A stretch of 42,313 nucleotides of DNA from Candidatus Saccharimonadota bacterium (GTDB taxonomy: Bacteria; Patescibacteriota; Saccharimonadia; Saccharimonadales; UBA4665), in assembly GCA_027315225.1 (NCBI GenBank), contig DAHUYJ010000008.1, positions 1 through 42,313 on the forward strand. Reading direction: 5' to 3'. The position numbers were made by a program, and so were the translations under genes. The notes below the pieces were generated by a model, which was given only the letters and a program-made list of their open reading frames with translations, was not told the origin of the DNA and did no database searches. Of the stretch, positions 1 to 42,313 are shown piece by piece. The first letter of the stretch is position 1. Every line of letters starts with the position of its first letter.

Positions 1-429
1 GATACGCTTAACAGCGTTATAATCTTGCCAGAGCACTATCTTACCGGTGCGGTCGTAATACGTTATACTGCCGCCGAGATTATCACCGGCAATGTCTTTG
101 AGCTTAGGAAGGTCTTTACGGAAATAGGCGAATAGGCCTATGGTTAAGAAAAAGCCGATCATAATAGAAGCCCCAACGATCTTCAGCGCCATAATGGCGC
201 CCTCGCGGCTGAACCAGAATTCAGCCAGGTGTTTGGGCTGGAGGCGGTAGCGCAAACGGTTCCAGCGACCTTTCGGGAGCTTAGCCAGGTACGCGGCTTT
301 ATCGGCCGCGTGGGTAGCCCTGCGGGCCCTAATACGGTCAGTCAGAGACCGGTTAAGCTTGATTGCCTTGCCGCTTCTGGTGGTAATAGTATCTTTGGAT
401 CTGCGGTTACGTCCCGTGGATCTTTTCAT
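1..429 (-). CDS. Class A penicillin-binding protein, N-terminal part (cut by window edge)
   Basis: The minus-strand frame is open from ATG at 429 to position 1 (143 codons) with no stop, so the gene continues outside the window. Residues 1-70 are strongly basic and would be cytoplasmic. A hydrophobic helix at about 79-102 is a signal anchor. It is followed by a short stretch ending near DLPKLKDIAGDNLGG and then SITYYDRTGKIVLWQDYNAV. That layout (basic tail, one membrane helix, then an 'x-x-I-Y-D-x-x-G' strand) is typical of the start of PBP1A-type bifunctional transglycosylase/transpeptidases, which polymerise peptidoglycan outside the membrane. The catalytic domains lie beyond the window, so the family call rests on the N-terminus only. 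It is divergent from tyrS. Confidence 0.6.
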   Translation of the reverse strand, partial: MKRSTGRNRRSKDTITTRSGKAIKLNRSLTDRIRARRATHAADKAAYLAKLPKGRWNRLRYRLQPKHLAEFWFSREGAIMALKIVGASIMIGFFLTIGLFAYFRKDLPKLKDIAGDNLGGSITYYDRTGKIVLWQDYNAVKRI

Positions 430-469
430 ATGGATTTAGTTTGTCCCTGTCATCAAAAACCTGCTGTAC

Positions 470-475
470 ATTATA
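470..475 (-). promoter_or_regulatory. Extended -10 promoter of the penicillin-binding protein gene
   Basis: On the minus strand this is TGTTATAAT, a perfect TGnTATAAT extended -10, about 40 nt upstream of the ATG at 429. No good -35 is seen. It lies in the 142-nt divergent, AT-rich spacer between this gene and tyrS. Confidence 0.6.
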
Positions 476-528
476 ACAAACACGCATTTAATAAAGCATA
501 AGTTTTTATCGCATGAAGCAGTTTAAGA

Positions 529-534
529 TATACT
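529..534 (+). promoter_or_regulatory. Possible -10 element for tyrS
   Basis: TATACT lies 37 nt upstream of the tyrS ATG in the divergent AT-rich spacer. The -35 region (TTTATC near 505-510) is weak. An AAGGG about 10 nt before the ATG could serve as ribosome binding site. Confidence 0.4.
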
Positions 535-571
535 TATTAAAGAATACTTAAAGTCTTCAAGGGAAAACCAC

Positions 572-1819
572 ATGACGCTTTCACAGGAACTAGCTTGGCG
601 CGGCTTTGTTAACCAGACTACATACCCTGATATTGCCGTCCTGGACGGTGGACCGGTTACATTTTACTGGGGCGTTGATCCCAGCGCCGACTCCATGACC
701 ATTGGTAACCTTGCTGCTGCTATGATGGTGAAGCGGTTCATGAAAAAGGGGCACCGCGCGGTTTTACTGGTAGGCGGAGCTACCGGCCTGATTGGTGATC
801 CGGACGGAAAGCGTAGCGAACGTGACTTAAAATCGCTTGAAGAAATTACCGGTAACAAAGAACAGATCATCGGCCAATACCATAAGCTGTTTGACGGCCA
901 GCCCTTTGATATCGTCGATAATTATGACTGGTTCCAGGATTTGCGGTATTTGGATTTCTTACGGGAGATCGGTAAGCATGTGCCGATGCGCCAAATGCTG
1001 CAAAGGGATTTCGTAAGTTCCAGGCTTGGGGAGAGCGGGAGCGGCATCAGTTACGCCGAATTCAGTTATGCGCTAATCCAGGCCTACGACTTCTTGTATT
1101 TGCACGAAAATAAAGGAGTCAGTTTGCAGCTATGCGGGTCAGACCAGTGGGGAAACAGTATTGCCGGAGTCGACCTGATTAGGCGTAAAACTGGTGAAGA
1201 AGCACACGTTTTCTCGATGCCCCTGGTAGTCGATAAGGCGACCGGCCGGAAATTCGGCAAAACCGAAGCTGGTGCCGTTTGGCTGGATGCCGGTAAAACC
1301 AGCCCATACGAGTTTTACCAGTATTGGTTGAACGTTGACGACGACAATGTAGAGGCGTACCTGAAGCTATTCACAGAATTGGACAAACCGGCCATAGAGC
1401 AAACCCTAACGGAGTTTCTGGAAGACCGGGGCGGACGACATGCCCAAAAGATGCTGGCGTACGAGGTTACCTTGTGGGTTCATGGCCGGGAACAGGCTGA
1501 CAAGCAGCGTCATATTGCCGAAGCTGTCGCCGCTCAGGATATCGGCGCGTTATCTGACGAAGAGGTTGCTACGCTGCGCCAGGAGGTTGCAGCTGCCAAA
1601 ACCCCTGAGAGCGGCTCGATCGTAGAAGCCCTTACCGGGACCGGATTAGCGGTTTCTAATTCTGAAGCCCGCCGCCTAATACAAGGCGGCGCTATCGCTG
1701 TGAACGGGAGGAGGGTCCAACGCGATCATTTTGAGGCGGAGGATTTCATAAACCGGCGCCTGATGTTGCGCCGCGGTAAGGCCTTCAAAGATTCTGCGCT
1801 CATAGAACTCGATAAATGA
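572..1819 (+). CDS. tyrS: Tyrosyl-tRNA synthetase (TIGN variant of the HIGH motif)
   Basis: Class I aminoacyl-tRNA synthetase that activates tyrosine and charges tRNA-Tyr in the cytoplasm. 415 residues is normal for the bacterial type. The Rossmann domain carries DPSADSMTIGN at 36-46; the ATP-binding HIGH signature here reads TIGN (43-46). Tyrosine-specific residues are present in SYALIQAYD (Y166, Q170, D173), followed by GSDQWGN. The second ATP motif is KFGKT (227-231), the bacterial TyrRS form of KMSKS. A C-terminal S4 RNA-binding domain (EARRLIQGGAIAVNGRRV) ends the protein. TIGN is the usual form in TrpRS, but the KFGKT and tyrosine-pocket residues make TyrRS the clear call. Confidence 0.96.
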   Translation: MTLSQELAWRGFVNQTTYPDIAVLDGGPVTFYWGVDPSADSMTIGNLAAAMMVKRFMKKGHRAVLLVGGATGLIGDPDGKRSERDLKSLEEITGNKEQIIGQYHKLFDGQPFDIVDNYDWFQDLRYLDFLREIGKHVPMRQMLQRDFVSSRLGESGSGISYAEFSYALIQAYDFLYLHENKGVSLQLCGSDQWGNSIAGVDLIRRKTGEEAHVFSMPLVVDKATGRKFGKTEAGAVWLDAGKTSPYEFYQYWLNVDDDNVEAYLKLFTELDKPAIEQTLTEFLEDRGGRHAQKMLAYEVTLWVHGREQADKQRHIAEAVAAQDIGALSDEEVATLRQEVAAAKTPESGSIVEALTGTGLAVSNSEARRLIQGGAIAVNGRRVQRDHFEAEDFINRRLMLRRGKAFKDSALIELDK

Positions 1820-1863
1820 CTCGCCAAGGCCCACGGCACGGCGATAACCGCCAGTGAATATGC

Positions 1864-1869
1864 TACAGT
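1864..1869 (+). promoter_or_regulatory. Extended -10 giving a probable leaderless methyltransferase mRNA
   Basis: TGCTACAGT matches TGnTAnAnT, and its end lies only 6 nt before the ATG at 1876. Transcription starting 7 nt after the box would begin at or next to the A of the start codon. No Shine-Dalgarno sequence precedes the gene. Confidence 0.5.
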
Positions 1870-1875
1870 ATAGTT

Positions 1876-2706
1876 ATGCCAAAGACTGCCAGGCGGACCA
1901 TCAAGTCCAGCGACAAAACCGCCAAACCTAAGACCGCCAAACCCAAGCCCAAACGACGTGCTGACCAGTACAATGACCCGACGCATAACTATCTGCACTA
2001 CTGGGATACTAGACAATACGAAAATCAGGCCGAACATATGGCTATACGCCGTTTATTGCGGGGCAAACATTTCCGTAGGGCCGTAGATGTCGGCGGCGGT
2101 TATGGACGGCTCAGCATATTGCTGAAAGAATATGCTGACGAAGTCACCCTAGCCGAGCCCAGCCAGCAGCAACTTGACCTGGCTGCAGACTTCCTGAAGG
2201 GCTATCCGGGAATCAAGCGGCGCCTGGTCCAAGCCGATGACATGCCGTTCAAGGATGGCGCTATAGACCTTCTAGTTATGGTGCGGGTGATGCACCACTT
2301 ACCCGACCCTGCCAGGGAACTGCGCGAAGTCCGGCGGGTTTTAGCCGACGACGGGTGTGCGATTATCGAAGTGGCTAACTATTTACATATACGTAACCGC
2401 CTAAAGCATCTGGTGCGCTATGAGCGCATGCCAGTTAAGCCCGTGGATATACGCTCACCTGAAAACCGTCGGTACGACGAGATTCCTTTCGTTAACCACA
2501 ATCCTTATACGGTTACACGCCAGTTAGAACACGCCGGTTTGCGCGTAGAGGCTACTTTATCGGTTTCCAATCTGCGCAGCGTCCGGCTCAAGCGTCTTGT
2601 GCCCCAAGAAATGATGATAGGGGCAGAACGTTTTCTGCAACGCCCCCTGGCGAGTATTTACTTCGGCCCCAGCATATTCTTTCTGGTCCGCAAAATTAAA
2701 AATTAG
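1876..2706 (+). CDS. Class I SAM-dependent methyltransferase
   Basis: 276 residues. Residues 1-30 are a Lys/Pro-rich basic tail (KTAKPKTAKPKPKRR). The catalytic domain is a Methyltransf_11-type Rossmann fold: motif I AVDVGGGYGRL (about 69-79) binds SAM, LAEPS (92-96) supplies the acidic residue for the SAM ribose, ADDMPF (120-125) contacts the adenine, and VRVMHHLPDP (136-145) is the motif IV region. The substrate cannot be told from sequence. Relatives modify small molecules, quinones or lipids; the basic tail might instead suit a nucleic-acid or membrane-surface substrate. It lies between tyrS and recG with its own apparent promoter. Confidence 0.85.
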   Translation: MPKTARRTIKSSDKTAKPKTAKPKPKRRADQYNDPTHNYLHYWDTRQYENQAEHMAIRRLLRGKHFRRAVDVGGGYGRLSILLKEYADEVTLAEPSQQQLDLAADFLKGYPGIKRRLVQADDMPFKDGAIDLLVMVRVMHHLPDPARELREVRRVLADDGCAIIEVANYLHIRNRLKHLVRYERMPVKPVDIRSPENRRYDEIPFVNHNPYTVTRQLEHAGLRVEATLSVSNLRSVRLKRLVPQEMMIGAERFLQRPLASIYFGPSIFFLVRKIKN

Positions 2707-2724
2707 TCCAAGATACGGCTTCGT

Positions 2725-4800
2725 ATGATATTGGGCAGTCCGCTGACGGAACTTAAAGGGGTGGGGGAAGAGCAGGCAAGGAAGTTCGCGGTCCTGGGGA
2801 TCAAGACTTTAGGCGGCCTGGTTGAGCATTACCCACGCCGCTATGATGACTACTCGACAGTGACGCCGATAGGAAAATTGCGTCCGGGGGCTGTAACTAT
2901 TGAAGCTGCCATTAAGCAAGTAAAGGGCCGCAGAGTGCGTCGCGGCCTGCATATTACCGAAGCTATAGCCAGCGACGATACCGGCAGCGTGCGGCTGATA
3001 TGGTTCAACCAGCCTTACCGCGCCGGAGCCATTAAGTCCGACCAGCGCTACTTTGTGTCCGGGCAGTATGAACTCGGCCGCGGCCGGTTCGCCATAATGA
3101 ACCCAAGCATGGAAATGGTCAGCGATCTGCCTATCAATACGGCGCGAATCCTGGCTGTGTATCGCTCGACCAAAGGGCTCACCTCACGCCAAATCCGCTT
3201 GGCGGTGTACCAGGCCTTGCCCCTCATAGAGAATATTCCGGAGACGCTGCCGCTCTGGGTCGTGAAAGAGCAGCAACTCTTGAGCCGCGCCGAAGCGCTA
3301 ATCGCCATTCATATGCCGTCTTCCGTGGAAAAGTTGGCTGCCGCCCGCCGCCGCCTGGGGTTTGAGGAGGTTTTTCAGCTGAGCCTGGCCAGCCTGCTCA
3401 ACAAACAGGAAAACCAAAACGAGCCTGCACTCCGCATACCCTTTCAGGAAGAATTGGCGCAGGAGTTTGTCCGCCACCTGCCGTTTACGCTGACCGATAC
3501 GCAGCGCCGTGCGGTGTGGCAGGCCTATCTCGATCTCCAGAAACCTTATCCTATGAACCGCTTGATTGAAGGCGATGTTGGCTCCGGTAAGACGGTTGTT
3601 GCCACAATGGTGGCACTGATGGCTATAGAACAAGGGTGGCAAGTGGCCTTTATGGCGCCGACTGAGCTGCTGGCCAGGCAACATGCCGATACCATTCACG
3701 CGTTGCTCAGCCCGCTCGGCAAAGAGGACTTAGTGACTATGCTGGTCGGTGCTCTCAGTGCTTCGCAAAAGGCCAAGGCCCGTACAGCGATTAAGAGTGG
3801 CAAAGCGGGCTTTGTTGTAGGTACGCAGGCCTTGATCCAGGAAAAGGTTGATATGCACAAGCTGGCGCTCATTATCATTGATGAGCAACACCGTTTCGGC
3901 GTAGAGCAGCGCAAGCTGCTTATGGCTAAGGCTGACCATATGCCGCACGTCTTGAGCCTTAGCGCTACGCCGATACCCAGGTCGCTGGCCCTCACGTTAT
4001 ACGGTGAGCTGGACATTTCCCTGCTAACCGAAAAGCCAGCCGACCGGAAGCCGATTATTACAAGTATCATTTCGCCTAACGCCCGGGCTGGCCTGTACGG
4101 CAAGATTGATGAGGAGCTGGCGGCAGGCCGGCAGATGTTTGTGGTGTGTCCCTTGATCTCGCCTGCCGAGGAAATTATGGAAGCAGAAACAGCTAAGGCC
4201 AGGGGGCTCCCGCCCATTATGAGTTCAGCCGAAAAGGCGTATGAAGAACTGCGCAGCAAGAATTTCAAGCATCGCCGGGTTGGCTTGCTGCATGGCAAGC
4301 TTAAGCCAGCTGAAAAGCAAGCTGTCATGGAGCGCTTTGTGCGCCATGAGCTGGATATCCTGGTGGCTACGACCGTTATCGAAGTAGGCGTTGATGTGCC
4401 GAACGCCACAATCATGCTGATAGAAAATGCTGAACACTTTGGTCTGGCCCAACTCCATCAGCTGCGCGGGCGTGTCGGCCGCAGTCACCACCAGGGATAT
4501 TGCTACCTGCTGCTGGATGATTCCGGCGCGCCCAGCCGTCGGCTGCGGGCGCTTGAACAGTCCAATGACGGGTTCAGCCTGGCTGAGCTGGACCTTAGCT
4601 TACGGGGTCCGGGAGCGATTTACGGAACGGCGCAGCATGGCTCGCTGGACTTGAGGGTTGCCCAGCTAACAGATACGGAGTTGATTACTTCAGCGCGCGA
4701 ATCGGCCCAAAAACTGCTACAAGAAGACAGAAACCTGTTACAATATAAAGAATTGATGCTACATGTAAACAGGCTGCGAGCCGTCACTAATTTAAACTAG
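2725..4800 (+). CDS. recG: ATP-dependent DNA helicase RecG
   Basis: Superfamily 2 translocase that reverses stalled replication forks and branch-migrates Holliday junctions. 691 residues is full length. The N-terminal wedge/OB region starts with a helix-hairpin-like LKGVGEEQARKFAVLGI and includes ITEAIASDDTGSVRLIWFNQPY. Helicase motifs follow in order: Walker A GDVGSGKT (283-290), APTELLARQH, motif II DEQH (386-389) and LSATPIPRSLALTLYGELD. The C-terminal lobe has TTVIEVGVDVPNATIM and QLRGRVGRS. The C-terminus keeps the RecG-type DGF.LAE.DL..RGPG segment. There is no clear Shine-Dalgarno sequence. It is followed after 3 nt by the next gene, so the two are probably co-translated. Confidence 0.97.
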   Translation: MILGSPLTELKGVGEEQARKFAVLGIKTLGGLVEHYPRRYDDYSTVTPIGKLRPGAVTIEAAIKQVKGRRVRRGLHITEAIASDDTGSVRLIWFNQPYRAGAIKSDQRYFVSGQYELGRGRFAIMNPSMEMVSDLPINTARILAVYRSTKGLTSRQIRLAVYQALPLIENIPETLPLWVVKEQQLLSRAEALIAIHMPSSVEKLAAARRRLGFEEVFQLSLASLLNKQENQNEPALRIPFQEELAQEFVRHLPFTLTDTQRRAVWQAYLDLQKPYPMNRLIEGDVGSGKTVVATMVALMAIEQGWQVAFMAPTELLARQHADTIHALLSPLGKEDLVTMLVGALSASQKAKARTAIKSGKAGFVVGTQALIQEKVDMHKLALIIIDEQHRFGVEQRKLLMAKADHMPHVLSLSATPIPRSLALTLYGELDISLLTEKPADRKPIITSIISPNARAGLYGKIDEELAAGRQMFVVCPLISPAEEIMEAETAKARGLPPIMSSAEKAYEELRSKNFKHRRVGLLHGKLKPAEKQAVMERFVRHELDILVATTVIEVGVDVPNATIMLIENAEHFGLAQLHQLRGRVGRSHHQGYCYLLLDDSGAPSRRLRALEQSNDGFSLAELDLSLRGPGAIYGTAQHGSLDLRVAQLTDTELITSARESAQKLLQEDRNLLQYKELMLHVNRLRAVTNLN

Positions 4801-4803
4801 CCC

Positions 4804-5616
4804 ATGTATTCCGGATCGACACTCACGGTTTTTTCCGGGCGGTTGCTTGGAGCCCACCAGAAGATAGATCGATTGGCCCATTGCCAGTTGCAGACTGTGT
4901 TGCCGCCCGGCCAGTTCCCGAATGTCAGGTCGATTTTACACTTCGAGGGCCGTAATGGCCCCGACGCTATCAAGCGCAAAAGTCCTGCCAAAGATGAGCC
5001 GTGGCATTACCTGCAGCCATTTAACTCCAAAGACACCCAGCTTATAGAACTAATCCAGAGCCACTATAAGCGCTTGGCACGGGCCCTTAAGATCCAAGAC
5101 GATGTCCGTGCATCATTTGAGGCCGCCTGGCTGGCGCACGCCGTAGTCGACGGCCTGACGCCGGCCCACCATTATCCTTATGAGGAGAAGTTAGTGGAGC
5201 TTGCTGAAGGAAGAGCAATCAGCGAACGCACAACTGTCACCAGGAAGCTTATTATGCCCGGCCAGACTAAGGTTCAGGTCATTCGCAATAACTGGGGTAT
5301 GTGGGGTCCCAAGGGACTCTTTACGACCCATGCGGCTTTTGAAGCCGGTGTAGCCATGCTGATCGCCCCGCTTAAAGCCAGCCGCTACAATTTGCCGGAA
5401 GACGCGATTGCCGATTTTCATTCCCAGCCGCTCGGGGAATGGTTCCGGTGCCTGGCGCAGGAGATCGCCCGCTTGGAGCTCTATGACGCATTTTATAAGT
5501 CGGGTTGGACTATGCCCCTGGCCCGCCGGGTACGCAACCAGCTGGCCCCGTTACTGGTACAAGCAGTCGCTTTAGCCTGGTACGGCGCGGCAGCTGAGGC
5601 TGCCGCGGACGTATGA
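4804..5616 (+). CDS. Predicted zinc phospholipase C / P1 nuclease-fold metalloprotein
   Basis: 270 residues, no signal peptide. It is not a gene I know by name, but the histidine/aspartate pattern matches zinc-dependent phospholipase C (as in Bacillus cereus) with identical spacing: D54 and H68 (14 apart, as D55/H69), H112-x3-D116-x5-H122 within AHAVVDGLTPAHH (as H118/D122/H128), and H176-x3-E180 in FTTHAAFE (as H142/E146). H18 or H26 could play H14. The mature N-terminal Trp that ligates zinc in secreted enzymes is absent. The gene starts 3 nt after recG and overlaps rsmD by 4 nt, so it is embedded in a DNA-repair/rRNA-modification operon and is presumably cytoplasmic. The substrate is unknown; it may be a phosphodiester other than phospholipid. 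Confidence 0.6.
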   Translation: MYSGSTLTVFSGRLLGAHQKIDRLAHCQLQTVLPPGQFPNVRSILHFEGRNGPDAIKRKSPAKDEPWHYLQPFNSKDTQLIELIQSHYKRLARALKIQDDVRASFEAAWLAHAVVDGLTPAHHYPYEEKLVELAEGRAISERTTVTRKLIMPGQTKVQVIRNNWGMWGPKGLFTTHAAFEAGVAMLIAPLKASRYNLPEDAIADFHSQPLGEWFRCLAQEIARLELYDAFYKSGWTMPLARRVRNQLAPLLVQAVALAWYGAAAEAAADV

Positions 5617-6140
5617 GAATCATCGCCGGCAACTTGGGCGGACGGACCTTTAACAGTCCGCAGGGCCGTCGCACGCATCCGATGAGCGAACGCGTCCGCG
5701 GCGCCTTATTTAATGTTTTGGGCGGCATAGAAGGTCTCAGGGTACTGGACGCCTTTGCCGGCAGCGGCGCGCTCAGCTTCGAAGCTATCAGCCGCGGTGC
5801 GGCCCAGGCCATCGCCATTGACTTTGACAAGTCCGCCCAGACTGCCATAACGTCCAATATCGCTGCGCTTGGACTTTCAGAGCAAGTAAAACTCATCAAG
5901 GCGTCGGTTTCTTCCTGGCTCTCAACTACGGACGAGAAGTTCGATATTATTCTTTGCGATCCGCCCTATGACGCCCTTCAGCCGGCTTTGCTCAGCAAGC
6001 TGGGCGAGCGGGTTGCCGAAGGCGGCCTTTTGGCTCTTTCCTGGCCGGGGGACCAGTACCCGCCGGAGTTTCAAGGTCTAACCAGGATCCGGCAGAACTC
6101 CTACGGCGACGCGCAGCTCGTCTTTTATCGCAAAGTATAG
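5613..6140 (+). CDS. rsmD: 16S rRNA (guanine966-N2)-methyltransferase RsmD
   Basis: 175 residues, the normal RsmD length. It begins MRIIAGNLGGR and has the substrate segment TSEKVRGALFN-like HPMSERVRGALFNVLG, SAM motif I DAFAGSG (46-52), an acidic loop end AIDFDKS, and the catalytic DPPY (116-119), which marks N-methylation of an exocyclic amine. The family methylates G966 of 16S rRNA during 30S assembly. Its ATG overlaps the stop region of the preceding gene by 4 nt, indicating translational coupling. Confidence 0.93.
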   Translation: MRIIAGNLGGRTFNSPQGRRTHPMSERVRGALFNVLGGIEGLRVLDAFAGSGALSFEAISRGAAQAIAIDFDKSAQTAITSNIAALGLSEQVKLIKASVSSWLSTTDEKFDIILCDPPYDALQPALLSKLGERVAEGGLLALSWPGDQYPPEFQGLTRIRQNSYGDAQLVFYRKV

Positions 6141-6163
6141 GTTCCTTTTGCGGGACACGGTGA

Positions 6164-6169
6164 TAAAAT
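6164..6169 (+). promoter_or_regulatory. Extended -10 promoter of tRNA-Leu
   Basis: TGATAAAAT fits TGnTAnaaT and ends 11 nt before the mature 5' end of the tRNA, giving a primary transcript with a leader of about 5 nt for RNase P to remove. Confidence 0.55.
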
Positions 6170-6180
6170 AGGTGAACAGC

Positions 6181-6266
6181 GGGGATGTGGTGGAATTGGT
6201 AGACACGCTAGCCTTAGGAGCTAGTGCCCTTGCGGCGTGAAGGTTCAAGTCCTTTCATCCCCACCA
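6181..6266 (+). tRNA. tRNA-Leu (anticodon UAG), CCA encoded
   Basis: The acceptor stem GGGGATG (6181-6187) pairs perfectly with CATCCCC (6256-6262), followed by discriminator A and an encoded CCA. The anticodon loop reads CTTAGGA, giving anticodon UAG for CUN leucine codons. The T-loop is TTCAAGT. A long variable arm (about TGCCCTTGCGGCG) makes it a class II tRNA, as expected for leucine. Confidence 0.96.
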
Positions 6267-6301
6267 GGCTTTTTGCGTGAATGGCGACAGCAGAACCCTG
6301 C

Positions 6302-6307
6302 TAGAAT
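6302..6307 (+). promoter_or_regulatory. Extended -10 promoter of hisS
   Basis: TGCTAGAAT fits TGnTAnaaT and predicts a start near 6314, a few nt before the hisS ATG at 6321. No Shine-Dalgarno sequence is present. Confidence 0.45.
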
Positions 6308-6320
6308 GTGTATTAAGACT

Positions 6321-7631
6321 ATGGCGCTATCAAAACAACCATATAAAGGCGCGAGGGATTTTTATCCGGCCGATAAGCGTGTGCAGAAGTATCTGTTCAG
6401 CGTGTGGCGGACAGTGTGCGAGCGTTTTGGTTACGAAGAATACGATGCGCCGATCCTGGAGCCGTTAGAGATCTATCTGGCCAAGACTGGCGAAGAGATC
6501 GTCAACGAGCAAACGTACACTTTTGAGGATCGCGGCGGTCGTAATGTCGTGGTTCGGCCCGAGATGACCCCTACGGTCAGCCGCCTGGTGGCCGCCCGCC
6601 GGCAGGAGCTGGCCTATCCGTTGCGCTGGTACAGTATCCCCAACCTGTGGCGCTATGAGCGGCCGCAGCGCGGCCGCCTACGCGAGCATTGGCAGCTTAA
6701 CGTTGATCTATTCGGTGTGGCTGGCATTGAAGCCGAGCTGGAAATGATTACCCTGGTTGACGCTATCTTCAAAGCTTTCGGCGCCGACGAGGGCATGTAT
6801 GAAATCCGTCTGAATAGCCGCCAGTTGATGGATATTGCCCTGAGGCAATATTTGCATCTCACCGAGTCCGAAGCGCATGACATTCGGCGCCTGATAGACC
6901 GTATGCACAAGCTGGACCACGACAAGTTCATTGCCATGGCCGATGGTATATGCAGTCCCAAAGCCCGCCAGACCGGCGTAGTCGAGAGGCTGCTGTCCTT
7001 GCTGTCAGCCGGTAGCCTGGATGAATTGCCGCAGGAGCTGCAAGCGCATGATTCAGTTAATGAATTAAATAAAATGATCAGACTGCTCAAGCAGGCCGGC
7101 ATCAGCAATGTGAAGTTCGACGTGAGCTTGATGCGCGGCTTTGACTATTACACCGACATCGTTTTTGAAGTCTTCGACAAACATCCGGATAATAACCGTT
7201 CCATGCTCGGCGGCGGCCGGTATGACGGGCTGGTCGGGCTGTTCGGCGTCAACCCGATACCGACCGTAGGCTTCGGCTGGGGCGATGTGACACTGGCCAA
7301 CTTCTTGGAGCTGCATCACTTGCTACCGAAGCTGACTCCGGAAACCGACATCTACGTGGTGCTGGCAGGTGATGTAGGGACAAAAATCCAGAAACCTGTT
7401 GACGAACTGCGCCAGGCCGGTCTTAACGTTGCGGTTGACCTGTCCGGCCGCAAGCTTGGCGATCAGCTGAAAGCTGCCGCCAAAAAAGAAATTCCGTTTG
7501 CCCTAGTTATCGGCGAGGAGGAACTGGCCGAACAGAAGTTCACGCTTCGTAACCTAAAAGAGCATAGCGAGTCAAAGCATGACCTCAAGCGTATTACAGA
7601 GATCGTTAAGCAAGCCCATGACGGCGATTAA
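6321..7631 (+). CDS. hisS: Histidyl-tRNA synthetase
   Basis: Class II synthetase charging tRNA-His. The start is placed at ATG 6321 (MALSKQPYKGARDFYP, 436 residues). The frame is open further up, but that would run into the tRNA gene; ATG 6306 is an alternative five codons upstream. Class II motifs are visible: RPEMTPTVSRLVA (ATP/dimer region), motif 2 RYERPQRGRLREHWQLNVD, the HisRS-specific RGFDYYTDIVFEV, GGGRYDGLVGLFG and motif 3 PTVGFGWGDVTL. A C-terminal anticodon-binding domain starts near TDIYVVLAG and includes GDQLKAAAKKEIPFALVIG. The 3' end overlaps the next gene by 14 nt. Confidence 0.96.
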   Translation: MALSKQPYKGARDFYPADKRVQKYLFSVWRTVCERFGYEEYDAPILEPLEIYLAKTGEEIVNEQTYTFEDRGGRNVVVRPEMTPTVSRLVAARRQELAYPLRWYSIPNLWRYERPQRGRLREHWQLNVDLFGVAGIEAELEMITLVDAIFKAFGADEGMYEIRLNSRQLMDIALRQYLHLTESEAHDIRRLIDRMHKLDHDKFIAMADGICSPKARQTGVVERLLSLLSAGSLDELPQELQAHDSVNELNKMIRLLKQAGISNVKFDVSLMRGFDYYTDIVFEVFDKHPDNNRSMLGGGRYDGLVGLFGVNPIPTVGFGWGDVTLANFLELHHLLPKLTPETDIYVVLAGDVGTKIQKPVDELRQAGLNVAVDLSGRKLGDQLKAAAKKEIPFALVIGEEELAEQKFTLRNLKEHSESKHDLKRITEIVKQAHDGD

Positions 7632-8079
7632 CCACGCCTTGACCGGCAGTGTCATCGGCCTGGCGGTCGGCCAGCCGTGGCTGGCAATACCGGCGGCCAT
7701 TGTTTCGCACTATGTCTGCGACGCCTTGCCGCACTTCAAGGCCAACCTGCCGGACGATATACTGCTGAAGACCAGAGGCTTCCGCAACTATCTGGCAGCC
7801 GAGGCGGCATTGTGCTTTTCCTTGGTTCTTGCCTTGGCGGTCTTCCAGCCGCTGCATTGGGTGCTGGCAGCGGTGTGCGCCTTCGCTGCTGCCGCGCCGG
7901 ATCTCCTGTCGATTAACAAATACCTGCTCATGCGCAAGGGCCGCCGTTGGAAGCCGGGACGCTACGCCAGGCTTGCTTCAAAAATTCAGTGGTTCGAGCG
8001 CCCGATCGGGGGCTTGGTCGAGGTTGCTTGGTTCGTCGGCGCAATAGTACTCTTGGTGCAGTTTTTTCGCGGGGGCTAG
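7618..8079 (+). CDS. Small multi-pass membrane protein, possible YdjM/DUF457-like
   Basis: Start chosen at ATG 7618 (MTAINHALTGSVIG, 153 residues), overlapping the hisS end by 14 nt; the frame is also open upstream inside hisS. Hydrophobic stretches lie at about 8-32, 62-95 and 132-150, so three to four membrane helices are likely. Polar residues inside or next to them recur as in membrane-bound metal-dependent hydrolase-like proteins: H6, then SHYVCDALPH (H31, D35, H39), then PD at 94-95. The function is unknown and the family match is by pattern only. The basic loop MRKGRRWKPGRYARL would face the cytoplasm. Confidence 0.6.
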   Translation: MTAINHALTGSVIGLAVGQPWLAIPAAIVSHYVCDALPHFKANLPDDILLKTRGFRNYLAAEAALCFSLVLALAVFQPLHWVLAAVCAFAAAAPDLLSINKYLLMRKGRRWKPGRYARLASKIQWFERPIGGLVEVAWFVGAIVLLVQFFRGG

Positions 8080-8099
8080 CGGAAAACCTCAAAAGTTGC

Positions 8100-8105
8100 T
8101 ACAAT
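8100..8105 (+). promoter_or_regulatory. Extended -10 of tig, near-leaderless
   Basis: TGCTACAAT fits TGnTAnaaT. Its end is 8 nt before the tig ATG at 8114, so the mRNA should start 1-2 nt before the start codon. No Shine-Dalgarno sequence is present. Confidence 0.55.
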
Positions 8106-8113
8106 AACACCTC

Positions 8114-9409
8114 ATGTCAGTACGCAAAGAGCAAGTCAGCCCCACCAAACTCAAGCTTACCGTAACGGCCGGCCAGCAGGTACTCGATGATGTCAAGCAA
8201 AAGGTCCTGCAGGATCTCAGCAAAGACGTGAAAGTCTCCGGTTTTCGCCCCGGCAAGGCACCTGCCAATCTGGTTGAAAAACAGCTGGACAGCAACCTGC
8301 TTCAATCCCAGTTCCTGGAAGAGGCCGTCAACCGTCTTTATGTCGACAGCGTGGAACAGGAACGGGTGCGCCCGGTCGCCCAACCGCAAATTTCGCTAAC
8401 CAAGTTCGTGCCGTTCAGCGAGCTTGAGTTCACGGCCGAGGTAGAGTCGGTAGGCGACATCACATTGGCCGATTATAAGAAGATCAAACTAGCGCCTAAA
8501 CCGGTCACTGTGACGGCCAAGGATGTCGATGAAGTTATCGAAAACCTGCGCCAGCGCGCCGCCACCAAGCAAGAGGTGAAGCGGGCAGCCAAGGAAGGCG
8601 ACGAAATAATTATCGATTTTACGGGCACCGATGCTAAAACCAAGCAACCGATAGAGGGTGCCGACGGCAAAGATTATCCGCTGGTGCTGGGCAGCAAGAC
8701 GTTCATCCCGGGCTTTGAAGAAAAACTAGTCGGCGCCAAGCCCGGCAGCGAACAAGCATTCACCCTGACGTTTCCTAAGGACTACGGAGTTAAGGCGATG
8801 CAAGGAATCAAGGTGGACTTTACCGTCAAAGTATTGAAAGTTCAGGAGCTCAAGCCGCCCAAGCTGGACAATGCCTTTGCCGCCAGTGCCGGACCGTTCA
8901 AAACCTTAAGCGAACTCAAGGCCGATGTCAAAAAACAGCTGGAGGCCGAGCGCCGCCGCGAGGCACAAAACGCCTATGACGACGAGCTGCTCAGAGAAAT
9001 CGCTGAGAAAAGTACTGTCGCCATACCGCAAAGCCTGATCGAAGAAGAGATTGACCGCATGGAAGATGAGGAAAAACGCAACATTGCCTATCGCGGCCAG
9101 ACTTGGCAGGAGCATCTCAAGCAGGAAGGCCTGACCGCCGAAGCCCATCGTGAGCAGAAGCGGGAACCAGCCGGGCTGCGCGTCAAGGCCGGCTTGATGC
9201 TGGGTGAAATTGCCGAACAAGAGAGAGTTACTGTCACGCCACAAGAGCTGGAGATTAGGATGCAGCTCTTAAAAGGCCAATATCCTGATCCGACCATGCA
9301 AGCCGAGCTCGACAAGCCTGAGAGCCGCCGTGATGTTGCCTCCCGCCTTATGACAGAGAAGACGTTGGACAGCCTTCGCCGCTACGCTGGATACAAAGAA
9401 TCAGCATAA
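8114..9409 (+). CDS. tig: Trigger factor, ribosome-associated chaperone and prolyl isomerase
   Basis: 431 residues, full length. The N-terminal ribosome-binding domain carries the signature VSGFRPGKAPANLVEKQ (E. coli has GFRxGKxP, which docks on L23). The central FKBP-type PPIase domain runs from about 155 to 245, with EGDEIIIDFTGTDAKTKQPI and LVLGSKTFIPGFEEKLVGA. The helical C-terminal chaperone arms start at FKTLSELKADVKKQLEAERR. It receives nascent chains at the ribosomal exit tunnel. It is adjacent to clpP, the common tig-clp neighbourhood. Its 3' end abuts the CIRCE element. Confidence 0.96.
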   Translation: MSVRKEQVSPTKLKLTVTAGQQVLDDVKQKVLQDLSKDVKVSGFRPGKAPANLVEKQLDSNLLQSQFLEEAVNRLYVDSVEQERVRPVAQPQISLTKFVPFSELEFTAEVESVGDITLADYKKIKLAPKPVTVTAKDVDEVIENLRQRAATKQEVKRAAKEGDEIIIDFTGTDAKTKQPIEGADGKDYPLVLGSKTFIPGFEEKLVGAKPGSEQAFTLTFPKDYGVKAMQGIKVDFTVKVLKVQELKPPKLDNAFAASAGPFKTLSELKADVKKQLEAERRREAQNAYDDELLREIAEKSTVAIPQSLIEEEIDRMEDEEKRNIAYRGQTWQEHLKQEGLTAEAHREQKREPAGLRVKAGLMLGEIAEQERVTVTPQELEIRMQLLKGQYPDPTMQAELDKPESRRDVASRLMTEKTLDSLRRYAGYKESA

Positions 9410-9411
9410 AA

Positions 9412-9438
9412 TTAGCACTCGGACTTGACGAGTGCTAA
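9412..9438 (+). promoter_or_regulatory. CIRCE operator (HrcA binding site) upstream of clpP
   Basis: TTAGCACTC-N9-GAGTGCTAA, a perfect match to the CIRCE consensus; one further A/T pair (9411/9439) extends the arms to 10 bp. The nine-base spacer contains the start of the clpP -35 (TTGAC, 9425-9429). HrcA bound here would block RNA polymerase directly. hrcA itself is not in the window. Confidence 0.95.
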
Positions 9439-9453
9439 TTTACGGACTATACT
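9425..9453 (+). promoter_or_regulatory. clpP promoter
   Basis: TTGACG (9425-9430), a 17-nt spacer and TATACT (9448-9453) form a strong sigma-70-type promoter. The -35 overlaps the CIRCE element. The -10 ends 8 nt before the ATG at 9462, so the transcript is almost leaderless. Confidence 0.85.
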
Positions 9454-9461
9454 GACTTGAA

Positions 9462-10055
9462 ATGAGCGTATTAATCCCTACCGTGATTGAGAACGAAGGC
9501 CGCTATGAGCGGGCCTATGACATATACAGCCGCCTGCTTAAAGACCGCATAGTTTTCCTCGGCAGCGACGTTAACGAGGCTACGGCTAACACCGTCGTCG
9601 CCCAGCTATTGTTCCTGCAGGCCGAAGACCCCAAGAAAGATATTTTCTTTTATATAAACAGCCCCGGCGGCAGCGTTTATGACGCCTTGGCCATTTATGA
9701 CACCATGCAGTATGTAACCAATGACATCCAAACAGTAGGTATTGGCGTGCAGGCTTCGGCGGCGGCTTTCCTGCTCAGTTCCGGCACCAAAGGCAAGCGT
9801 TATATGCTGCCGAACGCGACCGTTATGATCCACCAACCCTCATCGGGTACGCGCGGTAAGGTGACTGACCAGGAGATTGACCTACGGGAATCCTTACGTA
9901 TCAAGAAATTGCTCGAAGAAATCATGGCCAAAAATACCGGCCAAAAGGTTTCCAGGATCCATGAGGATATGGAACGCGACAAGTGGCTTAGTTCCGCCGA
10001 GGCTAAGGCCTACGGTATCGTCGACGACGTCATCAAGAACCCGCCTAAAGCCTAG
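9462..10055 (+). CDS. clpP: ATP-dependent Clp protease proteolytic subunit ClpP
   Basis: 197 residues, normal length for the barrel-forming serine peptidase that works with Clp ATPases. The catalytic triad is visible: S99 in GVQASAAAF (usual form AASMxAF), H124 in VMIHQPSSG and D173 in [19 protein letters not shown]. The oxyanion/handle segment [16 protein letters not shown] is typical. The N-terminal [20 protein letters not shown] aligns with mature ClpP, with hardly any propeptide. CIRCE control upstream predicts induction by heat or protein misfolding through HrcA. Confidence 0.96.
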
Positions 10056-10082
10056 CCAAAGCCTGGATCCGCTTCGGGACGC

Positions 10083-10100
10083 ACGGGCATACTGGCCCGT
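10083..10100 (+). other. Hairpin after clpP without a T-tract
   Basis: ACGGGC-ATACTG-GCCCGT forms a 6-bp GC-rich stem 27 nt after the clpP stop, but no run of T follows. It may protect the 3' end or pause polymerase; it is not a convincing intrinsic terminator. Confidence 0.35.
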
Positions 10101-10103
10101 AAC

Positions 10104-10132
10104 TTGACAATGTATATTTCTTCATTCACAAT
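10104..10132 (+). promoter_or_regulatory. Candidate rpoBC promoter
   Basis: TTGACA (10104-10109), a 17-nt spacer and CACAAT (10127-10132) lie about 250 nt before rpoB. The consensus -35 and ideal spacing make it the best candidate. Weaker -10-like boxes occur at 10269 (TATAGT) and 10359 (TATAAG). Confidence 0.55.
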
Positions 10133-10157
10133 GGTAAATTAAGAAGTAGTGTAAGCT

Positions 10158-10190
10158 GGGGTGCTTGTATAGTTAGCAAGCTAAAACCCT
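10158..10190 (+). other. Hairpin in the long rpoB leader
   Basis: GGGGT-GCTTG, loop TATAGTTAG, CAAGC-taaa-ACCCT can fold into a bipartite 10-bp stem with a 4-nt bulge. It lies about 20 nt after the predicted start of a roughly 245-nt leader that holds no credible gene. The remainder of 10191-10384 is AT-rich and shows nothing I can name, apart from the small palindrome TTCGGCCGAA and two weak -10-like boxes. Confidence 0.35.
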
Positions 10191-10384
10191 CACCTTAGGA
10201 TTCTTCGGCCGAACAAAATTAATCACAAAAACATTATCAAACAGGCAATCAGCAATTGGGGCTTGCGGTATAGTGCATCATATCAGGCGGCAATACATCA
10301 ATGGCGAGGGCAATAAGTCCCGGTCGTTGGTCTGCTGATTTAGTAATCATAAATTACATATAAGTAGGGGATTAGAGAACGCGT

Positions 10385-13300
10385 ATGGCGAAAACGACAA
10401 CGAGCAAGAAGAGCGGAATCTCGGCCAAGGCCGGGCAACGGGTCAACTTTACGAGCGCAACAGACGCATTCGCATTGCCCAGCCTCGTCGACCACCAGAA
10501 CCAGTCATTCCAATGGTTCGTAAACGAAGGCCTGGGGGAGCTGCTGGCGGAGATCAGCCCGATTGATGACTATACCAGTAGCAAGCTTAGTTTACGCTTT
10601 AAGGATTATCATTTCGGCGAGCCAAAATTACGCGAGAGTGAAGCCCGCGAGAATAATGTAAGTTTCGAAGCTCCTCTTATGGCCAATGTCGAACTGACCA
10701 ATAAAGTCACCGGCGAAATTAAGGAGCAGGAGATCTACCTTGGCGACTACCCATGGATGACGACCCGGGGTACGTTCGTCATTAACGGGGCTGAGCGTGT
10801 TGTCGTCAGCCAATTGATCCGCTCGGCTGGCGTGTTCTTTACGGCCGATCCACACGGCTCAACCAGCTTGTACGGCGCCAAAGTTATACCTGGCCGCGGT
10901 GCCTGGCTAGAGTTCGAGACTGCCGGCAATGGCGCGCTGTTCGTCAAGATCGACCGTAAGCGTAAATTAGCTGTCACTACATTACTTCGGGCGCTCGGCG
11001 TTACCGAAAGCCGGATGCGCGAGAACTTCAAGCATGTCGACACCGGTCAGCGCAGCTACCTGGAGGCCACGCTCGAAAAAGATCCTACCAAGGGTCAGAA
11101 CGACGCATTGATCGAGGTGTACCGCCGCCTGCGCCCGGGTGACCTGGCAACTGTCGATAACGCCCGTTCGCTTATCGAAAACATGTTTTATAACTACAAG
11201 CGCTTTGACTTCAGCCGGGTAGGCCGCTACAAGATCAATAAGCGCCTTAACCTGGACATACCGAACACGCTCGAGAACCGGGTTTTGCGCCTGGAAGACA
11301 TAGAGGCTATTGTAGCCGAGCTGATCCGGCTAAATAATACCCAGGAGCCGGCTGATGACATCGATTCACTGGCCAACCGCAGGGTCAAACTAGTCGGCGA
11401 ACTGGTGCAACGCCAGTTTAGGATTGGATTGCTTCGAATGGAGCGCAACACCAAAGACCGCATGTCGATGTCCGAAATTGAGACGGTCACTCCCGGTCAG
11501 CTTATTAACGCCCGGCCAGTTGTGGCGGCAGTGCGTGAATTCTTTGCCAGCTCCCAGCTGAGTCAGTTCATGGATCAGATTAACCCGCTAAGCGAACTGG
11601 CCCATAAGCGTCGTCTTAGCTCTATGGGTCCTGGCGGCCTGAGCCGCGAGCGGGCCGGCTTTGAAGTCCGTGATGCCCACGCCACGCACTATGGCCGTAT
11701 TTGCGCCGTTGAGACGCCGGAAGGCGCCAACATAGGACTGGTATTGAACCTAGCCAACTACGCCCGCGTTAATAATTACGGCTTCATTGAAACGCCCTAC
11801 CGCAAGGTAGTGAATGCTGTGACCGCCAAGGACAGCGTAGGCCACATTGCCCGTGAAGACCTGGTTGATGCCAAGGGCAAGGTGATAGTTAAGGCTGAGA
11901 CCAAAATCAAAGCTGCCGACGCCGCCAAATTGGCCAAAGTCGCTGGCCGCGCTACATGGCCAGTCAAGGCTAAGGTCACCAAAGAGATCGTATACCTGGA
12001 CGCTTTTGAAGAGGAAGCTGCCATTATTGCCGGCGGCGGCAGTGAAATTGACGGCGAAGGGTACTTCTTGCAGGAACGTGTCAGCGCCCGCTCGCATCTG
12101 AAATCGGGGGAAGTCGATGCTGACGAAGTTACGCATATCGATGCCTCGCGAAACCAGATTATCGGTTCCAGCGCCGGCTTGATCCCGTTTATCGAAAAGA
12201 ACTACGTTTACCGTTCATTGATGGGTTCCAACCAGCAGCGTCAGGCCGTTCCGCTGATCCAGCCTTCCAGCCCGATTGTCGGCACCGGTTTAGAGCTGGA
12301 CGCGGCACGCAATACCGGTCAGGTTGTTCTGGCCGAAGGGCCCGGAGAGGTTGTGCAATCGTCTGCCCAGGCGGTTGTCGTCAAGTACAAAGACCATAAG
12401 ACCACCTATGAGCCGCAACGTTTCGTCCGCAGCAACGAAGGTACTTCTATAAACCAGAAAGTCGTGGTCAACACCGGTGATGAAGTCAAAGCCGGTGACG
12501 TGCTGATCGAGGGCATGTCCATAGCTGACGGCGAACTGGCACTCGGCAAGGATCTTATTGTGGCGTTCATGCCCTGGGCCGGCTACAACTTCGAGGATGC
12601 CATAATCATAAGCCGCAAGCTGGTAGAAGATGACACATTGACCTCAGTCCATATTGTTGACTTCATGATCGAGGTCCGTGAAACCAAGCTTGGCCCCGAA
12701 ATCGTTACCTCGGACATCCCTAACGTCTCGGAGGAGACGCTGCGCCATCTTGACGAAGACGGTATCGTCCGTATAGGCGCCGAAGTCCACCCCGGCGACA
12801 TATTGGTTGGTAAAATAACCCCCAAGGGCGAGCAGGAACTATCCAGCGAAGAGCGGCTGTTGCGTGCCATCTTCGGCGAAAAGGCCAAAGAGGTTCGCGA
12901 TACCTCTCAGCGTATGAGCAATGGCAAGCACGGCAAGGTCGTAGGCGTAAAAGTGTTCAGCCGCGAGAGCGGTCACGAACTCAAAGCCGGCGTTATAATG
13001 CAAATCCAGGTTTTTGTGGCCCAGATGCGCAAGATCGCCGTCGGTGATAAACTTGGCGGCCGTCACGGCAACAAGGGCGTTATTGCCCGTATCCTGCCTG
13101 TCGAAGACATGCCGTTTATGGCTGACGGAACCCCGGTTGATATCATTCTGAATCCGCTCGGCGTACCGTCCCGTATGAACGTCGGCCAGCTATTCGAAAC
13201 TCATCTCGGTATGGCAGCCAGGGCACTCGGTATCAAAGTTACCAGCCCTTCATTCAACGGCGTCCCGTCGGAAAAAATTCATGAATTACTTAAGCAGGCC

Positions 13301-13999
13301 AACCTGCCCGAGGATGGCAAACAGCAACTGTACGATGGTCGTAGCGGTGAGGCTTTCTCGGAGCACACCACTGTGGGCAGCATGTACATGATCAAGCTCA
13401 ACCACATGGTAGCCGATAAGATCCATGCCCGATCAACCGGCCCGTACACCATGGTGACGCAGCAACCGCTGGGCGGTAAAGCCCAAAACGGCGGCCAGCG
13501 CTTCGGCGAAATGGAAGTCTGGGCGCTGGAAGCTTACGGCGCCGCCAACACTCTGCAAGAGATGCTGACAATTAAATCCGATGATGTTTACGGCCGCAGC
13601 AAGGCGTACGAGTCTATAATCAAGAAGACCCAGATTGTCGGCCCTAAGGTTCCCGAGAGCTTTAACGTGCTTGTCAAGGAGCTACAAGGGCTTGGGTTGA
13701 AGGTTGACCTGATAAGTTCGGACACCTTGGTTGACGCCGAAGACGTTCTGGCCAGCAATATTCACGAGGAAGCGGCTCATCCAGCCGAGGTCGACGTTCC
13801 GCAACCAGCAGTCTCGGATATTGACGTAACCGAAGAAGTCTCCGGAGACGAGTTCAAAGTCGAAAGCAGCGAAGGAAGCAGTGCCGATACAGGAGAAGAC
13901 ATGGCTCCGGTTATAGCCGATAGCGGTGGCTCGGACGCAAGTGGCACGGCCGCAGGCGATGCTGACGATACTAGTGCTAGTGAAGAAGAGGAGGCTTAA
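10385..13999 (+). CDS. rpoB: RNA polymerase beta subunit
   Basis: 1204 residues; catalytic-core partner of beta' in RNA synthesis. Landmarks in order: rifampicin-pocket cluster I FFASSQLSQFMDQINPLSE with HKRRLSSMGPGGLSRERAGF (normal QNN reads QIN); ETPEGANIGL; WAGYNFEDAIIIS; the flap near ERLLRAIFGEKAKEVRDTS; GDKLGGRHGNKGVIARILPVEDMP; and C-terminal QPLGGKAQNGGQRFGEMEVWALEAYGA. Compared with typical beta, about 40 extra residues interrupt RKVV...KVTKEIVYL (around 480-525), and a roughly 70-residue acidic Asp/Glu/Ser/Ala tail follows the last conserved helix. The gene ends 5 nt before rpoC. Confidence 0.98.
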   Translation: MAKTTTSKKSGISAKAGQRVNFTSATDAFALPSLVDHQNQSFQWFVNEGLGELLAEISPIDDYTSSKLSLRFKDYHFGEPKLRESEARENNVSFEAPLMANVELTNKVTGEIKEQEIYLGDYPWMTTRGTFVINGAERVVVSQLIRSAGVFFTADPHGSTSLYGAKVIPGRGAWLEFETAGNGALFVKIDRKRKLAVTTLLRALGVTESRMRENFKHVDTGQRSYLEATLEKDPTKGQNDALIEVYRRLRPGDLATVDNARSLIENMFYNYKRFDFSRVGRYKINKRLNLDIPNTLENRVLRLEDIEAIVAELIRLNNTQEPADDIDSLANRRVKLVGELVQRQFRIGLLRMERNTKDRMSMSEIETVTPGQLINARPVVAAVREFFASSQLSQFMDQINPLSELAHKRRLSSMGPGGLSRERAGFEVRDAHATHYGRICAVETPEGANIGLVLNLANYARVNNYGFIETPYRKVVNAVTAKDSVGHIAREDLVDAKGKVIVKAETKIKAADAAKLAKVAGRATWPVKAKVTKEIVYLDAFEEEAAIIAGGGSEIDGEGYFLQERVSARSHLKSGEVDADEVTHIDASRNQIIGSSAGLIPFIEKNYVYRSLMGSNQQRQAVPLIQPSSPIVGTGLELDAARNTGQVVLAEGPGEVVQSSAQAVVVKYKDHKTTYEPQRFVRSNEGTSINQKVVVNTGDEVKAGDVLIEGMSIADGELALGKDLIVAFMPWAGYNFEDAIIISRKLVEDDTLTSVHIVDFMIEVRETKLGPEIVTSDIPNVSEETLRHLDEDGIVRIGAEVHPGDILVGKITPKGEQELSSEERLLRAIFGEKAKEVRDTSQRMSNGKHGKVVGVKVFSRESGHELKAGVIMQIQVFVAQMRKIAVGDKLGGRHGNKGVIARILPVEDMPFMADGTPVDIILNPLGVPSRMNVGQLFETHLGMAARALGIKVTSPSFNGVPSEKIHELLKQANLPEDGKQQLYDGRSGEAFSEHTTVGSMYMIKLNHMVADKIHARSTGPYTMVTQQPLGGKAQNGGQRFGEMEVWALEAYGAANTLQEMLTIKSDDVYGRSKAYESIIKKTQIVGPKVPESFNVLVKELQGLGLKVDLISSDTLVDAEDVLASNIHEEAAHPAEVDVPQPAVSDIDVTEEVSGDEFKVESSEGSSADTGEDMAPVIADSGGSDASGTAAGDADDTSASEEEEA

Positions 14000-14004
14000 C
14001 AACT

Positions 14005-17869
<3,865 letters not shown>

Positions 17870-17880
<11 letters not shown>

Positions 17881-17898
17881 CCCTCGATCTGATACAAT
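17870..17898 (+). promoter_or_regulatory. Promoter of the rpsL-rpsG-fusA unit
   Basis: TTGAAG (17870-17875), a 17-nt spacer and TACAAT (17893-17898). The -35 overlaps the last codons of rpoC. It predicts a leader of about 83 nt before rpsL. Confidence 0.65.
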
Positions 17899-17934
17899 GT
17901 CAAACCAAAGCTACAGCAATAAGCAATCCGAGCC

Positions 17935-17953
17935 AGGGAGAAAGGCATGCTCC
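17935..17953 (+). other. Hairpin in the rpsL leader
   Basis: GGGAG-AAAGGCATG-CTCCC forms a 5-bp stem with a 9-nt loop, 35 nt before the rpsL ATG. It could be a binding site for autogenous control by a ribosomal protein such as S7. The Shine-Dalgarno AAGGAG lies just downstream and outside the stem. Confidence 0.35.
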
Positions 17954-17987
17954 CCGCAGCAGCAGGTTGCACCATTAAGGAGAACCA

Positions 17988-18401
17988 ATGCCAACTATTA
18001 ACCAGCTTGTGCGCAAACCGCGTACCAAAGTAACCGGCAAATCCAAATCGCCGGCCTTGCAGCGTGTTACAAATAACCTAAAGACCCGCAACTATGAGAA
18101 GCCGGCACCGTTCAAACGGGGCGTGTGTGTAAGGGTTACTACAAAGACCCCTAAAAAGCCGAACTCGGCTCTGCGCAAGGTTGCCCGCGTCCGCCTAAGC
18201 AATGGCCATGAAGTATGGGCCTACATCGGCGGCGAGGGCCACAACTTACAGGAACACGCCGTGGTCCTGGTCCGTGGCGGTCGCGTAAAGGACCTGCCCG
18301 GCGTCCGCTATCACATCGTCCGCGGCAGCCTTGACCTGCAAGGCGTCAACGACCGCAAGCAGGGCCGCAGTAAGTACGGCACCAAGAAAGGCGGTAAATA
18401 A
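17988..18401 (+). CDS. rpsL: 30S ribosomal protein S12
   Basis: 137 residues. S12 lies at the decoding centre. The conserved [19 protein letters not shown] (about 52-70) and [12 protein letters not shown] (98-109) carry the lysines and aspartate where streptomycin-resistance changes occur; all are wild type. An extra segment of about 13 residues near 17-40 relative to E. coli resembles the Gram-positive form (KSKSPAL...). A strong AAGGAG precedes the ATG. The stop overlaps the rpsG start by one base (TAATG). Confidence 0.98.
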
Positions 18402-18880
18402 TGCCTCGTAAGAAGACCAAATCCCTAGTGCGGGATATCCAGCCGGACCGTCTTTACAATAGCGTCCAGGTCCAGCGCCTGATCAACCGCGTGATGCTGA
18501 ACGGTAAAAAGCAACTGGCCGAACGCTTGGTATACGGCGGCATGCAAAAAGCGGCCAGCAAGCTCAAGGTTGACAACCCACTTGAGGTGTTCGAGCAAGC
18601 CATGAAGAATGTCCAGCCGCATCTAGAGACCCGTTCCCGTCGTGTAGGCGGTGCCAACTACCAGATCCCGTTCGAGGTCAAAGGCCAGCGCCAGCAGCAC
18701 CTGACAACCATGTGGTTTGTCCAAGCGGCCCGGTCCCGTAAGGGCATGAGCATGCTGGACCGTATCGCCGCGGAACTGGTGGACGCCTACAACAGCCAGG
18801 GCGCGGCCGTTAAGAAGCGTGAAGATTCCCATAAAATGGCTGAAGCCAACCGGGCTTTCGCCCACTTCGCGAGAGGCTGA
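18401..18880 (+). CDS. rpsG: 30S ribosomal protein S7
   Basis: 159 residues, standard length. S7 nucleates assembly of the 30S head. It starts [16 protein letters not shown] and contains INRVMLNGKKQLAERLVYGG and ETRSRRVGGANYQIPFEV, the diagnostic rRNA-binding signature, and ends MAEANRAFAHFARG. It is coupled to rpsL by a one-base overlap and ends with TGA, which shows TGA is a stop in this genome. Confidence 0.98.
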   Translation: MPRKKTKSLVRDIQPDRLYNSVQVQRLINRVMLNGKKQLAERLVYGGMQKAASKLKVDNPLEVFEQAMKNVQPHLETRSRRVGGANYQIPFEVKGQRQQHLTTMWFVQAARSRKGMSMLDRIAAELVDAYNSQGAAVKKREDSHKMAEANRAFAHFARG

Positions 18881-18882
18881 CT

Positions 18883-19059
18883 ATGGCTATGCCTGAAGGC
18901 TATGACGGTTATGGTACGACGGGTTCTTTCGGGGAAGAGATGGGGCTGGACCGGCCTATGTTATGGGCGAGGAGCTGCGAAAGCGTTTTTCAGATCAACA
19001 ACCCCCGACAACCGAAACATAAGAAGGATAATGTATGCCAACTAAGAAGACAGCAATAG
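18883..19059 (+). CDS. Possible 58-residue small protein between rpsG and fusA
   Basis: An ATG two bases after the rpsG stop opens a 58-codon frame that overlaps the first 25 nt of fusA. The first half, starting MAMPEGYDGYGTTGSFGEEM, looks like protein (Gly/acid rich). The second half covers the fusA ribosome-binding region (PKHKKDN). There is no Shine-Dalgarno sequence, but an immediate restart after rpsG is possible. It may simply be leader sequence; homologues in relatives would decide. Confidence 0.3.
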   Translation: MAMPEGYDGYGTTGSFGEEMGLDRPMLWARSCESVFQINNPRQPKHKKDNVCQLRRQQ

Positions 19060-21122
19060 GCAAGGTTCGTAACATCGGCATTATCGCGCATATTGACGCC
19101 GGCAAGACCACTACTACCGAAGGCATTTTGTACCGCACCGGCCTAAAGCACAAGATCGGCGCCGTACACGAAGGCGAGACGACTACCGACTGGATGGCGC
19201 AGGAGCGCGAGCGCGGCATCACCATTGTAAGCGCCGCTGTGACCTGCTACTGGAAAGACCACCAGATCAACATTATAGATACGCCGGGCCACATCGACTT
19301 CACTGTCGAAGTGGAGCGTTCTCTGCGCGTACTCGACGGCGCAGTTGTAGTATTCGACGGCAAAATGGGTGTCGAATCGCAGTCCGAGACCGTCTGGCGC
19401 CAGGCCGACAAGTATGGCGTGCCGCGCGTCTGCTTCATTAACAAGATCAACCAGACCGGCGGTGATTTTTACAAATCACTCGATACTATCCACGCGCGCC
19501 TGAGCAAACACGCTTTTCCAATTCATCTGCCAATCGGCTTCGAACAGTCCGTTAACGGTGTTGTCGACCTTATTAATATGAAAGCCTACACTTACAAGGA
19601 ATTTACGGACCACGAGCTTACGGAGGGCGAAATTCCAGCCGATATGCTCGACAAGGCCAAGAAATACCGCAGCCTTTTGATCGAGAACGCCGTCGCCGAA
19701 GACGAGAGCATGCTAGAAAAATACCTCGAGGGAGGCGAAGACGGCATGAGTATCGATGATGTCAAACACGCTGTTCGCTACGCTACATTGACAGGCAAGT
19801 TCTTCCCGGTGACTGGCGGCGACGGCCGCGGCGTCATCGTAGAGAAAGTGCTTGACCTGGTCACTGAGCTATTGCCCAGTCCTGAAGACCGTGGTAGCAC
19901 CTGGGGCTTACATCCTAAAAGCGGCGACGAGACCGAGCGTAAACCTAACGAGACTGAACCGTTCGCCGGCCTGGCTTTCAAAATCGCCACTGACCCTTTC
20001 GTCGGCAAGTTGGCATACTTCCGTGCGTATTCCGGCAAACTCAAATCCGGTAGCTATATCCTGAACAGCTCAACAGGCGAGAAAGAACGCGTCGGCCGTA
20101 TCGTACGCATGCAAGCCGATAAGCGCGAAGACGTTGATGAAATTGGCGCCGGCGATATCGCCGCTATCGTCGGGCTGAAGGGCACCACGACTGGCAACAC
20201 GCTGTGCGAGCAGAACAACCCGATCGTCCTGGAGAGTATTACGTTCCCGGAACCGCCGGTGAGTATTGCCATCGAACCTAAGACCAAAGCCGACCAGGAG
20301 AAGATGAGCCTTGCCCTGCAGCGATTGGCCGAAGAGGACCCAACCTTCCGCATTCGAGTGGACGAGGAGACCGGCCAGACTATCATCAGCGGCATGGGCG
20401 AGTTGCACCTGGAGATCCTGGTGGACCGCATGAAGCGCGAATTTAAAGTTGAGGCCAATATAGGCCAGCCGCAAGTTGCCTACCGCGAGACCATCCGCAA
20501 AGACGGCGTCGAAGTCCAGGGCAAGTTCATCCGCCAGTCTGGCGGCCGCGGCCAATACGGTGATGTCTGGCTGCGCCTTAGCCAAAATGAGGCCGGCAAA
20601 GGTTTTGAGTTCATTAACTCCATAAAAGGCGGTGTGATACCCAGTGAGTATATTCCGGCCGTACGTAAGGGCATAGAAGAGGCTATGAGCAATGGCGTAA
20701 TAGCCGGCTACCCGGTCGTCGACATTAAGACGGAGCTCTACGACGGCTCATACCACGAGGTTGACTCCAGCGAAATGGCTTTCTCTATCGCCGGCTCTAT
20801 GGCGCTCCAGGAAGGTGTCAAAAAGGCTCAGCCGACCCTGCTTGAACCAATCATGAAAGTCGTCGTCGTCACGCCTGAGAATTTCATGGGCGACGTCATC
20901 GGCGATCTCAACTCCAAGCGCGGACGCGTAGAGTCAATGGAAGACCTGACCCAGGGCATTAAGGAAATTACCGCGTTTGTCCCACTCGGTGAGATGTTCG
21001 GTTACACAACTAATTTGCGCAGCACCACTCAGGGCCGCGCTAGCTCCAGCATGGAACTCGACCACTACGCCGACGTTCCCGCGCATGTCGCCGAGGCTAT
21101 AATAGCCAAAAAAGGAAAGTAA
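19035..21122 (+). CDS. fusA: Elongation factor G, with NKIN instead of NKxD
   Basis: 695 residues, full length five-domain translocase. The GTPase domain shows P-loop AHIDAGKTT (18-26), switch I TTDWMAQERERGITI (50-64) and switch II DTPGH (82-86). The G4 guanine-recognition motif reads N136-K137-I138-N139 in CFINKINQTGG, where canonical EF-G has NKMD. Later domains include GMGELHLEILVDRMKREF (domain III), RGQYGDVWLRL (domain IV) and FGYTTNLRSTTQGRASSSME (domain V). An AAGGA lies before the ATG. It moves tRNA-mRNA through the ribosome and splits post-termination ribosomes. Confidence 0.98.
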   Translation: MPTKKTAIGKVRNIGIIAHIDAGKTTTTEGILYRTGLKHKIGAVHEGETTTDWMAQERERGITIVSAAVTCYWKDHQINIIDTPGHIDFTVEVERSLRVLDGAVVVFDGKMGVESQSETVWRQADKYGVPRVCFINKINQTGGDFYKSLDTIHARLSKHAFPIHLPIGFEQSVNGVVDLINMKAYTYKEFTDHELTEGEIPADMLDKAKKYRSLLIENAVAEDESMLEKYLEGGEDGMSIDDVKHAVRYATLTGKFFPVTGGDGRGVIVEKVLDLVTELLPSPEDRGSTWGLHPKSGDETERKPNETEPFAGLAFKIATDPFVGKLAYFRAYSGKLKSGSYILNSSTGEKERVGRIVRMQADKREDVDEIGAGDIAAIVGLKGTTTGNTLCEQNNPIVLESITFPEPPVSIAIEPKTKADQEKMSLALQRLAEEDPTFRIRVDEETGQTIISGMGELHLEILVDRMKREFKVEANIGQPQVAYRETIRKDGVEVQGKFIRQSGGRGQYGDVWLRLSQNEAGKGFEFINSIKGGVIPSEYIPAVRKGIEEAMSNGVIAGYPVVDIKTELYDGSYHEVDSSEMAFSIAGSMALQEGVKKAQPTLLEPIMKVVVVTPENFMGDVIGDLNSKRGRVESMEDLTQGIKEITAFVPLGEMFGYTTNLRSTTQGRASSSMELDHYADVPAHVAEAIIAKKGK

Positions 21123-21125
21123 TGG

Positions 21126-21131
21126 TATAAA
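21126..21131 (+). promoter_or_regulatory. Extended -10 giving a leaderless transcript for the 21138 gene
   Basis: TGGTATAAA fits TGnTATAAA and ends 6 nt before the ATG at 21138, so the predicted +1 is the start codon itself. Confidence 0.5.
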
Positions 21132-21137
21132 ACCTTT

Positions 21138-21509
21138 ATGGACCATACTGAGTTCATAAAGAGTTTTGAAGATAGGCCTGTAACGCTGCAACAACAGCAC
21201 GCGGCCGAACTTCTGGTTGCCAAGTGCGTGTACCCAGTTACCGACATTACTGATTTGGAACAAAGAGCAGGTCAGCAGCAGGATAACTTAACTCCCGCGG
21301 GACTGGCCAGGCTTGCCTTTATGCTTGGCAGAGCTAACTTTGAACTCATAACCGGGCTTGGCAGACGCAAAAAAGTATATGACTTTTATCGAGCGCTGGA
21401 CGTGCCGCGCCTTGAATCTATTCAGCACGCCACTCCAAAAGTCGGCGTGGCTGCCGCCATAGCCGTGCTCAAGCCGCCCAAAAGACCGGACTCTTTACAA
21501 ACTTCTTAA
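21138..21509 (+). CDS. Unknown 123-residue protein between fusA and tuf
   Basis: I do not recognise this protein. It is mostly predicted helical: an amphipathic start MDHTEFIKSFEDR, then TLQQQHAAELLVAKCVYP, and a Leu/Ala-rich middle TPAGLARLAFMLGRANFELI. A basic turn GLGRRKKVYDFYRALDVPRLE follows. The tail is Ala/Pro/Lys rich. No signal peptide or membrane helix is seen. Codon use resembles its neighbours. Its place between two translation GTPases and an apparent leaderless promoter suggest a real, lineage-specific gene, possibly linked to translation; that link is inference from position only. Confidence 0.7.
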   Translation: MDHTEFIKSFEDRPVTLQQQHAAELLVAKCVYPVTDITDLEQRAGQQQDNLTPAGLARLAFMLGRANFELITGLGRRKKVYDFYRALDVPRLESIQHATPKVGVAAAIAVLKPPKRPDSLQTS

Positions 21510-21569
21510 TATCAGCTACTATACTGCGGTAGCTTGCGTGGGTTCTGTTATACCTGTGCAAACATAGTT

Positions 21570-21575
21570 TATAAT
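21570..21575 (+). promoter_or_regulatory. -10 element of the tuf promoter
   Basis: A consensus TATAAT lies 35 nt before the tuf ATG. TTATAC (21548-21553) with a 16-nt spacer is a possible -35. A good AAGGAG Shine-Dalgarno follows at about 21596. Confidence 0.55.
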
Positions 21576-21610
21576 AAGCCATCAATCACTAAATCAAGGA
21601 GTAATAAGTT

Positions 21611-22795
21611 ATGGCAGATACATTTGACCGCAGTAAGCCGCACATTAATGTCGGTACCATGGGGCACGTCGACCACGGTAAGACGACCCTGACAGCCGCA
21701 ATTACTTCTGTATTGGCCAAAAAACTGCCGAGCAACGTCAACAAGCCGGTTGCTTACGATCAGATCGACAACGCGCCCGAGGAAAAACAGCGCGGTATTA
21801 CCATCGCCACTTCGCACAATGAATATGAGAGCGAAAAGCGCCACTACGCGCACGTTGACATGCCCGGACACGCCGACTATGTCAAGAACATGATTACCGG
21901 TGCCGCCCAGGTTGACGGCGCCATTCTCGTGGTTTCCGCCGCCGATGGCCCTATGCCTCAGACGCGCGAGCACGTCTTGCTTGCTAAGCAGGTCGGTGTG
22001 CCTTCCATCCTGGTCTTCTTGAATAAAATGGACCTGGCTGACCCCGAACTGGTTGATCTAGTCGAGGAAGAGGTCCGTGAATTACTTGAGAAGAACGGCT
22101 TTGACCGAGAGGCCCCTATTATCCGCGGTTCTGCTACTAAGGCTTTGGAAGGTGATGCCGAGAACGAAGATAAGGTTATGGAGCTCGTTAAGGCTATGGA
22201 CGACTACATCCCTGAGCCGAAGCGTGAGCTGGACAAGCCGTTCCTGATGCCGATTGAGGACGTGTTCTCCATCAAGGGTCGCGGCACCGTGGCCACTGGC
22301 CGTATCGAGACCGGTGTCGTCAAGATCAACGACGAAGTAGAAATTGTCGGTATTCGCGACACCAAAAAGAGTGTGGTGACCGGCATCGAAGCGTTCAAGA
22401 AAAGCTTGGACCAGGGACAAGCTGGCGACAATGCCGGCATCTTGCTACGCGGTATTGAGCGTGACGACATCGAGCGCGGCCAGGTTTTGGCCAAGCCAGG
22501 CACCATCACGCCGCATACTGAATTCGACAGCGAAGTCTACATATTGGCCAAAGAAGAAGGTGGCCGCCACACCCCGTTCTTCAAGGGCTACAAGCCACAG
22601 TTCTACTTCCGTACCACTGACGTGACCGGCGAGGTTGAACTGCCTGCAGACAAAGAAATGGTCATGCCGGGCGATACCGTAACCTTCAAGGTCAAACTGC
22701 TGGCCCCGATTGCTATGGAGCAGGGTCTGCGTTTTGCAATCCGTGAAGGCGGCCGCACTGTCGGTGCCGGCGTGGTCACCAAAATTGTCAAGTAG
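21611..22795 (+). CDS. tuf: Elongation factor Tu
   Basis: 394 residues. It delivers aminoacyl-tRNA to the ribosome. GHVDHGKTT (P-loop), EKQRGITI (switch I), [18 protein letters not shown] (switch II; the usual Cys after Asp is Met) and NKMD (G4) are intact, in contrast with EF-G. Domain II has [13 protein letters not shown] and [17 protein letters not shown]. Domain III has [21 protein letters not shown] and [19 protein letters not shown]. It has its own promoter and a strong ribosome binding site, fitting very high expression. Confidence 0.99.
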
Positions 22796-22809
22796 ATTGA
22801 CGCAGTCTA

Positions 22810-22838
22810 TTGGTTGCAGCTGAGTTATATGGTATAGT
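22810..22838 (+). promoter_or_regulatory. Promoter of rpsJ
   Basis: TTGGTT (22810-22815), a 17-nt spacer and TATAGT (22833-22838) lie in the 139-nt tuf-rpsJ gap, leaving a leader of about 90 nt. AAAGGA at about 22919 is the Shine-Dalgarno sequence. Confidence 0.6.
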
Positions 22839-22934
22839 AACCGCTGATATTACACTGCTGATTAAAAGTCGTCTTGCGTAGGTCAAGAAGATGTTACAGC
22901 AGGCTGACAACAAAGTTAGAAAGGAACACCACCT

Positions 22935-23282
22935 ATGGCAGACGCCAAAACCACTACCAAATCATCAGCCACTGACGCTAAACAGCGTATCCGTATCCGC
23001 CTGAAGGCCTATGACCATAAAGTTATTGACCAAGCCGCCAAGCAGATCGTCGATACGGCGCTCCGAACCGGTGCCAGCCTGGCCGGTCCGATTCCGCTGC
23101 CGACCCGCAAGAATACCTACACGGTTATCAAAAGCCCTCATGTCTACAAAAAGGGCCGCGAGCAATTCGAGATGCGTGTCCACAAGCGTTTGATTGACGT
23201 CTTCGAGCCGACGCCTAAGACCATTGATTCACTCATGAATTTGTCATTGCCAGCCGGTTGCGATGTCGAAATTAAGATGTAA
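22935..23282 (+). CDS. rpsJ: 30S ribosomal protein S10
   Basis: 115 residues, about 12 longer than E. coli because of an N-terminal Thr/Lys/Ala extension ([16 protein letters not shown]). The core is typical: [62 protein letters not shown]10 belongs to the 30S head and is also NusE in antitermination. Unlike in most bacteria it is separated from rplC by about 600 nt that hold a small gene and a promoter. Confidence 0.98.
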
Positions 23283-23347
23283 TGCCTGGTTACGTAATTA
23301 TATTTAGTATGAGAAGTAAGTGGCAGCGCAAATGATAAAGGGCATCT

Positions 23348-23695
23348 ATGACCTCTGAGAGCAGGGGGAACATAAAGGCCGGCGTCAGAGGAGGGGAATA
23401 TGTCGTTATGGCGTTCGTACCTCCTCTGCCTGCGAACGAGCTGGATGTTTTTGATGCGGACGCCATGCACCCTTTCTCTGACGAGCACTTGGACGAAAAG
23501 GGTGCCGTTCGCGGCTTGGTGTTTCATAAGGCAGTTTTTGCCGGCGGTACAGTGAGCTGGCAGGAGGAGGCTATGGCATACTTAAAAGAGCAGTCCAAGA
23601 TGATCGATTACCGGTTTGACCAGCGGAGGCTGCACGTACTCGGAAATACTGCCATGAACCAGTCACATGCTATGGCGCCAATCTCAATCTTGTAG
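23348..23695 (+). CDS. Unknown acidic 115-residue protein between rpsJ and rplC
   Basis: I do not recognise this protein. ATG 23348 is preceded by AAAGGG at a suitable distance; ATG 23409 ([16 protein letters not shown], 95 residues) is an alternative start. The body is acidic, with [21 protein letters not shown], then an aromatic/Gly part [21 protein letters not shown], then a basic end [14 protein letters not shown]. No membrane segment or known motif is seen. It splits the normally contiguous rpsJ-rplC pair and ends just before a new promoter. The reading frame looks coding by composition, but I cannot exclude a decayed gene. Confidence 0.55.
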
Positions 23696-23708
23696 AATTT
23701 GCAACAGC

Positions 23709-23738
23709 TTGACAGGGGTAAGTTTGGCGTGGTACTCT
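23709..23738 (+). promoter_or_regulatory. Promoter of the rplC operon
   Basis: A consensus TTGACA (23709-23714), an 18-nt spacer and TACTCT (23733-23738). It predicts a leader of about 130 nt before rplC. Confidence 0.5.
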
Positions 23739-23767
23739 AGTATGGTATCTCAGCAAGACTTTGGCTT

Positions 23768-23830
23768 GGTTTGCGCCAGTAGGTCTGCCAATAACAGGGG
23801 TAGAAACCGCGCGCAACCAGTTATTTTTAT
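23768..23830 (+). promoter_or_regulatory. Possible attenuator or autoregulatory hairpin in the rplC leader
   Basis: GGTTTGCGC (23768-23776) can pair with GCGCAACC (23811-23818) with one bulged T, closing a loop of about 34 nt. A T-rich stretch (TTATTTTTATATA from 23821) follows, as in an intrinsic terminator. A protein-responsive terminator would resemble the L4 control of the E. coli S10 leader, but the ligand is unknown. Confidence 0.35.
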
Positions 23831-23875
23831 ATAAAGCTTTGGTACGTTGAACCGTAAAATAAAGGGAAAGCCTGC

Positions 23876-24493
23876 GTGAAAGCCCTCATTACAAGAAAGC
23901 TCGGAATGACCAGCGCCATCAATGAAGACGGGGCTCTGCAGGCTATTACCTTGTTGGCGGTTGACGAACACGCTGTGCTGCAGCACAAGACGGACGAGCA
24001 GGACGGCTATACGGCTGTACAAGTCGGCACCGGTACCGCCAAGAAGCTCAACAAGAGTGTGGCCGGCCATGTCAAGGTAGCCAAAGTCATGCCAAAGTTT
24101 ATCCGTGAATTCCGCATTAGCGAAATACCAGAAGATCTCAGCGTCGGCAGCAAATTCAGCGCCGACGTTTTTAGTGTAGGGGACATTGTTCAGGCCACCG
24201 GCATGAGCAAAGGCAAGGGTTGGGCCGGTACCATCCGGCGCCATAACTTCCATCGTCAGCGCAAGACGCACGGTGGCAAGGGAAATACCCGTAAACCTGG
24301 CTCCATCGGTTCAATGTATCCGCAGCATATCCTTAAAGGCACCAAGATGGCCGGTCAACTCGGTAACACACGCACCAGCGTTCGTAACCTCAAGGTCGCC
24401 CTTGTCGATGCCGAGCAAAACGTTATCGGCGTGGCCGGAGCCGTACCGGGTCCGCGCCGAGGCATAGTAATCATACGGGAAGCCATATCATGA
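23876..24493 (+). CDS. rplC: 50S ribosomal protein L3
   Basis: 205 residues, starting with GTG at 23876 behind AAAGGGAAAG. Signature: the N-terminal LITRKLGMT and the long loop reaching the peptidyl transferase centre, KGKGWAGTIRRHNFHRQRK, then THGGKGNTRKPGSIGS and GNTRTSVRNLKV. L3 is an early assembly protein. It overlaps rplD by 4 nt (ATGA), so the two are translationally coupled. Confidence 0.97.
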   Translation: MKALITRKLGMTSAINEDGALQAITLLAVDEHAVLQHKTDEQDGYTAVQVGTGTAKKLNKSVAGHVKVAKVMPKFIREFRISEIPEDLSVGSKFSADVFSVGDIVQATGMSKGKGWAGTIRRHNFHRQRKTHGGKGNTRKPGSIGSMYPQHILKGTKMAGQLGNTRTSVRNLKVALVDAEQNVIGVAGAVPGPRRGIVIIREAIS

Positions 24494-25158
24494 GCACGGC
24501 GACGTATACGAAGACCGGCACCAAAGCTACGTCTGCGGCTAAGCTCGACAAGAGCATTTTTGGTGTAGAAGTTAACAACCATGAACTCCTCAAGGCTGCC
24601 TACGATGCATATATGGCTAACGGCCGCGTCAACCTGGCCGCTACCAAGACACGCGGCCTGGTCCGGGGCGGCGGTAAAAAGCCCTGGCGCCAAAAAGGCA
24701 CTGGCCGGGCGCGTTTCGGTTCGTCCCGCAACCCGATCTGGCGGGGCGGCGGTATCGTTTTTGGCCCGTCAGGAAGGGAGAATTATACCAAGCAATTGAA
24801 CGCCAAGGCCAAACGTCAGGCTTTGCGCCAGGCCTTGAGCCTCAAGGCGGATGCCGTCAAGGTTATCGAGACATTTGAGTGTAAAGACGGCAAAACCGCG
24901 CAGACGGCTAAGTTATTGAAAAAGATTGAAGTTTCAGGCAGTACCCTTATCGTAGTCAGCCTCAAAGACAACCTTGTAGAGCGGGCAACCCGTAATTTAC
25001 CAGATGTTAAGGCAACTGACGCCCGTTATTTGAACGTGTACGACATCCTCAATGCCGACACCATCGTTATCAGCCAACAATCGCTGGCCATTGTTACGGA
25101 TTGGCTGGCCGGCAAGAAACCCACTGCAGGTGTTAGCGGCAAGGAGCCTAGCAAATGA
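24490..25158 (+). CDS. rplD: 50S ribosomal protein L4
   Basis: 222 residues. The extended loop lining the exit tunnel is recognisable: [20 protein letters not shown] then [20 protein letters not shown]. The globular part ends [23 protein letters not shown], followed by a short Lys-rich tail. In E. coli L4 also represses its own operon; here the candidate leader hairpin before rplC would be the place for this. Overlaps of 4 nt on both sides show coupling. Confidence 0.97.
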
Positions 25159-25601
25159 GTAAGACCATAAGCCTTCGTCCGCACCTGAGCGAAAAGACCT
25201 ACGGCTTGAGCGAAAGCCGTGTGTATGTCATGGAAGTACCGGGAGGCGCCAATAAGCACATCGTAGCGCAAGCCGTCGAAGCGCAATTTGAGGTCAAAGT
25301 GGAAAAAGTTAATCTGACCAATATTCCTGGCAAGGCCAAGCGCAGCATAAGTTTGAACGGCAAGCGCATAACCGGCACGTCCGGACGGCGCTCTGGCGTC
25401 AGGAAGGCATACGTAACGTTGGCTAAGGGCCACAGCTTGCCGTTCTTCAACGCTATCGAAGAAGAAGAACAAAAGGAGCAAGCTGTCCAGGATAAGATCG
25501 ACAAAGCGGCAGCCAAGCAGATAGAGAAGGACGCTAAGCCGCGTAGGGGTTTCCGCTTGCCCAAGCGGCGCCCTAGCGACGTCGAGGAGAAGGATAAGTA
25601 A
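25155..25601 (+). CDS. rplW: 50S ribosomal protein L23, long charged C-terminus
   Basis: 148 residues; the core of about 95 has the L23 fold (LRPHLSEKTYGLSESRVYVM, VAQAVEAQFEVKVEKVNL, GKRITGTSGRRSGVRKAYVTL). L23 is the docking site for trigger factor and SRP at the exit tunnel. A tail of about 45 residues rich in Glu, Lys and Arg (starting near FFNAIEEEEQKEQAVQDKIDK and ending KRRPSDVEEKDK) is extra relative to E. coli. Start and stop overlap the neighbours. Confidence 0.95.
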   Translation: MSKTISLRPHLSEKTYGLSESRVYVMEVPGGANKHIVAQAVEAQFEVKVEKVNLTNIPGKAKRSISLNGKRITGTSGRRSGVRKAYVTLAKGHSLPFFNAIEEEEQKEQAVQDKIDKAAAKQIEKDAKPRRGFRLPKRRPSDVEEKDK

Positions 25602-26455
25602 TGGCGATCAAGACCTATAACCCTACCACTCCAGGACGCCGGGGCATGACCAGCCAGGATTTCGACGGCATTACTGCTAAGCGCCCCCTAAAGTCCCTGT
25701 TAGCGGTCAAGAACCGCGGTAGCGGCCGCAATAACCAGGGTCGGATAACTACCCGCCACAAGGGTGGCGGCGTGAAACGTTTTTACCGCCTGGTCGACTT
25801 CAAGCTGGCTGATGGCGTGACTGCGACAGTTGAGCAGATCGAGTACGACCCTAACCGCAGTGCCCGCATTGCCCGTATCAAGGATTCGAACGGCATCTAC
25901 CACTATATTCTGGCGGCACAAGGCATGAAAGTGGGACAAAGAATCACCGTGGGTGAGAGCGCCGCTATCGAGACTGGCAATCGCCTGCCGCTTAGGTCGG
26001 TTCCTATCGGTAGCACCGTCCATGCTATTGAATTACAAGTTGGTCGTGGTGCGCAGATGGTCCGCAGTGCCGGCAACAGCGCGCAATTGATGGGTCGGGA
26101 TAACGGTTATGCCCAGATCCGCTTGCCAAGTGGCGAGGTGCGTTTGGTGAACGAGAATTGCAGCGCCAGCCTGGGTGTCGTTGGTAATGAGCAACACCAG
26201 AACATTAAGCTTGGCAAGGCCGGCCGTCGCCGCCTTCAAGGTGTTCGCCCTACGGTGCGCGGCGTAGTTATGAACGCGGCTGACCACCCGCATGGCGGCG
26301 GCGACGGCGGCCGCCACGGCATTGGCGGCGGCAAGAACCATGGTAGTGCGCCCAAAACACCTTGGGGTCAGAAGACCCTGGGCTATAAGACCAGGCGGCG
26401 TAAGAGCACCAGCAAATTCATTGTTCGAACGCGTCACCAAGGAAAGAGGAGATAA
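25601..26455 (+). CDS. rplB: 50S ribosomal protein L2
   Basis: 284 residues, standard. It contributes to the peptidyl transferase region. Motifs: TTRHKGGGVKRFYRLVDFK near the N-terminus, YILAAQGMKVGQ, and the C-terminal loop VVMNAADHPHGGGDGGRH with the essential histidine, then KTPWGQKTLGYKTRRRK. The ATG overlaps the rplW stop by one base. Confidence 0.98.
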   Translation: MAIKTYNPTTPGRRGMTSQDFDGITAKRPLKSLLAVKNRGSGRNNQGRITTRHKGGGVKRFYRLVDFKLADGVTATVEQIEYDPNRSARIARIKDSNGIYHYILAAQGMKVGQRITVGESAAIETGNRLPLRSVPIGSTVHAIELQVGRGAQMVRSAGNSAQLMGRDNGYAQIRLPSGEVRLVNENCSASLGVVGNEQHQNIKLGKAGRRRLQGVRPTVRGVVMNAADHPHGGGDGGRHGIGGGKNHGSAPKTPWGQKTLGYKTRRRKSTSKFIVRTRHQGKRR

Positions 26456-26457
26456 TT

Positions 26458-26724
26458 ATGCCCGGCGAACCTATGAGCAAAGAGTTTGATCCGGCCATTG
26501 AGCTAAGAGCCCTGGGGCTTGACGATGATACCATTGCGGCATTGGGCGCCGATGTGCCTACTAACCTTCGTGGCATGCTGGCTTTACGTGGTGGTTTAGC
26601 AGATGGCCCGCGGGCCGCTATTGGAGCCGGACCAAACACTGCCGAGCCTTTGCGCTACGAAAGGACCTATGATATGGGAATGAGCGCCGCTGAAATTTTA
26701 CTCAGAAGGGAGAGCCGGGGATGA
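26458..26724 (+). CDS. Unknown 88-residue protein embedded between rplB and rpsS
   Basis: I do not recognise this protein. A strong ribosome binding site (GAGGAGATAATT) precedes ATG 26458, 2 nt after rplB, and the 3' end overlaps the rpsS ATG by 4 nt, so it is translated as an integral cistron of the S10 operon. The sequence is acidic early ([20 protein letters not shown]), helical in the middle ([16 protein letters not shown]) and ends with a basic helix ([16 protein letters not shown]). No Cys, no membrane segment. In other bacteria rplB and rpsS are adjacent, so this is a lineage-specific insertion, possibly a ribosome-associated protein. Confidence 0.8.
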
Positions 26725-26993
26725 GCCGATCACTCAAAAAGGGACCGTTTATAGACTTCAAACTGGCCAAGAAGGTTAACGCGCTTGGCGACAACGATCG
26801 GACCATCATAAAGACCTGGGCCCGGGCCAGTACCGTCGCCCCAGAGTTTGTCGGGAAAACAATTGCCGTACATAACGGCAAGGTTCATGTACCGGTATTC
26901 GTTACAGAGAACATGGTCGGCCATAAACTCGGCGAGTTCGCACCGACCCGTAAATTCCGCTCCCATGGCGGTAAGTTAGCGAAAGGTAAGTAA
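26721..26993 (+). CDS. rpsS: 30S ribosomal protein S19
   Basis: 90 residues, standard. Begins [19 protein letters not shown] and carries TIKTWARAS-like [40 protein letters not shown] and [15 protein letters not shown], the diagnostic S19 signature. It pairs with S13 in the 30S head. It is coupled to the preceding small gene by a 4-nt overlap. Confidence 0.98.
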
Positions 26994-27001
26994 GGAGTAA
27001 T

Positions 27002-27415
27002 ATGGCAGTCAAAGCAGTAGCCAAAGGAGTACGTCTCAGCCCGCGCAAGGTGAGTGTGGTGGCTGCCCTGGTGCGCGGCCGTAGCGTCGAAGACGCCCTG
27101 ACTATCCTGGAACACACTCCACGCCGCAGCGCGCTGGCTGTTAAGAAGGCTATCATGAGTGCTCGTGCAAATGCTGACCATAATCACGACTATAAGCCAG
27201 CCACCTTATATATTACTGAGATCAATGTTACGCCGGGCCCCCGCCTGAAGCGTTACCGACCGTCTGCCAGGGGGAGGGCCTTCCCTTTCCAGCGCAAGAG
27301 TTCCCATATCCGTGTCGTGGTAGATGGCGAGAAACGGGAGCCTAAAAAACCAGCCGCCAAAGTTAACAAGGTCGCCGCCGCTAAGGAAGCCGTTAAAACT
27401 GAGGAGACAAAGTAA
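27002..27415 (+). CDS. rplV: 50S ribosomal protein L22
   Basis: 137 residues; the core of about 110 matches L22 (VRLSPRKVSVVAALVRGRSVEDAL, ARANADHNHDYKPATLYITE, GPRLKRYRPSARGRAFPFQRKSSHIRVV, written here as adjoining parts). The beta-hairpin GPRLKRYRPSARGRA lines the exit tunnel. About 25 Lys/Ala/Glu residues extend the C-terminus. GGAGTAAT lies before the ATG; it overlaps rpsC by one base. Confidence 0.97.
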   Translation: MAVKAVAKGVRLSPRKVSVVAALVRGRSVEDALTILEHTPRRSALAVKKAIMSARANADHNHDYKPATLYITEINVTPGPRLKRYRPSARGRAFPFQRKSSHIRVVVDGEKREPKKPAAKVNKVAAAKEAVKTEETK

Positions 27416-28047
27416 TGGGCCAGAAAGTTAATCCTATCAGCATGAGGCTCCAGGTCAACAAAGATTGGTCGAGCAAATGGTTCGCCGACAAACGTGAATA
27501 CGCGAAGTTCCTGAAGGACGACCTGGCAGTCCGCCGTTTGATTACCGATAAGCTTGGTAGCCGGGCAGCTATTAACAAAGTCGAGATCAATCGCACGCCG
27601 AACCTGGTAACTGTTACGATCGCCACCGCCAAAGCGGGCGTGGTGATTGGCCGCGGCGGCGCTGGCGCCGCCGAACTGAAGGCCGCCATTGAGAAGATTT
27701 ACGGCATACCGGTTCGTGTCAATATAGAAGAAGTCAAACGCCCTGACATGTATGCCAAACTGGTGGCTGAGAATATAGCCCATCAGATGGAACGCCGCAT
27801 GAGCTTTCGCCGGGCTATCAAGTCGGCGTCCGCAGCTACCATGCGGGCTGGCGCCAAGGGCGTGCGCATCGAAGTATCTGGACGGCTGAACGGCGCTGAA
27901 ATGTCGCGCACCGAGAAAGAAACGGCCGGCAGCGTGCCACTCCACACTTTGCGTGCGGATATCGACTTTGCCTCAGCCCGCGCCCTATGGCCCGGCGCTG
28001 GCATCATCGGCGTAAAAGTCTGGATTTACAAGGGAGAGGTGCAATAG
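27415..28047 (+). CDS. rpsC: 30S ribosomal protein S3
   Basis: 210 residues. Starts MGQKVNPISMRL. The KH domain has VVIGRGGAGAAELKAAIEKI (GxxG loop). The C-terminal domain has HQMERRMSFRRAIKSA, GAKGVRIEVSGRLNGAEMSR and the mRNA-entry lysine/arginine region. It ends GVKVWIYKGEVQ, near the minimal length, lacking the long tails seen in many S3 proteins. Confidence 0.98.
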   Translation: MGQKVNPISMRLQVNKDWSSKWFADKREYAKFLKDDLAVRRLITDKLGSRAAINKVEINRTPNLVTVTIATAKAGVVIGRGGAGAAELKAAIEKIYGIPVRVNIEEVKRPDMYAKLVAENIAHQMERRMSFRRAIKSASAATMRAGAKGVRIEVSGRLNGAEMSRTEKETAGSVPLHTLRADIDFASARALWPGAGIIGVKVWIYKGEVQ

Positions 28048-28089
28048 ACATGACCGGTTTGCGCCGAATCACCAGGAGGAGCGTGTAAG

Positions 28090-28503
28090 ATGTTGATGCC
28101 CAAACGTACCAAGCACCGCAAGGTTAGAAAGGGAAAGATTCGCGGCGTAGCGACCAGCGGTCATTATATTGCGTTCGGAGATTATGCTCTCCAGGCGCAA
28201 GGCCAAGAGCGGATTACTGCGCGGCAGATCGAATCAGCCCGCCAGGCCATGACGAGACACATTAAGCGTGGTGGCAAAATTTGGATCAGAATCTTCCCGC
28301 ACACTCCAGTAACCCGCAAGCCGCAAGACGTCAAGATGGGCAGTGGCAAAGGCAACCCGGAATTTTTTGTAGCCAAGGTCCGGCCCGGTACTATCATGTT
28401 CGAGATGCAGGGTGTCAACGAGGAAACTGCCCGCGAGGCTATGCGCCTGGCCGCCCACAAGCTGCCGGTCAAGACTAAATTTTTGGCCAGGGAGGAGAGT
28501 TAA
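28090..28503 (+). CDS. rplP: 50S ribosomal protein L16
   Basis: 137 residues with start [15 protein letters not shown]; a second ATG two codons later is possible. AGGAGGAG is well placed upstream. Core motifs: [69 protein letters not shown] and [21 protein letters not shown]. It helps position the A-site tRNA. The 42-nt gap after rpsC holds a 12-codon ATG frame (28050-28088) ending just before rplP, perhaps only a translation relay. Confidence 0.97.
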
Positions 28504-28505
28504 GC

Positions 28506-28706
28506 ATGAAGGTCGTTGATATTCGTAAACTCTCAACCGTCGAACTGACCACCGAAAGCACGCGCTTGCGCGAAGAAATCGTGGAGCTGCAGCGTCGCCT
28601 GCACCTCGGCGAGATTGAAAACAACCGCGTTATCCGCAACAAACGTAAAGACCTGGCTCGTATGCTGACCGTGCTCGGCGAGGCGCTGACTAAGGAGACT
28701 AAATAA
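28506..28706 (+). CDS. rpmC: 50S ribosomal protein L29
   Basis: 66 residues, two-helix protein at the exit-tunnel rim. Diagnostic pattern: KVVDIRKLSTVELTTEST, LREEIVELQRRLHLGEIENN and RNKRKDLARMLTVL. It lies 2 nt after rplP and 1 nt before rpsQ, in the conserved L16-L29-S17 order. Confidence 0.95.
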   Translation: MKVVDIRKLSTVELTTESTRLREEIVELQRRLHLGEIENNRVIRNKRKDLARMLTVLGEALTKETK

Positions 28707-28707
28707 T

Positions 28708-29052
28708 ATGGCAAAACAACTTACCGGCACCGTTTCTTCCAATAAGGGCGATAAGACCATCATAGTGACTGTGCAAACCCGTAAAACACACCCTCTTTAT
28801 CGCAAGCAATATCTTGTGAGTAAGAAGTTCATGGCTCACGACGCCAAAAACGAAGCCAAACCCGGCGACAAAGTCATAATTACCGAGACTCGTCCTATCA
28901 GCACCCGTAAGCGGCATACCCTGAGCCGCATTATCGAGCGGCCGTCCCTGAGAGCTGATTCATTGGCGGCTACCAAAGTCGAAGAACCAGAGCGTCCGGC
29001 TAGCAAGGCTAAAGCGGATGAGTCCGAAGGGCCACGGGAGCGTTCGTCATGA
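28708..29052 (+). CDS. rpsQ: 30S ribosomal protein S17, extended C-terminus
   Basis: 114 residues; the OB-fold core of about 85 matches S17 ([58 protein letters not shown]). About 30 residues of charged low-complexity tail ([20 protein letters not shown]) follow. It overlaps rplN by 4 nt. Confidence 0.96.
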
Positions 29053-29417
29053 TCCAACAGGAATCCCGCCTGATAATCTGTGATAACAGCGGTGCCAGGG
29101 AACTGCTGTGCATCAGGGTGCTTGGTGGCAGCCGCCGCCGTTATGCCCGTGTTGGCGACATCATCGTGGGCACTGTTAAGCAAGCCACGCCTGGTGGCCA
29201 GGTCAAAAAGAAGTCGGTGGTGCGCGCCGTAGTTGTCCGCACGCGTAACCAGATACGGCGCCGTGACGGCTCAACCATAAAGTTCGACGACAATGCCGCC
29301 GTAATAATCGGCGACGATAAATTACCGCGGGCAACCCGCATTTTCGGTCCTGTCCCGCGTGAATTGCGGGACCAGGGATATGCCAAGATCGTCTCGCTCG
29401 CACCGGAGGTATTATAG
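29049..29417 (+). CDS. rplN: 50S ribosomal protein L14
   Basis: 122 residues, standard length. [64 protein letters not shown] and [25 protein letters not shown] (here quoted in parts) are diagnostic. It forms a subunit bridge with 16S rRNA. The ATG overlaps the rpsQ end; it is immediately followed by rplX. Confidence 0.98.
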
Positions 29418-29771
29418 ATGAGCCTTTCTACCAACAAGACTACCAATAAGGCTTTCAAGATCCGCCTCAGAAAAGGCGATCTGGTTAAGGTGCGCGCCGG
29501 CAAATACAAGGGCAGAACCGGTAAAGTAACAGCTGTGCATCCCCGCACCAACCAGGTGACTGTCGATGGTATCAACATAGTTAAAAAGCATATCAAGCCT
29601 AACCAGCAGCACCCCCAGGGGACGGTTCTAGAAGTTACTAAGCCGATCTGGGTAGGCAAAGTCGGTATTGTCGACCCGGTTAGCAAACGCCCTGCCCGTA
29701 TTGGCTACAAGATTGATGCCAAAGGCGTCAAAACACGTGTCTATAAATCTACCGATAAGGAGATCAAATAA
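29418..29771 (+). CDS. rplX: 50S ribosomal protein L24
   Basis: 117 residues. The KOW motif KGDLVKVRAGKYKGRTGKVT near the N-terminus and VTVDGINIVKKHIKPNQQHP identify L24, an assembly initiator of the large subunit. The C-terminal part includes RIGYKIDAKGVKTRVYKSTD. No cysteines. It overlaps rplE by one base. Confidence 0.97.
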   Translation: MSLSTNKTTNKAFKIRLRKGDLVKVRAGKYKGRTGKVTAVHPRTNQVTVDGINIVKKHIKPNQQHPQGTVLEVTKPIWVGKVGIVDPVSKRPARIGYKIDAKGVKTRVYKSTDKEIK

Positions 29772-30373
29772 TGCCAGCCGCTACCGATAAAGCACCCCAG
29801 AAGACCAAGCCCATATCGGGTACGGCTGCCCGTCTCCACGTTCAGTATGCGTCTACAATCGTCAAAGAACTGCAGCAGGAGCTGGGGCTTAAGAATGTAC
29901 ATCAAGTACCCCGGCTGGAGAAAATCGTTGTTAATGCCGGTCTTGGCAAGGCCAAGGACGATAAGAAATTAATGGAAACGGCTACCAATACGCTTCGCAA
30001 GATTACCGGTCAGCAGCCAATAGAGACGACCGCCAAGAATGCCATTGCCGGTTTCAAGCTGCGAGAAGGCAACAAGATCGGCCTGAAAGTCACCCTGCGC
30101 GGTGACCGCATGTACGAGTTCATGGACCGTGTAATCAACCTTGTATTGCCTCGCCTGCGGGACTTTCATGGTGCTGGCGCTAAGGCCTTTGACCGCCAAG
30201 GTAACTACGCTATAGGTTTTACCGACCAGTCAGTTTTTCCTGAATTGAGTTTCGAGGAAACCACTCCGGCTCACGGACTGCAGGTGGTTTTTGTAATAGA
30301 TGCTACGCAACCCGCGCATGGCCGGGCATTGCTAGAAAAGTTCGGCATGCCGTTCGAGAAAGGAAGTAAATAA
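29771..30373 (+). CDS. rplE: 50S ribosomal protein L5
   Basis: 200 residues, about 20 longer than E. coli through an N-terminal Lys/Thr-rich extension ([17 protein letters not shown]). The core shows [60 protein letters not shown] and [10 protein letters not shown]-type [20 protein letters not shown], then [15 protein letters not shown]. It binds 5S rRNA and the P-site tRNA. Confidence 0.98.
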
Positions 30374-30642
30374 TGGCTAAGAAATCCATCATCGCGCGCG
30401 ACGCCAAACGCCTCAAGATGATTGAGAAGTACGCCGCCAAGCGTAAAGAGCTGAAAGAACTCGGAGACCAGGAGGGGCTGGCAAAGTTGCCGCGTAACTC
30501 CAGCCCAACCCGACGCACCAACAGATGCATCGAGACCGGCCGGCCCAGGGCCTACATGCGCCAGTTCGGTTTGAGCCGCATTAGCTTCCGGGAACACGCC
30601 AGCAAAGGCGAGATTCCCGGCGTAACGAAATCGAGTTGGTAA
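30373..30642 (+). CDS. rpsN: 30S ribosomal protein S14, zinc-free type
   Basis: 89 residues, starting [20 protein letters not shown]. This is the longer form of S14 that lacks the CxxC-CxxC zinc ribbon of the 61-residue Gram-positive form; a single Cys remains in [10 protein letters not shown]. The C-terminal [20 protein letters not shown] and IPGVTKSSW are diagnostic. It overlaps rplE by one base. Confidence 0.97.
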
Positions 30643-30659
30643 GAAAGGAGAACAGATCT

Positions 30660-31061
30660 ATGAGCACAACCACAACAGATCCCATAGCCGACATGCTGAC
30701 TCGTATCCGTAATGCCGCTGCTGTGCAGAAGCATAAAATTACGCTGCCGCATTCCAACATAAAAGAGTCCGTGGCCCGTTTGCTGCAGCAAAGTAACTTT
30801 ATCGACGGCGTCGCGGTCGGCAAAGCCCCGATCGGCAAAACCCTAACTATTGAAATCAACGGAGAGGGTAGCGGTGCCCGCATTACGGAGATCGTCCGCC
30901 TTAGCAAACCGGGTCGCCGTTACTACGTACGGGCGCGGGAAATCCCCACAGTTAAACGTGGCCGCGGTATAGTGATAATCTCAACGTCCAAGGGTTTAAT
31001 GACCGGTGACCAGGCAAAAGCCGAGCACCTGGGCGGCGAATTAATCTGTAGGGTGTATTAA
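30660..31061 (+). CDS. rpsH: 30S ribosomal protein S8
   Basis: Start set at ATG 30660 (133 residues), which has AAAGGAG at the right distance; an in-frame TTG at 30636 would run through that site. Motifs: TTDPIADMLTRIRNAA, LPHSNIKESVARLL and the C-terminal GRGIVIISTSKGLMTGDQAK with GGELICRVY. In E. coli S8 also represses the spc operon. Confidence 0.97.
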   Translation: MSTTTTDPIADMLTRIRNAAAVQKHKITLPHSNIKESVARLLQQSNFIDGVAVGKAPIGKTLTIEINGEGSGARITEIVRLSKPGRRYYVRAREIPTVKRGRGIVIISTSKGLMTGDQAKAEHLGGELICRVY

Positions 31062-31063
31062 AT

Positions 31064-31603
31064 ATGAGTCGAGTAGGGAAGTCCCCCATTCCTATACCGG
31101 GCGGCGTTACAGTAACCGTCGACAAGGACGAAGTCACCGTGTCCGGCCCCAAGGGCACGCTCAAACAATTCGCTATGCCGGGTATTACGGTCCATCAGGA
31201 AGGTGGAGAGCTGGTTGTAAAACGCGCCAATGATGAGCCGAAAGTCCGGGCCCGACATGGCCTGATGAGAGCTTTACTTAATAATATGGTAAACGGCGTC
31301 AGCCAGGGCTTCAGCAAGAAGCTGGAGATTAACGGCGTTGGCTATCGGGTCGCCTTGGCCGGTACCGACCTCAAGATGAACCTCGGCTTCTCGCATGATG
31401 TTATTTACAAAGTTCCAGCCGGTGTTACGACCTCGGTTGAGCAGAATACCATAACAGTGAGCGGCATCAACCGCCAGCAAGTCGGACAAGTTGCCGCAGA
31501 GATCCGTTCACTTAGGAAGCCGGAGCCGTACAAGGGCAAAGGCATTAAGTACGAAGGCGAGCGCATTATCCGTAAGAGCGGTAAGAGCGGTAAGGAGAAG
31601 TAG
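31064..31603 (+). CDS. rplF: 50S ribosomal protein L6
   Basis: 179 residues, two-domain fold. SRVGKSPIPIPGGVTVTVD starts it; VSGPKGTLKQF, ARHGLMRALLNNMVNGVSQG, KLEINGVGYRVALAGTDLKM and RKPEPYKGKGIKYEGERIIR are diagnostic. It lies near the GTPase-associated centre. It follows rpsH after 2 nt. Confidence 0.98.
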   Translation: MSRVGKSPIPIPGGVTVTVDKDEVTVSGPKGTLKQFAMPGITVHQEGGELVVKRANDEPKVRARHGLMRALLNNMVNGVSQGFSKKLEINGVGYRVALAGTDLKMNLGFSHDVIYKVPAGVTTSVEQNTITVSGINRQQVGQVAAEIRSLRKPEPYKGKGIKYEGERIIRKSGKSGKEK

Positions 31604-31610
31604 GACTACA

Positions 31611-31970
31611 ATGAGTAAGCAATTAGCCCACAAGTTACAGAATCGCAACCAGCGTAAAAACCGTGTGCGGACGTTGGCCAATGGTACTGCCCAACGGCCT
31701 CGTTTGAGCGTGCACATCAGCAACCTGCATGTCAGCGCACAACTGATAGACGACACTTCCCACCAGAGCCTGGCGTATGTCACCACTGCCGGCAAGAAGT
31801 CCGTTCAGGGTACCAAAACCGAAAAGGCTGCCTGGGTCGGCACCCAGATTGCTGGCGCAGCCAAAGCCGCGAAGATCAAAAAAGTCGTTTTCGACAGGGG
31901 CGGCAAGCTATACCATGGCCGGGTTGCGGCCTTGGCCGAAGCTGCCCGTAAAGCAGGATTGGAGTTTTAA
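31611..31970 (+). CDS. rplR: 50S ribosomal protein L18
   Basis: Start set at ATG 31611 (MSKQLAHKLQNRNQRKNRVR, 119 residues). The open frame extends into rplF, but that part is the shadow of the L6 end. Motifs: RPRLSVHISNLHVSAQLIDD, KTEKAAWVGTQIAGAAKAAK and VFDRGGKLYHGRVAALAEAAR. It binds 5S rRNA with L5. Confidence 0.97.
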   Translation: MSKQLAHKLQNRNQRKNRVRTLANGTAQRPRLSVHISNLHVSAQLIDDTSHQSLAYVTTAGKKSVQGTKTEKAAWVGTQIAGAAKAAKIKKVVFDRGGKLYHGRVAALAEAARKAGLEF

Positions 31971-31973
31971 TTT

Positions 31974-32612
31974 ATGCCTGAAACCACAGCACCCCAAACG
32001 GCGCGAAAACGTACCGAACGAAATGCCCGCCGTCCCGAAGCGCAATCCGCCGAGAAGCAGTTTGATGAGCGCACGCTGCATATTGACCGCGTGGCCCGCG
32101 TTGTCAAGGGCGGCCGCCGCTTCCGCTTCCGCGCTTTGGTAGTAATCGGTGACCGCAAGCATAAGGTCGGCATCGGCAGTGCTAAGGGTACTGATGTCAC
32201 ATCGGCTGTCACCAAGGCTACGGAAGTCGCCAAGAAACATCTCGTGGATATATCGCTATACAAGGGGACTTTGCCGCACGAGGCTGAAGCCAAGGTATCT
32301 GGCGCCCACATACTGCTCAAGCCGGCCAGTCCCGGCACGGGTCTTATCGCTGGAGGCGTAGTGCGCAGCGTTCTAGAAGTTACAGGCGTTCACAATGTGC
32401 TCAGTAAATCATTGGGTTCAACCAATAAGACCAACACGGCCTATGCAACTATCGCCGCTTTGCAGAGCCTGGTTCCTGCAGACCAGTGGATTACTGCTGC
32501 GGTGCGGTCCAAGGCCGATAAATCCAAGCAGTCGACTGCCAAAAAGGCTTCAGCTGCGCCGGATAAGAAGCCGGCTACTACCAAATCTGCCAAGAAAGAG
32601 GCCCGTTCATGA
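31974..32612 (+). CDS. rpsE: 30S ribosomal protein S5, charged tails at both ends
   Basis: 212 residues; the conserved core has LHIDRVARVVKGGRRFRFRA, VVIGDRKHKVGIGSAKGTDV, KVSGAHILLKPASPGTGLIA and GVHNVLSKSLGSTNKTNTAY. N- and C-terminal Lys/Arg/Ala-rich extensions (for example KKPATTKSAKKEARS) are additional. S5 sits at the mRNA entry and is important for fidelity. It overlaps rplO by 4 nt, so there is no room for rpmD (L30), which normally lies here. Confidence 0.97.
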   Translation: MPETTAPQTARKRTERNARRPEAQSAEKQFDERTLHIDRVARVVKGGRRFRFRALVVIGDRKHKVGIGSAKGTDVTSAVTKATEVAKKHLVDISLYKGTLPHEAEAKVSGAHILLKPASPGTGLIAGGVVRSVLEVTGVHNVLSKSLGSTNKTNTAYATIAALQSLVPADQWITAAVRSKADKSKQSTAKKASAAPDKKPATTKSAKKEARS

Positions 32613-33079
32613 AGTATCACGAACTACAGGCCAGCCCTAAACAAACCGCTAAGCGTGTAGGCCGCGGTACAGCTTCCGGCCGCGGCAAGACCTCCGGCCG
32701 CGGTACCAAAGGCCAAGGTTCGCGGACCGGTTCGAGCAAAAAGCCCGGCTTTGCCGGCGGCGCGAACCCGCTCATGCAGCAGCTTCCCAAGTTGCCCGGC
32801 TTCCGCAGCCGAAGGACTAAGGCCGAGACCGTTTATACCGGCCAGCTGGAACAGTTTGCCGGCAAGACCGTGGACGCCACAACTCTGGCCGAAGCCGGTT
32901 TGATCAGTAACCCCTATGTTACGGTCAAGGTGCTTACCAAAGGAGAGTTGTCCAAGAAAGTAACTGTTAAGCTGCCCAAAGCCAGCGAATCCGCTGCGGC
33001 AGCCATACAGAAGGCTGGTGGCGCGTTCGAAAAAACCGTGCGTCTCAGCCGCCCCAAAACTGCGAAGGAAAAAAAGTAG
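32609..33079 (+). CDS. rplO: 50S ribosomal protein L15
   Basis: 156 residues. RVGRGTASGRGKTSGRGTKG, GFAGGANPLMQQLPKLPGF and the C-terminal domain with ATTLAEAGLI and VKVLTKGELSKKVTVKLPKA identify L15. The basic N-terminal half threads into 23S rRNA. Last ribosomal gene before secY, with an 83-nt gap after it. Confidence 0.97.
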   Translation: MKYHELQASPKQTAKRVGRGTASGRGKTSGRGTKGQGSRTGSSKKPGFAGGANPLMQQLPKLPGFRSRRTKAETVYTGQLEQFAGKTVDATTLAEAGLISNPYVTVKVLTKGELSKKVTVKLPKASESAAAAIQKAGGAFEKTVRLSRPKTAKEKK

Positions 33080-33162
33080 CCGGAAACACAACTGCCGTAA
33101 GCTTTATGGTGTCGGGTATCTGTGCTTTAATAGATGCAAGTTATGATTGAGACTAATCGGCC

Positions 33163-34683
33163 GTGAATTGGAAAATTATTGCCAAGTCGCTTGGGCACAA
33201 GGATATGCGCACGCGCATCCTGGTGGTGGTCGGCATACTGCTTGTTTACCGCATCCTGGCACATGTCCCGGTACCGCTTGGTAATGCGCAGACGCTGCAC
33301 CAGGTACTGCAGAACTTATTCAATTCCAGCAGTACGCCGCAATTCCTGAGTCTTTTCAACGTCTTTTCCGGCGGTGCGTTGGCCAACTTCTCGATTATGA
33401 TTGCCGGTCTGGGGCCGTACATTAACGCGTCGATTATTATGCAGATGTTGACGAAGGCGGTGCCGCAGCTGGAAGCGCTGCACAAAGAAGGGGAGTTTGG
33501 CCAAAAAAAGATTAACCAGTACACTCGTATGCTGACGTTTCCGCTGGCCGTTATCCAGTCCATAGGGTCCATATACTTGATCCGGCAGGCGGCTCAATCC
33601 ATCGGCGGCGTTGGTGACATAACAGCGCACGCTTCAATCATGCAATGGGTTATGATGGTCGCGGCCTTGACCGGCGGCTCTATGCTTTTGATGTGGCTGG
33701 GCGAGTTAGTGACTGAACAAAGTATCGGCAACGGTATTTCACTGATTATTACAGTCGGAATCGTCAGCCGCTTACCGGCAAATATTTTCAGCCTGGTGAG
33801 CTCGGCTGTCAAAAAGGGAGACCACTGGAAGGTATTGGGACACACCTTGCCTATCGACACGAACGGCTTCATCGTTGCCGTTATTATTCTGGCGGTAATC
33901 CTGTTAATAACGTGGTTGGTGGTCATGCTCAATGAGGCGGCCCGCAACCTAACTGTCAATTACGCCAAACGCGTCCAAGGTAACCGTACGTATGGCGGCA
34001 TCACCACTATACTACCTGTTAAGATGATTACCGCCGGCGTGATTCCTATTATATTCGCGGTAGCTTTCCTGAGCGTACCCAGCTTTGCCGGCCAGCTGTT
34101 GAGCGGCAGCCACAACGTGCACTGGGCCCGCATCGGAAGCGACATGGTAACCTGGTTCCAGACCCCGTCGGCTACGACGTTCGCTGCAGAGGGACTGAAA
34201 GCTTACATCTACCCGGTCACCTACTTCCTGCTGGTATTTGTATTTACCTTCTTCTATACAAGCATTACCTTCAACCCGAAAGAAATTGCCGAGAACCTGC
34301 ATAAGCAAGGCGGTTTTATTGAGGGGGTGCGGGGCGGCGAGCAAACCGAGAAGTATCTGGGCAAGATCGTCAACCGGTTAACACTTTTCGGGGCAATCAG
34401 CCTCGGCTTGTTAGCTATCCTGCCGGTCGTTGCCCAGGTGTTCATTACGACCAGCATTACAGTCGGCGGTACCAGCGTGCTCATTTTGGTCTCCGTAGCC
34501 CTGCAGACGCTCCGCGCCGTCGAGTCCCGGGCTTTGATGGTAACATATGACCAGTACTCGCAACCTGATTTCTTCTATGACTCTGACATACCGGGACTCG
34601 GTGCCGAAGCCCAGCGCAGCCTTAAGTTCGGCCCTCGTTTGCTGCGGCGTATGCGCGGCTCCGGTAAGACGCCCAAGAAATAG
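33163..34683 (+). CDS. secY: Protein translocase subunit SecY
   Basis: 506 residues with about ten membrane helices; starts at GTG 33163. Typical segments: MRTRILVVVGILLVYRI (helix 1), the plug region FNVFSGGALANFSIMIAGLG, PYINASIIMQMLT, GEFGQKKINQYTRML, LTEQSIGNGISLIIT-like VTEQSIGNGISLIITVGIVS and GGFIEGVRGGEQTEKYLGKI. It is the channel of the general secretion pathway. Extracytoplasmic loops and the C-terminus (GPRLLRRMRGSGKTPKK) are longer than in E. coli. No adk or map follows, unlike in most spc operons. Confidence 0.97.
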   Translation: MNWKIIAKSLGHKDMRTRILVVVGILLVYRILAHVPVPLGNAQTLHQVLQNLFNSSSTPQFLSLFNVFSGGALANFSIMIAGLGPYINASIIMQMLTKAVPQLEALHKEGEFGQKKINQYTRMLTFPLAVIQSIGSIYLIRQAAQSIGGVGDITAHASIMQWVMMVAALTGGSMLLMWLGELVTEQSIGNGISLIITVGIVSRLPANIFSLVSSAVKKGDHWKVLGHTLPIDTNGFIVAVIILAVILLITWLVVMLNEAARNLTVNYAKRVQGNRTYGGITTILPVKMITAGVIPIIFAVAFLSVPSFAGQLLSGSHNVHWARIGSDMVTWFQTPSATTFAAEGLKAYIYPVTYFLLVFVFTFFYTSITFNPKEIAENLHKQGGFIEGVRGGEQTEKYLGKIVNRLTLFGAISLGLLAILPVVAQVFITTSITVGGTSVLILVSVALQTLRAVESRALMVTYDQYSQPDFFYDSDIPGLGAEAQRSLKFGPRLLRRMRGSGKTPKK

Positions 34684-34765
34684 TCCGGCCAGGGGTAGCA
34701 GATAGGACAGAACCCTATGACACGAGTCGCGGGTTCGCCCGGCTCCGGGTTCAAAAGCCCTGTAG
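34684..34765 (+). other. GC-rich structured intergenic segment after secY
   Basis: The 196-nt secY-infA gap has two halves. In the first, ATAGG-ACAGAAC-CCTAT and a UUCG-tetraloop hairpin CGGG-TTCG-CCCG (34730-34741) can form; CCCG-GCTC-CGGG (34738-34749) competes with the latter. No T-tract follows, so it is not a standard terminator. The second half holds the infA promoter. Confidence 0.35.
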
Positions 34766-34813
34766 AATGTGATATTATACCTGATAAGTTCGCCTTACTG
34801 GCGAAGAGTTGAT

Positions 34814-34861
34814 AGAGTTTACAAAAAACTCTTTACAAAGGGTTGTAACAACTGCTATAAT
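34814..34861 (+). promoter_or_regulatory. infA promoter with two overlapping inverted repeats
   Basis: TTTACA (34832-34837), an 18-nt spacer and TGCTATAAT (-10 at 34856-34861, extended). AGAGTTT-ACAAA-AAACTCT (34814-34832) abuts the -35, and GTTGT-A-ACAAC (34842-34852) lies in the spacer. Either could be an operator. The -10 ends 18 nt before the infA ATG. Confidence 0.65.
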
Positions 34862-34879
34862 TGCTCTCTAGTTATATTT

Positions 34880-35101
34880 ATGGCAGCCAATAAGGAAGTA
34901 ATCGAACTGACGGGCACTGTTGTCGAAACCTTGCCGGGGACACAATTTCGTGTCGAGCTCGAGAACGGCCATAAGATTATAGCTCACGTTGCCGGCAAGA
35001 TGCGGAAGCATTTTATCCGTATCGTTCCCGGCGATAGCGTTACGGTCGAGTTGACCCCTTACGACCTTACGAAGGGAAGAATCACGTACCGCAAAGGATA
35101 G
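34880..35101 (+). CDS. infA: Translation initiation factor IF-1
   Basis: 73 residues from ATG 34880 ([20 protein letters not shown]). The frame is open upstream but that part covers the promoter. Single S1/OB domain with [40 protein letters not shown] and GRITYRKG, all diagnostic. It occupies the A site during initiation. No clear Shine-Dalgarno sequence is present. Confidence 0.98.
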
Positions 35102-35171
35102 GCCCTAGGGGCATTAACATTACTTTAAGAAGCAGTGAGTCATTGCTTGAAGCTAAGGAGCTGTGATCCGC

Positions 35172-35288
35172 ATGAAAGTGCGTGCTAGCGTAAAGAAAAT
35201 CAGTCCGGATGACAAGATTGTCCGCCGCAAAGGCAGGGTATATGTTATCAACAAGTTCAAACCTAAGCATAAGCAGAGGCAAGGCTAA
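35172..35288 (+). CDS. rpmJ: 50S ribosomal protein L36, zinc-ligand-free
   Basis: 38 residues, starting [20 protein letters not shown]. The usual zinc ligands C11, C14, C27 and H33 are here S11, D14, N27 and H33, so the ribbon cannot bind zinc in the standard way. The remaining sequence, including the end KHKQRQG, is ordinary L36. AAGGAG precedes the ATG, and the stop overlaps the rpsM start by one base. Confidence 0.95.
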
Positions 35289-35674
35289 TGGCGCGTATCT
35301 CAGGTGTTACTATTCCTGCTGAAAAACAGGTTTGGGTTGCCCTAACCTACATTCACGGCATCGGCGCTAAAAGTGCGAATGACATCCTGTCCAATGCCAA
35401 GGTGGAGCCTACTACCAGAGTCAAGAATCTGACCGATACGGAAATTGCTCATATCCAGGATGTAATTAACGCCGACTACCTTGTAGAGGGCGAGTTGCAA
35501 CGACTGGTCAGCAGTAATATCAAGCGTCTAAAAGACGTTAAATCGTACCGTGGGATGCGTCACTCAGCAAACCTGCCGTCACGCGGACAGCGCACTAAGA
35601 CCAACGCCCGTACGCGCCGTGGCAAGAAGGTTACCGTCGGCGGCACCGCGAAGAAGGTCGCTTCCAAGACATAA
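35288..35674 (+). CDS. rpsM: 30S ribosomal protein S13
   Basis: 128 residues. [57 protein letters not shown] and GQRTKTNARTRRGKK are diagnostic. S13 contacts the P-site tRNA and bridges to L5. The C-terminal basic tail TVGGTAKKVASKT is ordinary. Confidence 0.98.
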   Translation: MARISGVTIPAEKQVWVALTYIHGIGAKSANDILSNAKVEPTTRVKNLTDTEIAHIQDVINADYLVEGELQRLVSSNIKRLKDVKSYRGMRHSANLPSRGQRTKTNARTRRGKKVTVGGTAKKVASKT

Positions 35675-35682
35675 GGACTACC

Positions 35683-36156
35683 ATGGCAGAAGATAAGAAA
35701 CCAACCACTACTGAAGAAAAGCCGGCCGCACAGGTCGCTACGGACGCTCCCGAAGCTACTGCTTCCAAGCCGGCTGTGGCTCCCAAGCGCAAAAAATCCA
35801 AGCGCAACGTCCCGGGCGGCCAGGTACACGTTCTGGCTACATTCAACAACACCATCGTAACGTTTTCTGACAACAACGGTAATGTGCTGACCGCTTCCAG
35901 TGCTGGAGCCTGTGGTTTTCGCGGCTCTAAGAAAGGCACGGCTTACGCAGCCCAGGTTGCCGCTGAGCGGGCAGCACAGGCAGCAAAGCAACAGTACGGC
36001 TTCGCTAAGGCCGATGTATTCGTAAAGGGTATAGGCCTGGGCCGTGATGCGGCCGTACGGGTGTTGAGTTCCATGGGTATTGCCGTAGAGAATATTAAAG
36101 ACGTAACTGGTCTGCCGCATGGCGGTGTCCGGCCGCGGAAAGCCAGAAGGATTTAA
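35683..36156 (+). CDS. rpsK: 30S ribosomal protein S11, long N-terminal tail
   Basis: 157 residues; about 40 N-terminal Glu/Lys/Ala/Pro residues (MAEDKKPTTTEEKPAAQVAT onward) precede the core. Core motifs: GQVHVLATFNNTIVTFSDNN, AGACGFRGSKKGTAYAAQVA, GLGRDAAVRVLSSMGI and LPHGGVRPRKARRI. It lies on the 30S platform by the Shine-Dalgarno helix. Confidence 0.97.
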   Translation: MAEDKKPTTTEEKPAAQVATDAPEATASKPAVAPKRKKSKRNVPGGQVHVLATFNNTIVTFSDNNGNVLTASSAGACGFRGSKKGTAYAAQVAAERAAQAAKQQYGFAKADVFVKGIGLGRDAAVRVLSSMGIAVENIKDVTGLPHGGVRPRKARRI

Positions 36157-36165
36157 CTATAAATT

Positions 36166-36783
36166 ATGGCACGAGATCGTAGTTCAATCGTCAAAATGAG
36201 CCGCCGCGAAGGGTATGCCTTGCATCCCAAGGCCCACAAGGCTTTAGTAAAACGTACCGCCAAACCTGGCCAGAACCCCGGAAGCCGCAGTAGGAGCAAG
36301 ACCAGCCAATACAGCCTTCAACTGCGCGAGAAACAAAAAGTTAAGCGGCTCTATGGCCTGCTTGAACGACAATTCAGCAAACTGATGAAAGAAGCTTCGC
36401 TGCAAGAAGGCCAGTCCGGCCAAATATTGCTGCAGATGCTTGAGCAACGGGCTGACAACGCCGTGTATCGGGCTGGCTTCGCGAGCAGCCGCCGGGCGGC
36501 GCGCCAATTAGTTACACATGGCCATTTTATGCTGAACGATACGCGGATCGATATTCCCTCTATCCGTTTGAAGCCTGGTGATACTCTTAGCGTTCGCCCG
36601 CACAGCCACCAGACCGAATACTTTAAGAAGCTTGATGATGTGAGCCCGGCCCCGAGCGGATTGCCCGCCTGGCTAAAGGTTGACCGCAAGAAAACCACGC
36701 TGTCAGTTACCGGTATCCCGTCACGCGACGATGCCGAACCTGATATTAATGAACAGTTAATAGTTGAGTACTACTCACGTTAA
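36166..36783 (+). CDS. rpsD: 30S ribosomal protein S4, zinc-free type
   Basis: 205 residues. The N-terminal segment SSIVKMSRREGYAL aligns with the zinc form (CRLCRREG) but has Ile/Ser in place of the cysteines. QYSLQLREKQKVKRLYGLLE, RADNAVYRAGFASSRRAARQ and HGHFMLNDTRIDIPS (S4 domain) are diagnostic. It is a primary binder of 16S rRNA and, in E. coli, repressor of the alpha operon. Confidence 0.97.
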   Translation: MARDRSSIVKMSRREGYALHPKAHKALVKRTAKPGQNPGSRSRSKTSQYSLQLREKQKVKRLYGLLERQFSKLMKEASLQEGQSGQILLQMLEQRADNAVYRAGFASSRRAARQLVTHGHFMLNDTRIDIPSIRLKPGDTLSVRPHSHQTEYFKKLDDVSPAPSGLPAWLKVDRKKTTLSVTGIPSRDDAEPDINEQLIVEYYSR

Positions 36784-36801
36784 AAAGGAGCCACATATAC
36801 T

Positions 36802-37758
36802 ATGTCAAACGTTATTCACACCCCTGGACTCGTCAAGGTTGACGATCACAGTGCCAATAGCGCATCTTTCGTGATCGAGCCCCTGCACAACGGCTATGGC
36901 ATGACGCTTGGCAATAGCCTGCGCCGTGTACTGTTATCCAGTATCTCGGGTGCCGCGGTTACCTCATTTAAGATTGAGGGCGTAACACATGAGTTTACCG
37001 ATGTCCCGGGAATCAAAGAGGATGTCATTGACATTATGCTCAACCTAAAGGGTGTGCGTTTGAGGGTATATGGTAGTGAGACGCAGAATTTGCGCATCGT
37101 TAAACAGGGGAAGGGCGTTGTAACTGCCAAGGACATCCAGACTAACGCCGATGTAGAAATCGTTAACCCGGAGCACGTTATAGCCACCATTGATGATGCC
37201 AAGTCAAAATTTGTAGTGGACCTGGCCGTTGAAGTCGGCCGCGGCTACCGGACGATTGAGGAGGGCGCCACTAAGAAAGCCAGCGACATGATCGCTATAG
37301 ATGCTATCTTCAGTCCGGTACAGAGGGTTCGCTACAAGGTCGAAAACACCCGTGTCGGCCAAGCTACCGACCTTGACCGGTTGCTTTTGACCATTGATAC
37401 GGACGGCTCTATTACGCCGCAAGACGCTTTCGAGGAAGCTGCTGCCATTCTGGTCAACCAATATACAGCATTAGCCGGCAAAACCAGGGTTGCGACCAAT
37501 GAACCAGCTGCCGAGACCGGGGGCAATCCGGATGACGAATTCGGCAGCGACCTATTAGGAGAAGAAACGACCGCCCTTAACACCTCTATCGAAGACCTTA
37601 ACCTTTCGGCTCGGACCACGAACGCCCTGATCAATAACGATATCCACACTATTAGAGACCTGTTCGCCCTCAACGACGCCGAGTTGCGCGACCTCAAGGG
37701 CTTTGGCAGCAAAGCGCTCGACGAGGTGAAAGAAAAACTGGCGGAGCTGGAGCTTTAA
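36802..37758 (+). CDS. rpoA: RNA polymerase alpha subunit
   Basis: 318 residues. The N-terminal assembly domain has EPLHNGYGMTLGNSLRRVLL and VTHEFTDVPGIKEDVIDI. A linker of about 35 residues follows (ETGGNPDDEFGSDLLGEE). The C-terminal DNA-binding domain is intact: SIEDLNLSARTTNALIN, whose Arg is the equivalent of E. coli R265, and GFGSKALDEVKEKL. UP-element contacts are therefore expected in this genome. AAAAGGAG precedes the start. Confidence 0.98.
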   Translation: MSNVIHTPGLVKVDDHSANSASFVIEPLHNGYGMTLGNSLRRVLLSSISGAAVTSFKIEGVTHEFTDVPGIKEDVIDIMLNLKGVRLRVYGSETQNLRIVKQGKGVVTAKDIQTNADVEIVNPEHVIATIDDAKSKFVVDLAVEVGRGYRTIEEGATKKASDMIAIDAIFSPVQRVRYKVENTRVGQATDLDRLLLTIDTDGSITPQDAFEEAAAILVNQYTALAGKTRVATNEPAAETGGNPDDEFGSDLLGEETTALNTSIEDLNLSARTTNALINNDIHTIRDLFALNDAELRDLKGFGSKALDEVKEKLAELEL

Positions 37759-38250
37759 ATGCATCGACACGGCTATCAGGGTAGAAAGCTGCACCGCGAA
37801 ACTGGTCCCCGGCAGGCGCTTATCAAGGGTTTGGCTGACTCTCTGGTTATCCACGAGTCTATAGAAACCACGCTGCCTAAAGCCAAAGAAGTCGTGCCAT
37901 ATCTTGAAAAGCTTATCACCAAGGCCAAGAAAGGCGACCTGCACAGCCGCCGACAGGTTCTGAGCGGCTTGCAGACAGTTGCCAGCGCCCATAAGCTGGT
38001 TGATGAGATAGCACCCAAGCTCAAAGGACGCGATAGCGGGCATCTGCGTATTGCTAAAACCGGCCTGCGCCGCGGTGACAATGCACAATTAGCTCGCGTC
38101 AGCTTTGTAGACGACCTCAAGTCGGCACCTGTAGCCGGGCCTGCCAAGGTCAACGCCGCAGCTCCGGCTGCGAAAAACAGCGATAAGCCAGCCGCTGCCA
38201 AGCCTAAGCCCCAGACCCAAACCCAGGCCAAAAAGGAGGCTGTCAAATGA
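37759..38250 (+). CDS. rplQ: 50S ribosomal protein L17, Lys/Ala-rich tail
   Basis: 163 residues; the core of about 115 has MHRHGYQGRKLHRETGPRQA, LIKGLADSLVIHESIETTLP and a C-terminal GLRRGDNAQLARVSFVD. A tail of about 45 residues of Ala/Pro/Lys repeats (KNSDKPAAAKPKPQTQTQAK) is extra. It starts directly after the rpoA stop and overlaps rplM by 4 nt. Confidence 0.97.
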   Translation: MHRHGYQGRKLHRETGPRQALIKGLADSLVIHESIETTLPKAKEVVPYLEKLITKAKKGDLHSRRQVLSGLQTVASAHKLVDEIAPKLKGRDSGHLRIAKTGLRRGDNAQLARVSFVDDLKSAPVAGPAKVNAAAPAAKNSDKPAAAKPKPQTQTQAKKEAVK

Positions 38251-38687
38251 AAACTTACAGCGCCAAGCCAGCTGATGTCACGCGCCAGTGGTATATCATA
38301 GATGCCAGCGAAGCATCGCTTGGCCGTATTGCAACCAGGGCCGCAGGGTTGCTTATGGGCAAAGGCAAACCGCAGTTTACCAAGCACATTGATTGCGGCG
38401 ATTTTGTAGTTATTATAAATGCCGAAAACCTTGTTGTGACTGGCAACAAACAGGCTGGCAAGCTGTACTACCGGCACACCGGCTACCCGGGCGGGCTCAA
38501 GACCACCGCTTTAGCAGATAAGCAGGTTCAGGATCCGGCTTTTGCATTGACGCACGCTATACGCGGTATGCTTCCCGACAATCGCTTACGCCCCGAGCGG
38601 CTTAAACGGCTTAAAGTTTACGCTGGTGCCGATCACAAGCACGCCCCGCAGCAACCAACTGTTATTTCAATGAAGGATACTAAATAA
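38247..38687 (+). CDS. rplM: 50S ribosomal protein L13
   Basis: 146 residues. KPADVTRQWYIIDASEASLG, LLMGKGKPQFTKHIDCGDFV, TGNKQAGKLYYRHTGYPGGL and IRGMLPDNRLRPERLKRLKV identify L13. It is paired with rpsI, as in most bacteria. Confidence 0.98.
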   Translation: MKTYSAKPADVTRQWYIIDASEASLGRIATRAAGLLMGKGKPQFTKHIDCGDFVVIINAENLVVTGNKQAGKLYYRHTGYPGGLKTTALADKQVQDPAFALTHAIRGMLPDNRLRPERLKRLKVYAGADHKHAPQQPTVISMKDTK

Positions 38688-38688
38688 T

Positions 38689-39087
38689 ATGGCAAAAGAT
38701 ACGTACTTTTATGCTCTCGGCAGGCGCAAAAGCGCCACAGCCCGTATTCGCCTGCAAGGCGGCAAAGGAGTAATTACTATAAATAACCAGCCAGCTGAAG
38801 AGTATTTCGCAGGTAGTAAGCATCTCCTGGCCAAACTGCAGCAACCATTTACCATTCTGGACCAGACCAACAAGTTCGATATCAGCGTAGTGGTGTCCGG
38901 CGGGGGCCATGATGGTCAGGCCGAAGCCATCCGGCTCGGCATTGCCAAAACGCTGACCGCTATGAACGAAGACTTCAAGGGTACGCTCAAGCGCGCCGAC
39001 CTTCTCGGCCGCGATTCGCGTGAAAAAGAGCGCAAGAAGTTCGGCCTGCGCGGTGCCCGCAAGCAACGCCAGTTCACCAAACGCTAA
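38689..39087 (+). CDS. rpsI: 30S ribosomal protein S9
   Basis: 132 residues. YALGRRKSATARIRLQGGKG, FDISVVVSGGGHDGQAEAIR, LGIAKTLTAMNEDFKGTLKR and the tail FGLRGARKQRQFTKR, whose last Arg reaches the P-site tRNA. It is the last gene of the ribosomal block, 28 nt before a strong new promoter. Confidence 0.98.
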   Translation: MAKDTYFYALGRRKSATARIRLQGGKGVITINNQPAEEYFAGSKHLLAKLQQPFTILDQTNKFDISVVVSGGGHDGQAEAIRLGIAKTLTAMNEDFKGTLKRADLLGRDSREKERKKFGLRGARKQRQFTKR

Positions 39088-39115
39088 AGAGCATGCCCCT
39101 CAGCATAAATAGCGC

Positions 39116-39144
39116 TTGACATATAGAGCGTATGGGTGTAAAAT
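39116..39144 (+). promoter_or_regulatory. Strong promoter of the aromatic amino-acid unit
   Basis: TTGACA (39116-39121), a 17-nt spacer and TAAAAT (39139-39144). The -10 ends 7 nt before the leader-peptide ATG at 39152, so the transcript is predicted to begin at or one base before that ATG (leaderless). Confidence 0.9.
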
Positions 39145-39151
39145 CACGGGC

Positions 39152-39232
39152 ATGTTACGTATGCATATGCAGAGCAACCAGTATTGGTTTACCGGCTTGA
39201 ATGAAGGCGGTGAGTTCTGTACGTACGCATAA
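39152..39232 (+). CDS. 26-residue leader peptide with Tyr-Trp-Phe, upstream of DAHP synthase
   Basis: ATG at the predicted transcription start; 26 codons, then TAA. The peptide begins MLRMHMQSNQ and then has consecutive Tyr (39182-39184), Trp (39185-39187) and Phe (39188-39190) codons, followed by TGLNEGGEF and a second Tyr near the end. The three aromatic amino acids in a row just before a gene for aromatic biosynthesis, plus a terminator 25 nt after the stop, identify it as an attenuation leader. The Gly-Gly codons (39206-39211) spell GGCGGT, the antiterminator strand. It has no expected function as a peptide. Confidence 0.85.
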   Translation: MLRMHMQSNQYWFTGLNEGGEFCTYA

Positions 39233-39280
39233 AAGATCAATACGATCAGCAAGGACAACCGCCGCAAAGGCGGTTTTTTA
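39191..39280 (+). promoter_or_regulatory. Ribosome-mediated attenuator before DAHP synthase
   Basis: Segment 1 ACCGGCTT (39191-39198) pairs with segment 2 AAGGCGGT (39204-39211), 7 of 8 positions. The GGCGGT of segment 2 can instead pair with segment 3 ACCGCC (39258-39263), which is also the 5' arm of the terminator. Segment 1 begins immediately after the Tyr-Trp-Phe codons, so a ribosome stalled there would cover it and free segment 2 to form the antiterminator. Confidence 0.8.
39257..39280 (+). terminator. Intrinsic terminator (attenuator arm 3:4) before DAHP synthase
   Basis: AACCGCC-GCAAA-GGCGGTT followed by T-rich TTTTA: a 7-bp stem, 5-nt loop and U-tract, 40 nt before the DAHP synthase ATG. 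There is no other gene end nearby that needs it. Confidence 0.93.
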
Positions 39281-39320
39281 TTTAATATACTGAGAAGAGA
39301 AAGCAACCAGGAGAGACCAG

Positions 39321-40523
39321 ATGAGTGAACAACAGCAACAGTTAGAAGCCTCACACCAGCAACGGCTGATGGCGGCTGAGGCTATTGTCGATAGCTTGCC
39401 TGAGCCCGACTATAAGGCTAACTACCAAGTACCATACGACCGAGCTGAGCTGGTAGGTGCCTTGGTCGAGAACCTTGATACTCCCGGAGTAGCCAAGCCG
39501 GTAGAAATAGATTCTCTAAGAGGGCGACTGGCGGCTATTGGCGAAGGCTCCAGCCGCCAGCCGCTGGTGATTACCAATAGCTGCGCCGAAGACATCCGAA
39601 TAGGTCGACCGATTGAGAGATTGGGAGATAATACCCTGGTAGAGCTGGCAGCAATTGGTTCCTCTGCCGTGGCGCATGCCATAAAAGTGCAGCGTATCGG
39701 CGGCCAGTTTGTTAAACCGCGTACTGAAGAGTTTGAGGGGCTGCCTGACGGCAGTAAAGTGCAGTCCTACAAAGGGGACGGTATCAACGACAGGCGTACC
39801 GACCGTCGCGATCCAGATCCGAGCCGGCTGGTCGGCGGTGCAGCACAATCGAGGAGTTTGCAGGAGTACCTGACCTTGCAAACTGGTGATCCGGTACTGA
39901 TGGCTCATGAGGCGCTGTCATTGGCATACGAGAGACCGTTTATACGCCAGGATCCCGAAAACGGCAAGCAATACCTGCTTTCTGCGCATCTGCCCTGGAT
40001 AGGTAAGCGCACGAACGCGCCCACCAGTGTCCAGGCCGAATTGCTAACAGGGGTGGAAAACGCTATTGGGGTAAAGATAGGGGCGAACAGCGACGAGGAG
40101 CATATCGCCCAGCTAGCCGAAACGCTGAATCCTGACGGGCTGCCCGGCAAAATCGTCTTCATGCTGCGTTTAGGCGCCCAGGACGCAAGCCGTTACCCCA
40201 TCATTCTGCGCGGCATCAAACAGCACGCCGAAGGTTCTTTGGTGCTCTATGACCTGCATGGGGAGACGAGAGTTAATGAACATGGAGAAAAAATCCGTGC
40301 GGTGGGCGATATAGAGCAAGGCATAGCGCGCTTAGCTGGAGCCTGTGATGATGCTGGCCTGCGGCTGCACGGTATCCACCTGGAGACAGGGGCTGACTAC
40401 CGGCAGCTGGAATGTATCGATGAGCGGCATCAGCGCCCATCGCAACGGGGCAACGTTGACCCACGCCTTAACCCTAGACAGACTAGACAGGTTCTCAACT
40501 TCGCCGCACCTTACATCAGTTAA
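39321..40523 (+). CDS. Class II 3-deoxy-7-phosphoheptulonate (DAHP) synthase
   Basis: Condenses phosphoenolpyruvate and erythrose-4-phosphate, the entry step to chorismate. 400 residues, shorter than plant or mycobacterial enzymes (about 450-470). All four metal ligands of the class II type are visible: C88 in TNSCAED, H313 in DLHGET, E355 in GIHLET and D380 in VDPRLNPRQT. Substrate residues include R125 and K132 in RIGGQFVKPR, SYKGDGIN (149-156), SAHLPWIGKRT (221-231), K252 in GVKIG and R283 in MLRLGAQ. AGGAG precedes the ATG. The attenuator upstream suggests control by aromatic amino-acid supply. It is read through into the trp leader. Confidence 0.93.
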   Translation: MSEQQQQLEASHQQRLMAAEAIVDSLPEPDYKANYQVPYDRAELVGALVENLDTPGVAKPVEIDSLRGRLAAIGEGSSRQPLVITNSCAEDIRIGRPIERLGDNTLVELAAIGSSAVAHAIKVQRIGGQFVKPRTEEFEGLPDGSKVQSYKGDGINDRRTDRRDPDPSRLVGGAAQSRSLQEYLTLQTGDPVLMAHEALSLAYERPFIRQDPENGKQYLLSAHLPWIGKRTNAPTSVQAELLTGVENAIGVKIGANSDEEHIAQLAETLNPDGLPGKIVFMLRLGAQDASRYPIILRGIKQHAEGSLVLYDLHGETRVNEHGEKIRAVGDIEQGIARLAGACDDAGLRLHGIHLETGADYRQLECIDERHQRPSQRGNVDPRLNPRQTRQVLNFAAPYIS

Positions 40524-40543
40524 TTACTCTTGAGGAATATAAG

Positions 40544-40627
40544 ATGACCAGATACTACACCAATAGCAATCGAGAAGACTGGCAGGCCGGCACTTGGCGT
40601 GGCGGTCTATTCGCCGTGCTTGTCTAA
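40544..40627 (+). CDS. trpL: 27-residue trp leader peptide with two Trp codons
   Basis: ATG 40544 has GAGG 8 nt upstream; 27 codons, then TAA. The peptide starts MTRYYTNSNRED and carries Trp at positions 13 (40580-40582) and 18 (40595-40597), two Trp in 27 residues. AGTWRGGLF near the end parallels TGLNEGGEF of the first leader, with the Gly-Gly codons again spelling GGCGGT (40601-40606). No promoter is obvious between the DAHP synthase stop and this ATG, so it is probably read on the same mRNA. Confidence 0.85.
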   Translation: MTRYYTNSNREDWQAGTWRGGLFAVLV

Positions 40628-40680
40628 ACGTCAAGCCCGGCTCCAAGAGCAAAAACCGCCTCGCTCGAGGCGGTTTTTTT
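40586..40680 (+). promoter_or_regulatory. Ribosome-mediated trp attenuator before trpE
   Basis: Segment 1 GCCGGCAC (40586-40593) pairs with segment 2 GTGGCGGT (40599-40606), 7 of 8 positions including one G-U. GGCGGT (40601-40606) can alternatively pair with ACCGCC (40655-40660) in the 5' arm of the terminator. Trp13 lies just upstream of segment 1 and Trp18 in the 1:2 loop. A competing small hairpin GGCG/CGCC (40601-40604 with 40612-40615) is also possible. Confidence 0.78.
40651..40680 (+). terminator. Intrinsic terminator before trpE
   Basis: AAAAACCGCCTC-GCTC-GAGGCGGTTTTT with two further T: a 12-bp stem with a 4-nt loop and U-tract, 31 nt before the trpE ATG. Its GGCGGT arm matches the copy in the leader ORF. 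Confidence 0.95.
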
Positions 40681-40690
40681 AATTAACATG

Positions 40691-40696
40691 TATAAT
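40691..40696 (+). promoter_or_regulatory. TATAAT box between the trp terminator and trpE
   Basis: A consensus TATAAT lies 14 nt upstream of the ATG, after the attenuator. No -35 is present at the usual distance. It could give weak attenuation-independent transcription, or be chance AT-rich sequence. Confidence 0.25.
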
Positions 40697-40710
40697 TTAA
40701 GGAGATAATA

Positions 40711-42313
40711 ATGAATAAACTACAAGAAGGCTCGGAAGGTGGGGCCGAGCAGAATCTACAGGTCTTTAGTTTTGGCGAAGTTCAGGATCTGGCGGAGCAG
40801 GGCTACGGGGTTATCCCGTTAGTAGAAAGGCTGCCGCAGACTGGGACCGCCAGCGCGTTGTATGAGCGTTTGCGCGGCGACACGCCATCTTTCTTACTGG
40901 AGTCGGCCGAGCTGGACGAGCGCCAGGGTCGCTACTCTTTTATTGGCGTTGATCCGGACATGGTAATTCGTCTCGAAGAGGAAGCTATGATGGTCAACGG
41001 GGAACGCCGCGAATTCAGCGATCCGTATGAGTTCGTAGATGGACTGATAACCAGTGACAACGTAGCGCCGGTAGCCGGCCTGCCGCCGTTTGCCGGCGGC
41101 GCCGTCGGTTTATTCGGGTATGATCTGGTGCGCTATAGGGAGCCGACAATCGGCCAGCCGAATGCCGACACTATGGGGTTGCCCGAGATGGCATTGATTG
41201 TCCCTGGAGTGACGATTGTTTTTGACCACTATAAGCAGGAGGTCAGCGCTATCAAGAACATCATTGTTGGCCCGGAAGGTACCGCTGGTGAGAGCTTGCG
41301 GACACAGTACGACGATGCGGTAGATGGGCTGACGGAAATCAGGCGGCTAATAACCGATCCTGGGCTTGGCGGCGAAGCTGCCAAGGGAAAGTACGGCCCG
41401 CTGAGTTTTCGCTCTAATATGACGGAAGAAGAGTTTAAAGCCGCTGTTGGGCGAGCTAGGGAATATACCCATGCGGGGGACGCGTTCCAGATAGTCCCAA
41501 GCCAGCGTTTCAGCTCTGAGGAGACAGTTGATAGGAATTTTGCGTACCATTATTTCCAGGAACTCAAGCGGTTGAACCCTAGCCGCTATGCTTTCCTGCT
41601 TGAATTTGGTGATTTTGAGGCTGCCGGCTGTTCACCAGAAACATTAGTTAAGGTAACAGGCGACGATGTTGAGCACATGGCGATTGCCGGCACACGTCGC
41701 CGCGGCCAGAACGAAGCCGAGGATCAACGCCTTGCAGCTGACCTGAGAAATGACCCAAAAGAACTGGCAGAACACGGTATGTTGGTTGACTTAAGCCGCA
41801 ATGACATGAGCCGGGTCTGTAACCCGGAGTCTGTAGCGGTTGATATGCACACCGAAGTCGAAAAGTACTCGCATGTCCTGCACATGACTTCGCGGGTAGT
41901 TGGTAGGTTAGCGCATGGCAAGAGCGCTCTCGACGCCCTGGCCAGTATATCACCGGCCGGAACGCTGTCTGGAGCCCCTAAGATCCGGGCCATGCAGATA
42001 ATTGACGAGCTGGAGCCAGACAAGCGCGGGTTTTACGGCGGCGCTGTCGGTTATCTGGGCTACGACGGCGACCTGAGCTCGTGCATATTTATACGATCCG
42101 CAGTAGTAGATAAGGGCGGTCATGTGCACGTGCAGGCCGGAGCCGGGGTCGTGGCTGATTCGGATCCGCAGAAAGAGTTTGAAGAAACTATGATTAAGGC
42201 GGCCGCTCCGAGAAGGGCAATTGATGAAGTGTGTGAACCGTCCATGCGTCGGCAAGCAGTTGTTCCTGAAGCGCAGCGACGCAAACCCGCACCCGATTCG
42301 CGTATGGAGCGAC
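40711..42313 (+). CDS. trpE: Anthranilate synthase component I (TrpE), 3' end beyond window
   Basis: Converts chorismate and ammonia or glutamine to anthranilate, the first step of the Trp branch. 534 codons are open to the window edge with no stop. AAGGAG precedes the ATG. LLESAEL (62-68) is the Trp feedback-inhibition motif. The chorismate-binding domain shows SPETLVKV, MAIAGTRRRG (usual GTRPRG), MLVDLSRNDMSRV, VEKYSHVLHMTSRV, SPAGTLSGAPKIRAMQIID and QAGAGVVADSDPQKEFEETM. GTLSGAPKIRAM and the trp leader favour TrpE over PabB. About 40 residues after the usual C-terminus (REAIDEV-like RRAIDEVCEPSMRRQ onward) are basic and unconserved, so a tail or a fusion linker to TrpG is possible. Confidence 0.92.
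   Translation, partial: MNKLQEGSEGGAEQNLQVFSFGEVQDLAEQGYGVIPLVERLPQTGTASALYERLRGDTPSFLLESAELDERQGRYSFIGVDPDMVIRLEEEAMMVNGERREFSDPYEFVDGLITSDNVAPVAGLPPFAGGAVGLFGYDLVRYREPTIGQPNADTMGLPEMALIVPGVTIVFDHYKQEVSAIKNIIVGPEGTAGESLRTQYDDAVDGLTEIRRLITDPGLGGEAAKGKYGPLSFRSNMTEEEFKAAVGRAREYTHAGDAFQIVPSQRFSSEETVDRNFAYHYFQELKRLNPSRYAFLLEFGDFEAAGCSPETLVKVTGDDVEHMAIAGTRRRGQNEAEDQRLAADLRNDPKELAEHGMLVDLSRNDMSRVCNPESVAVDMHTEVEKYSHVLHMTSRVVGRLAHGKSALDALASISPAGTLSGAPKIRAMQIIDELEPDKRGFYGGAVGYLGYDGDLSSCIFIRSAVVDKGGHVHVQAGAGVVADSDPQKEFEETMIKAAAPRRAIDEVCEPSMRRQAVVPEAQRRKPAPDSRMER

Follow-up and report, generated by a model that had tools for sequence, protein, structure and literature searches.

We found that the DAHP synthase gene in this Saccharimonadales genome is preceded by a short leader that, judged from the sequence and from modelled RNA folds, is very probably a ribosome-mediated transcription attenuator. 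The analysis establishes the parts of the leader, how far they are conserved and which alternative folds are predicted, and from these we infer where transcription would start, where the ribosome would stall, where termination would occur and to which amino acids the system would respond. On this reading, a known mechanism would extend to a new lineage, where a conserved leader would sample three aromatic amino acids and has a probable tandem copy in front of trpE.

The leader lies on the + strand of the window, the whole 42,313-nt contig that we analysed, between rpsI and the gene for a 400-aa class II DAHP synthase (39321-40523; PF01474, E = 2.9e-57). A sigma-70-type promoter, TTGACA-17 nt-TAAAAT (39116-39144; -35 at 39116-39121, -10 at 39139-39144), matches 11 of 12 consensus positions and is the best site in the region, in agreement with the strong promoter called by the first-pass annotation. 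Also as called there, an ATG at 39152, 7 nt past the -10 and at the predicted +1, opens a 26-codon ORF (39152-39232, MLRMHMQSNQYWFTGLNEGGEFCTYA); no Shine-Dalgarno-like sequence precedes it, and the ORF is predicted to be leaderless. Its consecutive Tyr11-Trp12-Phe13 codons (TAT TGG TTT, 39182-39190) are followed immediately by segment 1 (ACCGGC, 39191-39196), which in minimum-energy folds is the partner of segment 2 unless covered by a ribosome. Segment 2 (GGCGGTGAGTTCT, 39206-39218) begins with GGCGGT and would form the 5′ strand of the antiterminator within the ORF; by folding and pairing computation its counterpart is segment 3 (39252-39263), composed of AGGAC and the terminator 5′ arm AACCGCC, and this cognate duplex has a predicted energy of -17.7 kcal/mol. 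The intrinsic terminator (39257-39279) consists of a 7-bp stem at 39257-39275 (-11.6 kcal/mol) and a TTTT U tract. The aromatic codons, the position of segment 1, the terminator and the alternative pairing of GGCGGT with the terminator 5′ arm had thus all been read correctly from the letters, the pairing as a possibility.

The leader RNA folds more stably than its dinucleotide shuffles (z = -4.1, with 0 of 200 shuffles reaching it). The antiterminator of this genome taken alone is unremarkable, with 12% of shuffles pairing equally well, and the weight of the case therefore falls on the comparison between genomes. An 84-aa ORF on the opposite strand (39100-39354, - strand) was judged by reading to be incidental.

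Among 393 genomes from the order, 6 proved to carry DAHP synthase, in one of them as a fragment at a contig end (G053); 2 more genomes of the class carry it. Only seven homologues have readable upstream DNA, spread over two orders of the class, and all seven (this genome, G000, and six others) carry a short leader with a Tyr/Trp/Phe cluster, a terminator and an alternative antiterminator. The alignment of upstream regions that the first-pass annotation had proposed as a check therefore left its reading standing, the aromatic codons and the alternative pairings being kept in each case. The peptides of the six other genomes are MSTANPVASVYWFTDFIKAVS (G029), MIKMLTYPFWFTNSC (G052), MLRKRINKAYWFTGQSWTVYSA (G054), MGKMLPLYYTWNFNYFFRKRRFSLY (G064), MNRARYYFWFTSNLHRG (G418) and MKLLSPNFYAWYFFTDNLPRG (G396). 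A YWFT-like motif is present in six of the seven, in the form YWFT in G000, G029 and G054, FWFT in G052 and G418, and AWYFFT in G396, while G064 has YYTWNFNYFF; Tyr, Trp and Phe all occur inside or beside the cluster in every leader, which from sequence supports the claim that all three amino acids are sensed. Since the seven enzymes share only 23-46% identity in alignment, the conservation of the leader is deep. No such leader was found before 11 unrelated class II DAHP synthases of named Actinobacteria and Proteobacteria, and the contrast between 7/7 in the class and 0/11 outside it has a Fisher probability of 3e-5, phylogeny ignored. Shuffling single leaders yields an ORF with three aromatics within four codons in 5-17% of cases, which for all seven gives a product probability of about 7e-8, and the motif [WFY]W[WFY] turns up in 0.1-0.9% of shuffles per leader.

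The architecture around the codon cluster is similarly kept. The terminator hairpins range from -10.6 to -16.5 kcal/mol, and the stop codon lies 20-24 nt from the terminator arm in six of the seven leaders. None of the seven has an SD-like sequence upstream of the leader start, and by eye the start codons lie about 7-11 nt past a -10-like box, a promoter spacing that fits a leaderless start in G000, G029, G052, G064 and G418 and a near-leaderless one in G054 and G396. Among 10 strict terminators scanned in selected stretches of this genome, an aromatic-rich ORF precedes only those of DAHP synthase and trpE. A scan of genome contigs with DAHP synthase reached only actinobacterial MAGs, in which the leader is absent; a scan of viral contigs returned no relatives, and a family search around G029 added no genomes.

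The gene for DAHP synthase follows rpsI in G000, G029, G052 and G054, which indicates a common ancestral locus with loss elsewhere and speaks against contamination; trpS lies close 3′ of it in G029, G052 and G054. The same neighbourhood raises the question of whether the terminator merely ends the upstream rplM-rpsI transcript, the small ORF being incidental. In this window rpsI ends at 39087, 170 nt upstream of the terminator, and a terminator at that place would serve it. However, the terminator is separated from rpsI by a strong promoter, G054 has a separate terminator-like hairpin directly after rpsI, the leader and terminator persist in G064, G418 and G396 behind a different upstream gene, and the aromatic codons are conserved, all of which makes this explanation very improbable. 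A slightly smaller chance still attaches to the view that the ORF is no sensor and that its product is a functional small protein bearing a conserved WFT motif. WFT is indeed more conserved than the neighbouring residues, but the peptides range freely in length (15-26 aa) and in their N- and C-terminal sequences, in G000 the conserved Thr codon (ACC/ACG) coincides with the region where segment 1 pairs, and in every case an antiterminator strand overlaps the end of the ORF or lies next to it. Least probable of all is that this terminator answers to another RNA sensor, such as a T-box, a riboswitch or a leader bound by protein, for although aromatic biosynthesis genes in Firmicutes are under T-box or TRAP control, no Rfam family matches there up to E = 1, ribosome position alone accounts for the alternative folds, and what is conserved is a cluster of codons inside a short ORF. 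The Rfam search covered 33000-42313 and included Trp_leader (RF00513) and T-box; its one hit was a sub-threshold match (20.4 bits against a cut-off of 38) to the Alpha operon ribosome binding site at 35264-35320, near an ORF start at 35288.

The attenuator reading predicts that the position of the ribosome decides which fold forms. We folded each leader up to the terminator loop with the ribosome-covered RNA removed, using a mask that presumes E. coli-like footprints and sets the A site at an aromatic codon or at the stop codon, and computed the probability that upstream RNA holds the terminator 5′ arm. For a ribosome halted on the main cluster, one at the stop codon and none at all, this probability is 0.85/0.30/0.30 in G000 (0.84-0.85 across the Tyr, Trp and Phe stalls), 0.99/0.00/0.93 in G029, 0.98/0.01/0.99 in G052, 0.99/0.23/0.99 in G054, 0.85/0.01/0.85 in G064, 0.90/0.00/0.90 in G418 and 0.78/0.02/0.14 in G396. 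The predicted contrast between stalled (0.78-0.99) and stop (0.00-0.30) is thus uniform across all seven. The ribosome-free state varies, with the antiterminator forming without a ribosome in five of the seven, so that the default state differs by genome. In the model, G000 and G396 would behave as classical four-segment attenuators and the remaining five as three-segment ones.

The antiterminator pairing also appears to persist, to differing degrees, through sequence change. GGCGGT/ACCGCC is replaced by TTGGACGGTT/AACCGTCCAA in G054, and in G418 CCGAGG..TAGGTTTTAA pairs with TTAAAACCT..CCTCGG; such preservation is clear in these two genomes and partial in G396 and G064. Single-genome shuffle tests of the pairing gave mixed results (P from 0.39 to <0.001), four of the seven leaders being non-significant singly (P_shuffle 0.12-0.39), and in a cross-matrix of antiterminator strands the cognate partner ranks 1-4 of 8 by column and is not always the best. 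Collectively, with leader and pairings kept in 7/7 homologues and the leader absent from the 11 unrelated genes, the comparison supports the overall interpretation as an attenuator.

Under this interpretation, transcription would begin at or beside the ATG and translation of the leader would be leaderless. A shortage of charged tRNA-Tyr, tRNA-Trp or tRNA-Phe would stall the ribosome at codons 11-13, where it would hide segment 1, leaving GGCGGT of segment 2 to pair with the terminator 5′ arm and permitting read-through into DAHP synthase and then towards trpE. When all three aromatics are ample, the ribosome would reach the stop codon and segment 2 would be either covered or refolded onto segment 1; with segment 2 unavailable the terminator would form and the RNA would end near 39280.

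A second attenuator-like element, missed by the first-pass annotation, separates DAHP synthase from trpE (anthranilate synthase component I, 40711-42312, truncated by the contig end; PF00425, E = 3.1e-86; TIGR00564, E = 7.8e-142). On the + strand, just 20 nt past the stop codon of DAHP synthase, begins a 27-aa leader ORF (40544-40627, MTRYYTNSNREDWQAGTWRGGLFAVLV) with a Shine-Dalgarno-like GAGGAA, followed 23 nt after its stop codon by the arm of an intrinsic terminator (40651-40678) with a 12-bp stem (-18.1 kcal/mol) and a T-rich tail. Masked folding gave a sequestration of the terminator arm of 0.61 with the ribosome stalled at Trp13 (40580-40582), 0.02 at the stop codon and 0.32 without a ribosome, and the antiterminator pairing beats 99.5% of shuffles. 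With Trp13 of this leader placed on Trp12 of the first, the two agree in the positions of W, G, GG, F and the stop; the distance from Trp to stop is 45 nt in both, and their global DNA alignment outscores 499 of 500 shuffles. These similarities suggest that the element at 40544-40678 is a paralogue or duplicate of the first, with the qualification that shared pairing constraints also yield likeness. This second leader with its Trp codons would repeat the test before trpE, and the two genes would pass two gates, one set by all three aromatics and the next mainly by Trp. The sole other PF00425 match, as a homologue against which the second leader might be compared, belongs to a PabA/PabB-like pair in G030. 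That pair lies on contig C6 of G030, a relative in which neither chorismate synthase nor DAHP synthase was detected.

Next we consider the enzyme under control. The 400-aa protein scores above the cut-off for PF01474 and below that for NCBIfam TIGR01358 (168 vs 614.7 bits), and its closest solved structure is 6bmc. The residues invariant in the seven homologues (C, R..GQ..KPR, HE, RT, K, R, HG, H.E, EC, DP..N) are intact. It is without an insertion of about 40 aa carried by the G418 and G396 enzymes; inserted helices of this kind contribute to Trp feedback in M. tuberculosis AroG, and by analogy a loss of allostery in the 400-aa enzyme is therefore possible.

The first-pass annotation placed this control at the first step of the aromatic pathway. 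DAHP synthase does follow the leader, but chorismate synthase, DHQ synthase and a true EPSP synthase were undetected in this genome, and "first step of the pathway" is therefore an incomplete account. None of the eight genomes with a DAHP synthase, fragment-bearing G053 included, yielded chorismate synthase (PF01264) or DHQ synthase (PF01761), and the EPSP synthase matches in these genomes proved MurA-like, every one far below the curated cut-off. In control genomes the same searches recovered chorismate synthase and EPSP synthase in 14 of 14 and DHQ synthase in 11 of 14, the three misses being archaea. Genes that use chorismate are present in two of the DAHP-synthase genomes: G000 holds trpE and IGPS/trpC, and G029 has, directly 3′ of DAHP synthase, prephenate dehydrogenase (tyrA), chorismate mutase/prephenate dehydratase (pheA), an aminotransferase and trpS. 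The top of the pathway and some of its bottom steps are thus present, and the middle (AroA, AroB and AroC were searched) was not found. In this genome IGPS/trpC stands isolated from trpE, on the - strand of contig C22, beside a sugar-kinase-like gene and, by eye, near a DMT-type transporter-like gene.

A tentative explanation, to which we assign a low probability, is that DAHP synthase serves a pathway split between two organisms, DAHP being made here, the middle of the shikimate route being absent and the chorismate-derived end steps (trpE and trpC, or tyrA and pheA) being used here. If so, aromatic starvation would lead the attenuator to raise DAHP and so promote synthesis in a host or partner to which the cell is attached and in which DAHP synthase is under feedback inhibition; in return the cell would receive aromatics or chorismate.

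Individual features of the proposed attenuator have precedents. The closest case is aroR of C. glutamicum, an aromatic leader peptide (Phe-Tyr-Phe) that, as here, lies directly before a DAHP-synthase gene (aroF), and at which stalling raises transcription (Neshat et al. 2014, as summarised in PMC11802643 and PMC4046766); the reported response is to Phe and not to Tyr (PMC11802643). No Trp is reported in the aroR motif, whereas the leaders here retain Tyr, Trp and Phe alike; moreover, C. glutamicum has a working aromatic pathway, while AroA, AroB and AroC were undetected in our genomes. The trp leaders of Streptomyces and Corynebacterium likewise combine a leader peptide with alternative hairpins before trpE (PMC8079986, PMC1262725), and trpL1 of S. 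lividans (MFAHSTRNWWWTAHPAAH) is itself leaderless (PMC8079986). They contain only runs of Trp, however, and the trpE leader described here, which has an SD-like site, is intra-operonic. Upstream of Phe or Tyr operons in Actinobacteria, Seliverstov et al. reported an absence of conserved structures (PMC1262725). Among the open-access papers searched, none dealt with leader-peptide attenuation in the Candidate Phyla Radiation. Membership of that radiation fits the genomes of the order, which are about 1 Mb in size and mostly 92-99% complete, and the window itself, where rplO directly follows rpsE and the uL30 gene is absent between them. The sampling of several amino acids by one leader is shared with the E. 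coli ilvGMEDA and thrABC attenuators, which differ in using branched-chain or Thr/Ile codons behind a normal 5′ UTR, where the present leader uses three aromatics and is predicted to be leaderless.

Cells with reduced genomes are usually thought to have little such regulation. The retention of a three-aromatic leader in an order in which DAHP synthase went undetected in about 98% of the genomes sampled would imply that aromatic supply is actively sensed, and an attenuator on an enzyme whose product has no detectable onward route would make metabolite exchange with a host a concrete question. Elsewhere in the window, a tRNA-Leu gene (6181-6266) overlaps the start of a mechanically listed ORF (6237-7631). 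On contig C4 of the same genome (2720-2840), a leaderless short ORF (MVKIIVSFVTSHHAHLLPACAD) and a terminator precede a D-Ala-D-Ala dipeptidase-like (Peptidase_M15) gene, a possible further attenuator.
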